Source: Pseudofrankia sp. DC12 (lineage in GTDB: Bacteria; Actinomycetota; Actinomycetes; Frankiales; Frankiaceae). Taken from it: a DNA stretch of 64,000 nt. Positions 1-64,000 of this stretch are shown piece by piece. The translations under genes and the position numbers were made by a program. Within the stretch, counting starts at the first letter, position 1, and every line of letters starts with the position of its first letter. The notes beneath the pieces are model-generated. The model searched no databases, was not told where the DNA came from, and saw only the letters and a program-made list of their open reading frames with translations. Location: assembly GCF_000966285.1 (NCBI RefSeq), contig NZ_KQ031391.1, forward strand, positions 2,701,208-2,765,207, in the 5' to 3' direction.

Positions 1-1
1 C

Positions 2-643
2 GGCTACGTCTACGCGTTCCCGATCCCGCAGACCATCGCGAACATCGACGCCTTCGAGCTGGGCGCCAGGTCGGTCAACCCGAACGCGAAGACCTACACC
101 GTCAACACCTCGAACTGGTGTGACCCGGCCAAGCAGGCGCAGGCCGCGCAGAGCCTGCTCTCGCAGGGCGTCGACGTCATCACCCAGCACCAGGACTGCA
201 CCGCGACCGTCATCAAGGCCACCGAGGCCGCGGGCGCCTACACCGTCGGCTACCACGCGGACGCCTCGTCGCTCGCGCCGAAGGGCTGGCTCACCGGTTC
301 GCAGTGGGCCTGGGGACCGCTCTACACCGACATCGTGAAGACGGCGGAGGCCGGCACGTTCACCGGTAGCAAGTACAACGCGAACTACCGGGTCGGCTAC
401 AAGAACGGCGCGAACCCGTTCGTCCAGTCGCCGTTCGGCCCGTCCGTCACCCAGGAGACCAAGGACGCCATCGCGGCGGCCAAGACCAGCATCTCGGCGG
501 CGGACGGCTCGCCCTTCAAGGGCCCGATCACCGACCAGGACGGAAAAGTCCGCATTCCCGCCGGAACGGTGCCCGACTACGCGACCCTGGACACCATCGA
601 CTACTTCGTCGACGGCGTCGTCGGCCAGCTGCCCAAGTCCTGA
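2..643 (+). CDS. BMP-family ABC transporter substrate-binding protein (C-terminal part)
   Basis: The 5' end lies outside the window; the visible 213 codons are the C-terminal lobe of a basic membrane protein (BMP/Med/PnrA-like) solute receptor. Seen: a stretch reading YVYAFPIPQT followed by GVDVITQHQDCTATVIKATE and GYHADAS, then LTGSQWAWGPLYTDIV, the usual order in this family (ligand-contacting loop, then the helix that closes the cleft). Such lipoproteins deliver nucleosides, purines or related heterocycles to an ABC permease at the outer face of the membrane. The cysteine hydrolase 260 bp downstream on the same strand suggests an amide- or ring-containing nitrogen substrate, but the permease genes would lie upstream and are not visible. 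Signal peptide and lipobox cannot be judged. Confidence 0.85.
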   Translation, partial: GYVYAFPIPQTIANIDAFELGARSVNPNAKTYTVNTSNWCDPAKQAQAAQSLLSQGVDVITQHQDCTATVIKATEAAGAYTVGYHADASSLAPKGWLTGSQWAWGPLYTDIVKTAEAGTFTGSKYNANYRVGYKNGANPFVQSPFGPSVTQETKDAIAAAKTSISAADGSPFKGPITDQDGKVRIPAGTVPDYATLDTIDYFVDGVVGQLPKS

Positions 644-904
644 TCCCGCCACCGGGTCCAGCCCTACCGCTGTCCTGATCCGCTACCCGCGCTGACCCGC
701 CGCTGGCCCGCGCCGTCGCCGTCCCACGCTGGGACCAGACGGCGCGGGCCTACCGGCCGTCCGGACACCGGCCTGGGCCAGCCAACGCCGCCGCCCAGCC
801 GATGCCCCGGCTACTCGAACCTTCCGACAATCCGATATCTGACCATCCGGCGCCTCAGCTCAACTGATCACAGCCTTCGGCGCCGGGCCCGGGAAAGGAC
901 CACG

Positions 905-1630
905 ATGACCGACACCGAGACCAACGGGCCAGCCGTGTTCGGCACGGTGGACGCGGAGCCCTATGCCTGGCCGTACAACGGCACGTTCAGCGCAGCGCAC
1001 ACCGCGGTCATCAACATCGACTGGCAGGTCGACTTCTGTGGCAAGGGCGGCTACGTCGACGCGATGGGCTACGACCTGGAGCTCACCCGGGCCGGGCTCG
1101 CCCCGACCGCCCGGCTGCTCGAGGTGCTGCGCCCGCTCGGCTTCTTCATCATCCACACCCGTGAGGGCCACCGGCCGGACCTGTCCGACTGCCCGCCGAA
1201 CAAGCTGTGGCGCTCGAAGAACATCGGCGCCGGCATCGGCGACGAGGGCCCGCAGGGCCGGATCCTGACCCGCGGCGAGCCCGGGTGGGAGATTGTCGAC
1301 GAGGTCGCGCCGCTGCCGGGCGAGGTCGTCATCGACAAGCCGGGCAAGGGCTCGTTCTACGCGACGGACCTCAACCTCGTGCTGAACCGGGCCGGGATCA
1401 CGCACATCATCCTCACCGGCATCACTACCGACGTCTGCGTGCACACCACGATGCGTGACGCCAACGACCGCGGCTACGAGTGCCTGCTGCTGTCCGACTG
1501 CACCGGCGCGACCGACTATGGCAACTACGAGGCCGCCCTGAAGATGGTCAAGATGCAGGGCGGCGTGTTCGGCGCCGTCGCTACCTCGGACGCCCTGCTC
1601 ACGTCCGTCGGCACGCCGGTCGACGCCTGA
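905..1630 (+). CDS. Isochorismatase-family cysteine hydrolase
   Basis: A 241-residue amidohydrolase-like protein of the isochorismatase fold. The catalytic triad of the cysteine hydrolase branch is complete: Asp39 in NIDWQVDF, Lys145 in DKPGKGSF and Cys178 in TTDVCVHTT, so it should form a thioester and cleave C-N bonds (family knowledge: biuret, ureidoacrylate, N-carbamoyl compounds, nicotinamide). The N-terminal segment EPYAWPYNG before the first strand resembles biuret- and ureidoacrylate-type members more than entB-type ones, which is a weak hint only. It follows the BMP receptor gene in the same direction, consistent with a transport-and-hydrolysis unit for a nitrogen compound. The start is the ATG at 905, with GGAAAGGA at about 893-900. 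A perfect hairpin at 1683-1729 probably ends the transcript. Confidence 0.88.
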
Positions 1631-1682
1631 CCGCCGCCATGGCGACGGGCACGGCCCACCGCCTGGCAAGATCGCGACTTCA

Positions 1683-1729
1683 GCCCTCCGGTGGTCGTAT
1701 CCGCGGCCGTTTTACGACCACCGGAGGGC
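1683..1729. terminator. Perfect 17-bp inverted repeat, probable terminator
   Basis: The arms at 1683-1699 (gccctccggtggtcgta) and 1713-1729 are exact reverse complements around a 13-nt loop. The hairpin sits 52 bp after the hydrolase stop and 111 bp before csoR. There is no long T run, so it would be an actinobacterial-style hairpin terminator. It may also be a copy of a dispersed repeat, because it is preceded by gatcgcgacttc-like sequence next to the arm. Confidence 0.6.
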
Positions 1730-1797
1730 GCAAGCAGCGATCACCGGACGCCCGATCAGCGGCGGCCGGGCTAGCGGCCCCGTTCTGCGGTTCCTGC

Positions 1798-1814
1798 GTA
1801 CTCTCGGGGGGTAC
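1798..1814. promoter_or_regulatory. Candidate CsoR operator
   Basis: GTAC at 1798-1801 and GTAC at 1811-1814 flank a G-rich core, and the whole reads gtactctcggggggtac. Copper-sensing CsoR proteins bind pseudo-palindromic G-tract sites of the general form TACCCnnnnnnnGGGTA; this matches in outline, with an imperfect left half. It lies 26 bp before the ATG of the csoR-like gene, where autorepression would be expected. The assignment is an inference from position and base pattern. Confidence 0.45.
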
Positions 1815-1840
1815 GCACGGCCATCGGGACGGGGTGTGGC

Positions 1841-2269
1841 ATGTCGACGAGCCCGAACTCGGGCGGCGAACAGGCCGCGAACGTCGCTCCAGAGCCGGGC
1901 CCCGCGCAGAGCCCTGGCGCCGAGCAGAACCCAACCGCCGGCATGGGCCCAGCCGGGACGGACCCAGCCGCCGCGGAGCCAGTGCCGCCGCACGGCTACA
2001 GCCACCACCGTGAGGACTACCTTGCCCGGCTGCGCCGGGTCGAGGGCCAGGTCCGCGGGCTGCAGCGCATGGTGTCCGATGACAAGTACTGCATCGACAT
2101 CCTGACCCAGGTCTCCGCCGTGACGCGGGCACTCCAGTCCGTCGCCCTCGGCCTGCTGGAGGACCACCTGAGCCACTGTGTCGCGGACGCCGCCGCCGAG
2201 GGCGGCCCGGTCGCCGAGGCGAAGCTGCGCGAGGCGAGCGCCGCCATCGCCCGCCTGGTCCGCTCCTGA
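1841..2269 (+). CDS. csoR: CsoR-family copper-sensing transcriptional repressor
   Basis: A 142-residue DUF156 protein. After a 45-residue Pro/Gly/Ala-rich leader comes the all-helical core beginning RLRRVEGQVRGLQRMV. The Cu(I) ligand set is intact with the exact family spacing: Cys84, His109 and Cys113 (C-x24-H-x3-C), as in characterised CsoR. The protein should therefore sense cuprous ion, not formaldehyde or nickel (FrmR and RcnR use other ligand sets). Repressors of this family release DNA when copper is bound and normally control a copA P-type ATPase and a copper chaperone; none is visible next to it, so its targets are elsewhere or it regulates only itself. A candidate operator lies just upstream. 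The N-terminal extension is unusual in length for the family and probably disordered. Confidence 0.9.
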   Translation: MSTSPNSGGEQAANVAPEPGPAQSPGAEQNPTAGMGPAGTDPAAAEPVPPHGYSHHREDYLARLRRVEGQVRGLQRMVSDDKYCIDILTQVSAVTRALQSVALGLLEDHLSHCVADAAAEGGPVAEAKLREASAAIARLVRS

Positions 2270-3050
2270 CGGCCGGACTCCCGCACCGGTTCGCCGCCCG
2301 TTGATCGCCGTTTTGGCGCTCTGCTGGACCCTGCTGGCCAATTCGGGAGAGCCTCGGTGATCTAGAAGAGGCGCCCAGGCATACGCCGCATAACGGACGC
2401 CGGAGCGACCGCTCGCCCCCTGATCGGCGGCCAGTCCCGGCCGAATCGTAGCTGCGTGTAATTGGCCAGCAGGATCCTGCTGGCCAGTTCTCTGGTGCTG
2501 GCCAGTTCTCCCGAATCCGTGATCTGAAGACCAGCCGCTGACCTCGAACCACGCCCACCGAGGCCGAACCCACTCCTACGTCGTGCCGCTGAACGAGACG
2601 AGACCACGACCACGACGTAGGGACGGGCGGACTCGACCTGACGCCAGGCCCCGAGCCGGCCAGTCCGACGCCAACAGCACCCTTGCCTGGATCTTCGTGG
2701 CGTGGGTGACGCCCGATCGCCTGCACAGACGGAGATCTTCAGCTGGCACCCCGACAGCTGACCGGCCGTGATCACTCGTTGCGCAGGGATAAAGGGCGCA
2801 AAATGGGGCATCGAACGCCTGTTTCCCGGCACAGTTCACGATCATGGCCGCCGACGGCGCCGACAGCGACCGATGATCGCCAGTTGGGCAGGAAAACGGG
2901 TGCTGGCTCGTTCCTGGAACAGGATCCCGTCGAGGACCTTCCGATGGTCCGACCACCGGCCACCACGCTTTAGGACCGCCAGCGGGCCGAATTAGCGATC
3001 TTGAGCGCGAGGAAGCGCTCGCGAGGAGCAGCGCCGCGAGATGGAGCCGG
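2270..3050. other. Non-coding interval with short dispersed repeats
   Basis: No reading frame here has a ribosome binding site or family signature. The interval holds several copies of a TGCTGGCCA(A/G)TTC motif (near 2331, 2479 and 2497, with the inverted form near 2463). It also has a 10-bp element ATTCGGGAGA at 2341-2350 that recurs inverted as TCTCCCGAAT near 2507, and GATC-bounded pieces (gatcgccgttttggcg near 2304, gatcgccagttgggcag near 2875). It looks like decayed repeat DNA between the copper repressor and the convergent response regulator gene. Confidence 0.55.
2463..2486. repeat. 24-bp perfect palindrome centred on GGATCC
   Basis: Reading outward from GGATCC at 2472-2477, each side is TGGCCAGCA or its complement, giving an uninterrupted 24-bp palindrome with no loop. 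Half of it is repeated directly at 2479-2490 and 2497-2508. It could be a protein-binding site, a cruciform or part of a small repeat family; nothing nearby shows which. Confidence 0.6.
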
Positions 3051-3692
3051 TCAGTTGGTCGGGCTGGAGCGGGCGAATGGGCTCATGCGGGCGACGAGGC
3101 CGCGGACCTCGGCGCCGGCCGCGGCGATGATCTCCTCCGGCGAGGCGTCCCGGGCGCCCTCCAGCAGCACGTCCAACGCGATCAGACGCTCGGCGACCTC
3201 GGTCATCAGGTCGAAGTCGCGACCGCGCTGGTGGACGAGTTCGCCGAGCCGTTCGTTCTTCTCGAACAGCTCGACGAAGACGCTCACCTTCGCCCGCAGC
3301 AGCCACGGGTCGAACGGCTTGGCGATGTAGTCCACGGCGCCGACGGCGTAGCCGCGGAACGCATGATGCGGCTCGCGGTCGATCGCCGTCAGGAAGATGA
3401 TCGGGGTGTCCCTGGTCCGGCCGCGTTGCTTGATCCGGTGGGCCGTCTCGAAGCCGTCCATGCCGGGCATCTGGACGTCCAGCAGGATCACCGCGAAGTC
3501 GTCGACGAGCAGCCGCTTGAGCGCCTCCTCGCCAGAAGAGGCGGTGACGAGCTCCTGGTCCAGCGACGCGAGGATCGCCTCCAGCGCCATCAGGTTGTCG
3601 GGCCGGTCGTCAACCAACAGGATCTTGCTACGCGGCCGTTCCGTGCTCGGCCCGTCTCCTGGGTCGACAGGACCGCCGGTCCGCTCGGTCAC
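3051..3692 (-). CDS. Response regulator (receiver domain with helical C-terminal tail)
   Basis: A 213-residue protein with one receiver domain at roughly residues 25-145 (ILLVDDRPDNLMALEAIL, phospho-acceptor Asp in VILLDVQMPGMDG, switch Thr in PIIFLTAI, Lys in YIAKPFD). A 60-residue predicted helical tail follows, with no DNA-binding or enzymatic domain. The GTG at 3692 is chosen because GAAGGAGGAGG lies 6-8 bases before it; the frame stays open upstream but without such a site. It is transcribed with the hybrid kinase that ends 209 bp upstream and is probably its diffusible partner. Proteins of this form, receiver plus coiled tail, often work as phosphate shuttles or join partner-switching networks, which fits the RsbW and PP2C proteins across the divergent promoter. 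Output is unknown. Confidence 0.85.
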   Translation of the reverse strand: MTERTGGPVDPGDGPSTERPRSKILLVDDRPDNLMALEAILASLDQELVTASSGEEALKRLLVDDFAVILLDVQMPGMDGFETAHRIKQRGRTRDTPIIFLTAIDREPHHAFRGYAVGAVDYIAKPFDPWLLRAKVSVFVELFEKNERLGELVHQRGRDFDLMTEVAERLIALDVLLEGARDASPEEIIAAAGAEVRGLVARMSPFARSSPTN

Positions 3693-3901
3693 CCGCCGTC
3701 CTCCTCCTTCAGGTCGTGTTCGCCGTCGCGTCAGCCGCGTGTCACGAGGCCGCCAGGATCGCCCGCCACCGGCCGCCGACACACCAACCATCGCCGATCG
3801 CCGCCAACCGGTCACCACCGCCCCCTCGCAAACCTCACCAGCCGGCAGAGCGACGTCGGCCGACAACAGCAAACCCGGGCGTTTTGTGCGGATCCGTCCG
3901 T

Positions 3902-6900
3902 CTAGGGACGGTCCGACATGTGTGAACGCATGACCGAGAGCAGATGGTCGAGGTCCACCGGCTTCGTGATGTAATCGCTGGCGCCGGCCGAGATGCTCTT
4001 CTCCCGGTCGCCCGGCATCGCCTTCGCGGTGAGCACCAGGATCGGCAGGTCGGCGAACGCCGGCATCGCGCGGATCACCGACGTCGTCTCGTTCCCGTCC
4101 ATGCCGGGCAGCATCACGTCCATCAGCACCAGTCTGATCGCGGCTGACGCCTGCTGCACCAGTCTGATGGCGTCGTGCCCGTTGTCGGCGTACTGCACCC
4201 GCATGCCGAACATCTCCAGCGCGCTGGTGAGCGCGAACACGTTGCGGACGTCGTCGTCGACGACCAGCACGGTCGCACCCTGCAACGGGTCGACCTCGTC
4301 GGGGCCGAGCTCCCGGCGCGGCCGCGAGGTCTCGGTCAGGAACGGCGTGCCGACGGGCTCCGGGATGGAGCTCTCCAGCCGCGGCCGGCTCGCGCCGGCG
4401 CCCACCAGATCACCGGTCGAGGGCGACGAGGCGCCCAGGTCCGGCGTTCCCGGCGGTGCGATCGTCGACGGGGCGGCGCCGAACGGCCCGGACTGCGCCG
4501 ACGGGTCCGTGACCCACGGGTCGCCCCCGGCGCCGCTGCCGAGAGCCTGGACGGGTGACCCGAACGGCCCACCCGCGCCGGACAGCGCGCCGTCGCCGCC
4601 GATGATGATCAGCACGTCGTCCGGCTCACCGGGGATCGGTCCGTAGAACGGCTGGTCGGCGGGCATCACGGACGGGACGTACAGGGTGAACGTGCTGCCC
4701 TGGCCCAGGACGCTGGAGACCGCGATCGAGCCGCCGAGCAGCCGGGCGATCTCCTTGCTGATCGAGAGTCCCAGGCCGGTGCCGCCGTAGCGGCGTGACG
4801 TCGTCCCGTCCGCCTGCTGGAACGCCTCGAAGATCATGCGCAGCTTGTCGGCCGCGATCCCGATGCCGGTGTCGGAGACGGCGAACGACAGCACCGTCGG
4901 CGCCGAGCGCAGGCTCGGCACGATGAATGGCCCGTCCGACGACGCGACCGTGACGTCGAGGCGGACGGTGCCGGAGTCGGTGAACTTCACCGCGTTCGAG
5001 AGCAGGTTGCGCAGCACCTGCTGGATGCGCTGCTCGTCGGTGACGAACTCGACCGGCACGTCATCCGCGACCTGGACCTCGAACGTCAGGCCCTTCACCT
5101 CGGCCACCGGCCGGACCGCGTGGGCGAGGGCATCGCACATGGCCGCGGTGCCCACGGCCGTCGCCTCGACGTCCATCTTGCCGGCCTCGACCTTCGACAG
5201 GTCGAGGATGTCGTTGATCAGCATCAGCAGCTCGGAGCCGGACGAGTGGATCGTCTTGGCGAACTCGATCTGCTGGATCGACAGGTTGTCGTCCTGGTTG
5301 TCGGCCAGCAGCTTCGCCAGGATCAGCAGACTGTTCAACGGCGTCCGCAGCTCGTGGCTCATGTTGGCCAGGAACTCGGTCTTGTACTGCGAGGACAGGG
5401 CCAGCTGCTCGGCCTTCTCCTCCAGGCCGGTGCGGGCCTGCTCGATCTCGGTGTTCTTCTCCTCCAGGAGCTGGGCCTTCTCCTCCAGTTCGGCGTTGGT
5501 GCGCTGCAGCTCGACCGACTGGCTGCGCAGTTCCTGGGTGAGCCGCTGCGACTGGGCCAGGAGCTCCTCCGTCCGAGCGTTCGCCATGATCGTGTTGAGC
5601 ACGACACCGATCGTGTCGACGAGCTGGTCGACCAGCGTCAGATGCAGGTCGGAGAACGGGGTGAAGCTGGCCAGCTCGATCACGCCGAGCACCTGGTTCT
5701 CGAACAGCACCGGCACGACCACCAGGTCGCTCGGCGGCGCGCTGCCCAGGCCGCTGCGGATCGTCAGGTAGCCCGGCGGCACCTTCTCGACCCGGATCCG
5801 GGTCTTCTCGACCGCCGCCTGGCCGATCAGGCCCTCGCCGAACAGGAACGTGCCGTCCGAGCGACGCCTGGGCACCGAGCCGTAGCCGGCGACATAGCGC
5901 AGCTTGTCGCCCTCGATGAAGTCGAGCAGGTAGACCGTGCCCTGCTGGGCGTTCACCGCCGGGGTCATCTCGGAAATGATCATCTGGCAGACCGCGTAGA
6001 GGTCACGCTGGCCCTGCATCTTGCTGCCGATCCGGGCCAGGTTCGACTTCAGCCAGTCCTGCTGCGCGTTGAGATCCGTCGTCTCGCGCAGCCGGGTGAT
6101 CATCTGGTTGATGTTGTCCTTGAGCTCGGCGACCTCGCCCTCGGCCTCGACCGAGATCGACCGGGTCAGGTCACCGCGGGTGACGGCCGTGGAGACGTCG
6201 CCGATCGCGCGCAGCTGGGTGGTGAGCGTGGACGCGAGCTGGTTGACGTTGTCGGTCAGGTCGCGCCAGGTGCCGGCGACCCCGGTGACCGTCGCCTGGC
6301 CGCCGAGCTTGCCCTCGGTGCCCACCTCGCGGGCCACCCGGGTGACCTCGTCGGCGAACGACGAGAGCTGGTCGACCATCGTGTTGACGGTGTCCTTGAG
6401 CCGGGCGATCTCGCCCTCGGCGTTGACGGTGATCTTCTGAGACAGGTCGCCGTTGGCGACCGCGGTGGTCACGAGCGCGATGTTGCGGACCTGGGCGGTG
6501 AGGTTCCCGGCCATCGAGTTCACCGACTCGGTCAGGTCCCGCCACACCCCCGAGACCCCACGCACGTGCGCCTGCTCGCCCAGGTTGCCCTCGGTACCCA
6601 CCTCGCGGGCGACCCTCGTCACCTCGTCGGCGAACGACGAGAGCTGGTCGACCATGGTGTTCAGGGTTTCCTTGAGCTCGGCGATCTCGCCCTGCGCCGT
6701 GACGGTGATCTTCTGCGACAGGTCGCCGCCGGCCACCGCCTTCGCGACCAGCGCGATGTTCCGCACCTGGGCCGTCAGGTTCCCGGCCATCGAGTTCACC
6801 GACTCGGTCAGGTCCCGCCACACCCCGGAGACCCCGCGCACGTGCGCCTGGCCGCCCAGGTTGCCCTCGGTGCCGACCTCCCAGGCCACCCGGGTGACCT

Positions 6901-8185
6901 CGTCCGCGAACGACGACAGCTGGTCGACCATCGTGTTCAGCGTGTGCGCCAGCGCCGCGACCTCGCCGCGGGCGTCGACGGTGATCTGGCGGGTCAGGTC
7001 GCCGCGCTGCACCGCGGCCGCCATCTCGGCGATGCCGCGCACCTGGGTGGTCAGGTTGCCGGCCATGACGTTGACCGAGTCGGTCAGGTCGCGCCAGACG
7101 CCCGAGACGCCCTTGACCTGTGCCTGGCCGCCGAGCCGGCCCTCGGTGCCGACCTCCTTGGCTACCCGGGTGACCTCGTCGGCGAACGCGGAGAGCTGGT
7201 CGACCATCGTGTTGACGGTCGACTTCAGCTCAGCGATCTCACCCTGGGCGTCGACGGTGATCTTCTGCGACAGGTCGCCCTGGGCCACCGCGGTGGTGAC
7301 CAGCGCGATGTTGCGGACCTGGGTGGTCAGGTTGCCCGCCATCGAGTTCACCGACTCGGTCAGGTCTCGCCAGACGCCGGAGACGCCCTTGACGTTCGCC
7401 TGGCCGCCCAGCGCGCCGTCGGTGCCCACCTCGCGGGCCACCCGGGTGACCTCGTCGGCGAACGACGAGAGCTGGTCGACCATCGTGTTCACGGTCGTGC
7501 CGATGCGCAGGAACTCGCCGCGCACCGGCTGGCCGGCGATCTCCAGCGGCATGTGCTGGGAGAGGTCGCCCTCGGCGACGGCCGCGATGACCCGGCCGAC
7601 CTCGTGGGTCGGGCGGGCCAGGTCGTCGATCAGCGAGTTCACCGAGCGGGTGATGCTGCGCCAGCCGTCCCGGCCGCCCAGGTCGTCCATCCGCTGCGTG
7701 AGCCGGCCGTCCCGGCGGATCACGTCGCTGACCCGTTCCAGCTCGCGGGAGTGCCGCTCCTGCGTCGCCGCCAGCTCGTCGAACCGGCGGGAGACCTCGC
7801 CGCCGAGGCCGTCGCGGTGGCCGAGCCGGACGGTGAAGTCGCCGTCGCACAGGCCGGAGAGCCCGGCGAGCAGGTCGGACAGCAGCATGTCGACAGAGAC
7901 GGGGCCGCCGCCCAGCCCCGGTCCGTCCTCAGGGGGGTCGAGCAGGTCGGTCGCGACTCCGTTGCCCGCCGCCGCGGCCACCTCCTCGGCAGCCGCGCCG
8001 CTCGAGCCGGCCGCACCGTTCGAGCCCGGCCCCTCGGAGGCCGTCATGGGTCTCGGTCGCGCGCCGTCCGTGGTCCCCGGGTGTCCCACCACTGCCGAGC
8101 CGGCCTTCGGGCTGGTCGACGAACCGGGCAAGGCGCCATCATCTTGGCGCGCATCCGGCGTTTCGTGGTCACGGTCGAGGCTCAT
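3902..8185 (-). CDS. Soluble poly-HAMP hybrid sensor histidine kinase
   Basis: A 1427-residue cytoplasmic kinase with no membrane segment. Order: disordered Pro/Gly/Ala leader (1-90); a first HAMP unit ending VNTMVDQLS; five further units of about 92 residues, each reading ADEVTRVA...WRDLT..VN...LTTQVR...GDL (about residues 230-690); a GAF domain (about 710-870); a coiled coil ([15 protein letters not shown] onward); HisKA with His944 in SHELRTPLN; HATPase with N box [17 protein letters not shown] and GGTGLGLS; a 100-residue Pro/Gly linker; and a C-terminal receiver with Asp1356 in VLMDVMLPG. This is the layout of group III (Nik1/Os-1-like) hybrid kinases, where the HAMP stack senses osmotic or chemical stress. 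The ATG at 8185 follows GAGGAG at good spacing. The response regulator gene is downstream and the phosphatase gene is divergent. Confidence 0.93.
6230..7500 (-). repeat. Five tandem ~276-bp coding repeats (HAMP pairs)
   Basis: Within the hybrid kinase gene the segment encoding [19 protein letters not shown] recurs every 276 bp (near 6368, 6644, 6920, 7196 and 7472). Copies near 6505-6565 and 6781-6841 are almost identical at the DNA level, pointing to recent duplication or gene conversion. The in-frame period means units can be gained or lost without breaking the kinase. Confidence 0.85.
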
Positions 8186-8299
8186 CTGTCTCCTCGGGGT
8201 CTACGGCAGCACACCGGCGGTGGCTATTCGTCCCTCGGCAGGTCACACCCGGCGCCAGTATCCGCCTTACCGGGGACATCACAGGAGAGACTGACCGAC

Positions 8300-10705
8300 A
8301 TGGACGGCGCAGGGCTGGACGGACGGCCACCCCACCACACCATCACACTGCCGCCCGCGGCGGAATCGCCCCGGTCCGCTCGCCGCTTTCTGCTCGCCGC
8401 GCTGCGCGGGACCGTCGACGAGGACACGCTCGACTCCGCGCTGCTCCTGGTCACCGAGCTGGTCACCAACGTGGTCGTCCACGCCGGCACGCCGGCCACC
8501 GTCGACGTCACGGCCGCACCGCTGGGCGAGCTGACCATCCAGGTCCGCGACCTGCACCCCGTCCGGATCGGCGCGGCCCGCCACGGGCCGGGCGACGGCG
8601 GGCCGGACGGCGCGAACGACCCCTTCAGCGAGTCCGGGCTCGGCGGCCTGCGCGAGGACGGCCGTGGCCTCGCGCTGGTCGACGCGCTGGCCATCAGCTG
8701 GGGGACGGCGCACGGAGCCGGCGGCAAGAGCGTCTGGTTCCGCCTTCCCGTCGGCACCCAGCCGGAGCCGGCCGAGCGCGAGAACAGCCCCCAGAACGGC
8801 CCAAGCGGGCCGGGCGAAAATGTGACTCTCCCCATATCATCGCCCACGTCGACAGCGACCGTGGCCGCGCCCGCCCCGAGACAGTCCGGATCGGGCGAGC
8901 GGACCAGCTCCGAGCCAGGCCCCGCCGAGCCCGTGGCGGGCCTGATCGCGGGCCCAACCCTGCCGAGCGCGCTGCCCACCGATCCCCCGCCCACCGCGGC
9001 CTTCCCACCGGGCCACGGCGCCAACGGCTCCGGCCCCGCCCCCATTGACGCCGCCGGCGACAGCGGTGAGCCGGCCAACCGGGCACCTGTGCTGCTCGCC
9101 AAGAAGCTGCCCGAGCCGGTCGCGCGGGCGCCCCGGATCGTCTCCCGCTCGACGGCACGGGCGCTGACCGCCGAGGGCGAGGTCGCCGAGCTGCTCGCCC
9201 AGCTGGTCGACACCCAGCCGGTGACCGGCGGGCTGGTCCACCGGCCGGCGCAGGACGACCCGCGGCCCGAGATCGTCGCTTCGCTGGGCGACCTGGGCCA
9301 CCCGGAGGCGGCGGTGGCCATCCCCCTCGACCCGACCCAGGACACCCTCGGGGAGGTCCTGCTCTGGCCGGACCCGACGCAGCCGGGCTACCTGGGCGAG
9401 CCGGGCGCGGTCGAGCTCGAACGGGTCGAGCTGGTGGCTCGGTGGATGGCGCTGGCGCTCGGCGGCGGCGACATGCGCCAGGCCGAGGAGCGCCGGATCG
9501 GGATGCTGTCGTTCCTGGCCGAGGCCTCGGACCTGCTCGCCGGCAGCCTCGAGCTGGAGCACACCCTGTCGATGCTGGCCCACCTCCCGGTTCCCCGGCT
9601 GGGCCGCTGGTGTGCCGTGTACCTGCGCCGCGACGACGGCAACCCGGTCCTCGCCGCCGTCGCGCACGCCGAGGAGGCCGCGGAGCCGGGGTTGTCGCAC
9701 ACCGCGACCGATCTGACCGGCCCGCTGATGACCGCGGTGCGCGGCGCCGGCACCACCCCGGTGCGGCAGGTGAGCACCCCGGACGGCCCGGTCCTCGTCG
9801 CGGTGCTGCGCGCCCGGCGCCGGGTGCTGGGCATGGTCGCCGTCGGCCGCGCGGGCGGCGCCTCCTTCGCCGCCGACGAGGCCGACCTGCTCGCCGACCT
9901 CGCCCGCCGCGCCGCGTTCGCGGTGGACAACGCCCGGCTCTACAGCCGTCAGGTGGAGCTGGCCGACGGCCTGCAGGCCGGGCTGCGCCCGCCGGTGCTC
10001 CCCGAGATCCCCGGGCTCGACCTCGGGGCCGCCTACGGGGCGGCCCAGTCGGCCGGGCTCGACGTCGGCGGCGACTTCTTCGACCTGATGCCAGGCCCGA
10101 ACGGGTGGACCGTCGCGATCGGGGACGTCTGCGGCAAGGGCGCCGAGGCGGCCACGGTGACCGGAGTCGCCCGTGCCGTGCTGCGGCTGCTCACCGGGCA
10201 GGCGACCCCCGTCGGGCAGATCCTCGGCGACCTCAACCGCACGCTGCGCGACACCGCGACGGCGTACCCGCACGGCCAGCCACGATTCTGCACGCTGGCG
10301 ACCGCGAGCCTGGCCGAGCCGACCCAGCGCGGCGTCCGCCTCACGCTGCACCTCGCCGGCCACCCCCAGCCGGTGCTGCTGCGCGCCGACGGGACCGCGT
10401 CGTATGTCGGCGTCCCGGGGACGCTGCTGGGCGTTCTGGACGACGACGAGGTGACGTTCCCATCGGTGGACGTCGAGCTGTGCTCCGGGGACGCGCTGGT
10501 GCTCTATACCGACGGCGTCGTCGAGGCCCGGTCCGGCCGGGAGCTGCTCGGCGAGCAGCGGCTGCTGGAGGCCGTCGTCGACTGCGCGGGCCTGTCGGCG
10601 CAGGGCGTCGCCGACCGCGTCAGGGCGGCGGCCGACCGGTTCGCTGGCGGGAACCTCCGTGACGACGTCGCGATCGTCGTCCTGCGCACCCCAGCCACCA
10701 ACTAG
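8300..10705 (+). CDS. RsbW-like kinase / GAF / SpoIIE-type PP2C phosphatase fusion
   Basis: An 801-residue protein with three parts. Residues 15-150 are a HATPase_c_2 anti-sigma-kinase domain (N box LVTELVTNVVVHAG, then GRGLALVDAL). A Pro-rich linker and a degenerate sensor region follow to about 390. A GAF domain spans about 395-550. Residues 555-800 are a PP2C/SpoIIE phosphatase with all metal aspartates in place (GGDFFD, GDVCGKG, YTDGVVE, RDDVAIVVL). RsbW kinases phosphorylate anti-sigma-factor antagonists and RsbU/SpoIIE phosphatases reverse that, so both halves of a partner switch are on one chain. The reading frame is open far upstream, but the ATG at 8300 has AGGAGAG before it and the conserved domain starts just after. 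The gene is divergent from the poly-HAMP kinase with a 114-bp shared promoter region. Confidence 0.9.
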   Translation: MDGAGLDGRPPHHTITLPPAAESPRSARRFLLAALRGTVDEDTLDSALLLVTELVTNVVVHAGTPATVDVTAAPLGELTIQVRDLHPVRIGAARHGPGDGGPDGANDPFSESGLGGLREDGRGLALVDALAISWGTAHGAGGKSVWFRLPVGTQPEPAERENSPQNGPSGPGENVTLPISSPTSTATVAAPAPRQSGSGERTSSEPGPAEPVAGLIAGPTLPSALPTDPPPTAAFPPGHGANGSGPAPIDAAGDSGEPANRAPVLLAKKLPEPVARAPRIVSRSTARALTAEGEVAELLAQLVDTQPVTGGLVHRPAQDDPRPEIVASLGDLGHPEAAVAIPLDPTQDTLGEVLLWPDPTQPGYLGEPGAVELERVELVARWMALALGGGDMRQAEERRIGMLSFLAEASDLLAGSLELEHTLSMLAHLPVPRLGRWCAVYLRRDDGNPVLAAVAHAEEAAEPGLSHTATDLTGPLMTAVRGAGTTPVRQVSTPDGPVLVAVLRARRRVLGMVAVGRAGGASFAADEADLLADLARRAAFAVDNARLYSRQVELADGLQAGLRPPVLPEIPGLDLGAAYGAAQSAGLDVGGDFFDLMPGPNGWTVAIGDVCGKGAEAATVTGVARAVLRLLTGQATPVGQILGDLNRTLRDTATAYPHGQPRFCTLATASLAEPTQRGVRLTLHLAGHPQPVLLRADGTASYVGVPGTLLGVLDDDEVTFPSVDVELCSGDALVLYTDGVVEARSGRELLGEQRLLEAVVDCAGLSAQGVADRVRAAADRFAGGNLRDDVAIVVLRTPATN

Positions 10706-11112
10706 CCACTACGGGGAGTGACTCAGCTACCCAAAGGTGGTCGTCGACCGGGATCCGGATTCAGGTCCGTTGCGTCCCGTTTTGCCGGGCAAGTTGCCGG
10801 CGGATCGCGACTCTCCGTAGCGGAGTTGCGCCGGTGGTTGCGACGAAGGGTAGCGGGGTAGGAGGCTGCCACTGGTCCGCCGGTGATGACCGACCGTCAT
10901 TCTCGAAGGGCCGCAAAGGCGTTACCAGGACGAATTCCGACCTTGGCGCACACGCTCCGGCTGGCCGTGCCCGCGCAGGCCGCGCCGCGCCGGCCCGCGG
11001 GCGGGCTGGATGGCCGGCGGGGCAGGTCAGGAGTGGGAACCGAAACTCGGAGCCTCCCGGATGCTTCCGGACCGTCCTGGCCGGGTAGAACGTTCCGGAT
11101 GTCCTCGCTGCG
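10706..11112. other. Intergenic interval, nothing recognised
   Basis: About 400 bp between the phosphatase and the RsbW-like gene. Short frames exist on both strands but none has a credible ribosome binding site or domain. The promoter of the downstream gene presumably lies here; I could not pick out convincing -35/-10 boxes. Confidence 0.5.
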
Positions 11113-11697
11113 ATGTGGTGGTCGATGAGCGTGCCGCAGGAATCTCCTCCGGTTCCATGCGCGCCGTCGCCGGCACCGTGCGCCATGACACCGGTACCGC
11201 GCGCGGAGTCCAAGGGGGAGCTGGTGTCGGTGGACGTGGTGCGCCGGGCAGGTTCGACGACGCCGCAGGCCACTCACATCCTGGCCGAGCTGCCATACCT
11301 GCCCTCCGCCGTTCCGCGGGCGCGCCACGTGCTGCGGGAGTCGCTGCGGGGCGCCGGGCTGGACGAGGACGCGACGGCCGTCGCCGAGCTGCTCGTCAGC
11401 GAGCTGGTGACCAACGCGGTGAAGTACGGCCGGCCCCCGGTCTGGCTGCTGGTGGAGCTGCGCCCCGGGCTGGTGCACGCGTCCGTCTCCGACACCTCGA
11501 CCTCGCTGCCCGAGCGGCGCGCGGTCGACGACGACTCCGAGGGCGGCCGCGGGCTGCTCGTTCTCGACGCGCTCGCCGGCAGTTGGGGCGCCGTCACCGC
11601 CGACCACGGCAAGTACCTGTGGTTCGACCTCGTGGTCACTCCCGCCCCGGCCACCCCCGAGCCGGACCCCGGCAAGCCCGGCGTCTCCGCCGCCTGA
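11113..11697 (+). CDS. RsbW-like anti-sigma factor kinase
   Basis: A small ATP-binding protein of the HATPase_c_2/GHKL type. The core spans about residues 55-175 with LLVSELVTNAVKYG (N box, Mg/ATP contact) and GGRGLLVLDALAGSWG (G1-like glycine loop). Members bind sigma factors or phosphorylate STAS antagonists, and the SpoIIE fusion one gene upstream is the natural counter-enzyme. The start is uncertain: the ATG at 11113 has no clear ribosome site, while GTG codons at 11224 and 11230 follow AGGGGGAG at 11213-11220. The GTG at 11230 has the best spacing and would give a 155-residue protein, the usual length of the family. The first 39 residues as drawn (Pro/Cys-rich) may therefore not be translated. 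Confidence 0.8.
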   Translation: MWWSMSVPQESPPVPCAPSPAPCAMTPVPRAESKGELVSVDVVRRAGSTTPQATHILAELPYLPSAVPRARHVLRESLRGAGLDEDATAVAELLVSELVTNAVKYGRPPVWLLVELRPGLVHASVSDTSTSLPERRAVDDDSEGGRGLLVLDALAGSWGAVTADHGKYLWFDLVVTPAPATPEPDPGKPGVSAA

Positions 11698-12507
11698 GCC
11701 GGCGCCCGGGCTCCGCTGGCCCGGCAGGCTCGCTCCTGCCAGGTTCGACGCCCCCAGCCGCGCCACGTCCCGTTCGTTGAGCCGCGGCCGGGCGCCGCGC
11801 CGCCCGGAGGACGCCAGGTCGCGACTCGATGTCGGCTTGGCGTCAGATCTCGATGCGCCGGGGCGGCGGGGAGACCATCGAGATTGCCAGCCCGCCGCGC
11901 AGACGCCCCGCGACAGGCCCGGACAGGGTGATCACCAGTCGCCCTTGGGGTCTCGACATAACCAAAAGATCAACGGAAGATCTATGGAAGAACACCGAAC
12001 AGGGACGCGTCGACCCAGGTGAGGGTGGGTACGCCGTACGGCGCACCGGAACTCCGGATACGGCCGTCCCATTGCGACGAAGCGCGACAGTCGATGTCCG
12101 GGCGTGACAGCGCGGTAACTGCCGCGCCAGGGCCGTCAACGGCCCAAGCCTCGTGTTGTGAGAGATGACGCCCGCGCCGCGCCCGGCTGGGACCAATGGG
12201 CCGAAGCGGATATTTTGACGTTCCGCATGTTGTCGACGACGCGCGACGGTCGACGAGCGCACCGTCAGAAGGAGAGGGCCTGTTTCGGTCGGCGGGTGCA
12301 CCAGCCTTGTGAACGAGTGCGCTGGGCCGGACGAGGACGGACGGTGTCGTGGCACGTGCCGCGGCGCGGGGCGGTGTGAGTCCGGCGCGACTCACATCTG
12401 GTGGCCGGCCCCGTGCCAGCAAGCTCCGACACCGGACGCGACGTCACCCGACAGCCGGTCGGAGGGGGATGTTCCCAGGCACGCAAGGTCACCAGAGAGG
12501 GGCGTCC
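11698..12507. other. Long intergenic interval, no gene found
   Basis: About 810 bp. Codon-position GC skew is poor in every frame here and no family signature is visible. It includes a locally AT-richer stretch at about 11955-12000 (aaccaaaagatcaacgg) and a short inverted repeat GGCCGTCAACGGCC at about 12130-12143. The AT-richer stretch is a plausible promoter for the downstream glycosyltransferase, but I could not define boxes. Confidence 0.45.
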
Positions 12508-13578
12508 GTGCAAACGCTCGATCCCACCACCCTCGACCTCGACGCGATCGAGGAGGACAGGCTCGCGAAGGGAATCACGCTGAGCCTGCTGATTCCGGCC
12601 CGTGGGCCGGAGTCGGCGAACACCCTGGGCAACATGATCGCGGGAATCCGAGATCGATGGATACGGGACCGGCACGTCCTGGACGAGATCGGCGTCGTCG
12701 TCGACCCGACCTCGGACGGTGACGAGCATGGCCTGGTGGAGATCGCCGAGGAAGCCGGGGCGAGCTGGGCGGTGCGCGGCGAGTCCGTGCTCCCGCGGCA
12801 CGCGGGGCCGGAGTCCGCGGCGTTCGGCGGCAAGGCCGGTGCCATGCGCAGCCTGGCCTACCTGGCCTTCGGCAGCCGGCTGATCTTTCACGACTCGGAT
12901 CTGGAGAACTACGACCCAGCCACCGTCGGCCGGCTCGCCGCCGCGTTGACCACGGACGAGGGTCTGATGTTCGTCAACGGCGCGTCGCCTCGGCTCACCG
13001 GCAGTGGGCAGCCCGGCGGGCGCACCACCGAGATGCTGCGCTCGCTCTACGCCAAGCAGCTGTCCGGCTATGTGCCGGCCATCACCAGCACGGTCCAGCC
13101 GTTGATCGGCGAGTTCGCCCTCGACGCGGATGTCTTCGCCGCGCTGGCGTTCTCCCGGGGCTACGGCGTGGAGACGTCGGTGAAGGTGCTGGCGATGGAC
13201 ATGCTGGCGCCGGAGGAATACGCCCAGGTCGAGTTGCCGATCAAGTACCAGGTCGGTCAGCACTATCTCGACCTGGTCAAGCAGTTTCATGAGATAAGTT
13301 TCACGGTCGACGTGCTGGAGGCGTTCTTCCAGCGTCGACGGACCGATCCGCTGACCACGGTCTGCGAGATCGCGGACGACTACGGGCTGCTCTTCCCTGG
13401 TCGTCAGCACGCATTGCGCCGACCGCCCGGTTACGACCAGGTCGACTTCCTGCCGCGGCTCGGCTTCTATCCACCGCTGGCGACCTCGCCGGCCTACCAG
13501 GCCCGGATGCCGGAGATCGCGACCGCCCGGCACGCGGCGCTCGACGGCCTCGGGCGCCAGATGCGCACGTCCGCGTAA
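12508..13578 (+). CDS. GpgS-like (GT81-type) family 2 glycosyltransferase
   Basis: A 356-residue GT-A fold enzyme resembling glucosyl-3-phosphoglycerate synthase. Shared features in order: ITLSLLIPARG at the nucleotide-binding strand, GKAGAMRSLA, the metal-binding DSDL, GGRTTEMLRSL, QPLIGEFALD and GYGVETSVKVL, then QVELPIKYQVGQ. GpgS makes the precursor of glucosylglycerate and of the methylglucose lipopolysaccharides that regulate fatty acid synthesis in actinobacteria. Differences from typical GpgS, notably no PGKGEAL-type acceptor loop and a longer C-terminus, mean the acceptor or sugar donor may differ. The GTG at 12508 is favoured by GAGAGGGG at 12495-12502; the frame is open to 12349 without a site. 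It stands alone, with a strong hairpin terminator right after the stop. Confidence 0.72.
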   Translation: MQTLDPTTLDLDAIEEDRLAKGITLSLLIPARGPESANTLGNMIAGIRDRWIRDRHVLDEIGVVVDPTSDGDEHGLVEIAEEAGASWAVRGESVLPRHAGPESAAFGGKAGAMRSLAYLAFGSRLIFHDSDLENYDPATVGRLAAALTTDEGLMFVNGASPRLTGSGQPGGRTTEMLRSLYAKQLSGYVPAITSTVQPLIGEFALDADVFAALAFSRGYGVETSVKVLAMDMLAPEEYAQVELPIKYQVGQHYLDLVKQFHEISFTVDVLEAFFQRRRTDPLTTVCEIADDYGLLFPGRQHALRRPPGYDQVDFLPRLGFYPPLATSPAYQARMPEIATARHAALDGLGRQMRTSA

Positions 13579-13579
13579 T

Positions 13580-13626
13580 GGTGAGGCGGCCGGAACGGGC
13601 GCTGAGCGCCCGCCGGCCGCCTCACC
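13580..13626. terminator. Nested hairpin terminator
   Basis: A 14-bp outer stem (13580-13593 with 13613-13626, ggtgaggcggccgg and its complement) encloses a second stem, gggcgctgagcgccc. The inner element is repeated once more just downstream at about 13634-13648. It begins two bases after the glycosyltransferase stop and lies between convergent genes, so it probably serves both. Confidence 0.75.
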
Positions 13627-13744
13627 TGGTCGGGCGCTGAGCGCCCTCCCAACGTCTGACGGGGCATTCCGTGGACGTCGGGGGTCTGGGCGCTACGGGG
13701 TCGGTTTCTTTGCTGGGCTGGCAAGGCCCGCCAGCCGGTAGGGC

Positions 13745-14515
13745 TCAAAGGTAGCTGGGCAAGCTGGGGCCGGGGGCCGTCACCACGTCGAGGTCGATCG
13801 GCTCGCGGTAGCCGATCCGGACGATCACGTCGAGCATCTGCTGGTCGTACAGGTCCGAGGCATCGCCGAGAACGGGCGGCAGGTGGCCGAACAGCTCCAG
13901 CGACAGGAACCCGTGCAGCTGGGTCCACACGATCAGGCAGCCGGCCAGCGCGGCCGATGAGATCGGGGCGCCCTCCTCGACACCCCAGGCCGCCAGCCCC
14001 TCACGCAGCCCTGGCTTGAGCCCCGCGTCCAGGTGGGACGGGTCGATCACGCCTTCGGCGATCTCCGTGATCATGCACTGGAACAGCACCCCGACGGCGC
14101 GGCGCATCTCGGCCCCGCAGCGGCCGGACTTGTCGTCCAGGTCGAGCGTCGCGCGCGGGCCGAACAGCAGGATGTACTCCGTCTCGTGCTCATGTGCCCA
14201 GCGGCGGTAGGCGCGGGCGAGCAGCAACCACCGCCGGGCGTGGTCCACACCCTGGCCGGAGACATACGCGGCCTCCAGGGCGTCCGCGAGCGAGGCGAAG
14301 GCGTCCGCGCACAGTTCGGTGACAAGCACATCATGGCTGTCGAAGTACCGGTACAGCGCGGACGGCGCCATCCCCATGGCCTTGGCCACGCCGCGCAGCG
14401 AGATCGCACCGACCCCGCCCGTGGCGGCCTGGTCGCGGGCAGCCTGCTTGATCTCCGCGATCGTCGCCGCGCGTAGCCGCTCGCGACGGGGGGCCAGTGG
14501 GTTCATCTCAGCCAT
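13745..14515 (-). CDS. TetR-family repressor divergent from the MMPL exporter
   Basis: A 256-residue regulator. Residues 12-60 are a TetR helix-turn-helix (RAATIAEIKQAARDQAATGG, then ISLRGVAKAMGMAPSALYRYF). The C-terminal two-thirds is an all-helical ligand and dimer domain of the WHG/TetR_C type (RRWAHEHETEYILLFG). It is divergent from an MMPL transporter with 90 bp between starts, and paired GTTC/GAAC half-sites lie in that gap, the standard arrangement for a repressor controlling its own efflux pump. The ligand is unknown; MMPL substrates are usually lipids or amphipathic compounds. The ATG at 14515 encodes MAEMNPLAPRRERL, and an internal ATG at codon 4 is an alternative. Confidence 0.88.
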   Translation of the reverse strand: MAEMNPLAPRRERLRAATIAEIKQAARDQAATGGVGAISLRGVAKAMGMAPSALYRYFDSHDVLVTELCADAFASLADALEAAYVSGQGVDHARRWLLLARAYRRWAHEHETEYILLFGPRATLDLDDKSGRCGAEMRRAVGVLFQCMITEIAEGVIDPSHLDAGLKPGLREGLAAWGVEEGAPISSAALAGCLIVWTQLHGFLSLELFGHLPPVLGDASDLYDQQMLDVIVRIGYREPIDLDVVTAPGPSLPSYL

Positions 14516-14542
14516 CTTTCCAGCAACGACCGGAAGTTTCTA

Positions 14543-14573
14543 TTGACAGCGTTCACTTTCGCGAACAATGTTC
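14543..14573. promoter_or_regulatory. MMPL promoter with overlapping TetR operator half-sites
   Basis: TTGACA at 14543-14548 is a consensus -35 box for the rightward promoter; a weak CAATGT -10 follows 17 bp later at 14566-14571. GTTC (14551-14554), GAAC (14563-14566) and GTTC (14570-14573) form two overlapping inverted repeats across the spacer and -10, where a bound TetR dimer would block RNA polymerase. Confidence 0.55.
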
Positions 14574-14605
14574 TCTTAAGCGAGTGTAGCTCTCAGGAGG
14601 CAACA

Positions 14606-16939
14606 GTGTTCGCTCGTCTTGCCCGGGGTGTGACCGGCCGGCCCCGGATCGTCCTGACCGTCGCCCTGCTGTTCGTACTCGGCGCAGCGGTGCTCGGCGT
14701 CGGCGCGTTCGGCAAGCTGCTGTCCAACGGCTTCGACGACCCGAAGTCCGACTCGACCCGGGCGGCGAACGAGGTGGACGCCCGCTTCGGCGGCACTCCC
14801 AACCTCGTCCTGCTCGTCACCGCCCACTCGGGCACCGTCGACGACCCGGCCGTCGCCGCCGCCGGGCGTTCGCTGGCGGCCGAGCTCGGCAAGCAGCCCG
14901 GCGTGCGGGGCGTCGTCTCCTACTGGACCGGCGCCGGCGCCGCGCTCCGCTCCACCAACGCGCGCGAGGCGCTCGTCGTCGCCTCGGTGGACGACGACCA
15001 CGCCAAGGCCGTCGTCACGAAGATCGAGAAGGCCGCCGACAACGGCCCCATCACCGTGCGACCCGGCGGGCGAGCCGGGGTCAACCGGGACGTCAACGCC
15101 CAGGTGACCAAGGACCTCAGCACGGCCGAGTCGATCGCGATTCCGATCACGCTGGTGCTGCTGGTCGTCGCGTTCGCCGGCGTGGTCGCCGCGGCGCTGC
15201 CCCTCGGCGTCGGCCTCATCGGCATCCTCGGCGGCTTCGCCGCGCTCTCGCTGATCGGCTCCCTGACCGACGTCTCGATCTTCGCCGTGAACCTGGCCAC
15301 GGCGATGGGCCTGGGCCTGGGCATCGACTACGCCCTACTGATGGTCAGTCGCTTCAGAGAGGAACTCGCGGCGGTCCGGCGCGGCCCTGGGGAACGCGTG
15401 ACCGGCGCCGAGAAGCGGGCGGCCGTGATCGCGACGGTCCGGACCGCGGGCCGGACCATCCTGTTCAGCGGCGCGACCGTCATCGTCGCCCTCGCCGTGA
15501 TGCTCGTCTTCCCGCCCTACTTCCTGAAGTCGATGGCCTACGCCGGCATCGCCGTCACCCTGGTCACGATGCTCACCGCGGTGCTGGCGTTGCCCGCCGT
15601 GCTGCTGCTGCTCGGCGAGCGGGTCAACGCGCTGCCGGTCAGCGGGCTGATCGGCCTGGTCCGCCGCCGCCGGTGCGCCGCGGCCTCGGACGCGGCGAGC
15701 GACGTCCCTCGGGAGGCCACCGAGTCGCCGTTCTGGCGGGGCGTCGCGACGAGGGTGATGCGCCGGCCGCTGCTCGCCGGCCTGCCGGTGGTCGCGCTGC
15801 TGCTCCTGCTCGCCGCGCCCGTGCTGCACGTCTCCTTCGCCACCCCCGACGACCGGGTGCTCAACGCCGCGCCCAGCCGCCAGGTCGGCGACGTGCTGCG
15901 CGAGGATTTCGGGTCGAACGTCAGCGGCGCGATGAACATCGTCGTCAACGGCCCGACCAGCGACGCGACCCTGACGAGCTACGCGGCCGCACTGTCCCGG
16001 CTGCCCGGCGCCGGCCGGGTCGACAGCGCCGCCGGCACCTTCCAGGACGGCGCCCGCACGAGTGCGCCAGGCCCGGCGAACGCCAGGTTCGCGGCGGACG
16101 GCGCGACCTTCCTGCAGGTCGTCCCGTCGATCGACCCGATGTCGGCGGCCGGTGAACGGATGGCGCACGCCGCCCGCGCGCTGCCCGCGCCGCCCGGCAC
16201 CCGGGTGCTGGTCGGCGGCGTCTCGGCCGGGCTGGTCGACGGCAAGAACGCGATCGGCTCGCGGCTGCCGCTGGCCATCGGGCTGATCGCGCTGGCGACG
16301 TTCGTGCTGCTGTTCCTGTTCACCGGCAGCGTGGTGCTCCCACTCAAGGCGCTGGTGCTCAACGGGCTGGTCCTCGGCGCGGTCCTCGGCGTCTCGGTGT
16401 GGATCTTCCAGGAGGGGCACCTGTCCGGGCTGTTCGGCTTCACCCCGGGCCCGCTGGACACGTCGATGCCGGTGCTGCTGTTCTGCATCGCGTTCGGGCT
16501 GTCGATGGACTACGAGGTCTTCCTGCTCTCCCGGATCAAGGAGGAGCATGACGCGGGCACCCCGAACACCGAGGCCGTCGCCGCGGGCCTCGCCCGCACC
16601 GGCCGGATCGTCACCACCGCCGCCCTGCTGCTCGCCGTGACCTTCGCGGCCTTCGCGACCGGCTCGGTGCGGTTCATGCAGATGTTCGGCCTGGCGACCG
16701 CGCTGGCGATCGTCCTCGACGCGAGCCTGGTGCGTGGCGTCCTGGTGCCCGCGTTCATGCGCGTCGCTGGTAACGCCAACTGGTGGGCGCCGGCGCCGCT
16801 GCGCTGGCTGCACGAGCGCATCGGCCTGAGCGAGGGCGGCCCGGCCGCGAGCCCGGCGGCGGCGTCCGTCAGCGTCCCGCGGCCCGGCGGCGAGCCCGAG
16901 GTCCCGACCTCGGCGACGACGTCGCCCGCCGCTTCCTGA
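14606..16939 (+). CDS. MMPL-family RND transporter
   Basis: A 777-residue inner-membrane exporter with two RND repeats. It has a TM helix near the N-terminus (IVLTVALLFVLGAAVLGVGAFG), an extracytoplasmic porter domain with the family's GFDDPKSDS/ST.A motif, a five-helix bundle (LVLLVVAFAGVVAAALPLGVGL, GLGLGIDYALLMVSRFREEL, VTLVTMLTAVLALPAVLLLL), a second porter domain and a second bundle (IAFGLSMDYEVFLLSRIKEEHDAG). The charged GIDYALL and SMDYEVF segments carry the Asp-Tyr pairs that relay protons in MmpL proteins. The likely substrate is a lipid or hydrophobic drug. The GTG at 14606 follows AGGAGG by 5 bp and is preferred to an in-frame ATG at 14543 that overlaps the promoter. Probably repressed by the divergent TetR. 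Confidence 0.9.
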   Translation: MFARLARGVTGRPRIVLTVALLFVLGAAVLGVGAFGKLLSNGFDDPKSDSTRAANEVDARFGGTPNLVLLVTAHSGTVDDPAVAAAGRSLAAELGKQPGVRGVVSYWTGAGAALRSTNAREALVVASVDDDHAKAVVTKIEKAADNGPITVRPGGRAGVNRDVNAQVTKDLSTAESIAIPITLVLLVVAFAGVVAAALPLGVGLIGILGGFAALSLIGSLTDVSIFAVNLATAMGLGLGIDYALLMVSRFREELAAVRRGPGERVTGAEKRAAVIATVRTAGRTILFSGATVIVALAVMLVFPPYFLKSMAYAGIAVTLVTMLTAVLALPAVLLLLGERVNALPVSGLIGLVRRRRCAAASDAASDVPREATESPFWRGVATRVMRRPLLAGLPVVALLLLLAAPVLHVSFATPDDRVLNAAPSRQVGDVLREDFGSNVSGAMNIVVNGPTSDATLTSYAAALSRLPGAGRVDSAAGTFQDGARTSAPGPANARFAADGATFLQVVPSIDPMSAAGERMAHAARALPAPPGTRVLVGGVSAGLVDGKNAIGSRLPLAIGLIALATFVLLFLFTGSVVLPLKALVLNGLVLGAVLGVSVWIFQEGHLSGLFGFTPGPLDTSMPVLLFCIAFGLSMDYEVFLLSRIKEEHDAGTPNTEAVAAGLARTGRIVTTAALLLAVTFAAFATGSVRFMQMFGLATALAIVLDASLVRGVLVPAFMRVAGNANWWAPAPLRWLHERIGLSEGGPAASPAAASVSVPRPGGEPEVPTSATTSPAAS

Positions 16940-17058
16940 CGACACCCGGGGGCCGGCCCGGCGGACGACCGCCGAGCCGGCACCGGGTGCGTCATGGCCC
17001 TGAGGCACGCATTTCCCGATTTCCCTTGCGCGTTGCCTGATTCTGGGACCATCGGGGC

Positions 17059-20000
17059 GTGTGGGGAGAGACTGTTCCGTCCACGGGTGAGGTGCGGCGG
17101 ATCTTTCTCAGCGTGGCGGGGCCGGACGAGCGCTGGGGCAGCTGGCTCGATCACGTTCTGCGGGACGCCGGCTACGAGGTCGACTTCTACCGACGCTCCT
17201 TCCCGCTCGGCGCCAACTTCGTCGACCAGATAGACGCCGCGCTCACCCGCGCGGACCGGATGATCGCGGTCGTCTCCCCCGCCTACCTGGACCGGTCGTC
17301 CTGGGTGCGGGAGGAATGGCAGGCCGGCATGCGGCTGGCGCACACCCGCGACGGCTTCCTGCTGCCGGTGCTGGTCGAGCAGTGCGAGCTGCCACCGCTG
17401 CTCGGCACGATCAACATGATCGTGCTGCTCGGTCTGGATCGCGCGATGGCGGTGCAGACGGTGCTGCGGGGGCTGGTCGAGCCGGCTACCGGCCGGCCCG
17501 CGCCCGAGCACGAGCCGCCGTTCCCGGGCTACGAGATCGCCGCTCCGGCACCGAGGCTCGCGTTGCCCGCCGCGGGACCCGCGCCGCCAGCCGTGCTGGC
17601 TGGGCGGCCAACGGTGCTCGGCCCGGCCGGACCGGACGATCCCGACCGAACGGTCCTCGCCGCCACCCGTGCCGAGCTGCCGTCCGGCACCGCAGACGAA
17701 CCGTTCCCCCGTTTGTCGGCAGCCGCGCTCACCCGGCCTGGCCCCGCCCTGCCCGGGCCGCGCGGCGACGCGACGGCCCCCGCGCAGATCAGCTTCGAAC
17801 CGGGACCCGTCCGGCCGGAGCCATTGTCGACACCAACGGCGATCGAGACGTCGCCCGGCCCAGCGCGGGTAGCGCCGGCCACCGCCACCAGGACGGCCAG
17901 CCCACCCCAGGCGGCCGCCGACGGCGGCGCCGAGCGAACGTCGATCACGTTGCTGCACCTGCCGGCGTTCGCCGCCCCGACGCGGCCCGGACACGCGCCG
18001 GACACCGGCCCGGAACCGTTCGGCGCCGCGCTTCTCGACGATCTGGACACGCTCGCCGGTAACCCCGGCCTCAGCCCGGACCTGATCGTGGTCACCGGAG
18101 TCGCGCTGGAGGGCCGGCGCGGCGAGTACGAGCAGGCGGCGGTACGGCTGGCGGCGCTCACCGAGCGGTTGAGCCTGCCGGTCGACCGCATCGCGCTGGT
18201 ACCGGGTCGCGGCGACGTGAGCGCGGCGGCCGCGCGCGCCTACTTCGCCGCCTGCGAGGACGAGGAGATCGAACCGACGACGCCGTACTGGCGCAAGTGG
18301 CGGCACTTCGTCGACTTCCACGCGAACCTCTACCGGGACCTCGGTGAGCGGACGTTCGCGGTCGGGCAGGAATGGACGCTCTACCCGATGGCCGACCTGC
18401 GGCTCGTCATCGCCGGGCTGAACTCGACGATGGCGATGAGCCACCGGCAGGCCGACGACCGCGGCGAGGTCGGCCAGGCCCAGGCCAACTGGTTCGCCGA
18501 CCGGCTCGCCGGCTACGAACGCGCCGGCTGGTTCCGCCTCGCCGTCGGGCACCACCCGCCCCTGGCCGCCGACCGGGTGCACTCGGCGAAGGCGACCGAC
18601 GCGTACGGGGTCGACCTGATCCTCGGCAGCCACGTGAACCTCCTGGTCGCCGCGCACGGACACGGGGCGCCCACGCCCGACGGGCCGCTGCCGGCGGTGC
18701 CGACCCGGCTGCCGCGCTCGGGGACGACGCTGATCAGCGCGCACCCGCCGCACCCCGTCCCGACCGCCGACGCGGCGCTGCGGTACCAGGTCCTGCGGCT
18801 GCGCCGCTCGGAGGTCACCAGGCTGGACCGGCGGTTCTCGCGTCGCGCGGGCGCCTGGCGGCCGGCCGAGGAGGTCGGCCCGGCGGGCATCGTCACCTAC
18901 CGGACCCGCTGGGAGCACGCCGCCACTACGTTCCCCCGCCCGACCCGCCGAGCGCCGGCCATGGCAGGCCCCGGCTCCGCCGCCAGGGCCGCCGCGTTCG
19001 CGGGTGACGGGAGCGGACCCGCGGGCGAGCGCCGGGCCGACAATCCCGACGCGCAGGACGGCCCCGGCGCGCGGCGCGGGGAGACCTTCGCCGACCGGGT
19101 GGCGGAGATCGCCGAACTCTCGTCCCCGGGCGCGACCGTCACCAGGATCTCGCCGACGGGCGTCGCTCCCGAATACCTGAGGGTCACCGTGCCACACGGC
19201 CCGGTGTTCGAACAGCGCCCGGTCGGGATCGCCGAGGACGGCGTCGACGAGAGCGCCGTGGACCGGTTCGTCGAGCATGTGCATCACCAGTACGCGGCGA
19301 CCGACCCGCAGCTGACCTCCGACCTCGTCTACGGCGGCCCGCTGCCGGCGCCCGACACGCTGGTCCGCCACGCCTCCGTCCGCGGGGTCCGGCTGCGCAG
19401 CTTCGTCGAGTACCAGGGCCTGCTGGATCTGCGCGGCTACCTGCGCCGGCAGAGCGACCGGCTGGCCGCCGACCGGCTCTATCCGCCGGCGCTCTACCTG
19501 CCGCAGCGGTTCCGGGTGATCGACGGCGGCCCGGTCACCGCCGACCGGACCGACGCCACCCCGGCCCCCAGCGCCCCGGTCTACACCACCCCGGCCGACG
19601 TCGCCGCGGCCGACGTCACGCCCGGCGGCACGCGGCCCGACGGCGGCGCGACCGGCGACGGCGCCGCCGAGGGCCGGGACCTGCTCGGCCAGCTGGTCGA
19701 CTGGCTGACCGCGGACTCGGCGCGGTTCGTCCTGATCCTGGGCGACTTCGGCCGGGGCAAGACGTTCTGCCTGCACGAGCTGGCTCGCACCCTGCCCGAA
19801 CGGCGCCCCCACCTGATCCCACTGCTGATCGACCTGCGCGCGATGGAGAAGGCGCACAGCGTCGACGAACTGGTCGCGGCCCATCTGGTCGCCTCCGGCG
19901 AGCAGCGGGTCGACGTGTCCGTCTTCCGCTACATGCTGCGCCGCGGCCGGCTGGTGCTGCTTTTCGACGGGTTCGACGAGCTCGCGCTGCGGGTCACCTA

Positions 20001-23000
20001 CGAGACCGCGGCCGAGCACCTGGGCCGGCTGCTGGACGCCGTCGAGGGCCAGGCCAAGGTCGTCGTGACCAGCCGGACCCAGCACTTCCTGTCCCACGGC
20101 CAGGTCCGCGGGGCGCTCGGCGCCCGGGTCGAGCTGCTGCCGGCCAGCCGGATCGCGGAGGTCGGCGACTTCACCGAGCGGCAGATCGAGCAGTTCCTGG
20201 TCCGGCTGCACCACGGTGACGCCGCGAAGGCCCGCGAGCGGCTGGAGCTGATCCACGACGTCCGCGACCTGCTCGGCCTGTCGCACAACCCCCGGATGCT
20301 CGGATTCATCGCGTCGCTCGACACGAACCGGCTGCGCGCCGTCCAGGCCAGGACCGGCATGATCAGCTCGGCGGACCTGTACGGCGAGCTGATCGAGGAG
20401 TGGCTGCGCTACGAGGAGCGCCGGGCCCGCCCGCCCGGCGCCGGGCCCGCCCTGACGGCCGGCGAGCGCCGGGAGGCCGTCACCGCGCTCGCGCTGCGGC
20501 TCTGGCGGACGACCGACCAGGTGATCAACCTCTCGGAGCTGACCGCGACGACCAGCACCGCCCTCGACGCGATGACCGACCGGGTCGACGCCGGCCAGCT
20601 GGACTCCAGCCAGGCCGCCCACATGGTCGGCTCGGGCAGCCTGCTGGTCCGCGCCGACGACGGCGGCTTCACCTTCATCCACCAGTCGGTGATGGAGTAC
20701 CTGGTCGCCGCGGCTGCCGCCCGCGGGCTCGCCGGCGTCGCCACCACGGCCCAGGGCCCGGCCGGCGCCAGCCCGACCGGTAGCGGCGCCGACCTCGACG
20801 CACAGCCGGTCGGGCCGGGCCCCGGTGACCTGGTCGACTCCGGCGTGCTGGTCGCCCGGGTGATGTCGCCGCTCATGGTCGACTTCCTGCGCGGAGTGGC
20901 CGGTGACGCTGCCGTGACAGCCTGGGCGAGCCAGGCCCTGGCCGACCCCGAGTCGGGCCAGGCAGCCCGCGCGAACGCGCTCGCGATCGCGCGCAGAGCC
21001 GACCCCACGGCCGCCCGCGGCGCCCGGCTCGGCGGCGCCCACCTCGAGGGCGCCGACCTGACCGGTCTCGACCTCACCGGCGCCGACCTCACCGGCGCGA
21101 ACCTCACCGATGCCGACCTCGACGACTGCGACCTCACCGGCGCGAACCTCACCGGGGCGCGACTGGCCGGCGTCCGGGCCCGCCGCCTCCGGCTGACCGG
21201 CGCCAACCTCACCAACGCCGAGCTGGGCCGGGCCCGCCTCACCGATCCCGACCTGACCGACACGGTCCTCACCGGCAGCCGTTGGGAACGGGCCGCTCTG
21301 CTCGGCGCCACCCCAGCAGACCGGGCGCGGACGGTCCCCGAGCTCGCCGCCGCCGCGGTTCCGGGCCGGGACCCCGTCGAGATCGTCGTCGACTCGGGCG
21401 TCCGCTGGACGCAGGCGCTCTCGCCGGCACATGACCTGATCGCCTACGGCACCGGGCATCACGTCGCGCTCGAGGACCTCTCTGACGGGCATGTGCTGGC
21501 CATGCTGCGCGGGCGGGGCGAGTGGATCCGTTCGGTCGCGTTCTCCTGGGACGGCTCGCGGCTCGCGGCCGGGGACGTCGCCGGTGGCATCCAGATCTGG
21601 AACGTCGGCGCGGCCGAGGAGGTCGCCAGCTTCGTCGGGCACGCCAGCCGGGTTCGCGCGCTCGCGTTCTCTCCCGACGGCCTGCTGCTCGCCACCGGTT
21701 GCTTCGAAGGCCACGTGCACGTCTGGGACCTGACCACGCTCACCAAGGTCGCGACCCTGCACCGGTCGACCGACCGCATCAAGGCGCTGCGGTTCTCGCC
21801 GGACGGGACCCTGCTGGCCTACGGCGACGAGGTCCGGCTGTGGGATGTGCGCACCCGCACGGACCTCGCGACGCTCGGCCTGCCGAACGAGCACGCCCGC
21901 ACGATGTGCTTCTCCCCGGACGGCACGCTGCTGGCCTGGGTCAACGGGGAGAACACGACCCGGGTCTGGAACCTAGCCGCCGGGCGCGAGGTGGGCCGCC
22001 GGCGCGGCGACCAGCACGCTCGGGCCCTGGCCTTCGACGCCAGCGGTTCGCAGGTCGCGATCGGCTCCGACGACGGCACGATCCGGGTATGGGATCTGCT
22101 CACCGGTGGCCTGCGCACCACGCTACGGGCGCCCAGCGGCTGGGTGACGATTCTGGAGTTCGCCGGCGCCGACAGCGACACGCTCATCGCGGGCTGCGCG
22201 GACGGAACGGTCGAGGTGTGGAAGGTCACCGACGGCGCCCCACCGGGCCGGACCCTGCTCGCCGGACGCACCACGGACGTGCTCGCGACTGCCTTCGTGC
22301 CCGAGCAGCCCCTGGTCGTGGCCGCGAGCGAAAGCGGCTCGCTGCGGATCTGGGACACCAGGACAGCGGCCCAGGTCCACGGCGGCTCCGGCGAGCGCGC
22401 CTGGTGCTACGCGATGAGCCTGACCGACGACGCGTCCCTGCTCGCCACCGCCGCCGATGACGGCCTGGTCCGGATCTACGAGCTCGCCGCCGGACGGGCC
22501 TGTGACGCCCGCACCAACCTGGACACGCCGGTGCGCAGGCTGGACACCAGGCGATCCCCGGCACGCGCCGTCGCCTTCTCCCCGGACACGACGGTCCTCG
22601 CCGTCGGCCACCCGGACGGCACCGTCGGCCTGTGGAACCCCTGGTCCGGCCGCCCGAACGCGACGTTGAAGGCCGGCGGCCTGCGCGTGCTGACGGTCGC
22701 GTTCGCACCGGACGGCGAGCGGCTCGCAGCGGGCACCGACGCCGGGACCGTGCACATCTGGGACCTGGATGCGATGCGCGGCACGTCCGGCACGCTGTCG
22801 GCACCGAGCGCTCGTCGCCTCGCCGGCCACACCGACTGGGTCCAGGCGGTGGCGTTCTCACCCGACAGCGAGCTGCTCGCGAGCGCCTCGGGCTCGGGCA
22901 CGATCCGGATCTGGGACGCCGCCACCGGCGCGCTTCGGCACCGCCTCGTCGGCCACGGCGGCCGGGTGCGGACTGTCGCCTTCGCGCCGGACGGACGCCT

Positions 23001-23403
23001 GCTCGCGTCCGGCGGTGAGGACGGCATCGTGCGCCTCTGGGATCCGGTGACGGGGGGCCAGCTGGGGCGCCTGGCCGGGCACACCGAGGAGATCCGCTCG
23101 GTGGCGTTCGCCGCGTCGGGTGACGTGCTCGTGTCCGGCAGCGCCGACGGCACCACCCGGCTGTGGACGGTCGCGGACGGCGGCGCGCCGCTCGCCACGA
23201 TGCTCGGGCTCTCCGGCGGCCGCTGGACGGCGCTCTTCCCGGACGGCTCGTACAAGACCTCGGAGGATCGCGACACCGACGCCGCCCGGGCCGTCTGGTG
23301 GTCGATCAGACTGTGCCGCTTCGATCCGGACGAGCTGACGCCCTATCTCCCTCAGATTCGCCGGCGCCCGCTGGACGCACCGCTCTCGACGCCGCCGGAC
23401 TGA
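17059..23403 (+). CDS. TIR / calcineurin-like / NACHT / pentapeptide / WD40 STAND protein
   Basis: A single 2114-residue chain. Residues 13-115 form a TIR domain (RRIFLSVAGPDERW at strand A; Glu86 in SSWVREEW at the NADase position). A disordered Ala/Pro linker follows to about 290. Residues 294-545 match calcineurin-like phosphoesterases in layout but lack most metal ligands (VPGRGDV instead of VPGNHDV). A linker with an uncharacterised region precedes a NACHT ATPase (Walker A GDFGRGKT 895-902, Walker B LVLLFDGFDEL 965-975) and its helical tail. Pentapeptide repeats (ADLTGANLT type) span about 1325-1410. About 14 WD40 blades (LRIWDT, VRLWDP and similar) form two probable propellers at 1440-2050. 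A Trp-rich tail with LFPDGSYK closes the chain. STAND logic suggests sensing by WD40, oligomerisation by NACHT and an NAD-consuming TIR effector; immunity is inferred. GTG start; flanking genes are not defence genes. Confidence 0.9.
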   Translation: MWGETVPSTGEVRRIFLSVAGPDERWGSWLDHVLRDAGYEVDFYRRSFPLGANFVDQIDAALTRADRMIAVVSPAYLDRSSWVREEWQAGMRLAHTRDGFLLPVLVEQCELPPLLGTINMIVLLGLDRAMAVQTVLRGLVEPATGRPAPEHEPPFPGYEIAAPAPRLALPAAGPAPPAVLAGRPTVLGPAGPDDPDRTVLAATRAELPSGTADEPFPRLSAAALTRPGPALPGPRGDATAPAQISFEPGPVRPEPLSTPTAIETSPGPARVAPATATRTASPPQAAADGGAERTSITLLHLPAFAAPTRPGHAPDTGPEPFGAALLDDLDTLAGNPGLSPDLIVVTGVALEGRRGEYEQAAVRLAALTERLSLPVDRIALVPGRGDVSAAAARAYFAACEDEEIEPTTPYWRKWRHFVDFHANLYRDLGERTFAVGQEWTLYPMADLRLVIAGLNSTMAMSHRQADDRGEVGQAQANWFADRLAGYERAGWFRLAVGHHPPLAADRVHSAKATDAYGVDLILGSHVNLLVAAHGHGAPTPDGPLPAVPTRLPRSGTTLISAHPPHPVPTADAALRYQVLRLRRSEVTRLDRRFSRRAGAWRPAEEVGPAGIVTYRTRWEHAATTFPRPTRRAPAMAGPGSAARAAAFAGDGSGPAGERRADNPDAQDGPGARRGETFADRVAEIAELSSPGATVTRISPTGVAPEYLRVTVPHGPVFEQRPVGIAEDGVDESAVDRFVEHVHHQYAATDPQLTSDLVYGGPLPAPDTLVRHASVRGVRLRSFVEYQGLLDLRGYLRRQSDRLAADRLYPPALYLPQRFRVIDGGPVTADRTDATPAPSAPVYTTPADVAAADVTPGGTRPDGGATGDGAAEGRDLLGQLVDWLTADSARFVLILGDFGRGKTFCLHELARTLPERRPHLIPLLIDLRAMEKAHSVDELVAAHLVASGEQRVDVSVFRYMLRRGRLVLLFDGFDELALRVTYETAAEHLGRLLDAVEGQAKVVVTSRTQHFLSHGQVRGALGARVELLPASRIAEVGDFTERQIEQFLVRLHHGDAAKARERLELIHDVRDLLGLSHNPRMLGFIASLDTNRLRAVQARTGMISSADLYGELIEEWLRYEERRARPPGAGPALTAGERREAVTALALRLWRTTDQVINLSELTATTSTALDAMTDRVDAGQLDSSQAAHMVGSGSLLVRADDGGFTFIHQSVMEYLVAAAAARGLAGVATTAQGPAGASPTGSGADLDAQPVGPGPGDLVDSGVLVARVMSPLMVDFLRGVAGDAAVTAWASQALADPESGQAARANALAIARRADPTAARGARLGGAHLEGADLTGLDLTGADLTGANLTDADLDDCDLTGANLTGARLAGVRARRLRLTGANLTNAELGRARLTDPDLTDTVLTGSRWERAALLGATPADRARTVPELAAAAVPGRDPVEIVVDSGVRWTQALSPAHDLIAYGTGHHVALEDLSDGHVLAMLRGRGEWIRSVAFSWDGSRLAAGDVAGGIQIWNVGAAEEVASFVGHASRVRALAFSPDGLLLATGCFEGHVHVWDLTTLTKVATLHRSTDRIKALRFSPDGTLLAYGDEVRLWDVRTRTDLATLGLPNEHARTMCFSPDGTLLAWVNGENTTRVWNLAAGREVGRRRGDQHARALAFDASGSQVAIGSDDGTIRVWDLLTGGLRTTLRAPSGWVTILEFAGADSDTLIAGCADGTVEVWKVTDGAPPGRTLLAGRTTDVLATAFVPEQPLVVAASESGSLRIWDTRTAAQVHGGSGERAWCYAMSLTDDASLLATAADDGLVRIYELAAGRACDARTNLDTPVRRLDTRRSPARAVAFSPDTTVLAVGHPDGTVGLWNPWSGRPNATLKAGGLRVLTVAFAPDGERLAAGTDAGTVHIWDLDAMRGTSGTLSAPSARRLAGHTDWVQAVAFSPDSELLASASGSGTIRIWDAATGALRHRLVGHGGRVRTVAFAPDGRLLASGGEDGIVRLWDPVTGGQLGRLAGHTEEIRSVAFAASGDVLVSGSADGTTRLWTVADGGAPLATMLGLSGGRWTALFPDGSYKTSEDRDTDAARAVWWSIRLCRFDPDELTPYLPQIRRRPLDAPLSTPPD

Positions 23404-23446
23404 GCCTGCCGCCGGCTCGTGCGGCCAGACGGGCGGGCAACGGGAG

Positions 23447-25273
23447 TCAGGCAGCCGACGGTGAGCAGTGCGGCTGCGCCGCAGCCAGGCCGGCGTCGGG
23501 CTGGGGCGCGGGTGCCGCCAGAACACAGCGGTCACGCCCGGCCGACTTGGCCGCGTAGAGCGCGCGGTCGGCGCGGTCGACCAGCTCGGCCGGGCTCGCC
23601 GGCAGCGTCGTCGAGGCGGCCCCGACCGACACCGTGACCGGCAGCGCGGTGCCGTCGTCGACGGCTACCGGGCTCGCGGCGACCGCCAGCCGCAGCCGCT
23701 CGCCGAGCACGTACAGGTCGTCCTGGTCGAGGTAGGTGGTGAGCAGCGCGAACTCCTCCCCGCCATAGCGCGCCACCACGTCGGCGGACCGGGCGACCGC
23801 GCGCAGCCGGCGGGCGACCTCGGTGAGGGCGCGGTCGCCGGCCGGGTGGCCGAACCGGTCGTTGACCGACTTGAAATGGTCCACGTCGATGAGCAGGAGC
23901 GCGAGCGTGGCGCCCGGCCGGCTGGCCCGGACCGAGGCGAGCGCCAGCCGCGTCTCCAGGAATCGCCTGGTACACAGGCCTGTGAGCACGTCGGTGTTGG
24001 CGAGCCGCCGCTGGCTCACCTCGGCGTACCGCATCCGGATCATGATGAGGGCCGTCGAGATGACCATGGCGATGGCGCTGACCAGCTCCGTCACCTCGTC
24101 GGTGTTGCCACGCGGCACGACCAGCGTGAGCGGCGGAATGATGCCGGCCAGGTAGAGACCACACAGCCGTGCGCGGCCGAGCCCGGGCGGCTTGGACGAC
24201 GGCTGGGCGATCCCGGCCATCGTCGGATGCAGCGCCGCCGCGCCCAGCGCAAGGCTCCCCGCGAGCCAGATCCCGTCGAGCGGGCCACCGACCGTGTAGA
24301 CGGCGTGCAGCTGCCGCAGTCCATAGCCGGTATCCGCGGCCAGGACGGCGAACAGGCTGGCACTCAGCAGGATGAAAGCGGGCGGCCGGAATCCCGTGCC
24401 GGCGACGAGTCGAACGCCGATCGTGAACAGGAGGAGATCAGCGATCGGGTACCCGATCGCGGTCCAGGTGACCAGGCGGGGGATGTTCTCGTCTAGGCCC
24501 GGCCCGATCAGGTGCAGCACCGACAGCGTCGTCGCTCCGGTGGCCACCAGGAGCCCGTCCAACAAGGCTGGCAGTTCGCCGCGGGGTGCGCGCCGACGAA
24601 CGATCAGCAGGAGCCCGGCGGCCAGGACCGGATAGTGCGCCAGGTACAGCAGCATGCTGACCGCCAGAACCCACTGGTCACCCGACCGGAACTCGGCGGC
24701 GTAGAAGACCACGCTGGCGCTCGTGAAGAGCAGCTGAGCGAGCACGATGAGCAGCCAGGGCCGGCGCGGCTCCGGCTGGTGCCGCCGCAGGCCGGCGAAC
24801 ACGGCGACGGCCGACGAGACGCCGATACCGCAGCCGGCGACCATCCGCGCGACCAGCCACCCGCCGGACGCCGGGACCTCGATGTAGCCGACGGCGGCCA
24901 CCGCGCCGGCGCCCAGGTAGCCGAGCCACAGCCAGTCGTTCCCCAGCCCCGGCGCCGGCGCCCGGACCGGTCCGGGCGAGCCCCCGGCGCCGGCGGCCGC
25001 CCGATCGGGGCCAGGCCCGGCGAAGCCCGGCGCCAGCGGCGCGGCCGGATCCGATGCGGCGCCGGCGGGGGCGCAGACCGGTTCGGATGGTGACGGCTGC
25101 GAGAAGCTCGCGGATCTGCGCGGGGCAACCACGATCATGGCGCGTGCGACGGCGGCCGAACCGGTCAGCCCGACCGGGGTCGGCGGCTGACTACCGGCCG
25201 GGGCGGGTCCGGGATGGGGCGACGGCGCCATCGGTTCCGGGCGGGCTCGGCGTAGGTCATGAACCGGGGCCAT
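23447..25273 (-). CDS. Membrane-bound diguanylate cyclase (GGDEF)
   Basis: 608 residues. A Pro/Ala-rich cytoplasmic leader (1-105) is followed by eight to ten hydrophobic helices (about 110-405, for example WLVARMVAGCGIGVSSAVAVF and LLIVLAQLLFTSASVVFYA) resembling the membrane sensor of actinomycete GGDEF proteins. A C-terminal GGDEF domain (about 430-590) follows. The cyclase site is intact: LLIDVDHFKSVNDRFGHPAGD and the signature GGEEF; RSAD five residues before it is a complete inhibitory I-site, so product feedback is expected. There is no EAL domain, so it should only make c-di-GMP. The ATG at 25273 has AAAGG six bases upstream. It is convergent with the STAND gene (43 bp between stops); any link is unknown. 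Confidence 0.9.
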   Translation of the reverse strand: MAPVHDLRRARPEPMAPSPHPGPAPAGSQPPTPVGLTGSAAVARAMIVVAPRRSASFSQPSPSEPVCAPAGAASDPAAPLAPGFAGPGPDRAAAGAGGSPGPVRAPAPGLGNDWLWLGYLGAGAVAAVGYIEVPASGGWLVARMVAGCGIGVSSAVAVFAGLRRHQPEPRRPWLLIVLAQLLFTSASVVFYAAEFRSGDQWVLAVSMLLYLAHYPVLAAGLLLIVRRRAPRGELPALLDGLLVATGATTLSVLHLIGPGLDENIPRLVTWTAIGYPIADLLLFTIGVRLVAGTGFRPPAFILLSASLFAVLAADTGYGLRQLHAVYTVGGPLDGIWLAGSLALGAAALHPTMAGIAQPSSKPPGLGRARLCGLYLAGIIPPLTLVVPRGNTDEVTELVSAIAMVISTALIMIRMRYAEVSQRRLANTDVLTGLCTRRFLETRLALASVRASRPGATLALLLIDVDHFKSVNDRFGHPAGDRALTEVARRLRAVARSADVVARYGGEEFALLTTYLDQDDLYVLGERLRLAVAASPVAVDDGTALPVTVSVGAASTTLPASPAELVDRADRALYAAKSAGRDRCVLAAPAPQPDAGLAAAQPHCSPSAA

Positions 25274-25737
25274 GCGCAGCCTTTCGCATGTCTTCCTGAT
25301 GGCCGGGACGGCCGTTGTCCCCGCGACCCACTTCTGGGTCAGTCGGGCGCTGGTCAGTCGAGCGCGCTACCCACCGGGAGCAAATGTTCGCCACTGGGAG
25401 CGGGCAAACCGCGAGTTCCAACCCAACCGTACCGAGTCGTCGCTCTTCGTATAGCTGCCGGGACGGGACATGTGACACCTTTGGGCCACCCTTGTGCAGG
25501 TACGCTCACGCAACGTGCGATTGGGTCTCTCCGGGACCAGCAAACCCACCAGTCGTCCGTGAGCCACCACTCACAGCGCTACGGGTGCCGCCGACGGCGT
25601 CGAGTCGCCGGCCGGACCGTCGCCGTTCTGGCAGCCCAGCCGTCGCGCAGGCGGCTGCTCAAGAGCGGTAGAGCACATCAAAGTCCCAGAGCCGGGCTCG
25701 TCATGTCCGGGACGACAACCGGAGAAGGCAGGAGACG
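25274..25737. other. Intergenic interval, no gene recognised
   Basis: About 460 bp between the divergent starts of the diguanylate cyclase and the MMPL remnant. Frames are short and overlap in several phases with no domain. It should contain two promoters; I did not find consensus boxes. Confidence 0.45.
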
Positions 25738-26423
25738 ATGTCCGGGTTCCTGCGCCGAGTGGGTGGGGCCTGTGCCGCCCACCCGTGGCGGGTGACCGCC
25801 ACCTGGGTCGTGGCCCTGGTGGTCGCGCTCGGGCTGGTCAGCCTGTCCGGCGGGACGCCGCAGGACAACTACGACACCCCGGGGTTGCCATCCCAGCCGA
25901 CATCGCCGACGTCCAGGACCCAATCGTCTCCGCCGACGGCTCCACCGCGGTCATCGTCGCCGAGCCGACGGTCGGCCCGAGCGACGCGAGGGCGTCCGCG
26001 CTGGTCCGCCACCTGCGCGCGGACGTGCTGCCGCCCGGCGTCGCGATCACCGGCTGGACCGCCGCGTTCACCGACATCTCCGCGTACCTGGCCGGGCGAG
26101 TCTGGGTGGTGCTGGTCCCGGCGACGATGGCCCTCCTCGGCGGCGCCAACTGGTGGCTCCCCGGCTGGCTGGACCGCCTTCTCCCCCACGTCGACCTACA
26201 CGGCGGCCAAGCCACCGTGCCGGCCACGGAGACCGTTCCCCTCCCCGCACCACGCGACCAGACACCCACCGAAGAACCGGCACCCATCACCTGGCAACGC
26301 CAACGAGGTCGGGAGCCGCGTCAGCGGTCTCCCGACGCTCGTACCCCCGAGCGAGACGCAACCACGCTGCCAACCACGCCAAACATCGAGCCCGGTCGTA
26401 CAGACCGAGCTCGGTCCACGTAG
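25738..26423 (+). pseudogene. Remnant of an MMPL transporter (internal deletions and frame change)
   Basis: The original start survives (ATG at 25738 behind AGGAG). The first 50 codons read as a normal MMPL N-terminus (HPWRVTATWVVALVVALGL, then SGGTPQDNYDTPG). Near 25886 the sense continues in another frame with a porter-domain piece (VQDPIVSADGSTAVIVAEPT through GWTAAFTDISAYLAGR). At about 26096 it jumps directly to the family C-terminus (VWVVLVPATMALLGGANWW, then LPGWLDRLLPHVDLHG). Both transmembrane bundles are missing. About 690 bp remain of a gene that is normally over 2 kb, with pieces in the right order, so this is decay by deletion, not assembly error alone. A 240-aa frame through 26454 is not a functional product. 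Confidence 0.82.
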
Positions 26424-26443
26424 GGAGGGCGCTCAGCGCCGCC

Positions 26444-26493
26444 AGGCGAAGTAGCCGGCGGGCGCTCCGCGCCCGTTCCGGCCGCTTCGCCCT
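26444..26493. terminator. Hairpin terminator after the MaoC gene
   Basis: AGGCGAAGTAGCCGG (26444 onward) pairs, with one bulge, with CCGGCCGCTTCGCCT ending at 26493, enclosing an inner cgggcgctccgcgcccg stem. It abuts the stop codon of the leftward hydratase gene, and its inner element resembles that of the terminator at 13580. Confidence 0.6.
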
Positions 26494-26949
26494 TTAGGCG
26501 AAGTAGCGGGAGATGAACTCGGCGACGCAGACCGGCTTGGTCCCACCCTCGCGCTCGATCGTGACCTGGTTGACGACCTGGACGCCGCCGGCGACGTCCT
26601 CGACCGTGAGGTTCTTGATCTGAGCCCGCAGCTTCGAGCCGACCGGTACCGGCGCGGGGAAACGCACCTTGTTCAGCCCGTAGTTGACCGCCATCGAGAT
26701 CCCCTCGACGTGCACCACGTCGTGGAACAGCACCGGGATCAGCGACAGGGTCAGGAAACCATGGGCGATCGGCCCACCGAACGGGCCGGACCTGGCCTTC
26801 TCGACGTCGACGTGGATCCACTGGTGGTCACCGGTCGCGTCGGCGAAGGTGTTGACCTGCTCCTGGGTGACCTCGACCCAGTTGCTCGTCCCCCAGTCCT
26901 GCCCGGCGAGCGCCCTGGCGCCGTCGATCCCCTGGATGGTCGTGCCCAT
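26494..26949 (-). CDS. MaoC-family (R)-specific enoyl-CoA hydratase
   Basis: A 151-residue single hot-dog-fold protein. The catalytic D-x4-H pair is present in FADATGDHQWIHVD (Asp41, His46), followed by the helix GPIAHGFLTLSLIP that lines the acyl pocket. Such enzymes add water to trans-2-enoyl-CoA to give (R)-3-hydroxyacyl-CoA, feeding polyhydroxyalkanoate synthesis or beta-oxidation; the closest style is the NodN/Rv0130-like group (151 residues is typical). The ATG at 26949 follows AGGAGGAG by a few bases. It stands alone with its own terminator. The exact acyl substrate cannot be read from sequence. Confidence 0.9.
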   Translation of the reverse strand: MGTTIQGIDGARALAGQDWGTSNWVEVTQEQVNTFADATGDHQWIHVDVEKARSGPFGGPIAHGFLTLSLIPVLFHDVVHVEGISMAVNYGLNKVRFPAPVPVGSKLRAQIKNLTVEDVAGGVQVVNQVTIEREGGTKPVCVAEFISRYFA

Positions 26950-27189
26950 CGCGCTCCTCCTAGATCAGCCCAGCCAGCGCCAGGCCGGTTTGGCCCACGG
27001 CGCCGACGCACGGTCCTCGGTCGGGGCGCCGGCCCAGATCGACGCGGTGGCCGCGGCGATCAGTATCCCAACCTTGCGCCCCACATGCCCGCCTCAGCCC
27101 CGCCCTGCCCGGGGCCGGGCGGCTGGCACCTCGTGGCACCGCTCACGGCCACCGTGGAACCTGCCGGATGCCTTCGCCAGGCGAGCCCG

Positions 27190-27630
27190 TCACCGAGGCC
27201 GTGGCAGGTCTACTTCCATATTTCTGATCTCGCCGCCGTGGACCGCGTAAATAGGCGGTCCCGGATACGCACAGGCTGCCGTGATCGCCGCCAGGTTGGC
27301 GAGCAGCCAGCGCGCCATTCAGGACCGGCCAGGTTCTGGTTCACGATGTAGAAGCACCGGGCCCCATGCGTCAGGACGGCTTCCTGCTCCGCGGGGCGAC
27401 GCCGGATCCGGGCATCCTTCATGAACACCACCCAGCCGAGTCGGGCCGTGTCCTCGATCCACGTGACGTCAGCCACGTCCTCGTCCTGCGGGATGCCGTA
27501 GTGCTCGGCAAGCGTGGTTTACCGCAATCCAGCGGCGCGCAGCATCCGAGGCACGGCGATCCGGCCAGGGCTGCGGTCGACGAACACATGTGGCAGCCCG
27601 TCGGGATGTCCGACGGCGTCAGGCGGCGTT
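27190..27630 (-). pseudogene. Broken PIN-like-domain (VapC-type) toxin gene
   Basis: Read leftward, the chain starts with LPHVFVDRSPGRIAVPRML and RAAGLR, hits an in-frame TAA at 27519-27521, and continues in the same frame with TTLAEHYGIPQDEDVADVT, WIEDTARLGWVVFMKD and FYIVNQNLAGPE. It then loses one base near 27317 and resumes in the next frame as MARWLLANLAAITAACAYPG and GGEIRNMEVDLPRPR to a stop at 27190. The order (D-R-x-L/P-G-R at the start, an acidic middle, VFMKD) fits the PIN-like RNase family found in actinobacterial toxin modules, but two lesions make it inactive. The 5' limit is approximate. It lies beside the group II intron's 3' end. No intact antitoxin gene is visible. Confidence 0.72.
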
Positions 27631-27757
27631 TCTGCTGGCAACTCGGATCGCCGTGCACCGCCGCATGACCGGGCACCTGGCGGGTGTAGCCATTGGGCCG
27701 GATCCGCAGCCACGGGAGGGCGCCGGGTAGCCGGCGGGAGTCTCACCCGCCGGCCCC

Positions 27758-27798
27758 CACAGATCCGGACGTGAGCCTCTCGACTCATCCGGCTCGTG
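27758..27798 (-). ncRNA. Group II intron domain V
   Basis: Leftward strand: GAGCCGGATGAG, a TCGAGA loop region, then GGCTCACGTCCGGATCTG, forming the conserved 34-nt-type hairpin with the AGC catalytic triad and a two-base bulge (CG before TCCGGAT). The stop codon of the reverse transcriptase (27785-27787) lies inside the 5' strand of this hairpin. Confidence 0.8.
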
Positions 27799-29092
27799 CT
27801 GTCCTACCGACCGCCAGCGGTTGCTGCCAGTGCGCGAACAGTCCCGGGTCGCGGCGACGTACCTCCGCGAGGAACCGTAGCGACCGGCGCCACCGCCGTC
27901 GGAACCGCCTGTATTTGCGTTGCAGCCATCGCGCCAGGTAGGCGTCGATCAGGCGGAGGGTCGGAGCCAACCGAGACGGTGTAAACGCACCGTAGTAGTT
28001 GATCCAACCCCTGATCAGCGGATTGATTCTCGCTGCCAGGTCCTGGAGAGTCCCGGCCGTGCGCCGATGCAACCTCCACCGGCGTATCTGGCGGCGTAGC
28101 CGTTTGGCATTCCTGTCGCTGATCGCGGGAGTGAAACCGACGAACAGTGCCCCGTCCCGGCGGCGAACCGTCCGGGCATGGAACGTGTACCCAAGGAAGT
28201 CGAAGCCCGTCGGCCCGTCCCAGGGTTTCCTCCGTCCGTCGTCCGCGCAGTAAACGACCTGGGTCTTGGACTCGTTCAGTTCCAAGCCACATTCCGCCAG
28301 CCGGCCGCGTATATCCGCCAGCACCCTGCGAGCCTGCTGCTCGCTGGTGCAGTGCACGACCACATCGTCACTGAACCGCTCGAACAGGACACCCGGAAAT
28401 TCCCGGATCATCCAGGTGTCGAACGCATAGTGAAGATAGATGTTAGCCAGCAATGGTGACACAGGCGACCCCTGCGGGCATCCCCGTGTCCGTTCTTCCC
28501 GGGTCCCGTCCGCTCGGACCAGGGGAGCCCTCAGCCAGCGCTCCACATACAGCCCGACCCATCGGGTATCCCAGTCGAGGTGCCGGTGCACCGCCGCCAT
28601 CAGCTTATCCCACGGCACGCTGTCGAAGAACGCCCGAATATCCAGGTCGATGACCCAGTCGTTCTTCCAGCACCGCGTACGTGCGGCCGCGACCGCGTCC
28701 AGCGGCGAGCGCCCTGGCCGGTACCCGTAGGAGTCCCGATGGAACATCGGCTCCACTCGCGGGTCCAGGACCAGCACGGCCACCGTCTGCGCGACCCGAT
28801 CCGCCACGGTCGGCACCGCCAACACGCGCGAGCCACCCTCCGGCTTCGGTATCACCACCTCACGCAACGGCGACGGGAAGTAGGTACCCGACGACATCCG
28901 ATTCCACGTCTTGTACAGGTTGTCTTTAAGCCTGCTCTCGAACGTGGCGATCGACGTCCCGTCGACTCCCGCCGCACCCTTGTTGGCCCGGACTCTCCCA
29001 AAAGCCTCCACGAACAGCCGCTTGTCAATGTCAAACGGTTTCGGCTGTGACACGCCGACCGGCTCCTCCCGCATCCAACGGTTGACCGACAC
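27785..29092 (-). CDS. ltrA: Group II intron reverse transcriptase/maturase
   Basis: A 435-residue RT-maturase. RT blocks in order: NKGAAGVDGTSIATFE, YFPSPLREVVIPKPEGGSR (RT1-2), DSYGYRPGRSPLDAV, DLDIRAFFDSV (RT3, first Asp), GCPQGSPVSPLLANIYLH (RT4) and RFSDDVVVHC (RT5, catalytic Asp pair). A maturase/thumb segment FLGYTFHAR and GWINYYGAF follows. There is no HNH endonuclease domain, so retrohoming would rely on single-stranded targets. FSDD in place of the common YADD is a modest deviation; both aspartates are kept. The start is taken as the first codon of MSVNRWMREEPVGV, and the protein ends in domain V. All blocks appear intact, so the element may still be mobile. Confidence 0.92.
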   Translation of the reverse strand: MSVNRWMREEPVGVSQPKPFDIDKRLFVEAFGRVRANKGAAGVDGTSIATFESRLKDNLYKTWNRMSSGTYFPSPLREVVIPKPEGGSRVLAVPTVADRVAQTVAVLVLDPRVEPMFHRDSYGYRPGRSPLDAVAAARTRCWKNDWVIDLDIRAFFDSVPWDKLMAAVHRHLDWDTRWVGLYVERWLRAPLVRADGTREERTRGCPQGSPVSPLLANIYLHYAFDTWMIREFPGVLFERFSDDVVVHCTSEQQARRVLADIRGRLAECGLELNESKTQVVYCADDGRRKPWDGPTGFDFLGYTFHARTVRRRDGALFVGFTPAISDRNAKRLRRQIRRWRLHRRTAGTLQDLAARINPLIRGWINYYGAFTPSRLAPTLRLIDAYLARWLQRKYRRFRRRWRRSLRFLAEVRRRDPGLFAHWQQPLAVGRTARAG

Positions 29093-29750
29093 ATTGTCAC
29101 CGGACAGCCCGCCCCCTTCGCTCCACCCCCATTACAGGAGTCTCCGCGCTACTACGAGGCGGTCCGCCCCTTCCGTTTCCACCTTCGGTACTCTGTCCTC
29201 ACGGATTCCGCCGCTTGGAGTTCTCCCTCACCCACGCCATACTCGACGCGAGACGTGGCATACGGAAAGTTCCCACGTTCCACACGGAAGCCCGGACCGG
29301 GCTCGCGCCACCTGCATGCCGGACGCCGTCTGGGCAGTAGACGGGTAACCCCCAGACTCATCCCGAAGCCGTTTCACTGCCCCGGTTCTGACGCCATCCA
29401 CATCTTTTCGACACTTCAACGGTGGTTCGCTCGCGCTCGCCTTCCCGGCCCACACCTGACACGATCACCGCCGCGCCTTTTCCGTCACGCTCACGACCCC
29501 AGCTGTTCGGCTGACGCCGCTGACGGCGGTTTGTGACCACCACCCGCATGGCGATCACGGAGGGCCAACCTCCATCTCCCGTGCAGCACCCCTCCAAAAG
29601 ATCACCGTCTACCTCAGATCGGCGTCTCCCTTCGAGTTCGTGGCGCAACGAAGCAGCGATCATGAACCGCCGAGCCAGCCGGTGGCCGAGCCTCAGCCCG
29701 GCCACCGGCCGGGGCCTTGGCTGCGCGCGGCTGGCGCTGTGGTCCCGGTG

Positions 29751-32804
<3,054 letters not shown>

Positions 32805-32942
32805 TCGGGCCACTCCGGTGGGTCAGGCGGGCCTCGGCTGACGCCGGGCTCCACGTCGGGGCCCAGGGCGGGCGCCCCGGGAGACAACAGCGGCTCCTGC
32901 CGCCCCGCCGGCATTCACCGACGACGCCGGACCGCCTCGTCT

Positions 32943-33168
32943 CCCCCTCTGTCATCGGCCTGAGAGCTTCGCCGGCCCGGAGGCCGGCCCGGACGCGGCT
33001 GGCGCGCCCTGGGAGACCTTCGTGCCCGGCTTGCACCGTCGGCGGGACACCGCGAGGCGTCCGCTTTCCAGAGTTGCCTGACCCGGCGGTTGGGTGCCTG
33101 AGAGTTTGTGGGGAGGTCTTGCTCCTTCGGCGCCACGGGCTGGTTTGCCCGGGACTCTCCCGCACGGG
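32943..33168 (-). promoter_or_regulatory. Tandem glycine riboswitch upstream of gcvP
   Basis: Read leftward, the first aptamer has GTGCGGGAGAGTCC, GGCGCCGAAGGAGCAA and AAACTCTCAGGCACC, and closes with CAACTCTGGAAAGCGG. A second copy follows with GCCGACGGTGCAAGCC, GAAGCTCTCAGG and GACAGAGGGGGA. These are the conserved blocks of both glycine aptamers in the usual order and spacing (about 225 nt in total). In known cases the pair binds glycine and turns on cleavage genes, so gcvP should be induced by excess glycine. The expression platform in the last 139 bp was not resolved. Confidence 0.9.
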
Positions 33169-33510
33169 TGTGAGCGGCACAGTATGCAGTTGGCTTGCAG
33201 GTGATGCTCAGTATCCAGCAACCAGCGCGAGCCTGCCATTAGCTGGCAGCGCCACGGTCGACGGGCCGACTCGGCCCAGAAACGGTCCGTGTGCGATCTG
33301 TAATTCACAGTGCTATTCGTGAGGTGCGCCACATATTCGATCGACGAAGGCGGCGACCGAGAGCCGCGCCCAAACGCGGCTCTGTGTTACGCGGCCCTGG
33401 CTCCTGCAACCCGATCTCGCTGGCCAGGCTTCCGCCCGATGTCACCGAGCGAGCCTATCGGCGCTTCCAGGCCGGGGCCACCGAGCGGCGGTCCGCGAAA
33501 CCAGCTCGCA
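33169..33510. other. Intergenic interval, nothing recognised
   Basis: About 340 bp between the riboswitch and the terminator of the chimera gene. It must hold the gcvP promoter at its left end (an AT-richer stretch runs from about 33296 to 33345). No reading frame with support. Confidence 0.4.
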
Positions 33511-33560
33511 ACACGCCGACGGCCCAGCCGCCGTCCTGGCCGGCTGGGCCGTCGGCGCGT
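33511..33560. terminator. Strong hairpin terminator
   Basis: A perfect 17-bp stem: cgccgacggcccagccg at 33514-33530 pairs with 33541-33557, with a 10-nt loop. It lies 40 bp beyond the stop codon of the leftward ChaB/Rho_N gene. Confidence 0.75.
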
Positions 33561-33600
33561 TCCGCCGCGCGCCGCGGCCGCGGTCTCGCTTACGACCTGG

Positions 33601-35379
33601 TCAGCGCCGGTTGACCTTCTGGATCGCCGCCACCAGCTCGTCCTTCGGCAGCCGGGCCCAGTCGGCGATCGACAGCGCCCGCGCGGCGGACCGCAGGTCG
33701 GCGATGGGCGCCGAACCATCCAGCTGCCCGTGGACGCGATCACCGTAGCCCGGTAGCTGACCGCCGGCCGGCGCCATGAAGCTCATACCGCCGGCCGACG
33801 GGCTCGCCGGGACGGGACGCGGCGGGTTCGGGTCCGGCCCAGGCCGCGAGCCAGTACTCACGGCGGTCGGCCTGGTCGGCCCCTTGAGCTCTGGGGCGAG
33901 CGGTGCGGGCGGCGCGCCGGGCGGCCTGGCAGACCCCGACGGCTTCGGCGGCGCAGGCCCGGGTGAGGCCGGGGTCGACCGAGGCGCTGGGCGCGCCGGG
34001 GCGCCGGGACTCGTCAGCGAAGCCTTCGCATCGGACGGCGGGGCCTTCCGAACCGGAGCCGCGCCGGCGGACGACCGAGCGCCGGCACCGGCGGCCGGCC
34101 TCTCGGCGGCCTTCTCGCGAACCACGGGCTTCTCAACGACCTTCTCGACAACGATCGGCCTCTCAACGATCTTCTCCCTGAAGACGGGCTTCTCGACAAT
34201 CTTCTCGACGACCACCGGCCGTTCGACGACCTTCTCCGTCACCACCGGCTTCTCGATCTCGATGACGACCGGCCTTTCGACGATCTTCTGCCGGATGACC
34301 GGCTTCTCGACCTCGATGTCAAAGGGCCGCTCGACAATCTTCCGGCGCAGCACCGGCTTCTCGACCTCGATGACGACCGGCTTCTCCACGACCTTCTGGC
34401 GCAGAACGGGCCGTTCGATCTCGACGACGACCGGCTTGACGACGGCCTTCGGCTTCAGCACCGGCATCTCGATCTCGACGACGACCGGCTTCTCGACGGC
34501 CTTCACGGTCGGCGCCTGGCCTGCGGCCGGCCGGCGGCCAGACGATGCCGATGATTTCGCGGCGGATACCGATCTGCCGGCCGCGGCCGGTCTCCCGCGC
34601 GGCGCCGCCTTACCAGCTGATCCGGACTTTCCGGCGGCTACCGACCCGCCACCCGACGCCGACTTGCCAGCCGGCGCGGACCTGCCACTCGATGCCGACT
34701 TGCTCGCTGGGGCGGACTTTCCGGTGGAGGCGGATTTGCCGCCTGACGGGGAGTTGCCCGCCGGGGCGGACTTTCCGGTGGAGGCGGGCTTGGCGGCCGC
34801 CGCTGACTTGCCGCTCGCCGCCCGGGGCGGCGAGCTCGGACGTGCCGCCGGCCTGGCGGCTGAGGATGCGCGGGCCGTCGACCGGGCGGATGAGCTGGCC
34901 CGCGCCGCGGGCTTCGCCGGCGCGGGACGCGTGGACGGCGCCCGGGCTGCCGGCTTCGTCGCCGCTGTCGAGGCGCGGGGAGCCGAGGTCCTGCGGGAGG
35001 AGGACGCGGCCGACGGCGCGGCGGGCCGGACCGTTCCGGACCGCTTCGCCGACGTCGTCTTGGGCGCGGGAGCCGACCTGTCGGCCAGTGGCTTGATGGC
35101 GCCGCCCGAGACCGTGGCCCGCGGCTGACGGGACCGGGTCGTGGCTGGCTTCGCCGCCGCAGGCGGGGCGGCAGGCCGCTGCTCCCAGTGGTCTCCGACC
35201 TTCTCGTGCGTGTGCCGCAGCTTGGCATAGGCGACGAGGTTCGCGCGCTGGCCCGCTCCGAGCTCGTTGACGGCAGCGTCGTGTGCCTTCTTCCAGGCCA
35301 CCACGGTCGCGTCGTCGGACTTGGCGATCGCCGATGGCACGCCTGCGCGCAGCTTGTCGGTCGTCGTCTTCGTCGCCAT
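33601..35379 (-). CDS. ChaB-like / histone H1-like / KPVV-repeat / Rho_N chimera
   Basis: 592 residues. Residues 1-65 resemble ChaB (AKSDDATVVAWKKAHDAAV, then AYAKLRHTHEKVGDHWEQR). Residues 65-285 are a Lys/Ala/Ser/Pro/Arg tail with many GKSAPAGKSAS-type steps, like eukaryotic H1 and actinobacterial nucleoid proteins. Residues 290-430 are a charged beta-type repeat of about 16-18 residues (EKPVVIEVEKPVLRRKIVE and variants, seven or more copies). A Pro-rich spacer follows, and the last 40 residues form a Rho N-terminal (SAP-like) domain, ADLRSAARALSIADWARLPK. Rho_N and the basic tail suggest nucleic acid binding; the repeat could self-assemble. The ATG at 35379 is chosen because AAGAGG lies before it; two codons upstream are possible. 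Function is unknown. Monocistronic, with a strong terminator. Confidence 0.8.
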   Translation of the reverse strand: MATKTTTDKLRAGVPSAIAKSDDATVVAWKKAHDAAVNELGAGQRANLVAYAKLRHTHEKVGDHWEQRPAAPPAAAKPATTRSRQPRATVSGGAIKPLADRSAPAPKTTSAKRSGTVRPAAPSAASSSRRTSAPRASTAATKPAARAPSTRPAPAKPAARASSSARSTARASSAARPAARPSSPPRAASGKSAAAAKPASTGKSAPAGNSPSGGKSASTGKSAPASKSASSGRSAPAGKSASGGGSVAAGKSGSAGKAAPRGRPAAAGRSVSAAKSSASSGRRPAAGQAPTVKAVEKPVVVEIEMPVLKPKAVVKPVVVEIERPVLRQKVVEKPVVIEVEKPVLRRKIVERPFDIEVEKPVIRQKIVERPVVIEIEKPVVTEKVVERPVVVEKIVEKPVFREKIVERPIVVEKVVEKPVVREKAAERPAAGAGARSSAGAAPVRKAPPSDAKASLTSPGAPARPAPRSTPASPGPAPPKPSGSARPPGAPPAPLAPELKGPTRPTAVSTGSRPGPDPNPPRPVPASPSAGGMSFMAPAGGQLPGYGDRVHGQLDGSAPIADLRSAARALSIADWARLPKDELVAAIQKVNRR

Positions 35380-35388
35380 CTGCATCAC

Positions 35389-35725
35389 CTCTTGGCTATG
35401 GGCATCGAGATCGCTGGGAGCTGGATTTCCCTGGCGCAGGAATCAAAGTCCGCGGCCGCCGGGCCCCGCGGATCGATCCTGGGCGCCTTGGGCGCTCCGC
35501 CGGCGACCCGATAGGGCTGTTCTTCCGGCGAGCCCCGCGTGTTCCGCCGAGCCCCGCGCCGTCCGCGGTCGACAGACGATCGGCACCACGTCCCTGCCTG
35601 CGTGTCGAGTGTCCTCATCGGTCCCGACCCGTTGTCGGGCGTTCTCGTTGTCGGTGCGTTCCCGGCTCGCGCATCGCAAACCGCGACCCGACCGCCGCAT
35701 GCCGCGAACCCGCGGCCGGCTCAGG
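35389..35725. other. Intergenic interval, nothing recognised
   Basis: About 340 bp between the chimera gene and the small basic protein gene on the same strand. It contains a GC-rich inverted repeat (ccgcggccgccgggccccgcgg near 35450) but no supported reading frame. Confidence 0.4.
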
Positions 35726-35986
35726 TCAGGTGAGCTCATCGGCGCCCGCCTTGGCGGCCTCCACCTCCGTGGCCGCACCATCTCGCTCCCGCTCGAAGAA
35801 GGGCTCGACCGCCCGGTCGGACGCGGTCTGCCGGAACACCTGCCGGGTCATCTCCTGGTCGGTCGCGCCCTCACCGGCTTCGGCCGTCCTGCCGCGGGCC
35901 GGCCCGGCCGCGGTCTTGCTGGAGCGGGCGTCGGCCTGTCCGGCGGCCCTTCCCCGGTTGGCCGGCGCGCTGGTCGGAGTCGTCAT
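35726..35986 (-). CDS. Small basic hypothetical protein
   Basis: An 86-residue protein, rich in Ala, Arg and Glu, low-complexity in its first half (TSAPANRGRAAGQADARSS) with a more ordered acidic/helical end (QEMTRQVFRQTASDRAVEPF and FERERDGAATEVEAAKAG). The ATG at 35986 is supported by GGGGAG five bases upstream; the frame is open further upstream but without a site. I do not recognise a family. It is co-directional with the ChaB/Rho_N gene, which shares its bias to Ala/Lys/Arg, so a nucleoid-related role is imaginable but unsupported. Confidence 0.55.
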   Translation of the reverse strand: MTTPTSAPANRGRAAGQADARSSKTAAGPARGRTAEAGEGATDQEMTRQVFRQTASDRAVEPFFERERDGAATEVEAAKAGADELT

Positions 35987-36202
35987 CTCGTCTCCCCTGC
36001 CTGGTCCTGCTTTCACTCTCATGTCGCCAGGTACCCGGCGGTCGGGCTGGTAGCCGGGCTTCGCCGGCCGGCTTGGCCGCTTCGGTGGATTTGAGAACGT
36101 GTGTCCGGTCAAGCCGGAGCGCGGGCCACGTCTGATCGACCAGCGAGCGGACGCGGATCGGCGACGATGACAGGACGGACCACGATGCGGCGAGGAGCAA
36201 CG

Positions 36203-36901
36203 ATGCCGAAGCTGGAGCACGACGGCGAGGTGTACGTGCTGGATCTCGGCGACGGCGAGAACCGGTTCACGAAGGACTGGCTGGCCGAGGTCAATGCCCT
36301 GCTGTCTACGGTCGAGGCGGCGGACGGGCCAAAGGCGCTCGTCACGGTCGCACGTGGAAAGATCTGGTCAAATGGGCTCGACCTGGACTGGATGATCGCC
36401 CATACCGATGAGCTGACCGACTATCTCGGCTCCGTGCAGGCCTTGTTCGCCCGAGTCCTGACACTGCCGCTGGTCACGGTCGCCGCGCTGCAGGGCCATG
36501 CCTTCGCCGGTGGCGCCATGCTCGGGCTCGCGCATGACTTCCAGGTGATGCGGGCCGACCGCGGTTTCTGGTGCCTACCCGAGGTCGATCTGCGGCTTCC
36601 GTTCTCTGTCGGCATGTCCAGCCTGATCTCCGCGCGGCTGCCGGCCAGGACCGCGGCCGAGGCGATGGTCACCGGTCGCCGGTACGGCGGCACTGAGGCC
36701 CTGGCCGCCGGTATCGTCGACGCCGTCGCCGCGGCCGGTGTCACGGACGTCGGCGAGGCGCAACGGGCGATCGAGACCACGGCCGTCGAGATCGCCCGGC
36801 CGCTCACCGGGAAGGCCTCACCGGCCCTCGGCGTCATCAAGTCCCGCCTGCACGCGGCGACCGTGGCGGCCCTGCACGCGATGGAGCAGGTAGGCCTTTA
36901 G
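36203..36901 (+). CDS. Enoyl-CoA hydratase/isomerase family (ECI-like) protein
   Basis: A 232-residue crotonase-fold protein. The oxyanion-hole segment is ALQGHAFAGGAMLGLAHDFQ, and the single acidic residue in position is the Glu of CLPEVDLRLP. Hydratases carry two catalytic glutamates; here the first position (the AGGAM stretch) has none. That one-glutamate pattern, together with HDFQVMRADRGFWCLPEVD, matches delta3,delta2-enoyl-CoA isomerases, which move a double bond during beta-oxidation of unsaturated fatty acids. The ATG at 36203 follows AGGAG by five bases. It faces the transglutaminase operon (22 bp between stops) and has no obvious partner gene. Confidence is high for the fold and moderate for isomerase activity. 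Confidence 0.83.
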   Translation: MPKLEHDGEVYVLDLGDGENRFTKDWLAEVNALLSTVEAADGPKALVTVARGKIWSNGLDLDWMIAHTDELTDYLGSVQALFARVLTLPLVTVAALQGHAFAGGAMLGLAHDFQVMRADRGFWCLPEVDLRLPFSVGMSSLISARLPARTAAEAMVTGRRYGGTEALAAGIVDAVAAAGVTDVGEAQRAIETTAVEIARPLTGKASPALGVIKSRLHAATVAALHAMEQVGL

Positions 36902-36923
36902 GGCACGAGCCGCACGCCCGCGG

Positions 36924-39900
36924 TCAGCCTCTCGGCAGCGGCGGGCGGCCGGTGAGAACCGCTCGCGGCGACAGCCGCGCGGTCAGCCGGTGACGCCAGG
37001 GCGTGGACCGCCAGGCCGCCTGCTCGACCGTGCGCGCGAGCCGGCGAGCCTCGCCGGCCGACCGGCGACCGGCCGCGCCGTCCCAACCCGGCGCGCCCGT
37101 CATCGTCGAGTCAGCGCCGCCCGGTCCAGCCGGCGACGCGAGCGAACCTGTCGGCCCACCGGACCCGTCGCGCGGCAACGCAAGCGGACCCGTGCGGCCG
37201 GAGGTCAGCCCCAGCCGGCCGGTCCGTCGGCCATCGGCCAGCGCCCCCGGTCCCGGGCGGCCAGCCGCCGGTCCGGTCTGGCCAGTCGTGACCGGGAAAC
37301 CGGCCAGCCCACGCGGGACCCGGCCGGCCGCGTGCGTCGGGCCGTGCCGATGGGTCGGCATCGGGCCACTGCCCGGCACCGGCACCACCGTCGCGCCGGC
37401 TACCAGCACGGCTCCAGCCGTGCCCTCGGGCCGGCCGGCACCGTCATCCGGTCCGAACAGGGCGAGCGTGGCCAGGTGCGCGAGACCACGCAGCGCGCTC
37501 ATGCTGGCGCCCGCCCCGGCCGCGCCCGCCCGCCTGCCGTCGGCACGTTCACCTCCGACGGCCTGCGCGCCGAGCTCGACGACCTCGGCAGGGCTAGCCG
37601 AGGCCGGTACGGGCACGCCCACAGCCAGGAGCGCGTCGACCGCGTGCTCCCAGGCCAGGACGACCCGTTCCCGAGGCGAGTGCCGGGCCGACAGCCGCCG
37701 CCGCCGACGTGCCAACGGCCGGCCCAACGCGATCCCGAGATAGCCGGCCGCCAACGCGCCGACGCCCACGGCTACCCACTCGACCAGGCCGCGGAGGTGC
37801 CCGGCACGCCCGGACGGTGCCGCGGCGGCCGCGGCCGGGCGGTTCACGGCCGCCGGAACGGCCAGTGGGCCGCGGACGGCGGCGTCCACCAGCGCCGCCT
37901 GAGCGGCGGACTCGCCCTGGGTGGATCCGGCCAGCGCGGCGCCCTGGGCGTCCACCGCCGACGGCGTCGGGAAGAACGGCAGCCAGCCGGCGCCGTCGAA
38001 CCGGACCTCCGCCCAGGCCAGCGCCTGGCGCCCGGTCACCGTCACGGCCGCCGACCCGGCCGGAGCGGCCGGGGTGAACCCGACCACCACGCGGCTCGGC
38101 AGCCCGAGGAGGCGCGCCGCCAGCACGAAGGTCGTCGCGAACTGCTCCGACGTGCCACGCCGCGTGTCGGCGACGAAGTGCTCGACGTGGGCAAGCGAGT
38201 GCCCGGGCGGAACCCGCGGGTCGAACTGGAAATTGGTCGCCAGGTAGTGCTGGAGCAGCGCGGCCTGCTGGAACGGGCCGGTGCCCTGGCCGGCGGCCAC
38301 CCGGGCGAGCGCACGCAGCACCGGCGGCACGTTCGCCGGCACGGCCAGGTATTCGGCGTCCTGGTCGGCGGTCGCCGCGGTGCCGCTGGTCAGCGCCGCG
38401 AGCTGGGCCACCGAGCGCACCGGCGCCGGCCGCGACACCACGGTGAAGCGCTCACCCGTCGTCACGGGCGCCGTCCGCAGCAGCAGCCCGTCCGCCAGGT
38501 CGGCGGCCAGCCCCGCATCCGCGGAAGGGCCGACCTGGACCGGACGGTCGAGCGCCGGCAGCAGCGTCCCGGTCAGCCCGGCGACGGTGAGCTCCTGGGT
38601 GACGGGCGCACCCCCCGTGCTCGGCTGGTCCCGGGCGGCCGTGACGGTCTGACCGACGCGGGTGTAGGGCGCGGACGACGTCCAGTTGGCGCCGTCGAAG
38701 TCGCTGAGCACCGCGAGCCGCAGCGGGACCGGGCCGGCCGACTGGCCGGCCAGCCGGATCGTGAACAGGTTGTCGTCCGGCCGCGCCGTCCAGCCGGCGA
38801 GCTCGGACAGCGGGTTCAGGCCGTCGACCTGGTCGGCCGGGGTCGCCCGGTACGCCCGCGGGTCCACCGGCCCGCCGGCCGCGAAGGCAGCGGGCAGCAG
38901 GGCGCCGGCAGCGACCGCCGCGACGACCACGACGGCCAGCGCCCCCGTCGCTCGGGCCGCCGCGAGCGGCCGTGACGGCCGGCCGGGGCCGAGCGTGATC
39001 CGGATCGGCCCAGCCGGCGCCGAACCGTCCGACCGCTCGCCCGGTGTCGTCCCGCCTGCCGCGGGCCCCAGGGCGAACCCGTCAGCGGTCTGCACCGAGC
39101 GCGGTCCCGTTCCCGGCCGGCCAACCGTGCCGGGCCCGGCTGTTCCCATCGGGGCTACCGGCCGACGGGCGAGCGCCAGCAGGCCGGCCAGGGCCGCGAG
39201 GGCCGCCGCCGGGGCCAGGTTCGACCCAGGCCCCGGCACCGCCGCGGCCGTCGCCGCGAGCAGGCCGAGCAGGGCCGGGCCGGCGGGCAGCAGCCGGGTC
39301 CTGGTCCGCACGACCAGCTCCGCGCCGAGTGCGGCGGCGAGCCAGGTGACCAGGAAGGGCACCACGAGCAGGTCGGCGTCCGCGGGCGCCGGCACGGCTA
39401 CGTCGAGCAGCCGCGTCGGCCCGGCGAGCACTCCCGTCCGGACCTCGGCGAGCCGGGCGACGGGCCCGCCAGCTCCTGCCGTCACAAGCGCCGCCGCCAC
39501 CAGTACGAAACCCGCGGTCCACAGCAACGCGGACAGCGCGAAGGGGGCCGCCCGGCGCCGGCCCAACGAGGCCGCCATGACCAGCAGGACCGGCGCCACG
39601 GCGGCGACCGGGACGAGCAGCCGCAGGTCCGCCGCCGAGAACAGCCGGACGAGCCCCCACCCGTCGACGGCGGCGAGCGCCGCCACCAGCAGAAGCGCCG
39701 CGGCACGCCGACCGGCCGGCTCCGCCGGCGCGGGCGGCTGGGCCGGCCGGCTCCGTGGGAGGAGGCCCGAGCCGGTGCCCGCCCGGCCGGCCGGCGCGTC
39801 GGATCCCGGTCCATGGGCTTCAGGTCCAGGCGCCTGCGGCCCCGGGGCCTCCGGCCCACGAGCCTCGGGTCCCCAGCCGCCCTCGGCCGCGGGCTCCCGC

Positions 39901-40112
39901 GCCGACCGGCCCCGGCCGGCCGGATGACGCGCCGCGGGCAGTGGCGGCACCGGGACGCGCACCGTGTCCGCCTCGGAACGCTGCACGATCGGCACCGTCG
40001 GCGAGGTGGGCCCGTCGACCGGCCGGCCGCTGGGCGTCCCGCGCGGCGAGACGCCCCGCCACTCCCGGCGCCGCGCGTTCTCCACCAGGTCCGGGCGGTC
40101 GGGCCCGCTCAC
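36924..40112 (-). CDS. TgpA-like membrane transglutaminase-fold protein, catalytic triad lost
   Basis: 1062 residues, last gene of a moxR-DUF58 operon. A Pro/Gly-rich leader (about 1-125) is followed by DUF3488 membrane helices (about 130-330, with a long Gly/Pro insertion), a periplasmic region, the transglutaminase core (about 600-710), one more helix and a DUF4129-like cytoplasmic tail. In the core the catalytic positions are replaced: GTSEQFA where GYCEQFA is usual (Cys to Ser), LAWAEV where HAWVEV is usual (His to Leu) and FFPTP where FDPTP is usual (Asp to Phe). The fold is kept (LPSRVVVGF, GWLPF). Start GTG 40112 overlaps the upstream stop in GTGA, a coupling signal. It probably acts as a scaffold of a MoxR-type complex, not as an enzyme. 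Confidence 0.85.
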   Translation of the reverse strand: MSGPDRPDLVENARRREWRGVSPRGTPSGRPVDGPTSPTVPIVQRSEADTVRVPVPPLPAARHPAGRGRSAREPAAEGGWGPEARGPEAPGPQAPGPEAHGPGSDAPAGRAGTGSGLLPRSRPAQPPAPAEPAGRRAAALLLVAALAAVDGWGLVRLFSAADLRLLVPVAAVAPVLLVMAASLGRRRAAPFALSALLWTAGFVLVAAALVTAGAGGPVARLAEVRTGVLAGPTRLLDVAVPAPADADLLVVPFLVTWLAAALGAELVVRTRTRLLPAGPALLGLLAATAAAVPGPGSNLAPAAALAALAGLLALARRPVAPMGTAGPGTVGRPGTGPRSVQTADGFALGPAAGGTTPGERSDGSAPAGPIRITLGPGRPSRPLAAARATGALAVVVVAAVAAGALLPAAFAAGGPVDPRAYRATPADQVDGLNPLSELAGWTARPDDNLFTIRLAGQSAGPVPLRLAVLSDFDGANWTSSAPYTRVGQTVTAARDQPSTGGAPVTQELTVAGLTGTLLPALDRPVQVGPSADAGLAADLADGLLLRTAPVTTGERFTVVSRPAPVRSVAQLAALTSGTAATADQDAEYLAVPANVPPVLRALARVAAGQGTGPFQQAALLQHYLATNFQFDPRVPPGHSLAHVEHFVADTRRGTSEQFATTFVLAARLLGLPSRVVVGFTPAAPAGSAAVTVTGRQALAWAEVRFDGAGWLPFFPTPSAVDAQGAALAGSTQGESAAQAALVDAAVRGPLAVPAAVNRPAAAAAAPSGRAGHLRGLVEWVAVGVGALAAGYLGIALGRPLARRRRRLSARHSPRERVVLAWEHAVDALLAVGVPVPASASPAEVVELGAQAVGGERADGRRAGAAGAGASMSALRGLAHLATLALFGPDDGAGRPEGTAGAVLVAGATVVPVPGSGPMPTHRHGPTHAAGRVPRGLAGFPVTTGQTGPAAGRPGPGALADGRRTGRLGLTSGRTGPLALPRDGSGGPTGSLASPAGPGGADSTMTGAPGWDGAAGRRSAGEARRLARTVEQAAWRSTPWRHRLTARLSPRAVLTGRPPLPRG

Positions 40113-41842
40113 ACGACACCGCCGCCGAAGTAGCCGGCGCGCGCGTTGGACCGCACCCCGGCGGCCCGGCCCCGGCTGCCGACCGGCCAGACCTCGGCCA
40201 GCCGTGCGGCGTCCGGGATGTCCACGACGCGCAGCCGCCCGGCCACGCTGGTACCGATCTCGCTGGGCCGGCCAATCAGGTCGAACCGCCCGAGCAGGGT
40301 CGCGGCGTCGGGCGCCGAGGAGGCGCGGCGCAGCCGGGGCCGGCCGGCCGGCGTCCGCCGGGAGCGGGCCCGGGCGGCCGCCAGGCTGCGGGCACCGACC
40401 CGCACGACCACCACCTGCCCGAAGCGGTGCACCACCGGCGCCACGGCCCGCAGCTGCCCGTCGTCGAAGCCGCCGGTGACCACGACCAGCGTGCCGACGC
40501 CGCCACGGCGCACGGTGCCGAGCACGTCGAGGGTGCCGGCAGGGTCCAGGTCGACCTCCGCGAGGTCGTCGAGCAGCGCGTAGGTCTCCGGCGCCCGGCC
40601 GCGGCCGGGCCGGCGCACCCCGGCGGTGGTGAGCAGCACGACGCCGAGCGACTCCTGGGCGCACCCGAGCAGCACCGACGCGGCGACGTCGACCGCCTCC
40701 TCGAACGTCTCCGCGCCGACCTCGCCGGGCGGGTAGGCCACCGGCCGGGTGTCGAGGACGACTGTCGACGCCGGCTCGCTCGGCTCGACGTGCTCGCGGA
40801 CCATCAGCACGCCGGTCCGGGCGCTGGACGGCCAGTGCACGAAACGCAGGTCCTCGCCGCTGACGTACTCGCGCAGCCCGTGGAAGATCACCCCGCCGGC
40901 GGCGCCGTCGGCCGTCCGCCCGTCCGGGTCACGGGCCGGGGCCGCCGGAGCCGCGCCCAGCGGGACGGCCCGGGGCCGGACCCGCAGGACGTCGGCCGCC
41001 GCGAGCCAGCTGGCGGAGCTGACCAGGCCGAACGGGTCGGACCGGCGGACCAGCACCGGCCCGAAACCGATCATCCCGCGGCGCTGGGTGTCCAGCGGCA
41101 GCTCCAGGGACCGGCTGCTCGCGCCGCCGAGCCGGCGGACATCCACGACGATCGTCCCGCCGGCCCGGGCCCACCGGCGCCGGTCGGCGCCGCTGGTGGG
41201 ACTGGCCTCCTCGATGGATGCCTCAGCGGCCGGTCCCGCGGCTCCTCGCACGGCGGCACCCCGCCCGGCGGGCGAAGTCTGGCCTGCGCGCGCCCCGGCC
41301 CCCGCCCAGCGGGCGTCCCGGACCTCGCCGGCCGTCGCGAGGGCGCGCCGACGCCGGCGGCCAGGCGCCGGGGGGAGGCCGCGTGCGCCGTGGCTCCAGA
41401 GGATCTCCACCCGGACGCGCGGCGACGGCCGCCGGTGCGGGTTGTGCAGCTCGACGACGAGCGCGGCCGGCTCGCCCCGGGGCACCCCACCGGGCCTGAC
41501 CCGCAACGTGGCCCGCAGGCGGGGCCGGCGGGCCACCGCCAGACCGGCGAGCAGCAGTGCGCTGAGCGCCGCCGCGGCCAGCGCTGCGAGCTCGGCGTAG
41601 CGGAGCACGAAGGCACCCGCCGCCAGCACCACGCCGGTGGCGAGCACCCCGACGCCCAGCGGCGTGATCCGGGTGACCACGACCGGCCGCTGCTCGGGCG
41701 TCTCCTGCGCGGCCGCCGCCGGGCCCCCGGCCGCCAGGCCGGCCGAGATCAGCGCGGTCCCCGCATCGCCGGCTGACGACGTCTCGTCCGTCGCCTCCGC
41801 GCCTCGGGCCTTCTCGCTCGCGTCACTTGTTCCCGCGCGCAC
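40109..41842 (-). CDS. DUF58 (vWA-like) protein of the MoxR operon
   Basis: 577 residues. Two membrane helices sit near residues 60-105 (TRITPLGVGVLATGVVLAAG and LAALAAAALSALLLAGLAVA). The DUF58 signature comes at about 290-330: GLREYVSGEDLRFVHWPSSA and RTGVLMVREHV. A vWA-like remainder follows (STVVLDTRPVAY near 340; GGVGTLVVVTGGFDDGQLRA near 450). DUF58 proteins associate with MoxR ATPases and are thought to bind metal or client proteins. The start is GTG 41842, three bases after the moxR stop; the 3' end overlaps the transglutaminase gene by four bases. This gene order (moxR, DUF58, tgpA-like) is conserved widely. A long Ala/Gly/Arg-rich insertion near 180-220 is unusual in length. Confidence 0.9.
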   Translation of the reverse strand: MRAGTSDASEKARGAEATDETSSAGDAGTALISAGLAAGGPAAAAQETPEQRPVVVTRITPLGVGVLATGVVLAAGAFVLRYAELAALAAAALSALLLAGLAVARRPRLRATLRVRPGGVPRGEPAALVVELHNPHRRPSPRVRVEILWSHGARGLPPAPGRRRRRALATAGEVRDARWAGAGARAGQTSPAGRGAAVRGAAGPAAEASIEEASPTSGADRRRWARAGGTIVVDVRRLGGASSRSLELPLDTQRRGMIGFGPVLVRRSDPFGLVSSASWLAAADVLRVRPRAVPLGAAPAAPARDPDGRTADGAAGGVIFHGLREYVSGEDLRFVHWPSSARTGVLMVREHVEPSEPASTVVLDTRPVAYPPGEVGAETFEEAVDVAASVLLGCAQESLGVVLLTTAGVRRPGRGRAPETYALLDDLAEVDLDPAGTLDVLGTVRRGGVGTLVVVTGGFDDGQLRAVAPVVHRFGQVVVVRVGARSLAAARARSRRTPAGRPRLRRASSAPDAATLLGRFDLIGRPSEIGTSVAGRLRVVDIPDAARLAEVWPVGSRGRAAGVRSNARAGYFGGGVV

Positions 41843-41845
41843 CGG

Positions 41846-42811
41846 TCACACGCCGACGAGGCGGCGAGGTGAGGGGACCGCCCGCAGCACCTCGGCGACG
41901 ACGTCCTCGGCGGTCACCCGCTTCAGCTCGGTCTCCGGGCTGAGCACCAGCCGGTGGGCGAGCACCGGGGCGGCGAGCGCCTTCACGTCGTCCGGGGTGG
42001 CGAACTCCCGGCCGGTGGAGGCGGCCCGCACCTGGACCGCCCGCAGCAGCGCGATGCTGCCGCGCGGGCTCCCGCCGAGACGCAGCACGTCCGGGATTCG
42101 CCGCGTCGAGGCGACCAGATCGACGATGTAGCGCCGCAGTGCCGGGGCAACGTGCACCGACAGCGTCCGTTCGCTGTGGGCGATGACGTCCTCGGCCCGC
42201 ATCACCGGGGCCAGGTCCTCGACCCGGCGGCCCACCTGCCGGCCCTCCAGGATCTCCAGCTCGGCCTCCGTGCTCGGGTAGCCGAGGCGCAGCCGCATGA
42301 GGAAGCGGTCCACCTGGGCCTCCGGGAGCGCGTACGTGCCGTCCATGTCGACCGGGTTCTGGGTCGCGACGACCATGAACGGCAGCGGCACCGGATAGCG
42401 GGTGCCGTCGACCGTCACGTACCGCTCCTCCATCACCTCCAGCAGCGCGGACTGGGTCTTCGGGGACGCCCGGTTGATCTCGTCGCCGATGACGAGGTTC
42501 GCGAAGACGGGGCCCGGACGGAAGCCGAACTCACCGAGGCGCTGGTTGTAGACCGTGGTGCCGGTGATGTCGGAGGGCAGCAGGTCCGGGGTGAACTGGA
42601 TGCGGTGGGAGCTCGCGTTGACCGACGCGGCGAGGCTGCGGGCCAGCGTCGTCTTGCCCAGGCCGGGCACGTCCTCGACGAGCAGGTGGCCCTCCGCGAA
42701 CAGGCAGATGACCGCGAGCTCGATCGCCTCCCGCTTGCCGCGGATCACCCGCTCGACGTTCGCGACCACGTCGGCGAAGGCCGTCGCGAACGTGTCCAGC
42801 GCGGCGCTCAT
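41846..42811 (-). CDS. moxR: MoxR-family AAA+ ATPase
   Basis: A 321-residue chaperone-type ATPase. Walker A is EDVPGLGKTTLARSLA (about 46-61), Walker B is NLVIGDEINRASPKTQSALL (about 108-127), sensor 1 is VVATQNPVDMDGTY and the arginine-finger region is ALPEAQVDRFLMRL. The C-terminal lid (VSVHVAPALRRYIVDLVAST) is complete. MoxR proteins help fold or insert metal cofactors into membrane or periplasmic complexes together with DUF58/vWA partners, here the next gene (three bases apart). ATG 42811. It is the first gene of the leftward operon; a divergent envelope protein starts 408 bp away. Confidence 0.93.
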   Translation of the reverse strand: MSAALDTFATAFADVVANVERVIRGKREAIELAVICLFAEGHLLVEDVPGLGKTTLARSLAASVNASSHRIQFTPDLLPSDITGTTVYNQRLGEFGFRPGPVFANLVIGDEINRASPKTQSALLEVMEERYVTVDGTRYPVPLPFMVVATQNPVDMDGTYALPEAQVDRFLMRLRLGYPSTEAELEILEGRQVGRRVEDLAPVMRAEDVIAHSERTLSVHVAPALRRYIVDLVASTRRIPDVLRLGGSPRGSIALLRAVQVRAASTGREFATPDDVKALAAPVLAHRLVLSPETELKRVTAEDVVAEVLRAVPSPRRLVGV

Positions 42812-43219
42812 CGCGCGCCGGCCCGGGTGGCGCTGGGGATCGTCACGTCCGGTCTCCTCCGTGGACTACGGGAGCGGTCTCGGCTGCCGAAGGCCACGGC
42901 GCCCGGCTGCGGCGCGCGGCTCCGCGGCGAGTGGCGGGCGGGTCACGCCGTCCGAGGGGGACGGCAGGCGCGACCCGCCCGCACGGGTGGCGGGGGGAGC
43001 CACCCGGAACCTTCCCGGTGTGCGCGCCCGCAAGGTCTCCCCGCGGCCCGAGCCGGTTCGCTCAGTTCAGACGAGGGACCTCCGCCGTTCGTTGTCCCGG
43101 AACCCGAGAAAGTTGGCCGCTCGGTGATTTCGGGTGATTCCCTGCCAGCCGGGCCAACGACGCATTTCTGGCTCTGATCGGGTCGCAACCCGTCAGACAG
43201 GCCGGCCGTCACACGTGCC
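42812..43219. other. Divergent promoter interval
   Basis: 408 bp between the moxR start and the GTG of the propeller/GYWL protein, expected to hold both promoters. The stretch from 43070 to 43190 is less GC-rich. No reading frame with support and no clear repeat. Confidence 0.4.
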
Positions 43220-46147
43220 GTGACCCGCACACCGCGAAGCGGACCGACTCCGCCCAGTCCGGCCGGCCCCGCCGGAACACCCGGATCCATCGGGCTGGCC
43301 GGACTTGACGCGCTCGCGGGTCCGGCCGCGGCCGACAGCCATGACGAGCTCACCGGGCCGAGCGGACCTCCGGACGAGCCCGCGCCGTCGGGCCGGGCCC
43401 GGCGGGTGACGTCGATCGTCGCGGCGCTCGCGCTCGTCGCGGTCGGTGGCGCGGCCGCGCTCGGCCGCGGCTCCCACCCGGTGGCGCTGGCGCTGTCCGA
43501 CGGTGGCGGCTGGCTGGCGAGCGAGCGGCTCGGCCTGCTGTTCCACGTCAACGGGCCGTCCGGACAGGCCGACGCCGCGGTGGCGCTCCCGGGCGCGGCC
43601 GGGCACCCGCTGACCGTGCTGACCGGCTTCGCGCGGCCCGCCGGGGCGACTCCCACCGACGCGGGACCATCCCAGCCGGCGGGGTCCCGTCGGCCGACGT
43701 CCACCGCTCCGGCTGCCCCGTCGTCCACCGCCGCGGCGGCACCGACAGCCACCGCGGCGGCGGACCTCGGCGTCGGCTGGCCGTCGGACCAGGCCGAGGC
43801 GGTGATCGTCGTGGACGACCTCGCGGGCACCGTCTGGCTGGTCGACCCGTCGCTGCTGACGATCAGCGCCTCGGTCGCGCTGCCGCCGGGGGGCGTCGTG
43901 CTCGCCGCGGCCGGGGTCGCCTACGCCGTCGACGCCGCCTCGGGCCGGGTGATCCGCCTCGACCCGCGCACGCTGGCCCAACTCGGCGCGCCGATCACCT
44001 TCCCGGCCGGGCTGGGAACGGTGGCCCAGACGCCGGACGGGACGCTGTGGGTGCCGGTGCCGAGCGCCGGCACCGTCGTCCCGATCCGGGCCGGAGTTCC
44101 GGGGACGCCGGTGCCGGCGGCTCCGGCCGGCGACCGGATCGACGTCACGACCGTCGCCGGGTCCGCCGTCGTCGTCGACCAGACCGCCGGCACGGTCGCC
44201 GGCCTGACGGCGGACCACGCGGAACCGGCCATCCGGCTGCCAGTCGCGCCGCCCCAGTCGGCGGCCGCAGGCGCCGACGACCGACTGGTCCTTCCGACCA
44301 GTACCGACGGTCACGTGCTCCCGCTCGCCGAGCCGGCGAACGGCGAACTGCTTCTCGCGGACCTCGCCACCGGCCGGGTGAGCTCGACGACGCTGCCCGC
44401 TCTCGGCGCGGCGGACGTCGACGTGTCCGCCCTGGCGGCCGCCACGGGCACCGGCACGGGCCCGGGCCACCAGGTCGGCGCGCCGCTCTCCCACGACGGC
44501 CAGGTCTACGTGCCCGACTCCACGGCCGGGGTCGTCTGGGACTTCGACCCGACCACCGCGCGCTTCGCCGCGCCGGTGCCGGTCGCGCCCATCGGCACCC
44601 CGTCGCGGATCAGCCTGGACGTCCAGAACGGCCAGCTGTGGATCAATGACGAGACCGGCCCCACCGTCGTCCTGGTCGACGGCGCCAGCCGGCGGACCCT
44701 CCTGAAGTTCGGCGCGGCGCTGCCCGGCGGCACCCGCACTGACACACCGCGCCCGCTGCCTCCCGGCCCCACGCCGACGGCCAGCCTGCCGTCGTCCCAG
44801 GCCAGCGGCCCAGGCACGGGCGGCCGGCCGGGCCTGATCTGGCCCGGCTGGACTCCGCCCGGCACCCGCGACACCCGCGGCGACAGCGGCGACAGAACAG
44901 ACGGGACGGACCGGGGCACCGGTCGGCGGAACGGCGGACAGACCGGGTCCGGAAACGGCCGGGGCGGCGGCCAGCCGGGTGGGCGGACCGACAGCCAGCC
45001 GACCGATAGCCAGCCGCCGGGCTCCGGCCAGCCCGAACCGCCGGCGAGCAACACCGCCGCCCCGCCTCAGCCCGAGCCGACCGCCGGCGAACAGCCGTCC
45101 GGCCAGCCAACCGGCTCCGGCGGTCCGGGCGGCGGGCAGACCGGTGGCACCAGCCGGACCGGTGGAGGCGGCCGCGTCGGTACCGGCGGCTCGGAGGCCG
45201 CGTCCGGTTCCGGTACCGAAGGCCCGTCCCCGGGCCAGGCCGGCGCCGGGACGCCCGGGTCCGCCGGCCCGCCGCAGGCCGAACCGACGACGGCGCCCGC
45301 GCCAACCGGCCCGCCCAGCGGCTCGGCTGGCGCACCCGGCCGCCCGACCGCTCCCGCGACCCCGACCACGTCTCCCGGCCGGGCGCCGACGCCACCAGAC
45401 CAGGGCTCACCAAGGCCACCTGGGTTCTGGCTGCTCACCGCCGACGGCTCGGTCCTCGCCCGCGGCACGGCGGAGGCGGTCGCCACCGGCGCCGCCGGCC
45501 CAGGCGCGGTCGCGATCGCGCCGACCGCGACCGGCCACGGCTACTGGCTGGTCGACGCGGCCGGCGCCGGCCGCCCGGTCGGCGACGCGCCCGCCGTGCC
45601 GGCCGTCTCCGCGGGTGGCACGGTCGTGGCGGCGGCGGCAGGCCCGACCGGAGGCGGGTACTGGACCGTCACGGCCGCCGGCACCGTCGTCCCGCACGGC
45701 ACGCTGGCCGGCTACGGGTCGCTGCGCACCGCGCCCGCGGCACCGGTCGTCGCCCTGGCCGCCACCCCGACCGGTGGTGGCTACTGGCTCCTCGACGCCG
45801 CCGGCGGCGTCTACCCGTTCGGCGACGCCGGGACGATCGCCCCCGGCGCGCAGCCCACCGGCCAGGCGACCGGGCCGCAGCGCCTCGTCGGCATCACGGC
45901 GTCACCGACCGGGTCCGGCTACTGGACGGTCACCGCGGCCGGAGTCGTCGGCGCGCACGGCACTGCCGGCGGCTACGGTTCGGCGGCCGGGTCAAGCACC
46001 GTCGTCGGCATCGCGGCCACCCCCAGCGGCCGCGGCTACTGGCTTATCGACGCCGACGGCGGCGCCCGTGCCTTCGGCGACGCCGTCACCATCGGGACGG
46101 CCGCCCCTGCGGGCACCCGGACCATCGCGGTCGCGGCGGCACCGTGA
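43220..46147 (+). CDS. Membrane-anchored beta-propeller / Pro-rich / GYWL-repeat envelope protein
   Basis: 975 residues. A Pro-rich cytoplasmic leader and one signal-anchor helix (about 62-82, VTSIVAALALVAVGGAAALG) are followed by a YncE-like propeller (about 90-500; blades such as GTVWLVDPS, GRVIRLDP, VVWDFDPT and LWINDETG). A 230-residue Pro/Gly/Thr/Ser/Gln linker comes next. The C-terminal 250 residues contain about seven GYW(L/T)(V/L)-type repeats (GHGYWLVDAAG, GGYWTVTAAG, GGYWLLDAAGGVYPFGDAG), a motif common in actinobacterial cell-surface proteins. It is likely exported and wall-spanning; binding partner unknown. GTG 43220 is the first start, without a strong ribosome site, so the true start may differ by some codons. 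Confidence 0.72.
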   Translation: MTRTPRSGPTPPSPAGPAGTPGSIGLAGLDALAGPAAADSHDELTGPSGPPDEPAPSGRARRVTSIVAALALVAVGGAAALGRGSHPVALALSDGGGWLASERLGLLFHVNGPSGQADAAVALPGAAGHPLTVLTGFARPAGATPTDAGPSQPAGSRRPTSTAPAAPSSTAAAAPTATAAADLGVGWPSDQAEAVIVVDDLAGTVWLVDPSLLTISASVALPPGGVVLAAAGVAYAVDAASGRVIRLDPRTLAQLGAPITFPAGLGTVAQTPDGTLWVPVPSAGTVVPIRAGVPGTPVPAAPAGDRIDVTTVAGSAVVVDQTAGTVAGLTADHAEPAIRLPVAPPQSAAAGADDRLVLPTSTDGHVLPLAEPANGELLLADLATGRVSSTTLPALGAADVDVSALAAATGTGTGPGHQVGAPLSHDGQVYVPDSTAGVVWDFDPTTARFAAPVPVAPIGTPSRISLDVQNGQLWINDETGPTVVLVDGASRRTLLKFGAALPGGTRTDTPRPLPPGPTPTASLPSSQASGPGTGGRPGLIWPGWTPPGTRDTRGDSGDRTDGTDRGTGRRNGGQTGSGNGRGGGQPGGRTDSQPTDSQPPGSGQPEPPASNTAAPPQPEPTAGEQPSGQPTGSGGPGGGQTGGTSRTGGGGRVGTGGSEAASGSGTEGPSPGQAGAGTPGSAGPPQAEPTTAPAPTGPPSGSAGAPGRPTAPATPTTSPGRAPTPPDQGSPRPPGFWLLTADGSVLARGTAEAVATGAAGPGAVAIAPTATGHGYWLVDAAGAGRPVGDAPAVPAVSAGGTVVAAAAGPTGGGYWTVTAAGTVVPHGTLAGYGSLRTAPAAPVVALAATPTGGGYWLLDAAGGVYPFGDAGTIAPGAQPTGQATGPQRLVGITASPTGSGYWTVTAAGVVGAHGTAGGYGSAAGSSTVVGIAATPSGRGYWLIDADGGARAFGDAVTIGTAAPAGTRTIAVAAAP

Positions 46148-46320
46148 CCGGCCCAGGGGGCCACAAGGCCGGGCGGCGACGGGCCACCCTGGCCTGGCTC
46201 GCCGGTGCCACGGCCGTCAGCATGGGGACATTCCCGCCGTACTTGCGCCGCCACGGGCGTACCCTCAGCGCTCCCGGGGGCCGCCGGTCCGGCGGACCGG
46301 GCATCAGGTCGGAGGCCGTC

Positions 46321-47043
46321 ATGCCGTCAACCAGCCCACGGACCCGCACCCCCGCCTCCCCGCGCCCGGCCGCGCCGACGGCGGGGTCCCGGCCGCCCCA
46401 GCGCAGGGGTGCGCGCGCCGCCCTGCCCGTGCTGGCGCTCGTCGCCGCCGTCCTCGCCGGCTGCTCCAGCGGCGGCACACCGGTGCCCACGACGCCCGCC
46501 ACGTCAAGCGGAGCCCCGACGGCGACGCCCAGCCAGGTCGCCACGCCGCAGCCGAGCCCCAGCGAGGCGCAGGCGCCGAGCGCGCCCGCGTGGCCCAGCG
46601 GGCCGACCTCCAGGATCCGGTCGACGACGCCGCCGCCCGAACTGGTCAATGTGACCGCCGGTCACGACGTCGTGAACGAACTCAGCTTCGACCGGGTGGT
46701 GTTCGAGTTCACCGGCGGGCTGCCGGGCTACACCGCGCAGTACGTCAACCAGGTGCTCACGCCAGGCCAGGGCACCGCGATGGCGCTCGCCGGGCAGGCG
46801 TTCTTCCAGATCGTGCTGACCCCCGCGGCCGCGCACGACGCTTCCGGCCAGCCGACCGTGACGAGCCCGATCGACGGCGGCGGCCTACCCGCGATTCGCC
46901 AGATCGCGCTGGCCGGTGACTTCGAGGGCTACGTCCACTTCGGCATCGGCCTGTCGGGTGTCGCCGGCTACCGCGTGACCGAGCTGGCCAAGCCCGACCG
47001 GCTGGTCTTCGACTTCGCCGCCCAGGCCACCGGCGCTCCCTGA
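46321..47043 (+). CDS. AMIN-like domain lipoprotein
   Basis: 240 residues. A twin-Arg-containing basic start (RTRTPASPRP...RRGARAALP) and a hydrophobic core lead to the lipobox LAGC (LVAAVLAGCSS, Cys near residue 46), so it is a lipid-anchored exported protein. A Thr/Ser/Pro spacer follows, then a single beta-rich domain of about 130 residues (DRVVFEFTGGLPGYTAQYV, GTAMALAGQAFFQIVLTPA, PDRLVFDF at the end) typical of AMIN-like domains in actinobacterial lipoproteins. These are thought to bind peptidoglycan or partner proteins. The ATG at 46321 has GGAGG five bases before it; an in-frame start at 46144 overlaps the upstream gene and lacks a site. Probably co-transcribed with the propeller protein. 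Confidence 0.85.
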   Translation: MPSTSPRTRTPASPRPAAPTAGSRPPQRRGARAALPVLALVAAVLAGCSSGGTPVPTTPATSSGAPTATPSQVATPQPSPSEAQAPSAPAWPSGPTSRIRSTTPPPELVNVTAGHDVVNELSFDRVVFEFTGGLPGYTAQYVNQVLTPGQGTAMALAGQAFFQIVLTPAAAHDASGQPTVTSPIDGGGLPAIRQIALAGDFEGYVHFGIGLSGVAGYRVTELAKPDRLVFDFAAQATGAP

Positions 47044-47081
47044 CCGCGCGCCGCACGGGGCCATGTGGCTAGGGTCGTGCG

Positions 47082-47474
47082 GTGAAGCTCGCACAGGTGA
47101 TGGTGCTCGTCGACGAGTACGACCCCGCGATCGTCTTCTTCACCGAGGTACTCGGTTTCGAGCTGGTCGAGGACTCGCCGGCGACGACGAGCGACGGGCG
47201 GCCGAAGCGGTGGGTGGTGGTCCGCCCACCGGGCGCCGAGACCTCGGTCCTGCTCGCTCGTGCCGACGGGCCGACGCAGTCGGCCGCCGTCGGTAACCAG
47301 GCCGCCGGGCGGGTCGGGTTCTTTCTGCACGTCGACGACTTCGAGGCGAGCTACCGACGCCTGCGCGCCGCGGACGTCACCTTCCTCGGCGAGCCGCGGG
47401 ACGAGCCGTACGGCCGGGTCGTGGTGTTCTTCGACCTCGCCGGCAACCGCTGGGACATGATCCAACCCGCCTGA
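47082..47474 (+). CDS. VOC-superfamily (glyoxalase-like) protein
   Basis: A 130-residue vicinal-oxygen-chelate fold protein with the two beta-alpha-beta-beta-beta halves: VMVLVDEYDPAIVFFTEVLGFELVE and GRVGFFLHVDDFEASYRRL, ending VVVFFDLAGNRWDMIQPA. Metal ligands are not complete in the usual positions (the first strand offers no His), so it may be a binding or resistance-type member instead of a classic glyoxalase I. It follows the lipoprotein gene by 38 bp in the same direction. The start is GTG 47082. The substrate is unknown. Confidence 0.85.
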   Translation: MKLAQVMVLVDEYDPAIVFFTEVLGFELVEDSPATTSDGRPKRWVVVRPPGAETSVLLARADGPTQSAAVGNQAAGRVGFFLHVDDFEASYRRLRAADVTFLGEPRDEPYGRVVVFFDLAGNRWDMIQPA

Positions 47475-47680
47475 CCTGAAGCCTGGTGCCTCGCGGCCAC
47501 CGGCGGACGACACGAGTCGTTGGATACAGAGCGTGGCCGGCAGGAGCGTCGCGGCGAGTCGGTGTCAGGGGTTGTCGGACCTGTCAGGTATACGACAGAC
47601 GACAACCAAACAGTCGCCTGGAGCGTCCTCAGACTTGGGACGCGCGGCCGTCCGGCACAGCTCTGGTCATCGGGGGGGAC

Positions 47681-50600
47681 GTGGACTCACGCGGAGGCGC
47701 GTCGCGTGCGTTGGCGCGCCCGCCGGCGCGGGCGACGCCGCTGCCGGGCAGCCCGTTGCGCGCGTCGGATCCCCGCGAGCTCGACGGCTACCAGCTGCTG
47801 CGCCGCCTCGGCGAGGGTGGCATGGGCACCGTCTACCTGGGCCGATCCCCGTCCGGGCGACGCGTCGCCGTCAAGATCGTGCGTGCCGAGCTGGCCGACG
47901 ACCCCGAGTACCGAGCGCGGTTCCGCCGCGAGGCCGAGGTCGCCCGCCGGGTCGCCCGCTACTGCACCGCCGAGGTGCTCGACGCCGTCGACCCCCCGGA
48001 CGGCGCGCCCTACCTGGTGACCGAGTTCGTCGACGGGCCGCCGCTGTCCCAGACGGTGTCGCGGCGGGGGCCGCTCGGGTCGGCCGACGTGGAGCGCGTC
48101 GCCGTCAGCGTCGCCTCGGCGCTCACCGTGATCCACGCGGCCGGGCTGGTGCATCGCGACCTCAAGCCGTCGAACGTGCTGCTCTCGCAGTTCGGCCCGC
48201 GGGTGATCGACTTCGGCGTCGCGTGGGCCGCGGACAGCGTCGCGGTGACCCGGGACCTGGTCGTCGGAACCCCCGCGTTCATGGCCCCGGAACAGGCCCG
48301 CGGCCAGCGGGTGACCTCCGCCGCCGACATCTTCTCCTGGGGCGGGCTGATCATCTTCGCCGCGACCGGGCGGCGCCCGTTCGGCGGCGGCGCCGTGCCG
48401 GCCGTGCTGTACCGCATCGTCAACTCGGACCCGGACCTCGACGGGCTCGACGAGGGGCTGACCGATGTCGTGCGGGCCGCCATGCGACGGGACCCGGCCG
48501 AGCGGCCGACCGCGGCGGAGATCGTCGGCCGGCTCCAGGCGCTGAGCACGGTCCGGGCCACCTCGCCCGTCTGGGTCACCCCCCCAGGCAGTGAGCCGGT
48601 GACCGGCGCGAGCGGCGCGGTGGCACCGACGGGCGCCGACGGTACCGGCGGCGAGCAGGACGGCGCCGCGCCGGCCGCCGGCGTGGGCGGCCTCGACGCG
48701 GCCAGTCCCCACGCCGCGGACAGAGCCCCCGCCGCCGGGGCCTTGCCGACCACCGACGGGTCCAGCGGCAGCGTCGGGCACGGCGGTCCGGCGGCGAGTG
48801 CCGTGGCCACCAGTGACGCGGCGTCCAGCGCCGGGGCCGCCGCGGGCCTCGGCGCGCTGTCCGCCGGGGCGCCGGCGGCCGACGGCTCGGACGCGGCCCG
48901 CGCCGTCGAGGTGGCCGACGGGGCCGCGCCGGCCGGCGTGGGCACCCCGGCAGGCGCGCAGTCAGGTCCGGTGGCACTGAGCGGCGCAGCTCAGGCGGAC
49001 GCGGCTCCGGTCGCGGACGCGGGGCTGACCAGCACGGCTGAAGCCGGCGCGGGTGTCGCCGGCACGGAGCTGGTCGGCGCGGCGGCGGGCGGCGCCGACA
49101 CAGCCGCGGACAGCTCGCCGGGCGACGGGTCCGGCGCGAGCGCGGCCGGCGGGGTTGCCGCGCCCGAGTCCACAGCGCCTGACGGGTCCCTGGAACTGGC
49201 CAGCGGCGTGCGCGAGCCGGCCGTCGCCGGGGACGACGAGCCAACCGTCGGCAGCGGCCCGGTGGACGTCGCGGGCCTCAACGACGACTTCACGTTCGGT
49301 GACCTGAGCGTCTGGAGTGAAGAAGGCACCGAGCTCACGGTCGGCTACCTCGCCCGCCTCGACGCCGTCGACGACGGCCCTGACCACTCCGGGGACGCGA
49401 GCTTCCGCGATCTGGACTACGCCGACCCCGCCTCCAGCCTCGACGACGACTCCGACGGCATCAACCGGATCAGCCAGCGGACGATGACGTTGCGCGGCGA
49501 CTCGCCCCGCGGCCCGGGACGGACCCTGGAGACCCTCAACCTGGCCAGCCTCGACGGCTCCGGTCGTTCAGGCGGCTACGGATCGACCTGGCCGCCGCCC
49601 CGCCGGCAGGGCCCACTGGCGGCGCTCGCCCGGTGGTTCCCCCGTTTCGCGCAGGACGGCCGAATCCCGTGGACCACCCTGATCAGCGCGTTCAGCGTGA
49701 TCGTGGCACTGGCGGCCGTCGGTGTGGCAGCCGCGGCGGCGCTGGACAGTGGTGGCCGGTCCGCCCATGCCGCCCTGGCCGCCCAGCTGACGATCCCGGA
49801 CAACCTCGTGGGCCTCACCGCCAAGGAGGCCGAGGCGCGGCTGCACGCGGCCGGCTTCGCGCACTGGCGGTTCGAGCTGAAGCCTGACCTCAAGCCGAAG
49901 GGCACCATCCTCAGCGTCCAGCCGGGCGAGGGTATCGAGATCGACCCGACCGACACCGTGACGCTGGTCGTCTCGGCCGGCATGGACTCCGTCAAGATCC
50001 CCCAGGTCGTGGGGCTCGCCGACAGCGCGGCCCGGTCCAACCTGCAGGACGCGGGCCTGACTGTCGTCGTACGCCCGATCAGCGGGCCGGCCAGCGTCAG
50101 CGCCGGTCATGTGGCCGCGATCTTCCCGGTCGCGGGCACCGAGGTTCCGCCGGGTTCCAGCGTCACGATCCTGGTGGTCGTACCGGCCGGCACGAAGTCG
50201 CTGGCCACCGTGCCGTACGTCATCGGGCTGTCGACGAACGACGCGCAGGACGCCCTGCACCGGGCCGGATTCACCGACGTCGCGATCGCCTACGCGGCCG
50301 CCCCGGATGCGGCCGGCCTGGTGACCGCCATCGATCCGCCCGCCAACACGACGACGGCCAAGAACGCGACGGTCACGCTGACGGTGTCCACCGGCCCGGG
50401 CGAGACCGCGGTTCCCGATGTCGCCGGCCGGACGCAGGCGGATGCCGAGGCCGCCCTGCAGACGGCCGGGCTGGTCGCCGCGATCAAGGTGGACTCCGGG
50501 CCGTCGACCATCACCGCCGGGCTGGTGGAGACCGTCGACCCCGCGCCCGGCTCGAAGGTGCCAGTGCAGGCCACGGTGACTATCACGGTGGTCAGCGCGC

Positions 50601-50905
50601 AGGTCGCGATGCCGGACACGAGGGGTAGCCAGCGCGCCGAGGCCGAACAGCTGCTCGCCTCCTACGGCCTGACCGCCGCCGTGACGCAGCAGTCGAGCAG
50701 CGCCGCGGTCGGGACCGTGCTGTCGCAGACGACCACTCCTGGCGCCATGATCGCGCGCGGGAGTACCGTCACGCTCGTGGTCGCCAAGGCCGCCGGCCCG
50801 CCGCCGGGCGGCGGCTCGCCTACGACGGGTCCGCCCTCCCCACCAGCCTCGCCCACCCCGACCGGGACCACATCGTCACCGCCGCCCGCCTCGGCGGCGG
50901 GCTGA
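47681..50905 (+). CDS. PASTA-domain Ser/Thr protein kinase (PknB-like)
   Basis: 1074 residues. The kinase domain spans about 28-290: glycine loop LGEGGMGTVYLG, VAVKIV, HRDLKPSN with catalytic Asp160, DFGVA and APEQ are all intact. A 370-residue Ala/Gly/Asp-rich juxtamembrane region follows. A single helix (about 667-688, LISAFSVIVALAAVGVAAAA) is followed by five extracellular PASTA repeats (IPDNLVGLTAKEAEARL; IPQVVGLADSAARSNL; VPYVIGLSTNDAQDAL; VPDVAGRTQADAEAAL; MPDTRGSQRAEAEQLL) and a Pro/Ser tail. PASTA kinases sense muropeptides or lipid II and control division and wall synthesis. GTG 47681 follows a G7 tract; the frame is open to 47486 but without conserved sequence. Confidence 0.93.
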   Translation: MDSRGGASRALARPPARATPLPGSPLRASDPRELDGYQLLRRLGEGGMGTVYLGRSPSGRRVAVKIVRAELADDPEYRARFRREAEVARRVARYCTAEVLDAVDPPDGAPYLVTEFVDGPPLSQTVSRRGPLGSADVERVAVSVASALTVIHAAGLVHRDLKPSNVLLSQFGPRVIDFGVAWAADSVAVTRDLVVGTPAFMAPEQARGQRVTSAADIFSWGGLIIFAATGRRPFGGGAVPAVLYRIVNSDPDLDGLDEGLTDVVRAAMRRDPAERPTAAEIVGRLQALSTVRATSPVWVTPPGSEPVTGASGAVAPTGADGTGGEQDGAAPAAGVGGLDAASPHAADRAPAAGALPTTDGSSGSVGHGGPAASAVATSDAASSAGAAAGLGALSAGAPAADGSDAARAVEVADGAAPAGVGTPAGAQSGPVALSGAAQADAAPVADAGLTSTAEAGAGVAGTELVGAAAGGADTAADSSPGDGSGASAAGGVAAPESTAPDGSLELASGVREPAVAGDDEPTVGSGPVDVAGLNDDFTFGDLSVWSEEGTELTVGYLARLDAVDDGPDHSGDASFRDLDYADPASSLDDDSDGINRISQRTMTLRGDSPRGPGRTLETLNLASLDGSGRSGGYGSTWPPPRRQGPLAALARWFPRFAQDGRIPWTTLISAFSVIVALAAVGVAAAAALDSGGRSAHAALAAQLTIPDNLVGLTAKEAEARLHAAGFAHWRFELKPDLKPKGTILSVQPGEGIEIDPTDTVTLVVSAGMDSVKIPQVVGLADSAARSNLQDAGLTVVVRPISGPASVSAGHVAAIFPVAGTEVPPGSSVTILVVVPAGTKSLATVPYVIGLSTNDAQDALHRAGFTDVAIAYAAAPDAAGLVTAIDPPANTTTAKNATVTLTVSTGPGETAVPDVAGRTQADAEAALQTAGLVAAIKVDSGPSTITAGLVETVDPAPGSKVPVQATVTITVVSAQVAMPDTRGSQRAEAEQLLASYGLTAAVTQQSSSAAVGTVLSQTTTPGAMIARGSTVTLVVAKAAGPPPGGGSPTTGPPSPPASPTPTGTTSSPPPASAAG

Positions 50906-51307
50906 CACCGATCGGCGCCCTTCCCGGGGCCTGGCGACCGAACGCGAGGCGGCAGCGCGCGACCACTCACCGGGCGGCTGCCGTCCGTCAGGCAGGGGTC
51001 GCCGGGAGCGGTTGCCAGGAGCGAGTCCGGCGACGGCACCAGAATCGTCGGTTCCCGCCGGTAGCATTGTCACGCATTCAGTAGCGACCTCGGCACCGAC
51101 GGCTGAATCTTGCGAGACGTATACGGAGGTTCTAACCTGGCTCGTGGTCAAGAGGACTGCGTCAAGGCCTGGCTCGCCGTCCGGCAACCTTCGCGCAAGG
51201 TGCCCCAGGAACGACCTGATCGCCGCCGGTGACAACTGGTAGCGGTAACGCGGATCTCCCGAACCGGGCACGGTCGCGGGGGTCCACCGAGGCCCCCGGA
51301 GGTTGAC
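50906..51307. other. Intergenic interval with a weak hairpin
   Basis: About 400 bp. A short gggggtccaccgaggccccc hairpin (about 51279-51298) lies just before the ribosome site of the next gene and could be a terminator or attenuator. A 76-codon frame at 51012 lacks support. Confidence 0.4.
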
Positions 51308-52402
51308 GTGTCCAAGCGCCCGAACCCCACCCGCGCTGACCTGCTGGCCCTGCTCGGGGCCCAGCCGGAGACCTCCGTCGCGGCCATCTGCCGTTCCTAC
51401 CTCTCCCGACGCCGGGAGCTGCTGGCCTCCGACCCGGACCACCGCCGGCCCGAGGTGGCCCGGCTGGACGACGCCTTCACCCGGCTGCGCGCCGCCACCG
51501 ATCTCGAGAGCCGCCTCGACGACTACCCGTGCGCCGAGGTCAAGATCGGCGTCGAGGACACCACCGTGGTGGTGCGCTCGGCGCCCGCCGGCACCGCCAG
51601 CGGGGAGTTCCCGTTCCCCGGCGTGGAGCGGGTGCACGTGCTCACCGCCTTCAACCCGCGGTCCCGCCGGCTGCGCCCGCACGAGAACGCCAACCGCCAG
51701 CGCGCGCTTGCGGGCCGCGTCGCCACGACCGGCCTGCCCTCGTGGCCCGCGGTCGGCGGCGGCCGCCAGGCGCAGACGAGCATCGCCGTCGCCGGCCTGA
51801 CCAGGGCACGGGCGCGCGCGCTCGGCGCCGAGTTCGAGCAGGACGCCGTCGTCGAGTGGACCCCGACGGCGTGGTCGGTGGTGCCGTGCGACGAGCTCGT
51901 CGCACCGCGCGAGTTCGGCTGGCGTAGCTCGCGGCTCACCAAGCCGCTGCCGGACCCGGCGGCCGCCGCCCGGCGCGCCGAGGCCGCCGCCGCGGCGGAC
52001 AGGGCCGCGACCGACGTGCGGACGGCGACGGCCGACGGCCTGCCGTCGACCGACGAGGCACGGCCCGCGGACGAGGAGACCGGTCCGGTCAGCGACGCGC
52101 ACGAGATCCTCGTGGCGGACGCGGTCCGGGCGCTGGCTGCCGAAGAGGCGGAGACCGCGGCGATCGCCCGGGCGCGAGAGCTCACCGCCGCGACGCCGGC
52201 GGCGGGCACCGCCACCGACACGACCGCCACCACCGACACCCCCATGGTCACCGGTGGCCCGGCCGCCGAGACCGGGACGGACGGCTCGGGTGGTCCGGCT
52301 GCCGGCGGCGCGCCGGCGCCGCGCAAGGCCGACCCGGCGGCCGGGGGCGCCACGCCAGACCCACACGACCTTCCCGCCTCCCACGGCGGTAACGGTGAGT
52401 GA
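51308..52402 (+). CDS. DUF3293-containing protein
   Basis: 364 residues. After a helical N-terminus (ADLLALLGAQPETSVAAICR, which looks like a small regulator-type helix bundle), the middle (about 75-205) matches DUF3293: HVLTAFNPRSRRLRPHENAN, then QDAVVEWTPTAWSVVPCDEL. The last 150 residues are an Ala/Thr/Pro-rich tail. The function of DUF3293 is not established. GTG 51308 follows GGAGG by five bases. Its end overlaps the next gene by eight bases (GTGAGTGA), so the two are translationally coupled, and the upstream neighbour is the PASTA kinase. Confidence 0.8.
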   Translation: MSKRPNPTRADLLALLGAQPETSVAAICRSYLSRRRELLASDPDHRRPEVARLDDAFTRLRAATDLESRLDDYPCAEVKIGVEDTTVVVRSAPAGTASGEFPFPGVERVHVLTAFNPRSRRLRPHENANRQRALAGRVATTGLPSWPAVGGGRQAQTSIAVAGLTRARARALGAEFEQDAVVEWTPTAWSVVPCDELVAPREFGWRSSRLTKPLPDPAAAARRAEAAAAADRAATDVRTATADGLPSTDEARPADEETGPVSDAHEILVADAVRALAAEEAETAAIARARELTAATPAAGTATDTTATTDTPMVTGGPAAETGTDGSGGPAAGGAPAPRKADPAAGGATPDPHDLPASHGGNGE

Positions 52403-55400
52403 CGCGGTCGCCTTCAATACCGGCCTTCCGCTCGCCGCCGACCTGCGGACCCACCTGCTCAGCCAGCTCGGCGCCGAGGAGGAGTGGATCGGGCGTGGCC
52501 CGGACGGCACCGGGCTGCTCTGGCGCCACAGCGAGCTCGGGACGTTGCTGGAGCTGCTCCCGGTCCCCGACGGGGCGTCGGCCGTCGCCGTACTGCGGGT
52601 CACCACGCCGGTCTCGACGATCGGCGATCCGGCCCGCGCGCGGGCCCTCTGCCAGCGGCTGAACGCCGAGATCACCCTGAACCGCTGGATCGCAGGACCC
52701 TGGCCGGCCATCCCGGACCGCCCCGACCCGGACGACGACGACGAGGACGAGGACGACGGGCCGGCCGATCGCGCCAGCCTGGCAGACGACCCGACCGAGC
52801 CGGCGGTACGGGTGGAGCCGGCGGGCGAAGACGTCGAGGCAGGCTCGGGCGCCGAGGCATCCACCGCCGCCGAGAAACACCTCGAGGCGCACGCCGAGCC
52901 CGCGCCCGGGGCCCGGCCGGCCGAGCTCGCCCAGCCCAGCCCGCTGGCCCTGGAATCCTTCGCGGACGAGGCCACCGACGTCGGGCCGGACGCCCTTTAC
53001 CTGTCGTGCTCGTTCGTCGTCGGCCGGCTCGACCAGGCCGGCGACGATGAGGACGAGGACGACGACCCCGACGACGACCCCGACGAGGAGGACGTCGCGG
53101 CACCCGGCGGCGCGGCGCTGGCCCGGCTCGCCGTGGCCGCGGTCGGCGACCAGATCGCGACGGCGGTCGCCGCGCTCGGCGACGGCCTGCACGACGAGGT
53201 CGCCGGCGTGCCGTTCGTCGCCCGCGACGCCGACGGCGAGGCCCGCCCCGGCCGGCACCGCGTCGCCCGCTACCACGACCTGCTGCACGTCGGCGCCGAC
53301 GCGGACAACACCCCGCTCTGGCGCGGGCTGCTGGCCGCGTTCGACGGGCTGCGCTACGACCAGGAAAGTGACGGCGGCCCGGTGTGGGGCGCCGGCGACG
53401 GCCGTGGCTTCCGCTGCGAGGTGCCGTTCAGCTGGGGGCCGTTCTTCACGCCGGAGGACCGGCCGGTCGAGGTCGTGACCGCGCCGGAGCCGGCGCCGGC
53501 CGGCCTGCTGACCAGCGTCGTGCTGGCCAGCCGGCAGGACCCGCGCCCGGAGGCGGGCGAAGGCCTGCTGATCACCATGCGCACGCCGGTCTCGGTCCGG
53601 CCGAGCGACGACGTCGCCGGCGTCCTGACCGCACTGAACATCCAGGACGCCCGCGACCCGGGGGCCGCGCACGGCGTCGGGGCCTGGGTGCTGCGCGGTG
53701 GGGCGCCGACCTGGACGATCTTCCTGCCGAACGCGGTCATGGCCGCGGGCACCCGCGCGACGGTGGCGCTGCTGCGCGAGGTGCTGCTGGCCGCGGCCGG
53801 CGCGTCGATGCTCGCCCGCCGGGTCCTGCTCACCGGCGAGGACCTCACCCCGGCCGACCGCTACCCGATCGGCCCGGCCTCGCGCCGGCCGGCCGGCCTG
53901 GCCTTCGCCGCCAGCTCCACCGCCTGCGACGAGCCGGCGCTGGCCCTGGACGCGCTGTACGCCTCGCTGGTCGGGCCAGATGTCGACTGGTCCGTGCTGG
54001 GCTCGGCCGGCTTCGACTGGTGGCCGTACCACGGCCGGCAGCGGCTGCGGGTCACCCCGCGGCCGGCCCCGGACGACCGCCGGGCCGGCTCCCTGCGTAT
54101 CTCGACCGAGGTGGCCAGCAAGGTTCCCGCGACCCTCGACGTCCTGCGGCTGCTCGCGCGGCGCAACGCCGACGACGGCCGGTCGGCCCTGGTGCTCGAC
54201 CCGGTCGCCGGGACCGTCGAGGCGGTCGCCCGAGTGCACCTCGGGCCGTCGCTCTGGTCGCCCGACCGGTCCTGGGCACGGCTGGTCGCCGTCGACCAGC
54301 TGATCCGCGCCGACGAGGCCGCGGCCGCGCTCGTCGGTCTCGGCGGGCCGGCGCGCGGCGGCGCCGCGGCGAGCTCGGCGCACCCGACGAACGGGCCGCG
54401 CCCGAGCCGGGACATCCTGTTCGAGGCCCTGCCGGACGTCCGCCTCGGTGCCCAGGAGGCGATGAACGGCGACGCCACCGTCCGCCCGCTCGTGCTGCCG
54501 ATCACGCTGACCTCGTTGATGGCGCCGCCGCACCGGGTCACCGGCCACGAGCCGGGCCGGACGCTGACCGCCGAGTGGTGGACGCGGACCTACGATCCCT
54601 CCGGCCCGGCCGCGCGCTGCCGGTCCGAGCTGACGGTCACCGACCACCCGGACCTCGGCCTCGGCATCCGGGTCCGCACCTGCCTGGACTACCTGCCGGG
54701 CGACGTCGACGAGCGGGCCGCCTGGTGCAACGACCGCAACCGCGCGCTGCTGGCCGAGACCGCGGCCGACGACCTCACGGTCGTCGGCGGCTGGGGCCTC
54801 GACGCGACTGACGCCCCCTGCCTGACCACCTGGTTCTTCCCGGAGACGATGCTCGGCGACCATCCGGACGAGGTCGCCGGGGCGCTGGGCCGGCTGGTCC
54901 GGTACCAGCAGTGGATCGTCTTCGTCAGCCTGGCGGACTCGCCGGTGGCACCGGTGACGGACGCGCGCACGGTGGCCGAGCTGGCCGCGGGCCTGCCGTC
55001 GCTGTTCGGCGCCTTTCGCGCCGTCCTCGACTACCCGGCCGGTCTCACACTGACGGCCGCGCCAGCGGTTGGTGACGACGCCCGGCCGGAGACGGTCGTC
55101 GTCGAGTGGACCCGGCCGGTGACCCCGCCGGTGCACGAGGAGCTGATGAGCTGGCCGCGGCTGGCCGAGCCGGTCAGCGAGCCGAGCCGGCCTCGCCTGG
55201 TGACCCGCCTCGACGCCCCGCTCGACGGCCTGCGCGGCCCGCTCGCCCTGCTGCTGACCGCGCTGGCGGCGGGCAGCCGGACCTGGCTGCCGGATCTCAG
55301 CGTCCCGCCCGACCCGGCCCGGCCCGGGGCGAAGCCGCTCACCGTGCCCGGCCACCTCGGCAACGCGTTCCGGGACGCGCACGTCCGGGACGCGCTCGGC

Positions 55401-56108
55401 CGGCTCCTGTTCGACGGCCAGATCGCCGACGACGGCCACGGCACGGGCTTCCTGGTGCTGGCCGAGCCGCTGGTGCCGGACGAGCAGGGCGACAGCCCGT
55501 CGGCGGGCCGGGCCGAGGCTTCGACCACCGCCTCGATCGACACGGCGGACGTCGAGGTCTCCGGGTTCGGGCCCGGAGGCGGGCTCGGCGCCGACGCGGA
55601 GTTCTCGTTCACGGCCGACGACGAGGTCGGGCTGGGCCGGCGCGCGCCGACGACCATCGCGCGGCTGGCCCCGCCCACGCCGGGCGACCACCCGTTCTAC
55701 GGCGCCGGCACGATGGTCCTCGACACCCATCTGGACCCCGGGCTGCTGCGCCCCGGCGACCTGGAGCGGCTGGGCGAGCTCAGCCGGATGGGTCAGCTCG
55801 ACCGCCTCGGGACGTTCGACGACACCGGTGTGCCCAGTGGTGGTGGCCGGCCAGCGGACGACGCCGAGCTGACCGCGGCGCTGATCGCGATCTCCACCCT
55901 CGCGCCCGCGCAGACCTGTGGCGCCTGGATCGCGCACGAGAAGTCCGGCACGCTGGCCTACCGGATCTGCCTGCCGCCGTCCTGCCTGCTCTGGCCGGCG
56001 CCGGAGGCGGTCGGCTCGATCGTGGACGCCGCCTGGCGCGTCGCGATCGCGCAGGTCCGCGCCGCCGCCCACCTGCTCAGCGCCCAGGCGATGTCCCCAG
56101 GCGGATGA
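52395..56108 (+). CDS. 1237-residue orphan with repeated YbjN-like modules
   Basis: I do not recognise the family firmly. Three to four segments share a pattern of two beta-strands, an LN motif, a small helix and an LP strand: residues about 10-95 (TTPVSTIGDP and RLNAEITLNRW), 370-460 (MRTPVSVRPS and LTALNIQDARD...WTIFLPNAV), 570-650 (RISTEVASKVPAT) and 720-830 (IRVRTCLDYLPG...WFFPETML). This resembles YbjN/sensory-type folds in outline (inference only). Two acidic runs, DDDDEDEDD near 115 and DDEDEDDDPDDDPDEED near 220, separate them. There is no signal peptide or membrane helix. The GTG at 52395 is set by the eight-base overlap with the DUF3293 gene. Possible substrate or partner of the upstream kinase; unproven. 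Confidence 0.7.
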   Translation: MSDAVAFNTGLPLAADLRTHLLSQLGAEEEWIGRGPDGTGLLWRHSELGTLLELLPVPDGASAVAVLRVTTPVSTIGDPARARALCQRLNAEITLNRWIAGPWPAIPDRPDPDDDDEDEDDGPADRASLADDPTEPAVRVEPAGEDVEAGSGAEASTAAEKHLEAHAEPAPGARPAELAQPSPLALESFADEATDVGPDALYLSCSFVVGRLDQAGDDEDEDDDPDDDPDEEDVAAPGGAALARLAVAAVGDQIATAVAALGDGLHDEVAGVPFVARDADGEARPGRHRVARYHDLLHVGADADNTPLWRGLLAAFDGLRYDQESDGGPVWGAGDGRGFRCEVPFSWGPFFTPEDRPVEVVTAPEPAPAGLLTSVVLASRQDPRPEAGEGLLITMRTPVSVRPSDDVAGVLTALNIQDARDPGAAHGVGAWVLRGGAPTWTIFLPNAVMAAGTRATVALLREVLLAAAGASMLARRVLLTGEDLTPADRYPIGPASRRPAGLAFAASSTACDEPALALDALYASLVGPDVDWSVLGSAGFDWWPYHGRQRLRVTPRPAPDDRRAGSLRISTEVASKVPATLDVLRLLARRNADDGRSALVLDPVAGTVEAVARVHLGPSLWSPDRSWARLVAVDQLIRADEAAAALVGLGGPARGGAAASSAHPTNGPRPSRDILFEALPDVRLGAQEAMNGDATVRPLVLPITLTSLMAPPHRVTGHEPGRTLTAEWWTRTYDPSGPAARCRSELTVTDHPDLGLGIRVRTCLDYLPGDVDERAAWCNDRNRALLAETAADDLTVVGGWGLDATDAPCLTTWFFPETMLGDHPDEVAGALGRLVRYQQWIVFVSLADSPVAPVTDARTVAELAAGLPSLFGAFRAVLDYPAGLTLTAAPAVGDDARPETVVVEWTRPVTPPVHEELMSWPRLAEPVSEPSRPRLVTRLDAPLDGLRGPLALLLTALAAGSRTWLPDLSVPPDPARPGAKPLTVPGHLGNAFRDAHVRDALGRLLFDGQIADDGHGTGFLVLAEPLVPDEQGDSPSAGRAEASTTASIDTADVEVSGFGPGGGLGADAEFSFTADDEVGLGRRAPTTIARLAPPTPGDHPFYGAGTMVLDTHLDPGLLRPGDLERLGELSRMGQLDRLGTFDDTGVPSGGGRPADDAELTAALIAISTLAPAQTCGAWIAHEKSGTLAYRICLPPSCLLWPAPEAVGSIVDAAWRVAIAQVRAAAHLLSAQAMSPGG

Positions 56109-56148
56109 CGGCTCCCGCGCTGGGCCGGTCGTGTCGTCGTGGCCGGGC

Positions 56149-57351
56149 TCAGCGGGCCGAAAGAAGCAGTGCGCCCGCGATGGGGCCGCCGCCGGCGCCG
56201 ACGGCGGCCACCTCGCGCCGGGTGAGCTGGCGTTCGCCCGCCTGGCCGCGCAGCTGCAGGCAGGCCTCGTGGACGATCCAGTAGCCGTGCATCCGGCCGG
56301 CTGACAGCTGGCCACCGTAGGTGTTGATCGGGAACGAGCCTTCCAGCGCGATCCGCCCGGGGCCCGCGACGAAGGGGCCGGACTCGCCCTCGCCGCAGAA
56401 CCCGAAGGCTTCGAGCCAGGCCAGGGCCAGGAAGGTGAAGCCGTCGTAGAGCTGGGCGAAGTCGACGTCGCCTGGTCTGAGGTCTGTCCGCGACCACAGC
56501 TCGGCCGCGGCGTCAGAGGATGCCATCCTGGGGTAGTCGGCCCGCAGGTACCAGCCGCCGGGGCCGGTCGAGCCGCCCATCGCCTCGACCTGGACGGGGT
56601 GGTCGCAGGCGGTCTGATGGTCCGCCGTGGACACGACCAGCGCGATCGAGCCGTCGATGGGCACGTCGCAGTCCAGCAGGCCGAACGGCTCGGAGATGAG
56701 CCGGGCGGACAGATAGTCGTCCAGCGTGATCGGGGTCCGGAAGACGGCCGACGGGTTGAGCCCGGCGTTGCGTCGGCTGTTGACGGCCAGGGCGCCAAGC
56801 TGCTCTTTGGTCGTGCCATAAAGGTGCATGTGCCGGCGGCAGTGCATCGCCAGCCAGTTCGCGGCCGAGTACGCGTGGGCATTCATCAGCTCAGCCATCC
56901 CACCGGCAAGGCCGTCCCGGGCTGGGAAAACCGGCCCTGCCGCGTCGCCCCCGGGAGCGGGGTCCAGGCCCGCGCCTTCGAGATGGGGCGCCGCGCCGTC
57001 GGGGAGGATCGCACCGCCGATCATCTGGACTGTGCGGTAGACCAGCACGTGCCGGGCCTGTCCGCTGCCGACCGCCTGGACGGCCGACATGACCGGCGAG
57101 AGCAGGCCGCCGGTGTCGATGCCGCCGCCGAGGTAGGTCGGCGCCAGGCCGAGAACGCCGCAGGCCGCCTTGACCGGTGTGTCCCCCAGCGTGGCGACAC
57201 CGTCGATGTCCTCGGGTCGCAGCCCCGCGTCGGCGATCGCCTGCCGGGACGCCTCCGCCGTCAGGTCGAGGCCGGGGATGCCGGTGCGCCGGCCGATCCG
57301 CGAGATCCCGATGCCCGAGATGATGGCGCCCCGCTCCGGAACTCCCGTCAT
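56149..57351 (-). CDS. Thiolase-like / lipid-transfer (Ltp-type) protein
   Basis: A 400-residue non-decarboxylating thiolase-fold protein. The N-terminal half has IISGIGISRIGRRTGIPGLD and the helix GGMAELMNAHAYSAANWLAM; the C-terminal half has LYDGFTFLALAWLEAFGFCG and NTYGGQLSAGRMHGYWIVHE. Proteins with this pattern (Ltp2-like, next to an OB-fold Zn-ribbon partner) act as aldolases or acyl-CoA thiolases in sterol side-chain and related degradation. The divergent gene 150 bp away encodes such a partner, as in ChsH2-Ltp2 pairs. ATG 57351 begins the conserved part; the frame continues upstream without conserved sequence. Substrate unknown. Confidence 0.82.
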   Translation of the reverse strand: MTGVPERGAIISGIGISRIGRRTGIPGLDLTAEASRQAIADAGLRPEDIDGVATLGDTPVKAACGVLGLAPTYLGGGIDTGGLLSPVMSAVQAVGSGQARHVLVYRTVQMIGGAILPDGAAPHLEGAGLDPAPGGDAAGPVFPARDGLAGGMAELMNAHAYSAANWLAMHCRRHMHLYGTTKEQLGALAVNSRRNAGLNPSAVFRTPITLDDYLSARLISEPFGLLDCDVPIDGSIALVVSTADHQTACDHPVQVEAMGGSTGPGGWYLRADYPRMASSDAAAELWSRTDLRPGDVDFAQLYDGFTFLALAWLEAFGFCGEGESGPFVAGPGRIALEGSFPINTYGGQLSAGRMHGYWIVHEACLQLRGQAGERQLTRREVAAVGAGGGPIAGALLLSAR

Positions 57352-57503
57352 ACGGGCGACGCTATGGCCCGGCGTGCGCCCTCGTCGCCCGAAGCATTCT
57401 GGATCACACGCCCACCCCGCCGCCGGGCCGACCGCGGGCCCTACGGTCGGGAGAGCCGGTGGCCAACCCCACCGACGGCCCGGCAACGCAGCTCGGAGGT
57501 CTC

Positions 57504-57878
57504 ATGACCACGTCGTCAGTCGACGCGGGCCACCCGTTGATGATTCAGCGCTGCGCGGCCTGCCGGCGCTGGACCCATCCGGAGGCCGCGCGCTGCTCCT
57601 CCTGCGGAGGAGCGCTGGCGGTCGAGCCGGTGAGCGGCGCCGGGACGGTCTTCACCTTCACGGTCAATCACCACGCCTTCCACCCGACATTGCCGGTGCC
57701 CTACGTCGTAGCTGTCGTTGAGCTCGCGGAGCAGGAGGACCTGCGGATCGTGGCCAACATCGTCGGAGGTGCGCCTGCGGACGTGGCGGTTGGCATGGCG
57801 GTGCGCGCCGCGTTCGACCAGCTCGGCGATTCTGGTGTCCCCGTGTTCCGCGCCGAGGTCAGGAAGCCAGCCGAGTAA
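57504..57878 (+). CDS. DUF35 OB-fold protein with Zn ribbon
   Basis: 124 residues. A rubredoxin-like ribbon with four cysteines (QRCAACRRWTHPEAARCSSC) is followed by an OB-fold (GAGTVFTFTVNHHAFHPTLP, VPYVVAVVELAEQEDLRIVA, GMAVRAAFDQ). This is the ChsH2/DUF35 companion that binds thiolase-like proteins and acyl-CoA. The ATG at 57504 follows GGAGG by four bases and is preferred to an in-frame GTG at 57459. It is divergent from the thiolase-like gene. Its last 20 bases overlap the end of the convergent membrane/flavin gene. Confidence 0.88.
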   Translation: MTTSSVDAGHPLMIQRCAACRRWTHPEAARCSSCGGALAVEPVSGAGTVFTFTVNHHAFHPTLPVPYVVAVVELAEQEDLRIVANIVGGAPADVAVGMAVRAAFDQLGDSGVPVFRAEVRKPAE

Positions 57879-58782
57879 CCGCGGTCGGGAAGAGCCTGGC
57901 GACGAGTCGGACCGCGGCGGGCTCCGACGCCTCGTCGAGCTCCGCTGGCTCGGCCACCGCCGACGGTCCTGGGGCGCACGCGAGCTGGGTGGGCGCCGCC
58001 CCGGGCCCGGCCTCGCCGCGCACCAGGGCCACCGGCCCGGATCGTTCCCCGTCGGCGAGCAGCCGGGCGATCCCGCGGATCTCGACCGCGGTACGCGGGT
58101 TGGTGAGATCGAAGACGGAAACGCTCACCGGGGCCTCCTTCGCCAGATCTCCAGCCGGCTGGCGCGGAGCGACGATCGACAGCAGGAGCGCGTCGCCTTC
58201 CCGCCGTAGCCCGACCGCGCGCGAGTGCGGCTCGCCGTCCGGGCCGACCATGGCCAGCATGGCGACACTCGGCCCGTCCAGGATCGCGCGTAGCTCGGCT
58301 CCGAATGCCGCATCGCGTAGCGCGACATCCAGGGCCGCCGACGGCTCCGCGGAGGGATCGGCCCCGTTGTCTCGCAGCCGCCGGGTGAGCCGCCAGGCGA
58401 CCAGGCCGAGCACGGTGGCCGTGGGGATCTCGACGAGTGTCGCCGTCGCGATGCTGAGCAGGAAGTCATCGGTTCCGCTGGACAGGGCCATGTCGAACCA
58501 GGCGTCACAAAGCAGCAGAGTCGCGGTGACGACGGAGGCGGGGATGAGGGTCCAGCGGTCCCGTAGCGCGCTGTAAGCGGTCGTTGCCAGCGCGCCCAGC
58601 TCCGCGACGTCGTAGCCGGTCCACGCCAGTCGCCAGCCCTGAGTCTCATAGTGCATCGGCAGGCTGACGGACAGGTCGACGATCCAGGCGACGAGCGCCA
58701 CGCAGCTGACCAGCAGCGCGATCCCAAGGCGGAAGCGGCGTCGGCGGGTGGCCGCTGGCAGCGGCGGGTGCAGAGTGGCCAT
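57859..58782 (-). CDS. Four-helix membrane protein fused to a flavin-type split barrel
   Basis: 307 residues. Residues 15-140 contain four hydrophobic helices (RLGIALLVSCVALVAWIVDL; LGALATTAYSAL; LIPASVVTATLLLCDAW; TATLVEIPTATVLGLVAW). Residues about 165-260 form a pyridoxamine-oxidase/FMN-binding split barrel: DGPSVAMLAMVGPDGEPHSR, LLLSIVAPRQPAGDLAKEA, VSVSVFDLTNP, VEIRGIARLLAD. FMN barrels of this type bind flavin, F420 or haem. The fusion to a membrane domain is uncommon and suggests a membrane-tethered redox or sensor protein. It overlaps the convergent OB-fold gene by 20 bases. I found no clear regulatory site. Confidence 0.75.
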   Translation of the reverse strand: MATLHPPLPAATRRRRFRLGIALLVSCVALVAWIVDLSVSLPMHYETQGWRLAWTGYDVAELGALATTAYSALRDRWTLIPASVVTATLLLCDAWFDMALSSGTDDFLLSIATATLVEIPTATVLGLVAWRLTRRLRDNGADPSAEPSAALDVALRDAAFGAELRAILDGPSVAMLAMVGPDGEPHSRAVGLRREGDALLLSIVAPRQPAGDLAKEAPVSVSVFDLTNPRTAVEIRGIARLLADGERSGPVALVRGEAGPGAAPTQLACAPGPSAVAEPAELDEASEPAAVRLVARLFPTAVTRLAS

Positions 58783-59062
58783 GTCCGGCTCCTGTGGTCA
58801 GGTGTCCGGTGTTGCCTGGCTCAGGCCAGGTCGGACCCGCTCGGCACGACTGACCGTCCCCCCAGGCGCACACCCCGCCGCGCCTTGGGATGAGCATCTG
58901 TAGAGAGCAAGGCGATCCATCGCACAGTTATGCCCACGCGAGAGCAACTTTCGAACTGGTCACACCCGCTGGATTTTCCAGGCCTCGCCGGCTCCCCGCC
59001 CGCCCGCGCGCCACTCCCGGCGCGAGCGGCGAGGTCCGCCGTCGAGTCGCCGCCGGACGGCG

Positions 59063-59743
59063 TCAGAAATGGCCCAGCAGATCCGGGAAAGAACCGAGGC
59101 GCAGCACACCGGCGTCGGCGGGGTCGAGGTCGGCGTGCTCCAGCGCCCAGCCGTTCTCGTCGGGGATGTGCACCGCTCGCCAGCCGGCCGCCCGCGCGGG
59201 GAGAATGTCGGACTTCGGCGAGTTTCCGATCATCCATGTGGTCGTCGGGTCCAGCGCGAGCCGCTCGGCGAGCCCGCGGTAGGCGCCGACGTGCTTCTCC
59301 CGGACGATGTGGGTACCGAGCTCGAAGAACCCGGCCAGGCCGGAGGCGTCGATCTTGCCCTGCTGCTCCTCCGGGTTGCCCTTGGTGAGCAGCGCGAGCC
59401 GGTGCCGGCCGCCGAGCTCGCGCAGCGTCTCGGCCACCCCGGGCATCGGCTCCACCCGGTGGTCCGCCAGCGCCACGGCGAGCTCGGCGATCTCTCGGCG
59501 CTCCCGCTCGTCGGCCGGGCGCTCCCGAAGCCGCTCGAACAGGTCATGCAGACTACGCAGGAAGACCTTCGTGCCGTAGCCGTGCGCGACCGTGTTCGCC
59601 GCCTCGATGTCCAGGAGCAGGGCGTACAGCGCATCGCGGTCCAGCGTCGGATGGGCCAGCCAGTCCAGGTAGTCGTGGATGACCCGCTCAAACCTGATGT
59701 TGTTGGACCAGAGCGTGTCGTCAGCGTCGAAGACCAACGTCAT
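59063..59743 (-). CDS. HAD-superfamily phosphatase
   Basis: A 226-residue haloacid-dehalogenase-fold hydrolase. Motif I is DADDTLW (nucleophile Asp and general-acid Asp), motif II LLTKGN, motif III Lys in REKHVGAYRG and motif IV MIGNSPKSDILPARAAGW. The helical cap between motifs I and II (FERVIHDYLDWLAHPTLDRD) is of the C1 type, as in phosphoglycolate- or nucleotide-phosphatase-like members. The ATG at 59743 directly precedes motif I; a longer in-frame extension to 60019 is low-complexity and unlikely. It stands alone. The substrate is not predictable. Confidence 0.87.
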   Translation of the reverse strand: MTLVFDADDTLWSNNIRFERVIHDYLDWLAHPTLDRDALYALLLDIEAANTVAHGYGTKVFLRSLHDLFERLRERPADERERREIAELAVALADHRVEPMPGVAETLRELGGRHRLALLTKGNPEEQQGKIDASGLAGFFELGTHIVREKHVGAYRGLAERLALDPTTTWMIGNSPKSDILPARAAGWRAVHIPDENGWALEHADLDPADAGVLRLGSFPDLLGHF

Positions 59744-60242
59744 GCGCGTATCACCCGAAGCCGGCACAACTCGATCTGACCAGACCCCGCCGGTCGCCGT
59801 CGACCACTTTTCGGCTTCGCGCCGCCCCGGCGGACGGGCTTCGGGCCTCCACGCGGCGGTTCGGGTCCGCGAGGGTGGGCGACCGCGGCGACCGCGGCGA
59901 GGACGGCTAGGACGGCGACGGCCGCGCAGATACCAAAAGACAGAAGCGAAGAAATTTTCTCCGCTTCTGTCTTGCGCCACCAACACCGGAAGACGACCGA
60001 CCTCGGCCTGTTCCCGCAACGTAGTAGTTTGTAGTAGATCGCACCGTCACTGGCATGTGGCAGGCTGGGGCGACGCCTCCGGCCCGCCCCGCGAACGACC
60101 CCCACCGCCGGTGAGAGTCCGTTCCGACGGCCGTTGGAGGCGACGCCGAACGGGCGCCCGCAAGGCAGGGCGTGCCGCGCGGGAGGGCGCGGCCCGCGGC
60201 CGGATGCGGGGCGAGCCGAGACGCGAGAGGTGGCCAAGCCGG
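59744..60242. other. Intergenic interval with an AT-rich hairpin
   Basis: About 500 bp between the divergent HAD and DedA-PAP2 genes. It has a striking local drop in GC (59930-60040), a perfect inverted repeat at 59937-59973 and a cgtagtagtttgtagtagatcg stretch near 60018 with a repeated GTAGTAG. No gene recognised. Confidence 0.5.
59937..59973. repeat. 12-bp inverted repeat with AT-rich loop
   Basis: AAGACAGAAGCG (59937-59948) and CGCTTCTGTCTT (59962-59973) are perfect reverse complements, separated by a 13-base loop containing aaattttc. It is exceptional for its low GC in this window. It could be a terminator, a regulator site or a scar of mobile DNA. Confidence 0.65.
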
Positions 60243-61586
60243 GTGAGCAAGATCGTCGACGGGCTGATCAACCTGCCGCCCTGGCTGGTCCTGCTGGTGG
60301 CATTCGCGCTGCCGGCGGCGGAGGCGTCGATCTTCGTCGGCGTCGTGTTCCCGGGCGAGATCGCGATCATCGTGGCCGGGGTGCTCGCCCACGCCCACAA
60401 GCTGCCGCTATGGCTGGTCATCGTCGTCGGGACGCTGGGCGCCGTGATCGGTGACAGCATCGGCTACGAGGTCGGCGCCCGCTACGGGGACTGGGTGCTC
60501 GCGCGGCTGCCCAAGCGGCTGGTCAAGCCGGAGCACGTCGAGCAGGGCCGGGCGCTGCTGCGCCGCCGCGGCGGCTGGGCCGTGCTGATCGGGCGGTTCA
60601 CCGCCGCGCTGCGCGCGCTCGTGCCCGGGCTCGCCGGCACCAGCCGGCTGCCCTACCGGACCTTCCTGCCGTACAACCTCGTCGGCGGCCTCGCCTGGGT
60701 GACGATGTCCGCGCTGATCGGCTACATCGCGGGCGCCAGCTACAAGGCGGCCGAGCACCAGGTGAGCCTGATCTCCGGCGGGCTGCTCGCGCTGATCGTG
60801 CTGGTCGTGCTCCACCAGATCGCCCGCAAGTCGCAGCGGGTGCAGTCCTGGCTCGCGCGGCACCGTTACAAGCTGCCCGACCGGTGGCTGACCGCCTCGG
60901 TGCTGATGCTCACGGCCGGCGGCTGGCTGCTCGCCGGCCTCGTCCAGGACGCCCAGGGCCCGACCGGGGCGGCGAGCTCCGACTCCAGGCTGCTGCACGA
61001 CGTCATCGGCTACCAACGGGCCTGGCTGACGCCGGTGGCCCGCGGGATCACCACCCTGGGCGCCTGGCCAGTCGCCTACGGGGTCGTCGTCGTGCTCGGC
61101 GGGCTGGTGGCATGGCGAGCCCGGAACCGGGTGCTGCCGCTGTGCTCGGTCGCGTTGCTCGGGGCCGGCCAGGGCGTCCGGCTGGCGATCAGCCACGCCG
61201 TCGCCCGGCCGCGGCCGCCCAGGGGGCTCTGGCTCACCGGAGCGGATGGCTACTCGTTCCCGTCCGGCCACACGACCCTGGCGACGATCGCCTACGGACT
61301 GGCCGGCCTGCTACTGCTCCGGCTGCTGCCGGCATCGAGGCTGGCTACAGTGCTCGTCAGCCTGGTGGCGGCGGTGCTCGCGGCCGCGGTCGGGGTGTCC
61401 CGGGTGTATCTCGGCGTCCACTGGCCCAGCGACGTCGCCGGTGGCTGGTCCCTCGGCGTCGGGTGGCTGGCCCTCGCCACGACGGTCTACACGCTGGTCC
61501 GGCTGGTCCGGCTCCGGAGGTCGGCCAACCGCCTGGTGCCCGCGGAGGCCGCCCCCGAGCCACAGGTCGTCAGCCCCGCACCCTGA
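60243..61586 (+). CDS. DedA-PAP2 fusion membrane protein
   Basis: 447 residues. The N-terminal half (1-205) is a DedA/SNARE-associated protein: PPWLVLLVAFALPAAEASIF, VVFPGE, GYEVGARYGDWVLARL and GRFTAALRALVPGLAGTSRL. The C-terminal half (about 210-430) is a PAP2 lipid phosphatase with the three active-site motifs AVARPRPPRG, FPSGHTT and SRVYLGVHWPSDV, the histidines included. DedA proteins flip or transport undecaprenyl phosphate and phospholipids; PAP2 enzymes dephosphorylate undecaprenyl pyrophosphate and related lipids. Fusing them fits carrier-lipid recycling (inference). GTG 60243 lies after GAGAGGTGG; the frame is open far upstream but lacks conserved sequence. Confidence 0.88.
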   Translation: MSKIVDGLINLPPWLVLLVAFALPAAEASIFVGVVFPGEIAIIVAGVLAHAHKLPLWLVIVVGTLGAVIGDSIGYEVGARYGDWVLARLPKRLVKPEHVEQGRALLRRRGGWAVLIGRFTAALRALVPGLAGTSRLPYRTFLPYNLVGGLAWVTMSALIGYIAGASYKAAEHQVSLISGGLLALIVLVVLHQIARKSQRVQSWLARHRYKLPDRWLTASVLMLTAGGWLLAGLVQDAQGPTGAASSDSRLLHDVIGYQRAWLTPVARGITTLGAWPVAYGVVVVLGGLVAWRARNRVLPLCSVALLGAGQGVRLAISHAVARPRPPRGLWLTGADGYSFPSGHTTLATIAYGLAGLLLLRLLPASRLATVLVSLVAAVLAAAVGVSRVYLGVHWPSDVAGGWSLGVGWLALATTVYTLVRLVRLRRSANRLVPAEAAPEPQVVSPAP

Positions 61587-61744
61587 GCCCGCCGACGGAC
61601 CCGGGCCGCCTCGGTGGGACGGAACCCTGCCCTGATTGAAGGCCCCGAATTGGGCTGACCTGGGCGGAAACACGGTTTTGCTAGAGTCCGGGCGCCCGCG
61701 ACAGCGACGTCGCGCCCCGTTCGCCCGGCTAGCGAGGACGTTCG

Positions 61745-63052
61745 ATGCCCCTCACCGTGCTGTTCATGCCTGAGTCGGCCTACGGCCCGACCAACCAGTG
61801 CATCGGGCTGGGCAAGGTGCTGCTCGACCGGGGTCACACCGTCGTCTTCGCCGCGGAGCGGTCCTGGGAGGGCAAGCTCGCGCCGTACGGGTTCGTCGAG
61901 GCGCTCGTCGACCTGGCGCCGCCTGCGGCGGGCGCAGGCGAGGAGGTCGCCGGGCAGTTCTGGATCGACTTCATCAACGAGACGGCGCCGGAGTTCCGCA
62001 AGCCGACGATCGAGCAGCTGGAGACGTTCGTCGCGCCCACCTACCAGGCGCTCATCGATGGCGCGAAGTACTGCGAGGCGCAACTCAAGGCGATCATCGC
62101 CGAGCATCAGCCAGACGTGCTGGTCGAGGACAACGTGATCGCCTTTCCGGCGCTCACCACCGCTGCCGGCGCGTTCGTGCGCATCGTGTCCTGCAACCCG
62201 CTCGAGGTACGCGGCGACGACATCGCGCCAGCGTTCGCCGGCTACCCCGAGGACGACCGGTCACAATGGGACGCGTTCCTCGCTGAGTTCGACCGGACGC
62301 ATCAGGCGATGTGGGCGCAGTTCAACGAGTGGGTGCAGGCTCAGGGCGCGAAGCCGCTGGCCAAGCGGGACTACATCGAGACCTCGGCGCACGCGAACCT
62401 GTACGTCTACCCAGCGGAGCTCGACTACACGGACGCCCGGCCGCTCGATGCCACCTGGCACCGGCTCGACTCAAGCGTCCGCGAGACCGACGACGCCTAC
62501 GACCTGCCGGGCCAGTTCGTCACCCGCGACCCCGATTCGGCGCTGGTGTACCTGTCGCTCGGCTCGCTCGGCAGCGCGGACGTCGGCCTGATGCAGCGGC
62601 TCATCGACGTGCTGGCCACCACCCGGCACAAGCTGATCGTCAGCCTGGGCCCCCGGGCCGAGGAGCTCAAGCTCGGCCCGAACATGGTCGGCGCGGCGAT
62701 GCTGCCACAGACGACGATCATCCCGGAGGTCGACCTGGTGATCACTCACGGCGGCAACAACACAACGACCGAGTGCCTACACTTCGGCAAGCCGATGATC
62801 CTGCTGCCGCTGTTCTGGGACCAGTACGACAACGCACAGCGGGTCGACGAGCGTAGCTACGGCATCCGGCTGTCGACCTATGGCTTCGCCGACGACGAGC
62901 TGACCGGCGCGGTCGACCGGCTGTTCGCCGACACGGCGCTGCGGGCGAGGCTGGACGCCGTCGGCGCGGCGATCCGGGGCCGGGACGGGCTGCGTACCGG
63001 CGCCGGCCTCATCGAGCGGGTCGGGCTGGATCACATCGCCGCCCGTGGCTGA
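61745..63052 (+). CDS. UDP-glycosyltransferase (GT1/MGT-like)
   Basis: 435 residues, a GT-B fold glycosyltransferase. The N-terminal acceptor domain starts LTVLFMPESAYGPTNQCIGL; the C-terminal donor domain has YLSLGSLGS near 275, PQTTIIPEVDLVITHGGNNT and CLHFGKPMILLPLFWDQYDN, the latter being the sugar-nucleotide signature region of GT1 enzymes. The acceptor is unknown; macrolide-, sterol- and flavonoid-modifying enzymes share this form. The start is ATG 61745. Its stop overlaps the start of a small-molecule-kinase-like gene by eight bases (GTGGCTGA), so the two are coupled. Confidence 0.9.
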   Translation: MPLTVLFMPESAYGPTNQCIGLGKVLLDRGHTVVFAAERSWEGKLAPYGFVEALVDLAPPAAGAGEEVAGQFWIDFINETAPEFRKPTIEQLETFVAPTYQALIDGAKYCEAQLKAIIAEHQPDVLVEDNVIAFPALTTAAGAFVRIVSCNPLEVRGDDIAPAFAGYPEDDRSQWDAFLAEFDRTHQAMWAQFNEWVQAQGAKPLAKRDYIETSAHANLYVYPAELDYTDARPLDATWHRLDSSVRETDDAYDLPGQFVTRDPDSALVYLSLGSLGSADVGLMQRLIDVLATTRHKLIVSLGPRAEELKLGPNMVGAAMLPQTTIIPEVDLVITHGGNNTTTECLHFGKPMILLPLFWDQYDNAQRVDERSYGIRLSTYGFADDELTGAVDRLFADTALRARLDAVGAAIRGRDGLRTGAGLIERVGLDHIAARG

Positions 63053-64000
63053 CGGGTCCCCGACGCTGCCGCTGGTCGTCGAGCTCGTCGATGGCGCCTG
63101 GCGGGCCCGGCCGAGCGGTTCCGGTGCGGGAATCGCCCTGCTTACGCTGTTGGGCTCGGGCGGGGCTGTTCCGGACGGCTTCAGGATCCTCCGCGGGGTG
63201 AGCCGGCCGTTCGAGGCGACCGAGCGGAGGGTGGCGGCCGACCAGACCAACGAGTCCTGGATCATCGGCGAAGCCGCCGTCGTCAAGTGGACGACCGAAC
63301 CGCTGGTCGGGCCACAGCCGGACCGGTTGCGCCGGCTCGTCGAGGCCGGGTTCGGCCAGACGCCGGCGCTGTGGGGAATGGTCGAGTGGCGCACGCCGGA
63401 CGGGCACTGGGTGCCTGTCGCGACCGTCAACGATCTCGTTCCCGGCGCGGAGGACGGCTGGACCTGGTGCGTCGACGAGGCCCGGCGCGCGCTCGCGGCC
63501 TCAGGTCCGCCTGCCACGCCGCCAGCTCCGCGCGGCAGCGGCGACGGCGCCGGGAGGGTGGGCCAGCCCTTCGGTGCGGAGCTGGGTGCGCTCACCGCCG
63601 CGATGCACCTGGCCCTGGCCGACCAGCCCGCCGCGACAGCCTCCCCCCGCGAGGCGCTGGCCTGGCTGGCGGCGGCAGAGGAACTGCTGGGCCAGACGCG
63701 CTCGCCGCTGTTGGACGCGCACCGCGACACGATCGCGGCGGCGCTGGGCCCACTCGGCAGGGCCGCTGGGACACCGCTCGTCGCGGCCCACGGCGACTTT
63801 CACGTCGGCCAGCTGCTGCGCGCGCCCGGCGGCCCGCTGTTCGTGATCGACTTCGACGGCAACCCGACGCTGACCCCACAGCAGCGCAGCGCGCCGCAGC
63901 CGGCCGCGCTCGACATCGCCGGGATGCTCATGTCTCTGGAGAACGTCGGGCACGTGGTCCGTCGTTACGCTCCCGAGGTTCCCGACGCCGCGGCCGCCGC
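63045..64000 (+). CDS. Maltokinase/aminoglycoside-phosphotransferase-like protein (partial, 3' end cut)
   Basis: The gene runs off the right edge; 318 codons are visible, open throughout. The N-terminus (LPLVVELVDGAWRARPSGSG, then TNESWIIGEAAVVKWTTEPL) resembles the cap and beta-sheet lobe of maltokinase-like proteins, with the ATP-site lysine in VVKW. The C-lobe has the phosphotransferase catalytic loop HGDFHVGQLL and the metal Asp in VIDFDGNP. This family phosphorylates maltose or related sugars, or confers antibiotic resistance. GTG 63045 overlaps the glycosyltransferase stop in GTGGCTGA. Coupling to a glycosyltransferase favours a sugar-processing role (inference). Its activity cannot be decided without the end. 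Confidence 0.82.
   Translation, partial: MADGSPTLPLVVELVDGAWRARPSGSGAGIALLTLLGSGGAVPDGFRILRGVSRPFEATERRVAADQTNESWIIGEAAVVKWTTEPLVGPQPDRLRRLVEAGFGQTPALWGMVEWRTPDGHWVPVATVNDLVPGAEDGWTWCVDEARRALAASGPPATPPAPRGSGDGAGRVGQPFGAELGALTAAMHLALADQPAATASPREALAWLAAAEELLGQTRSPLLDAHRDTIAAALGPLGRAAGTPLVAAHGDFHVGQLLRAPGGPLFVIDFDGNPTLTPQQRSAPQPAALDIAGMLMSLENVGHVVRRYAPEVPDAAAA

Follow-up and report, generated by a model that had tools for sequence, protein, structure and literature searches.

The minus-strand gene at positions 33601–35379 of the window (the whole 64 000-nucleotide stretch that was analysed) encodes a protein that is real, constrained and unusual. Gene order and a phylogenetic tree support its identification as the positional ortholog of a short ChaB–Rho_N gene into which about 450 residues were inserted, with a single origin in the ancestor of three Frankia-like species. 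Part of the insert is a charged repeat of constant length in which acids keep to even and bases to odd positions, and this charge parity is new here.

Gene and domain organization

The long gene encodes 592 amino acids counted from the ATG at position 35379. The features of the locus, with the basis for each, are as follows.

33601–35379, minus strand: whole gene of the expanded ChaB–Rho_N protein, 592 aa (open reading frame and orthologs)
35386–35393, minus strand: likely ribosome-binding site AAGAGGTG, 6 bases 5′ of the ATG (read from the sequence)
35170–35379, minus strand: ChaB head, residues 1–70, with the Pfam match at residues 26–68 (Pfam; helices predicted)
34507–35169, minus strand: strongly basic stretch rich in K/R, A, S and P, residues 71–291 (composition, ortholog lengths)
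34096–34506, minus strand: charged repeat (acid–base-dyad domain), residues 292–428 (composition, spacing, charge parity)
33724–34095, minus strand: Pro/Ala/Gly-rich linker, residues 429–552 (composition)
33604–33723, minus strand: Rho_N (SAP-like) tail, residues 553–592 (Pfam below cut-off and family profile)
29751–32813, minus strand: gcvP, conserved downstream neighbour and synteny marker (Pfam GDC-P)
35726–36220, minus strand: small conserved upstream frame, conserved in its C-terminal part, synteny marker (synteny)
36101–36901, plus strand: enoyl-CoA hydratase/isomerase, conserved upstream neighbour and synteny marker (Pfam ECH_1)
36924–40664: TgpA-type transglutaminase-like protein, two genes upstream of the long gene (Pfam scan)

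The ChaB-like N-terminus read in a preliminary description of this DNA was confirmed by Pfam, with a score of 29.7 bits against a cut-off of 27 (27.7 and 28.2 bits in the two long orthologs); in a profile search of the genome the head of the long gene scored 34.3 bits. Rho_N was placed correctly by Pfam at 16.7 bits, below the cut-off of 24.9, as were the tails of the two long orthologs (21.8 and 21.6 bits). Against a profile built from 54 short ChaB–Rho_N tails, however, the three long C-termini scored 27.5, 33.7 and 35.2 bits, compared with a best score of 7.9 bits among 3000 shuffled tails. Homology of the tail to the Rho_N of the short family follows from this, and the SAP-like Rho_N C-terminus of the preliminary description stands despite its Pfam score.

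The stretch of about 220 Lys, Ala, Ser and Pro residues reported earlier was recovered as residues 71–291 (221 aa, 17.6% K+R, net charge +38). It had been called histone H1-like; the likeness holds in composition, and a histone or HU domain was absent from a Pfam scan of the full protein at E up to 1, in which ChaB and Rho_N were the only matches. NCBIfam gave no match to the long protein at E up to 1. When the repeat alone was scanned with Pfam, sub-threshold low-complexity matches were returned to Extensin_1 (18.2 bits, cut-off 105), HC2 (12.9 bits, cut-off 40) and MIP-T3 (12.6 bits, cut-off 23.4). The whole protein was modelled with AlphaFold2 from a two-row alignment, giving helices at both ends and a middle without structure; 40 residues had a pLDDT of 70–90 and none a higher value. 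Papers on this architecture were not found in the open-licence literature, as judged from listings, and ChaB is not mentioned in the main text of the Frankia alni proteogenome paper (PMC8951365).

Origin of the long gene

ChaB was present in 127 of 393 class genomes, 24 of 35 family genomes and all eight genus genomes. Proteins were extracted at 57 ChaB loci, comprising 27 from the family and the 30 best-scoring from the class. Three of these loci carry the long genes; the other 54 all encode ChaB plus Rho_N in a protein of about 110–185 aa, so that the two ends of the long protein are a standard pair. The view that this domain order belonged to no described family is accordingly not supported, the combination of ChaB with Rho_N being ordinary in actinobacteria; the novelty of the long protein is the insert between them. 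Searched against the PDB, the short-family profile matched Escherichia coli ChaB (1SG7) with an E-value of 1e-5, and its Rho_N end gave a weak match to the N-terminus of Rho itself (3l0o, E 0.0074).

The long form was found in three of the eight genus genomes (that of the window, G002 and G006, the last being Frankia sp. AgB1.9) and was restricted to this one genus among the genomes searched. The gene order at the long locus is enoyl-CoA hydratase, small frame, ChaB–Rho_N, gcvP; Pfam returned nothing for the small frame at E up to 0.1. Short ChaB–Rho_N genes lie beside gcvP and/or the crotonase in the five other genus genomes (loci L030, L031, L032, L033 and L035). At L031, L032 and L033 the gene order is identical to that of the long gene; L035 retains gcvP and the small frame, the hydratase giving no match, while at L030 the hydratase is present and the contig stops soon past the gene. 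The contig of the long gene of G006 (L029) stops before gcvP. In another genus, locus L037 holds the hydratase, the ChaB gene and gcvP in one stretch, with gcvP inverted; neither flank (hydratase, gcvP) was found at the ChaB loci L034, L036, L038, L039 and L040.

In Frankia nepalensis CN7 (G003) the short gene encodes the same protein start as the long gene, MATKTTTD, and 17 of the 20 and 33 of the 60 bases before the ATG are identical between the two. In a midpoint-rooted tree of 32 ChaB–Rho_N rows the three long genes came out as a single clade (100/100), whose stem measured 1.16 changes per column and which was nested among those short genes of the genus that are syntenic (94/91); the F. 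nepalensis gene was placed beside this clade with weak support (86/52). A long clade on a long stem inside the short genes points to one insertion accompanied by fast change of the ends, with slower change afterwards. A canonical short copy stands at a second locus in the window genome (G000) and in G002, and these two copies group with the short genes of another genus (98/91); a genome search found no short ChaB–Rho_N copy in G006. Such a spare short copy may have freed the long gene to change. An expansion of about 450 residues is caught here at a known locus, the unexpanded gene persisting in sister species.

Among the long orthologs dN/dS was 0.10–0.18 for the head and 0.19–0.51 for the Rho_N tail, which is thus not strongly conserved. 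The head values, together with the conservation of frame, domain order and repeat length in the orthologs of two other species, exclude chance. An ATG-started frame of 450 aa runs along the plus strand opposite the long gene, and the long frame might be read as the shadow of such an antisense gene; this is extremely improbable, since nothing in Pfam matches the plus-strand frame at E up to 0.1 and its equivalent is shortened to 316 codons in one ortholog, while ChaB and Rho_N both belong to the minus-strand protein. In the closest pair, moreover, substitutions pile up at third positions of the minus frame (3/3/17 in the repeat). The antisense gene was rejected on the codon-position substitutions and the missing Pfam match.

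Structure and constraint of the charged repeat

The multi-copy charged repeat of the preliminary description was located at residues 292–428 (137 aa), where five 18-residue double units are followed by 10-residue steps. Of the 16 [KRM]P pairs that it contains in the window protein, 15 keep register, being spaced by 8 or 10, and one falls out of register. Its length is 137 aa in all three orthologs, with no gap columns in any of the three pairs. The basic tail, in contrast, measures 221, 283 and 254 aa, with 35–66 gap columns; the Pro-rich linker also varies in length, less than the tail.

Amino-acid changes in the repeat numbered 24, 23 and 4 in the three pairs, and 16, 15 and 3 of them, respectively, were V/I, K/R or E/D swaps; the corresponding proportion is 0.25 if nonsynonymous single-base changes are drawn uniformly at random, a null that ignores transition bias. 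For the closest pair dN/dS was 0.07 in the repeat and 0.46 in the basic tail (Fisher p 0.004, calculated from rounded substitution counts for this one of the three pairs). The two pairs that include the window protein gave 0.30 and 0.33, not significantly below the 0.40 and 0.44 of the tail. Within the five 18-residue units, amino-acid identity was 87% at orthologous positions and 63% between units of one protein; the copies therefore predate the species split without exchange since, and the array is frozen and does not turn over. Free variation of the copies among relatives, which would have spoken against the reading given in the preliminary description, was not what was found: length is fixed, the alignment is gap-free and changes are mostly conservative.

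These data bear on whether the insert is a neutral low-complexity expansion without function, a reading which is disfavoured and which we consider very improbable. It would suit the repetitive G+C-rich DNA and a basic tail whose length is still changing, but not a frame kept across 592–663 codons in three species, nor the frozen array.

AlphaFold2 applied to the repeat alone (one-row alignment) gave a mean pLDDT of 43 and neither strand nor helix; whether alone or in the whole protein, repeat residues had a pLDDT of about 31–47 and no secondary structure. Searches for a second copy in the window genome and for solved structures matching the repeat gave none at E up to 1. No plasmid relatives were detected at E 1e-3, a search in which the BLAST low-complexity filter may hide some. 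Matches to the repeat occurred in 8 of 393 class genomes (three long genes, two giant proteins and three weak matches) and in 8 of 396 phylum genomes (the gene of the window, one giant, one weak match repeated from the class search and five further weak matches). Those weak matches that were examined were discarded as simple PV or RPVL-type repeats or as frames without acid–base-dyad character.

Composition of the repeat

The preliminary description had likened the repeat in composition to those of alveolin-type cytoskeletal proteins. In the available text of Goodenough et al. (2018; PMC6212826), acid–base-dyad domains are defined by composition plus predicted β-strand. The repeat contains 29.2% V, 8.8% I, 2.2% L, 17.5% E, 13.9% K, 8.8% R and 0.7% D, with 2.9% A, 0.7% T and no G or S; 40.9% of its residues are charged and the net charge is +6 (+6 to +8 in the three orthologs). 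These values lie within 2 SD of the epiplastin means given there, A being at the edge (1 ± 1). Epiplastin domains are described in the same source as nearly neutral or negative, and at +6 against −9 ± 13 the repeat is slightly more basic than typical. When a composition filter of about these means ± 2 SD, with A allowed up to 4%, was applied to 3076 open frames from 101 loci, it was passed by the long proteins and the giants alone, the loci being a non-random set, many of them selected because they resemble the repeat or the giants. The Pfam IMCp family (PF12314) matched neither the whole protein nor the repeat alone at E up to 1, and had no match in genomes G000 or G002 at the same threshold; among the control genomes it matches Caulobacter vibrioides. 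The earlier comparison thus holds for composition, since an epiplastin profile without an IMCp match is a compositional likeness and does not amount to a family match.

Charge parity

In each of the three repeats all 25 acids occupy even positions, and bases occupy odd positions in 30 of 31 cases in the window protein, 31 of 33 in ortholog L028 and 31 of 32 in ortholog L029. Parity as high was reached in 0 of 5000 shuffles for each repeat, and elsewhere in the window protein the rule was not seen. Spacings between acid–base dyads were even in 17/17, 18/18 and 18/18 cases, compared with 31/106 in a control set consisting of gcvP, the hydratase, the transglutaminase-like neighbour and the 54 short proteins, the latter forming most of its members and being mutually homologous, so that cases are not independent. 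A tandem array of even period inherits the parity of its founding unit, and parity in the long protein therefore rests on few independent events. Hydrophobic residues follow no simple alternation, their lag-2 autocorrelation lying below chance in all three repeats. Even and odd residues of a β-strand point to opposite sides; with acids even and bases odd, such a strand would carry one acidic and one basic face. The rule is a sharp one; shifting the register by one residue, with the composition unchanged, would break it.

The available text of PMC6212826 yielded no description of charge alternation, amphipathic or opposite faces, salt bridges or electrostatics. One example string printed there breaks the rule by our count, and parity is therefore not claimed for epiplastins in general.

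A spacer would not need such regularity. The repeat might be a stiff or entropic element connecting the basic tail to Rho_N, its composition kept for solubility and charge balance and no assembly taking place, a reading that we rate as rather unlikely. It agrees with the absence of ordered structure in the AlphaFold2 models, with the near-neutral net charge and with the preservation of composition by the changes seen in the repeat. It does not call for an exact length, even spacing and acid/base parity, and the parts that do look like spacers, namely the basic tail and, less so, the Pro-rich linker, vary in length.

Giant repeat proteins of genus g81

Giant V-E-K-P repeat proteins were found in the actinobacterial genus g81 as open frames of 862–1047 residues in 14 of 16 genomes; in the two remaining genomes the frames lie at contig ends or are split. 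The giants consist almost entirely of repeat, and the two measured are acidic (net charges −61 and −63). No ChaB or Rho_N was present in the stretch scanned. They pass the Pfam IMCp cut-off in a direct scan, their best E-values per genome being 5e-4 to 0.009, so that a search of the 396 phylum genomes at E ≤ 0.001, which gave no matches, would hide them; three archaeal controls match as well when E up to 1 is allowed, below the cut-off.

In 12 stretches of the giants 991 of 993 dyad spacings were even. Values of 4, 6, 8, 10, 12, 14, 16, 18, 20, 22, 30 and 32 occurred and, with this many different even spacings, the parity of the giants is not the echo of one unit. Over all 66 pairwise alignments, which overlap and in which the repeats are partly misaligned, 52 of 173 inferred gaps had an odd length, parity was broken by 214 of the 1057 changes in which a charge was gained or lost, and the sign flipped in 369 aligned columns. 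Alignments between the giants and the long-protein repeat cover short stretches (70% over 54 aa, E 1.4e-6), so the parity common to both may reflect descent or convergence.

Proposed function

As the most probable of the readings considered, though with the chances leaning somewhat against it, we tentatively propose that the long protein is a ChaB–Rho_N protein made multivalent, in which the repeat self-assembles through its two charged faces and the basic tail adds non-specific contact with nucleic acid. The folded ChaB and Rho_N ends would make contact with nucleic acid or with protein bound to it, and the disordered basic tail would provide a non-specific hold on DNA or RNA. The 137-residue repeat would adopt extended β-strands forming a two-faced ribbon, and strands from different molecules would stack face to face. 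Ionic self-complementary assembly of this type is a property of designed EAK-type peptides. A monomeric binder would in this way turn multivalent and form a scaffold or condensate on RNA or the nucleoid, with a possible role in compaction or stress protection. The model draws directly on the anatomy of the protein, the homology of its ends, its position in the gene order, the constant repeat length and the charge parity; the lack of AlphaFold2 structure, the lack of hydrophobic alternation and the dN/dS of the wider pairs, which is not significantly below that of the basic tail, count against it, as do the few independent events behind the parity, the parity-breaking changes in the giants and the modest conservation of the Rho_N tail.

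For the ChaB head, the available part of the NMR study of ChaB (PMC514712) describes a cyclin-box fold, whose class includes binders of both proteins and nucleic acids; its authors note that this fold does not define the role of ChaB. A ChaB family protein is listed as an element of the SigF regulon in Mycobacterium smegmatis in the section available of PMC11303327, and in Curtobacterium another is induced when the water content is low, although it is classed there by the authors as an ion transporter (PMC12029717, available part). A stress role for ChaB proteins is only hinted at by these reports.

The repeat might instead bind another protein, such as a filament, membrane or envelope component, and so tether the nucleoid to the envelope, which we regard as quite unlikely. 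Alveolin domains are reported, in the accessible text of PMC12465100, to recruit partners as well as other alveolins, and a β-ribbon could extend the sheet of a partner; two genes upstream lies the gene for the TgpA-type transglutaminase-like protein. Against this, the window genome yielded no second such repeat, and the four scanned neighbours (gcvP, the hydratase, the small frame and the TgpA-type gene) include no obvious filament partner. Still less probable is that the acidic face of the repeat folds onto the basic tail of its own molecule, giving self-inhibition and a DNA binding that depends on salt or a signal. The tail of net charge +38 does adjoin a repeat whose 25 acids all share one register; the repeat itself, however, is slightly positive, and the tail varies in length while the repeat does not.

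The self-assembly model could be extended to actinobacterial charge-parity repeats at large, which would form two-faced β-ribbons polymerizing like alveolins or articulins. The one inserted into a ChaB–Rho_N protein would then yield a nucleic-acid-tethered filament or condensate, and the giants of the other genus a skeleton-like polymer. This broader view is unlikely on present evidence.

Comparison with known systems

The closest known relative is the actinobacterial ChaB–Rho_N protein (PF06150 + PF07498), with which the long protein has in common its terminal domains, neighbourhood and tree placement; it differs in the roughly 450 residues between the domains and in a more divergent ChaB and Rho_N. 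E. coli ChaB (1SG7) belongs to the family of the head domain and is described in the available text of PMC514712 as a putative antiporter regulator; unlike the long protein, it is small and stands alone, with neither insert nor Rho_N. To histone H1-like and HU-tail proteins the basic tail is similar in composition alone. The g81 giants pass the same composition filter and show nearly the same even-spacing parity as the repeat, but are free-standing, acidic, almost wholly repeat and matched by IMCp, and carry neither ChaB nor Rho_N in the scanned stretch.

Among bacterial proteins with epiplastin-like domains, the Caulobacter articulin-like proteins are, according to the available text of PMC6212826, rich in VPV and VYV modules, whereas the repeat contains no VPV and no Y. 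With the epiplastins themselves (alveolins, articulins and plateins), as far as that text describes them, the repeat has in common acid–base dyads, a V+I content of 38%, 41% charged residues, no G or S, little A and T, and flanks rich in G, A, S and T. Alveolins and articulins are reported to have a 12-residue period (PMC4303705, available part), in contrast to steps of 8 and 10 and units of 18–20 residues here, and the strict charge parity and the fusion to domains of nucleic-acid type set the repeat apart. For three Plasmodium proteins, too, alveolin domains modelled by themselves are reported to lack ordered structure (PMC12465100, accessible text). The repeat possibly works like an alveolin-type domain. 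If so, a sequence character of protist membrane skeletons would be linked to a bacterial nucleic-acid-associated protein, and a simple domain of 137 residues would be at hand for the question of how alveolin-type repeats assemble.

ChaB–Rho_N short genes

The genome of Pseudofrankia sp. DC12 and another genome with a long ChaB–Rho_N gene (G002) each hold a further, canonical short ChaB–Rho_N gene. These are enclosed by the following open frames, of which the limits are frame bounds and not gene bounds.

L039 (fetched locus), 8797–9786, minus strand: open frame around the second short gene
L040 (fetched locus), 8852–10423, minus strand: open frame around the second short gene

In the tree, both second copies were grouped with genes of another genus of the family and not with the syntenic copy. 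Syntenic short genes were obtained from three other species of the genus (L007, L008 and L010), and their proteins bear N-terminal low-complexity K/T/S/P extensions of their own, e.g. SSPAKTTTRSS repeats. Tail growth is thus recurrent at the syntenic ChaB–Rho_N locus.

Other features of the window

33077–33172, minus strand: glycine riboswitch aptamer (Rfam RF00504, 45.6 bits)
27722–27797, minus strand: group II intron match (RF00029 or RF01999, a pair of Rfam matches)
29454–29573, minus strand: group II intron match (RF00029 or RF01999, of the same pair)
35726–36220, minus strand: small reading frame, position kept within the genus
51146–51256, plus strand: SAM-IV riboswitch (Rfam RF00634, 59.1 bits)

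The aptamer shares the strand of gcvP, lies in the interval that separates it from the ChaB gene, and is the leader that gcvP would be expected to have. Both group II intron matches lie downstream of gcvP on one strand; since their outer span is about 1.9 kb, they are perhaps the two ends of a single intron. The small frame, conserved in its C-terminal part, occupies an equivalent place across the genus and gave no match in a Pfam scan.

Giant repeat proteins of genus g81

Giant V-E-K-P repeat proteins are encoded by 16 of the 59 species of the actinobacterial genus g81 (family f4), as open frames of 862–1047 residues in 14 of the 16 genomes.

L084, 1483–3804 (G155:C1, from 831767), plus strand: giant V-E-K-P repeat protein, with counterparts in L085–L095

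Alveolin-like proteins are not known to have been described from Actinobacteria; among the papers listed by general searches on alveolins, articulins and epiplastins, no title names one. The composition of the g81 giants agrees with the epiplastin profile (composition filter). On direct scanning the L084 protein scored above the cutoff of the Pfam alveolin model IMCp, which was exceeded in all four g81 genomes tested, and 991 of 993 dyad spacings (12 stretches) were even, as in the even-spacing charge rule.
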